Assembly (NCBI GenBank): GCA_024511395.1
Contig: JANELJ010000111.1
Span: 1-7,213, forward strand
Length of the DNA: 7,213 bases
Direction of reading: 5' to 3'
Source: Gammaproteobacteria bacterium
GTDB lineage: Bacteria > Pseudomonadota > Gammaproteobacteria > GRL18
Part shown: positions 1 to 7,213 of the stretch, piece by piece
Layout of the letters: the number at the start of each line of letters is the position of its first letter
Numbering within the stretch: the first letter of the stretch is position 1
Position numbers and translations under genes: made by a program
Notes under the pieces: generated by a model
Database searches by the model: none
What the model was told of the DNA's origin: nothing
The model's input: the letters and a program-made list of their open reading frames with translations, nothing else

Positions 1-40
1 GGAGCATACTTTTAATAATTCTCATTTAGACGCAAATACC

Positions 41-150
41 GTATCCATTGACCGCACTCCTTGCTGAAGACGCCGTGAATCCATCCATGGAGGCTTTTCG
101 GCAGCATCCCTGCTACCGAAACTTCATCAAGAAGCACGGTCAATGGATAC
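41..150. repeat. REP-like folded intergenic element inside a 14-bp inverted repeat
   Basis: The outer arms GTATCCATTGACCG (41-54) and CGGTCAATGGATAC (137-150) are perfect reverse complements. Between them lie a small stem TCCAT-CC-ATGGA (80-91) and a hairpin CGGCAGCA-TCCC-TGCTACCG (99-118) with one C:A mismatch. Nested stems in a spacer beyond the 3' end of rho fit a REP/BIME-type or MITE-like dispersed repeat. The inner wording resembles interspersed repeats I recall from gammaproteobacterial genomes, but I could not check this. I see no target-site duplication beside the outer arms. A reading frame crossing the element on the minus strand (12-200) follows the repeat and is not counted as a gene. 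Confidence 0.55.
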
Positions 151-249
151 TCAGTGGCTATAAATGTAATATTTTTGCATATTGAACATATTTTAATCAA
201 AGTATGATCCGGCCCTGCTACTAACTTAAAGATAAATGATATTGCTTTG

Positions 250-279
250 GCTCTTTCTGAACACTGAACGCTCAGCGCT
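250..279 (-). repeat. Degenerate GCGTTCA heptamer repeat downstream of rho
   Basis: Read on the rho strand, the DNA starting 7 nt after the rho stop codon contains GCGCTGA, GCGTTCA and GTGTTCA in succession, then GAAAGAGC. The middle unit is a perfect heptamer and the others differ at two positions and one position. The 3' edge GTTCAGAAAGAGC (250-262 on the plus strand as its complement) is identical to the end of the perfect array after rep. I infer that this is an old, decayed member of the same repeat family, in the same orientation relative to its upstream gene. Confidence 0.65.
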
Positions 280-286
280 ATCTTTT

Positions 287-1543
287 CTATCTATTCATTG
301 AATTAAAAAATTCTTCATTAGTCTTGGTATCCTGCATTTTTTCCTGCATAAACTCCATGGCGGAAATTTCATCCATGGGGTGCAGGATTTTGCGCAGGAT
401 CCAGACTTTCTGTAGTTCGTCCGGTGCCATTAACAGATCTTCTTTACGAGTGCCTGAACGGTTTACATTGATGGCAGGATAAATACGTTTTTCGGCCAGT
501 TTACGGTTCAGGTGCAGTTCCATATTACCAGTGCCTTTAAACTCTTCAAAAATAACTTCGTCCATTTTGGAGCCAGTATCAATCAAGGCTGTGGCCAGAA
601 TGGTCAGGGAGCCGCCTTCTTCAATATTACGGGCGGCACCGAAGAAACGTTTGGGGCGCTGCAGGGCATTGGCATCTACACCACCGGTCAGTACCTTGCC
701 TGATGAAGGTATTACGGTATTATAGGCGCGTGCCAGACGGGTAATGGAATCCAGCAGAATAACTACGTCATGCTTATGTTCCACCAGACGCTTGGCTTTT
801 TCAATCACCATTTCTGCCACCTGTACATGGCGGCTGGCAGGCTCATCAAAAGTTGAAGAAATGACTTCGCCGTTAACTGAACGTTCCATTTCGGTCACTT
901 CTTCAGGACGTTCATCAATCAGCAGTACCATTAAGAAACATTCAGGATAATTGGCTGCAATGGACTGAGCAATATTCTGCATCATCATGGTTTTACCGGT
1001 TTTAGGCGGAGCCACAATAAGGCCCCGCTGACCCTTACCGGTTGGCGCCATTAAATCAATAACCCGGGCAGTAAAATCTTCTGTACTGCCGTTACCCTGT
1101 TCCATAATAAAGCGCTCATTGGGAAACAGCGGTGTCAGGTTTTCAAACAATACTTTATGACGAGAGTTTTCCGGCTCATCATAGTTAATCTTGTTGACTT
1201 TAAGCAGAGCAAAATAACGTTCACCGTCTTTGGGCGGTCTGATTTTCCCCGCAACGGTATCACCGGTACGTAAACCAAAACGTCTTATCTGACTGGGCGA
1301 TATATAAATATCATCAGGACCTGCCAGGTAAGAACTGTCTGCTGAACGCAGAAAACCGAAACCATCCTGCAAAATTTCCAGGACACCGTCACCATAGATA
1401 TCTTCACCACTTTTGGCATGCGCTTTGAGGATTGAAAAAATGACATCCTGTTTTCGTGCCCTGGATATACTGTCAATACCCATGTCTTTTGCGATTTCAA
1501 TAAGCTCGGAAGCCGGTTTTTTCTTTAGTTCGGTAAGATTCAT
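287..1543 (-). CDS. rho: Transcription termination factor Rho
   Basis: Rho is a hexameric RNA-dependent ATPase and 5'-3' translocase that ends transcription at Rho-dependent sites in the cytoplasm. The 418-aa product matches the usual gammaproteobacterial length (E. coli has 419). The N-terminal helical region and cold-shock-like RNA-binding domain carry the RNP1 motif DGFGFLR (60-66). The ATPase core has Walker A APPKTGKT (178-185, with K181, K184 and T185), E211 in IDERPEE, Walker B VILLD ending at D265, the Q-loop around VLTGGVD (284-290), the R-loop around GSKMDE, and arginine finger R366 in NRSGTRKE. All key residues are present and the numbering equals that of E. coli. An AAAGG ribosome-binding site ends 5 nt before the ATG. 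The stop is TAG. trxA lies upstream on the same strand, but 545 bp away, so a separate promoter is likely. Confidence 0.97.
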
Positions 1544-1631
1544 TTTAACCTTTGATTTTGTTTAATTGTTGATTAAATAAACAGATATGTGATTAGTGAT
1601 ATGAGTTTAAATTGTCGGGTGAATTGTTTCT

Positions 1632-1661
1632 TTTATATTTCTTAAAAAATAATCCTGGAAA
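1632..1661 (-). promoter_or_regulatory. Possible sigma-70 promoter for rho
   Basis: On the minus strand, TTTCCA (1656-1661) and TATAAA (1632-1637) are separated by 18 bp. The -10 box matches the consensus at 5 of 6 positions and the -35 box at 4 of 6. The predicted transcript would have a leader of roughly 80 nt before the rho ATG. The surroundings are very AT-rich, so chance matches are easy to find. Confidence 0.28.
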
Positions 1662-1876
1662 CCAATGTAATAGTTTGTTCGATAACTATTTTTGAAAAAT
1701 AGAAAATATTTACCTAGCCTGGAATTTATTGTGAGGATTACGCTTTTTTCGTTTGCTTACGTACTATGAATGGAAAAACAGTTTGAACTGATTTTTTGTT
1801 ATTAAACCGGTAACATTTGTTTAGCTGATATTTAACTTGCGCATCAGCCTGCTATCCTAGTTTTATTAAAATGACT

Positions 1877-1905
1877 AAATAGTTCACTTCAGACTGAAGC
1901 TATTT
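1877..1905. other. Imperfect hairpin followed by a T-run in the trxA-rho spacer
   Basis: AAATAG (1877-1882) pairs with CTATTT (1900-1905). Inside it, CTTCA (1887-1891) pairs with TGAAG (1895-1899) around a GAC loop, with an unpaired TTCA on one side. Ts follow on the plus strand, which gives a weak terminator-like look, yet no plus-strand gene lies just upstream. Its role is unknown and it may be a decayed element. Confidence 0.3.
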
Positions 1906-2088
1906 TTAATCATGCATAGTCTTTCCTGCACTATTTATATATGACTTATATTGAACGTATATGACTATATAACCGTGTAAGAATATTAGGCGAAGTTTAG
2001 CCTATCATAAAAATTAAGTCCAGCTCTTTTCTTTATATTTAAATATATTTGAGAAAAAAAGCCGGTCAGAATTTTATACTGCAGATAT

Positions 2089-2415
2089 TCAGATATTACT
2101 GTCAATAAAAGCCGTTAACTGTGATTTGGAGACTGCACCCACTTTAGTGGCTTCAACCTGACCGTTTTTATACATCATCAGGGTGGGAATACCGCGAATG
2201 CCGAATTTGGGCGGCGTATTGGGGTTATCATCAATATTTAATTTGGCAACTTTCAGACGGCCTTCGTATTCATCGGATATTTCATTCAGAATAGGGGCGA
2301 TCATTTTACAGGGAGCACACCAGTCAGCCCAGAAATCAACCAGCACGGGTAAATCTCCCTGAAGCACTTCTTCATCAAAAGTATCATCCGATACATAAAC
2401 GATTTTATCGCTCAA
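2089..2415 (-). CDS. trxA: Thioredoxin 1 (TrxA), TTG start
   Basis: TrxA is a small cytoplasmic dithiol reductase that reduces protein disulfides and is recharged by thioredoxin reductase. From the TTG codon the product is 108 aa, the usual size (E. coli 109), and begins MSDKI, which matches E. coli MSDKI. It shows the buried D27, the active site W32-C33-A34-P35-C36-K37, [17 protein letters not shown] and cis-Pro77 in GIRGIPT. The active site reads CAPC rather than the classical CGPC. An ATG 24 nt upstream (2439) would add eight residues (MINLENKK) outside the family pattern and has no ribosome-binding site, while GGAGAA sits 7 nt before the TTG, so I chose the TTG. rep is divergent. rho follows on the same strand after a long gap. 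I see no stem-loop terminator after the stop. Confidence 0.93.
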
Positions 2416-2422
2416 TTTTTTA

Positions 2423-2428
2423 TTCTCC
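2423..2428 (-). promoter_or_regulatory. Ribosome-binding site that selects the TTG start of trxA
   Basis: GGAGAA lies 7 nt upstream of TTG (2413-2415). It falls inside the codons that would be translated from the earlier ATG at 2437-2439, which itself has no purine-rich motif at a suitable distance. This favours the TTG start. Confidence 0.75.
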
Positions 2429-2526
2429 AAATTAATCATCAGAAATAATGGTCGATCAGCCGGAACAACCCTGACCTGAACAGCCAGAAAAGAAAGTCAG
2501 AATTTTCTTTCACAGGATATGTGAAG

Positions 2527-2553
2527 GATATAGCCCCATGTCCGATTATTCAA
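2527..2553 (-). promoter_or_regulatory. Possible trxA promoter
   Basis: On the minus strand, TTGAAT (2548-2553) is followed 15 bp later by TATATC (2527-2532). The spacing is shorter than the optimal 17 bp, so this is only a candidate. Just downstream lies an inverted repeat TTCACA-N5-TGTGAA (2509-2525), near the expected start of transcription, which could be an operator or a leader hairpin. Confidence 0.3.
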
Positions 2554-2634
2554 GCTCCTTTTTTAATTTATTTGTTAATTTAATCATAAATAATTCTGAT
2601 AATGACTTATAGATCATAATTTACCGGCAAAATT

Positions 2635-2643
2635 TGTTAAAAT
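2635..2643 (+). promoter_or_regulatory. Extended -10 promoter for rep
   Basis: TGTTAAAAT provides a TG-N extension and a -10 box TAAAAT that matches TATAAT at 5 of 6 positions. No good -35 hexamer lies 16-18 bp upstream, which is tolerated in extended -10 promoters. Transcription would begin near 2650, giving a leader of about 30 nt before the rep TTG start. Confidence 0.45.
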
Positions 2644-2682
2644 ACGCGCTTTAAAACTGCATTTTATAACCGAGTCAAGCTT

Positions 2683-4698
2683 TTGCCCGCATTAAACCCC
2701 CGTCAACAACAGGCCGTAAAACACATTGACAGTCCCCTGCTGGTGCTGGCCGGTGCCGGCAGTGGTAAAACCCGGGTGATCACCAATAAAATTGCCTATT
2801 TAATTCAGGAATGCGGACATAAAGCCCATACTATTGCCTCTGTAACCTTTACCAACAAGGCTGCAATAGAAATGAAAGAACGGGTCGCACAAATTATTCC
2901 CCGTTCCCAGACCCGAGGTCTGAGGATTTCTACCTTTCATACCCTAGGACTCAATATTATCAAGTCTGAGCTGGGTGTACCAGGCTTAAAAAGTGGTTTT
3001 TCCATCTTTGATACCCACGACAGCCATGCTCTTCTCAAAGATTTGATGCGCAGTCATTTTAAAGATGAAGAATTGATCAAGGAGCATTTTGAAGGTATTG
3101 CACGGCAGATATCCAGCTGGAAAAATGACTGCCTGACACCGGATTTTCTGCTACAGCAGCCCGCGGAGGATCCGGCCTGGAGCTACAATGTTAAAATTTA
3201 CCAGGATTATAATCATCACTTACGCACCTATAATGCCGTGGACTTTGATGATTTAATTATGCTGCCGGTAATCTTATTTAAAAACCATCCTGCTATTCTG
3301 GAAAAATGGCAGAAACGCATACGTTATCTGCTGGTGGATGAGTACCAGGATACCAATACTACCCAGTATGAACTGGTTAAACTGCTGGTCGGTGACCGTT
3401 CCTCCCTGACCGTCGTGGGTGATGATGATCAGTCCATTTACTGCTGGCGTGGTGCCAAACCGGAAAATCTGGCATTGCTGGAAAAAGACTTCCCCACGCT
3501 TAAGGTCATTAAACTGGAACAGAACTACCGTTCGACCCGCTTAATCCTCAATGCCGCTAATACCTTAATTGCCAATAATCCCCATGTCTTTGAAAAAGCG
3601 CTCTGGAGTGAACTCGGCCACGGCACTACTATCCGTATTATGCGGGTACCTGATGAGCACAAGGAGGCTGAGCGAGTGGTTTCTGCACTGGTGGCGCATC
3701 ATTTTCGTTTTAAAAAATCCTATCGTGATTATGCCATTTTATACCGTGGTAACCACCAGTCCCGGCTGTTTGAAAAACAGCTCAGAGAACAGCAGGTCCC
3801 CTATTACTTAAGCGGCGGCGTATCCTTTTTCTCCTATACGGAAATCCGGGACATGCTGGCCTATCTGCGCTTACTGGTCAATCCCGAGGATGACAATGCC
3901 TTTTTACGCATTATTAACACCCCACGCCGCCAGATCGGCAGTGCCACCATTGAAAAACTCAGCAACTATAGCAGCCAGGCCGGAACCAGTCTGCTCACGG
4001 CCTGTTCTCATCTAGCGATAACAGAACATCTGCCTGAAAAAGCAGTACAGCGCCTGACAGAATTCGGGCAATGGATGACCCGTATGCAACAGTCGGCCTG
4101 TGAGGACAACCCCATTAAAGTCGTGGAGCAGTTAATTATTGATATTGATTACAACACCTGTCTGTTTGAAACCAGCAATAATGAAAAACAGGCGGAAAAA
4201 CGCATCGAAAATGTCAATGAGCTGATTGCCTGGCTGCAGCGTCTATATGACAATGAGCCGGAAAGCTCTCTGGAAGATCTGGTATCTAAAATGCTCCTGC
4301 TCGACATTATGGATCGCCAGGAAGAAGAAAGCGAAGACGATCAGGTGACTCTGATGACCATGCATGCCTCCAAGGGTCTGGAATTTCCCTATGTATATAT
4401 TGTCGGCATGGAAGAAGGCCTGTTGCCCCACCGCACCAGTATTGAAGAAGACAATATTGAAGAAGAGCGCCGGCTCTGCTATGTCGGCATTACCCGCGCT
4501 CAGAAAGAACTGACCTTCAGCCTGAGTGAGAAACGCCGTCAGTATGGTGAAATCATTGATACCGAACCCAGCCGTTTTCTGGATGAATTACCTCAGGAAG
4601 ATCTGGAGTGGCTGGAAGGTAAGCAAAGGCTTGAGGGGGAAGAAAGGAAAGAGTTTGGAAGAGCCAGTATTGCGGGGATTCGGGATATTTTGGGGTAA
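2683..4698 (+). CDS. rep: ATP-dependent DNA helicase Rep (UvrD/Rep family, SF1A)
   Basis: Rep is a 3'-5' DNA translocase and helicase that clears proteins from DNA ahead of the replisome and helps restart forks. The 671 aa are collinear with E. coli Rep (673 aa). Visible motifs are the Q motif LNPRQQQAV, Walker A GAGSGKT (24-30), Ia VTFTNKAA (54-61), Walker B LLVDEYQD (216-223), III VVGDDDQSIYCWRGA (244-258), IV LEQNYRS (278-284), V MHASKGLEF (560-568) and VI EERRLCYVGITRAQKEL (594-610). Motif III has C254 where I recall Ser in E. coli Rep. The start is TTG: no ATG or GTG lies in frame between the preceding stop (2638-2640) and this codon, and MPALNP fits the family N-terminus. A weak GAG lies 8 nt upstream. 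The gene is divergent from trxA. The heptamer array begins two bases after its TAA stop. Confidence 0.96.
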   Translation: MPALNPRQQQAVKHIDSPLLVLAGAGSGKTRVITNKIAYLIQECGHKAHTIASVTFTNKAAIEMKERVAQIIPRSQTRGLRISTFHTLGLNIIKSELGVPGLKSGFSIFDTHDSHALLKDLMRSHFKDEELIKEHFEGIARQISSWKNDCLTPDFLLQQPAEDPAWSYNVKIYQDYNHHLRTYNAVDFDDLIMLPVILFKNHPAILEKWQKRIRYLLVDEYQDTNTTQYELVKLLVGDRSSLTVVGDDDQSIYCWRGAKPENLALLEKDFPTLKVIKLEQNYRSTRLILNAANTLIANNPHVFEKALWSELGHGTTIRIMRVPDEHKEAERVVSALVAHHFRFKKSYRDYAILYRGNHQSRLFEKQLREQQVPYYLSGGVSFFSYTEIRDMLAYLRLLVNPEDDNAFLRIINTPRRQIGSATIEKLSNYSSQAGTSLLTACSHLAITEHLPEKAVQRLTEFGQWMTRMQQSACEDNPIKVVEQLIIDIDYNTCLFETSNNEKQAEKRIENVNELIAWLQRLYDNEPESSLEDLVSKMLLLDIMDRQEEESEDDQVTLMTMHASKGLEFPYVYIVGMEEGLLPHRTSIEEDNIEEERRLCYVGITRAQKELTFSLSEKRRQYGEIIDTEPSRFLDELPQEDLEWLEGKQRLEGEERKEFGRASIAGIRDILG

Positions 4699-4700
4699 GA

Positions 4701-4784
4701 GCGTTCAGCGTTCAGCGTTCAGCGTTCAGCGTTCAGCGTTCAGCGTTCAGCGTTCAGCGTTCAGCGTTCAGCGTTCAGCGTTCA
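4701..4784 (+). repeat. Tandem array of 12 perfect GCGTTCA heptamers
   Basis: Twelve identical 7-bp units start two bases after the rep stop codon and end in GAAAGAGC, 10 bp before the A-tract of the terminator. The unit is not divisible by three, so every plus-strand frame cycles through the same 7-residue peptide (SVQRSAF) without a stop, while every minus-strand frame meets TGA. The perfection of the copies suggests recent expansion by slippage. A decayed relative lies after rho (250-279). Confidence 0.97.
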
Positions 4785-4794
4785 GAAAGAGCAT

Positions 4795-4833
4795 AAAAAA
4801 GCCGCTTTCTTTTACAAGATAAGCGGCTTTTTT
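4795..4833. terminator. Bidirectional intrinsic terminator between rep and the porin gene
   Basis: GCCGCTT (4801-4807) pairs with AAGCGGC (4821-4827), extended outward by A6 (4795-4800) and T6 (4828-4833). An inner TCTT/AAGA stem closes a 4-nt loop with one bulged T. With A and T runs on both sides it can serve both convergent genes: rep from the left and the porin gene (stop at 4861) from the right. Confidence 0.9.
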
Positions 4834-4860
4834 ATTAAGCAATTTTTATTGCCTGCTTTT

Positions 4861-6324
4861 TTAGAAACCTTTGGATAAGGTTAAGATAAAGCGATCATCA
4901 CAATTACCCTGGCTAGAGCTATAGCCATACGAATCACACTCGCTATCGCTTAGATCGTTACCAACATAAGACAGGTCAACATTTACACCAGCGAAATCAC
5001 GATTAACCCCTAGTTTATAGTCAGTATATTCAAAATCTTTGACTCCATCACCATTTTTCTTGTCATAAGCATCACCAAAAGACTTACCTACACTGGCACT
5101 GAAAGCCAGTCCCATGGGTAATTCATCATAGTCAAAACCTAAAGAAACATAATCGGAAGAATCATCGGTATCGAACCAATCACTGGAATAGGAATAAGAT
5201 GCAGAGAAGTAACTATAACTTAAACCAAAAGTCCATTCTGTTGTTTCATATCTGGGACTATTATTGTAGTTATAGCGTAATACACTGACATCATAACCAA
5301 TACCAGTATCACCAATTTCATTCGCAAAACCAAGATAGGTATCAACTTCAAGATTAACATCCCCATTAACATCATCAGCAAATGCCACATTTGAAGCCCA
5401 GACACCTACGTAAACACCACTATCATGGGAATAATCAAAACCACCTTGAACAGCGCCATCATTCTGAGTCTGTGAAATACCACGGAAATAATAGTCAGTA
5501 ACTAAAGCAACATTAGCATTGATTGTTAAAGATGAACTGTCTGAAGACTTACTGGTATCTTCTATGGCTTTAGATACTGATAGTATGAAGCGATCATCAC
5601 AATTGCCATGATTAGCATTATAGCCATAAGAATTACATTCGCTATCGCTCAGGTCATTACCCACATAACTTAAATCGAAAGTAACACCAGCATAATCTTT
5701 GCTGACACCGACCTTATAATCTATATATTCAAAATCTTTAACACCATCACCATTTTTCTTATCATAGGCATCACCAAAAGACTTACCTACACTGGCACTG
5801 AAAGCCAGTCCCATGGGCAATTCATCATAATCAAAACCTAAAGAAACGTAATCTGAAGAATCATCAGTATCAAACCAGTCACTGGAATAGGAATAAGATG
5901 CAGAGAAGTAACTATAGCTTAAACCAATAGTCCATTCTGTTGTTTCATATCTGGGACTATTATTATAGTTGTAGCGTAATACACTGACATCATAACCAAT
6001 ACCAGTATCACCAATTTCATTCGCAAAACCAAGATAGGTATCCATTTCAAGGCTGACAGCACCATTATCATCATCTGCAAATGCGACATTAGAACCCCAG
6101 ACACCTGCATAAATACCACTCTCATGGCTCCAGTCAAAACCGCCTTGGATAGCTCCGTCATTATCTGTTTGTGAAATGCCGCGGAAATAGTAATCGGTTA
6201 CTAGAGCGACATTGGCTGAAACCGTACCAAAACCTTCAGCACTGACCATTAATGGAGTCGCCACAACGGAAGCGACCGCCAGCGACAATAAAGACTTTCT
6301 AATTGAAATCATAATTTTTTGCAT
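4861..6324 (-). CDS. TorF/Gcw_chp-family putative outer-membrane porin with two tandem family domains
   Basis: The protein has a signal peptide (about 1-29, cut after VSA) and then two copies of the domain known as TorF putative porin (TIGR02001, Gcw_chp), a family I recall at about 220-260 aa; this one has 487. Copy 1 spans about 37-254 and copy 2 about 270-487. Both open with ANVALVTDYYFRGISQT and carry alternating aromatic and polar beta-strand-like sequence and a Cys pair (230/242 and 463/475). Only copy 2 ends in the C-terminal Phe typical of outer-membrane barrels (SKGF); copy 1 ends SKAI and joins copy 2 through a Ser/Asp-rich linker. The substrate is unknown. ACGGG abuts the first ATG, so Met5 (6310-6312) is an equally good start and gives 483 aa. 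Transcription probably starts from the sigma-54 promoter at 6405-6420. Confidence 0.88.
   Translation of the reverse strand: MQKIMISIRKSLLSLAVASVVATPLMVSAEGFGTVSANVALVTDYYFRGISQTDNDGAIQGGFDWSHESGIYAGVWGSNVAFADDDNGAVSLEMDTYLGFANEIGDTGIGYDVSVLRYNYNNSPRYETTEWTIGLSYSYFSASYSYSSDWFDTDDSSDYVSLGFDYDELPMGLAFSASVGKSFGDAYDKKNGDGVKDFEYIDYKVGVSKDYAGVTFDLSYVGNDLSDSECNSYGYNANHGNCDDRFILSVSKAIEDTSKSSDSSSLTINANVALVTDYYFRGISQTQNDGAVQGGFDYSHDSGVYVGVWASNVAFADDVNGDVNLEVDTYLGFANEIGDTGIGYDVSVLRYNYNNSPRYETTEWTFGLSYSYFSASYSYSSDWFDTDDSSDYVSLGFDYDELPMGLAFSASVGKSFGDAYDKKNGDGVKDFEYTDYKLGVNRDFAGVNVDLSYVGNDLSDSECDSYGYSSSQGNCDDRFILTLSKGF
4864..5517 (-). repeat. Copy 2 of the 699-bp-period internal duplication in the porin gene
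   Basis: Encodes residues 270-487. It aligns without gaps to 5563-6216 at an offset of exactly 699 bp (233 codons). About 190 of 218 residues are identical. The central 318 bp (5026-5343) differ from the other copy at 15 positions by my count, 14 of them silent. Confidence 0.93.
5563..6216 (-). repeat. Copy 1 of the 699-bp-period internal duplication in the porin gene
   Basis: Encodes residues 37-254. Its core (5725-6042, residues 95-200) differs from copy 2 by one amino acid (I133 against F366). The flanks carry 11 changes in the 58 residues before the core and 16 in the 54 after it. Confidence 0.93.
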
Positions 6325-6347
6325 CCCGTTTATATTTCATGTTTTTG

Positions 6348-6361
6348 ATACATAAATGTAT
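6348..6361. promoter_or_regulatory. Palindrome ATACAT-AA-ATGTAT in the porin leader
   Basis: Perfect 6-bp arms around AA, 23 bp upstream of the first porin ATG and downstream of the predicted transcription start. It could be an operator or a small leader hairpin. I recognise no specific regulator site. Confidence 0.35.
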
Positions 6362-6404
6362 TCGAATGTTTTGTGGTAAACAAACAACGTAATGACACAT
6401 AGCA

Positions 6405-6420
6405 AGCATGTTGTGTGCCA
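6405..6420 (-). promoter_or_regulatory. Sigma-54 (RpoN) -24/-12 promoter of the porin gene
   Basis: On the minus strand the sequence reads TGGCAC-ACAAC-ATGCT. The RpoN consensus is TGGCAC-N5-TTGCW, so only one consensus base differs and the GG and GC pairs have the required 10-nt spacing. Transcription should start near 6393-6395, leaving a leader of about 70 nt. No equally good sigma-70 promoter was found in this spacer. RpoN promoters need an upstream activator of the NtrC type. Confidence 0.65.
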
Positions 6421-6427
6421 AATACAA

Positions 6428-6440
6428 CAACTACTTGAAT
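6428..6440 (-). promoter_or_regulatory. IHF-like site between the sigma-54 promoter and upstream elements
   Basis: ATTCAAGTAGTTG on the minus strand matches the IHF consensus WATCAA-N4-TTR with one mismatch. It lies just upstream of the -24 box, where IHF typically bends DNA in RpoN promoters. The surrounding DNA is AT-rich, so a chance match is possible. Confidence 0.4.
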
Positions 6441-6458
6441 TTAATATTATTAATAAAA

Positions 6459-6531
6459 GTCAATTTATGACGGCTTTATGACAAAAGTCATTTTTTGCAC
6501 CAAGACAAAACAACAATGAGTGCAAAAGCAC
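6459..6531. promoter_or_regulatory. Cluster of inverted repeats upstream of the porin promoter, candidate activator sites
   Basis: Three symmetric motifs occur in 73 bp: GTCA-N5-TGAC (6459-6471), ATGAC-AAAA-GTCAT (6478-6491), and TTTTGCAC-N19-GTGCAAAA (6493-6527), whose right arm overlaps the palindrome GTGC-AAAA-GCAC (6520-6531). They lie about 40-110 bp upstream of the -24 box, the usual position of enhancer sites for RpoN activators. The GCAC/GTGC words recall NtrC half-sites, but no pair has the canonical NtrC spacing, so the activator is not identified. Confidence 0.4.
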
Positions 6532-6571
6532 CAAAAAAGCACATTGCATACGCTTTTATTTTTCAACAGGC

Positions 6572-6603
6572 AAAAAAGAGCAGCCTGCAGGCTGCTCTTT
6601 TTT
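6572..6603. terminator. Perfect palindromic terminator downstream of the cytochrome gene
   Basis: GAGCAGCC (6578-6585) pairs with GGCTGCTC (6590-6597) around TGCA, with A6 and T6 tracts outside; the full 32 bp are a perfect palindrome. It follows the cytochrome stop codon by 28 bp on the minus strand and insulates it from the porin promoter region. Confidence 0.9.
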
Positions 6604-6631
6604 CTGTTAAAGGCTGTTAGCTAAAGGCTCT

Positions 6632-6970
6632 TTACTGGGCAGTCATATATTCAATAGCCGCCTTGACTTCTTCATCGCTTAACGCCGCATTACCACCACG
6701 GGCTGGCATGGCGCCTTTACCGGCAATGGCAGCCTTAACCAGACCATCAACACCACCGGCTGCTTCCAGACGAGCATTCCAAGCATCTTTATCACCAATT
6801 TTTGGTGAATTTAATAAACCGGCTCCATGACAGGCCTGACAGGTTGCAGCCACTACAGCGCTGCCATCAACAGGACCGGCAGCCGCTTTTGGTTCTTCTT
6901 TAGCTGCTTCTACGCCACTCGCAGGTGCTCCTACTACAGAAACGGTAATCCCCCCGAAAAATAATTTTTT
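6632..6970 (-). pseudogene. c5-like class I c-type cytochrome, 5' end lost or frameshifted
   Basis: The frame encodes a small haem c protein that would carry electrons in the periplasm. It shows the haem-binding motif CQACH, then NSPKIGDKDAW, an Ala/Gly-rich helix, the probable axial Met in KGAMPARGG, and a final helix ending EYMTAQ, as in cytochrome c5-like proteins. Upstream of CQACH is an Ala/Pro/Lys-rich linker (VSVVGAPASGVEAAKEEPK). The frame is open back to a TGA at 6971-6973 but has no ATG or TTG; its only GTG (6851-6853) lies two codons before the haem motif and cannot give an exported protein. An ATG (6972-6974) in another frame encodes MKK and would join after loss of one base in the A7 (6965-6971) or G6 (6950-6955) run. 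Alternatively, the IS3 remnant next door replaced the original N-terminus. Confidence 0.75.
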
Positions 6971-7002
6971 TCATAAGTAGAATTTCCCATTAAATTATTA
7001 AT

Positions 7003-7008
7003 GAGGAG
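7003..7008 (+). promoter_or_regulatory. Strong ribosome-binding site of the orfA remnant
   Basis: GAGGAG lies 8 nt before the ATG at 7017. It confirms the start of the transposase fragment. Confidence 0.7.
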
Positions 7009-7016
7009 AACCTACA

Positions 7017-7103
7017 ATGAAGAAGTCCAGATTTACAGAATCCCAGATCATCGGCATTCTGAAAGAAGCTGAATCCGACATGCCGGTCACTGAATTAACC
7101 TGA
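7017..7103 (+). pseudogene. Truncated IS3-family transposase OrfA
   Basis: Translation begins MKKSRFTESQIIGILKEAE and continues SDMPVTELT before TGA at 7101-7103. This is the first helix and start of the helix-turn-helix DNA-binding domain of IS3-family OrfA, which is normally about 90-110 aa and continues ELC(R/K)xHG. Here the family sequence stops after Glu-Leu, and no frame downstream resumes it, so the gene is truncated rather than interrupted by a single stop. It diverges from the damaged cytochrome gene. Confidence 0.75.
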
Positions 7104-7213
7104 ATTCTGGATAAGAACTAAAAAATATTGAACTAAATGCCTGTTTCTCGATCAGATCATTTAATGACCAAATCAAATGAATTTGAACAAGGAACAGGCA
7201 AGTGACTACTATA
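7104..7213. other. Unassigned DNA after the IS remnant
   Basis: No recognisable gene. The stretch has 7-bp inverted arms GCCTGTT (7139-7145) and AACAGGC (7193-7199) and an inner CAAAT-GA-ATTTG (7174-7185). A possible GTG start at 7202, with AAGGA 8 nt upstream, begins Met-Thr-Thr-Ile before the window ends; this is too short to call. Confidence 0.3.

Follow-up and report, generated by a model that had tools for sequence, protein, structure and literature searches.

A TorF-family gene with two copies of the family domain, predicted to encode two linked 12-stranded β-barrels and carrying signs of exchange between its halves

Most of the outer-membrane proteins that have been studied contain one barrel per chain. 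Where barrels are combined, the abstract of Solan et al. (2021) is said to report that combinations with eight-stranded barrels prevail and that the fusions are lineage-specific. The TorF family (TIGR02001, PF09694) usually has one domain per chain, and its Pfam entry, PF09694, describes it as a family of unknown function. PMC5955497 gives Shewanella torF as an outer membrane porin of the TMAO reductase system. Outer-membrane chains with several barrels are treated as a class in the passages of PMC11494523 and PMC8592465 that cite Solan et al. 2021, and in those passages GfcD is a predicted double barrel of 12 and 13 strands with a middle domain. Literature searches on the TorF family names and on multi-barrel proteins found no paper on a doubled TorF protein. 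An initial annotation of the DNA described here knew of no description of such a form; the multi-barrel class to which the form would belong is in print.

The window, that is, the whole stretch of DNA analysed (7,213 nucleotides), is one entire 7.2-kb contig of a gammaproteobacterial draft genome of 2.26 Mb in 407 contigs. It carries a gene for a chain of 487 residues, in which the motif NVALVTDYYFRG is found at residues 38 and 271, giving head-to-tail copies with a period of 233 codons (Table 1). The whole chain scores 246.9 bits against PF09694 (cut-off 24) and 328.1 bits against TIGR02001 (cut-off 47.15), with two stretches matched in each case, and the halves scored singly against TIGR02001 reach 176.9 and 165.5 bits. 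Both the chain and each of its halves are therefore TorF members by the curated cut-offs, whereas the usual form of one domain per chain does not apply to a protein with two full domains. Over 219 aligned codons the two halves share 86% of their residues and 83% of their nucleotides, and a search of the organism's own genome with the 487-residue protein gave no second match.

Table 1. Features of the window discussed in the text, with positions counted from its first nucleotide.
Feature	Position	Strand	Basis
Double TorF-family gene, 487 residues (stop codon included)	4861..6324	minus	ORF, two family domains, full-length relatives
Signal-peptide-like stretch, residues 1-30, the only one in the chain	6235..6324	minus	Sequence reading; low pLDDT over residues 1-30
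First domain, residues 33-254, 12 predicted strands	5563..6228	minus	
Linker of 13 residues, 255-267 (EDTSKSSDSSSLT)	5524..5562	minus	
Second domain (residues 268-487) with 12 predicted strands and the terminal Phe	4864..5523	minus	
Homogenised tract, first copy, residues 93-199	5728..6048	minus	Orthologue-based scan, p = 0.002; third-position profile
Homogenised tract, second copy, residues 326-432	5029..5349	minus	Same scan, shifted by 233 codons
rep helicase, convergent neighbour of the double gene	2683..4698	plus	TIGR01074, 987.9 bits (cut-off 951.45)
Inverted repeat AAAAAAGCCGCTT...AAGCGGCTTTTTT where rep and the double gene converge	4795..4833		Sequence reading

Three homologue searches of a set of 5.8 billion proteins gave 317 distinct proteins among the matches listed (the best 120 per search). 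If a double is defined as a chain with two domains, each covering more than 60% of the profile model built here, these listed matches comprise 130 doubles and 187 singles, and no triple. The form is therefore not unique: the many two-domain members that the initial annotation had named as a ground for refutation are present in the databases. The doubling itself is real. Grouped by best similarity, the 130 listed doubles divide into 39 nearest to the window protein, 86 nearest to P0050 of the Methylococcales and 5 nearest to P0060. In a class-wide sample the TorF family is present in 192 of 369 genomes, and two domains in one frame were found, among the matches listed, only in the window's family (genomes G000, G008, G009 and G010).

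In a tree of 63 domains, made of 34 half-domain rows from 17 doubles and 29 single rows, the three groups of doubles each form one clade (support 100/99 to 100/100) and single-domain relatives lie between them. Nine rows, namely three halves of doubles (L038, L058, L061) and six long-branch singles, were removed before the AU test, which rejected a single origin of the doubles (p = 0.0044 for 17 doubles and 29 single rows). Several deep forks in the tree before that removal have SH-aLRT values of only 51-79, so that three is the least number of origins that fits, short of proof. The doubled TorF protein is thus likely to have arisen at least three times. What may have preceded fusion can plausibly be seen in another genome, G025, in which two adjacent family members are separate tandem genes with their own starts and stops, next to glnK and a frame resembling Amt. 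The locus L079 (8753-10584), from a genome outside the window's family, shows such a tandem pair with a P-II gene and an Amt-like frame as neighbours. The P-II gene was identified by its motif, and the other frame is one that we take to be amt.

The position of the C-terminal Phe distinguishes the two copies. In the window protein the first half ends in SKAI, with Ile followed by the linker, and the second half in SKGF. The terminal Phe is confined to the second copy in all 39 doubles of the window's group, as had been claimed for the window gene together with the exact 233-codon period of the family domain; the residue at the internal end is Ile in 34 of them, Leu in 4 and Met in 1, and the linkers are 11-13 residues long. 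The comparison of internal ends also included 13 doubles of the Methylococcales group, one of which (P0054) is a mis-hit. Among the matches listed, five doubles (P0285, P0286, P0287, P0062 and P0217) end in Leu and the remaining 125 of 130 in Phe.

The AlphaFold2 model of the 487-residue chain has 12 + 12 strands, with a pLDDT of 87 and a pTM of 0.85. Each half superimposes at 2.3-3.1 Å on KdgM, VhGalP and NanC, which are complete 12-stranded barrels but have only one barrel per chain. The halves of the model of P0050 likewise fit complete 12-stranded barrels, although many rows of that comparison have ranges spanning most of the chain, a range here being the first and last residue only. On the strand count and the half-by-half fit, two linked 12-stranded barrels are predicted, which would place the chain with multi-barrel proteins, defined by at least two complete barrels in one chain. 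By predicted fold the halves also resemble the KdgM/NanC porins; in sequence, no KdgM or NanC Pfam family matched at E up to 1, and no relative of known structure was found in the PDB at the same limit.

The degree of similarity between the two halves varies along the domain. When the gene is divided into 20-codon bins, third positions of the two halves agree at 35-70% in the first three, rise to 75-95% in the following five and fall to 40-55% in the final three; the range between each half and its L002 orthologue is 33-80%. A scan of third codon positions for a segment in which the halves resemble each other better than their orthologues found domain codons 61-167 (p = 0.002). This tract spans model strands 4 to 9 and three loops, which are outer loops if the N-terminus is periplasmic, the orientation assumed here. 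The orthologue scan gave p < 0.05 (uncorrected) in 7 of 16 pairs, with the segment of L009 lying at the start of the domain, and a run-length test gave p < 0.05 (uncorrected) in 3 of 6 genes. In a domain tree of the window's group, which included only 18 singles (the first ones with the motif), N and C copies interleave, and the N label needs 19 changes against a minimum of one. The middle cassettes are alike in both halves of the window protein and of P0012, a double labelled as coming from the sulfur-oxidizing endosymbiont of Gigantopelta aegis, and unlike in L008, L009 and P0021. The unlike cassettes of these last three are of types that are matched within other genes, and loop types seem to move as blocks.

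Because residues 93-199 of the N half are closer to the C half than orthologues predict, gene conversion across the strands of the outer loops is indicated. Segmental conversion between the halves is likely the simplest account of the matched middles, a process read from the sequence pattern. That the two halves of one gene evolve partly in concert is new in this analysis. The same middles could be explained in two linked barrels by slow evolution or shared selection at the protein level, without any conversion. In the window's group the best match of a half-domain is the same-position copy of another gene in 58 of 78 cases and its own partner in only 19 of 78, which fits such an account, as does the run-length test for the window gene alone (p = 0.06). 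The own partner is the best match in 5 of 172 cases in the Methylococcales group and in 6 of 10 in the third group, and the counts of 19 of 78 and 5 of 172 would argue against a strong form of gene conversion. However, the likeness lies in third codon positions and exceeds the likeness to orthologues in the same stretch, and the cassettes are sharply unlike between species yet matched within the genes of the window and P0012. An explanation without conversion is therefore judged unlikely, and conversion limited to segments is preferred.

The remaining alternatives concern the fold and the reality of the double. Both domains might close into one 24-stranded barrel with a wide pore, similar to an usher. 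The predicted strands do number 24 in total, and the best Foldseek rows by E-value for the whole chain are the 24-stranded ushers PapC and FimD (E about 3e-7), aligned over its entire length. The superposition is poor, however, with TM scores of 0.29-0.34 at 14-20 Å, and the fits of single halves to complete barrels, seen for P0050 as well, leave the predicted chain outside the usher class with its one closed 24-stranded barrel; this fold was rejected on the models and is very improbable. That one half is not a barrel but an exported passenger is suggested by the terminal Phe being present on the second half only. This reading is less probable still, and was also rejected on the models, because both halves have 12 confident strands that fit complete barrels, and both keep the conserved family residues and the Cys pair in 39 of 39 doubles. 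Thus, of the three options considered at the outset, the models favour two linked barrels and favour neither one larger barrel nor a barrel with a passenger.

An artefact of assembly, which had also been considered at the outset, might be suspected in a draft genome with a contig as short as the window, but its likelihood is next to nil. The gene is present at full length in 16 of 24 genomes of the family: the organism's own, those of all five congeners searched and 10 of the 16 from genus g4; two further g4 genomes have it in pieces (G013) or as a fragment (G022). A member of another genus of the family (G006) has only a single-like match, and five of the 24 have no match, three of these being less than 80% complete. 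In one of the 15 other genomes (out of 23) with a full-length double, G015, the gene sits on a 4.2-Mb contig. Furthermore, the copies in the window share no exact match longer than 71 bp, and the protein cluster of the window double represents 19 contigs. An artefact was rejected on these grounds, and the two-domain gene is taken as genuine.

In addition to the homogenised tract, the copies have sites that keep them apart. An alignment of the 39 doubles has 14 columns that tell N copies from C copies with a mutual information of at least 0.2; 200 random flips of the labels gave at most 4. Ten of these columns (window residues 33-36, 65, 73, 211, 212, 214 and 216) are found where strands 1-3 and 10-11 are predicted to end on the periplasmic side, next to the seam at which the linker joins. 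The remaining four (42, 160, 195 and 196) are away from the periplasmic ends and the seam. The copy-specific sites likely mark a putative contact side of the two barrels. Trp-216 is shared by 28 of the 39 N copies, against 1 of the 39 C copies and 2 of the 46 single-domain rows. The N copy of the window itself has Ala-212 and Phe-216 in place of the Tyr-212 and Trp-216 common in the clade, which is a point against the explanation favoured here. The Cys pair, one per half, falls within the segment of the last outer loop and can be seen by eye in some single-domain relatives.

The doubled gene is directly convergent with rep in 8 of the 9 loci examined; in the ninth, G009, two other ORFs separate them. 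In seven of the eight rep-adjacent loci trxA and rho come next, and the remaining one, L031, stops inside rep. Since the doubled gene is found beside rep in two genera of the family, it was likely inherited from their common ancestor.

The genes around single-domain members hint at a role in nitrogen uptake, because, of 35 distinct loci, 22 have a P-II (glnK) frame in the roughly 1.5 kb of flanking sequence fetched. These 35 are what is left of 44 loci after subtraction of 5 doubles and 4 repeats, and they are best-match loci, not a random draw. The link may not carry over to the doubles, since no P-II frame was found in any of the 27 doubled loci fetched (repeats included) or in seven longer ones (L072-L078). 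Acidic residues outnumber basic ones by 76 to 23 in the mature window protein. A chain so strongly acidic with a KdgM/NanC-like predicted fold would be expected to pass small cationic or neutral, perhaps nitrogenous, solutes; this is our best guess and the weakest step of the proposal.

We consider it probable that the protein comprises two linked 12-stranded barrels acting as paired solute pores, with an inherited doubling and gene conversion between the halves. As it has just one signal-like stretch, the chain would presumably be exported whole, once, by Sec and then folded by BAM, its sole terminal Phe being that of the second predicted barrel. The predicted barrels, tied by a short linker, would likely be a permanently paired set of small-solute pores, and the likely gain from fusion would be a fixed pair that is folded and inserted together. 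After inheritance from the common ancestor of the two genera, gene conversion would keep the strands of the middle outer loops alike within a species. The residues near the seam and at the periplasmic rim stay different between N and C copies throughout the clade. More tentatively, the fused pore pair, invented at least three times, might be an obligate two-pore machine whose outer loops are matched by conversion as its rims and seams specialize. If this is true, the halves of such a machine are homogenised with each other at the surface but stay distinct at the base.

Compared with single-domain TorF proteins, to which each half is equivalent as a full family member above cut-off, the doubled protein differs in having two domains per chain, and the single-domain form (187 of the 317 listed) often has an adjacent P-II gene. 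With the multi-barrel class (GfcD/YjbH), as far as the passages cited above describe it, the doubled TorF protein shares more than one predicted barrel per chain. GfcD, however, has two unlike barrels and a middle periplasmic domain in those passages, whereas the window's group has two copies of one barrel and a joint of 11-13 residues, and sequence exchange between the copies is a likely feature of doubled TorF. Concerted evolution of paralogous genes in prokaryotes is in print (PMC6053082) and has the same hallmark, i.e. copies in one genome that are closer than orthologues predict. In the present case it would affect only a portion of each of two domains that belong to a single gene. Doubled TorF is thus likely a recurrent form of the known multi-barrel class, a homologous 12 + 12 pair with internal concerted evolution. 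More than 100 natural doubled sequences, with single-domain sisters as controls, make a clean system for studying how BAM folds two barrels of one chain when, as in the window's group, the terminal Phe is only on the last, and what advantage a cell has from two joined pores. The contrast between outer strands that are homogenised and rims that are copy-specific also predicts the sites of barrel contact and of selection from outside.

Several features of the window lie outside the doubled gene. A promoter scan gave 6 sites, compared with 6.2 expected in shuffled sequence, and no PHROG match that would link the window to phages was found at E up to 0.1. The inverted repeat between rep and the doubled gene is likely a terminator shared by both, as read from the sequence; it is absent from the list of the pattern scan because its loop exceeds the length allowed by the scan. 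Between the rep stop codon and this repeat, at 4700-4785, the 7-mer AGCGTTC is repeated in tandem 12.3 times without a mismatch. Text resembling TGAACGCTGAACGCT occurs, by eye, once more near 258-280 of the window. At 6632-7213 is a cytochrome c gene (PF13442, 55.4 bits) that lacks the N-terminal membrane anchor present in L077 and L031. At the position of the anchor a transposase-like frame (PF01527, 20.8 bits, below the cut-off of 24.1) begins instead, and either the gene was cut by an insertion or the end of the contig is misjoined. At the other end of the window, downstream of rho, an inverted repeat at 41-150 has arms of 29 bases that are 86% complementary and separated by 52 bases.
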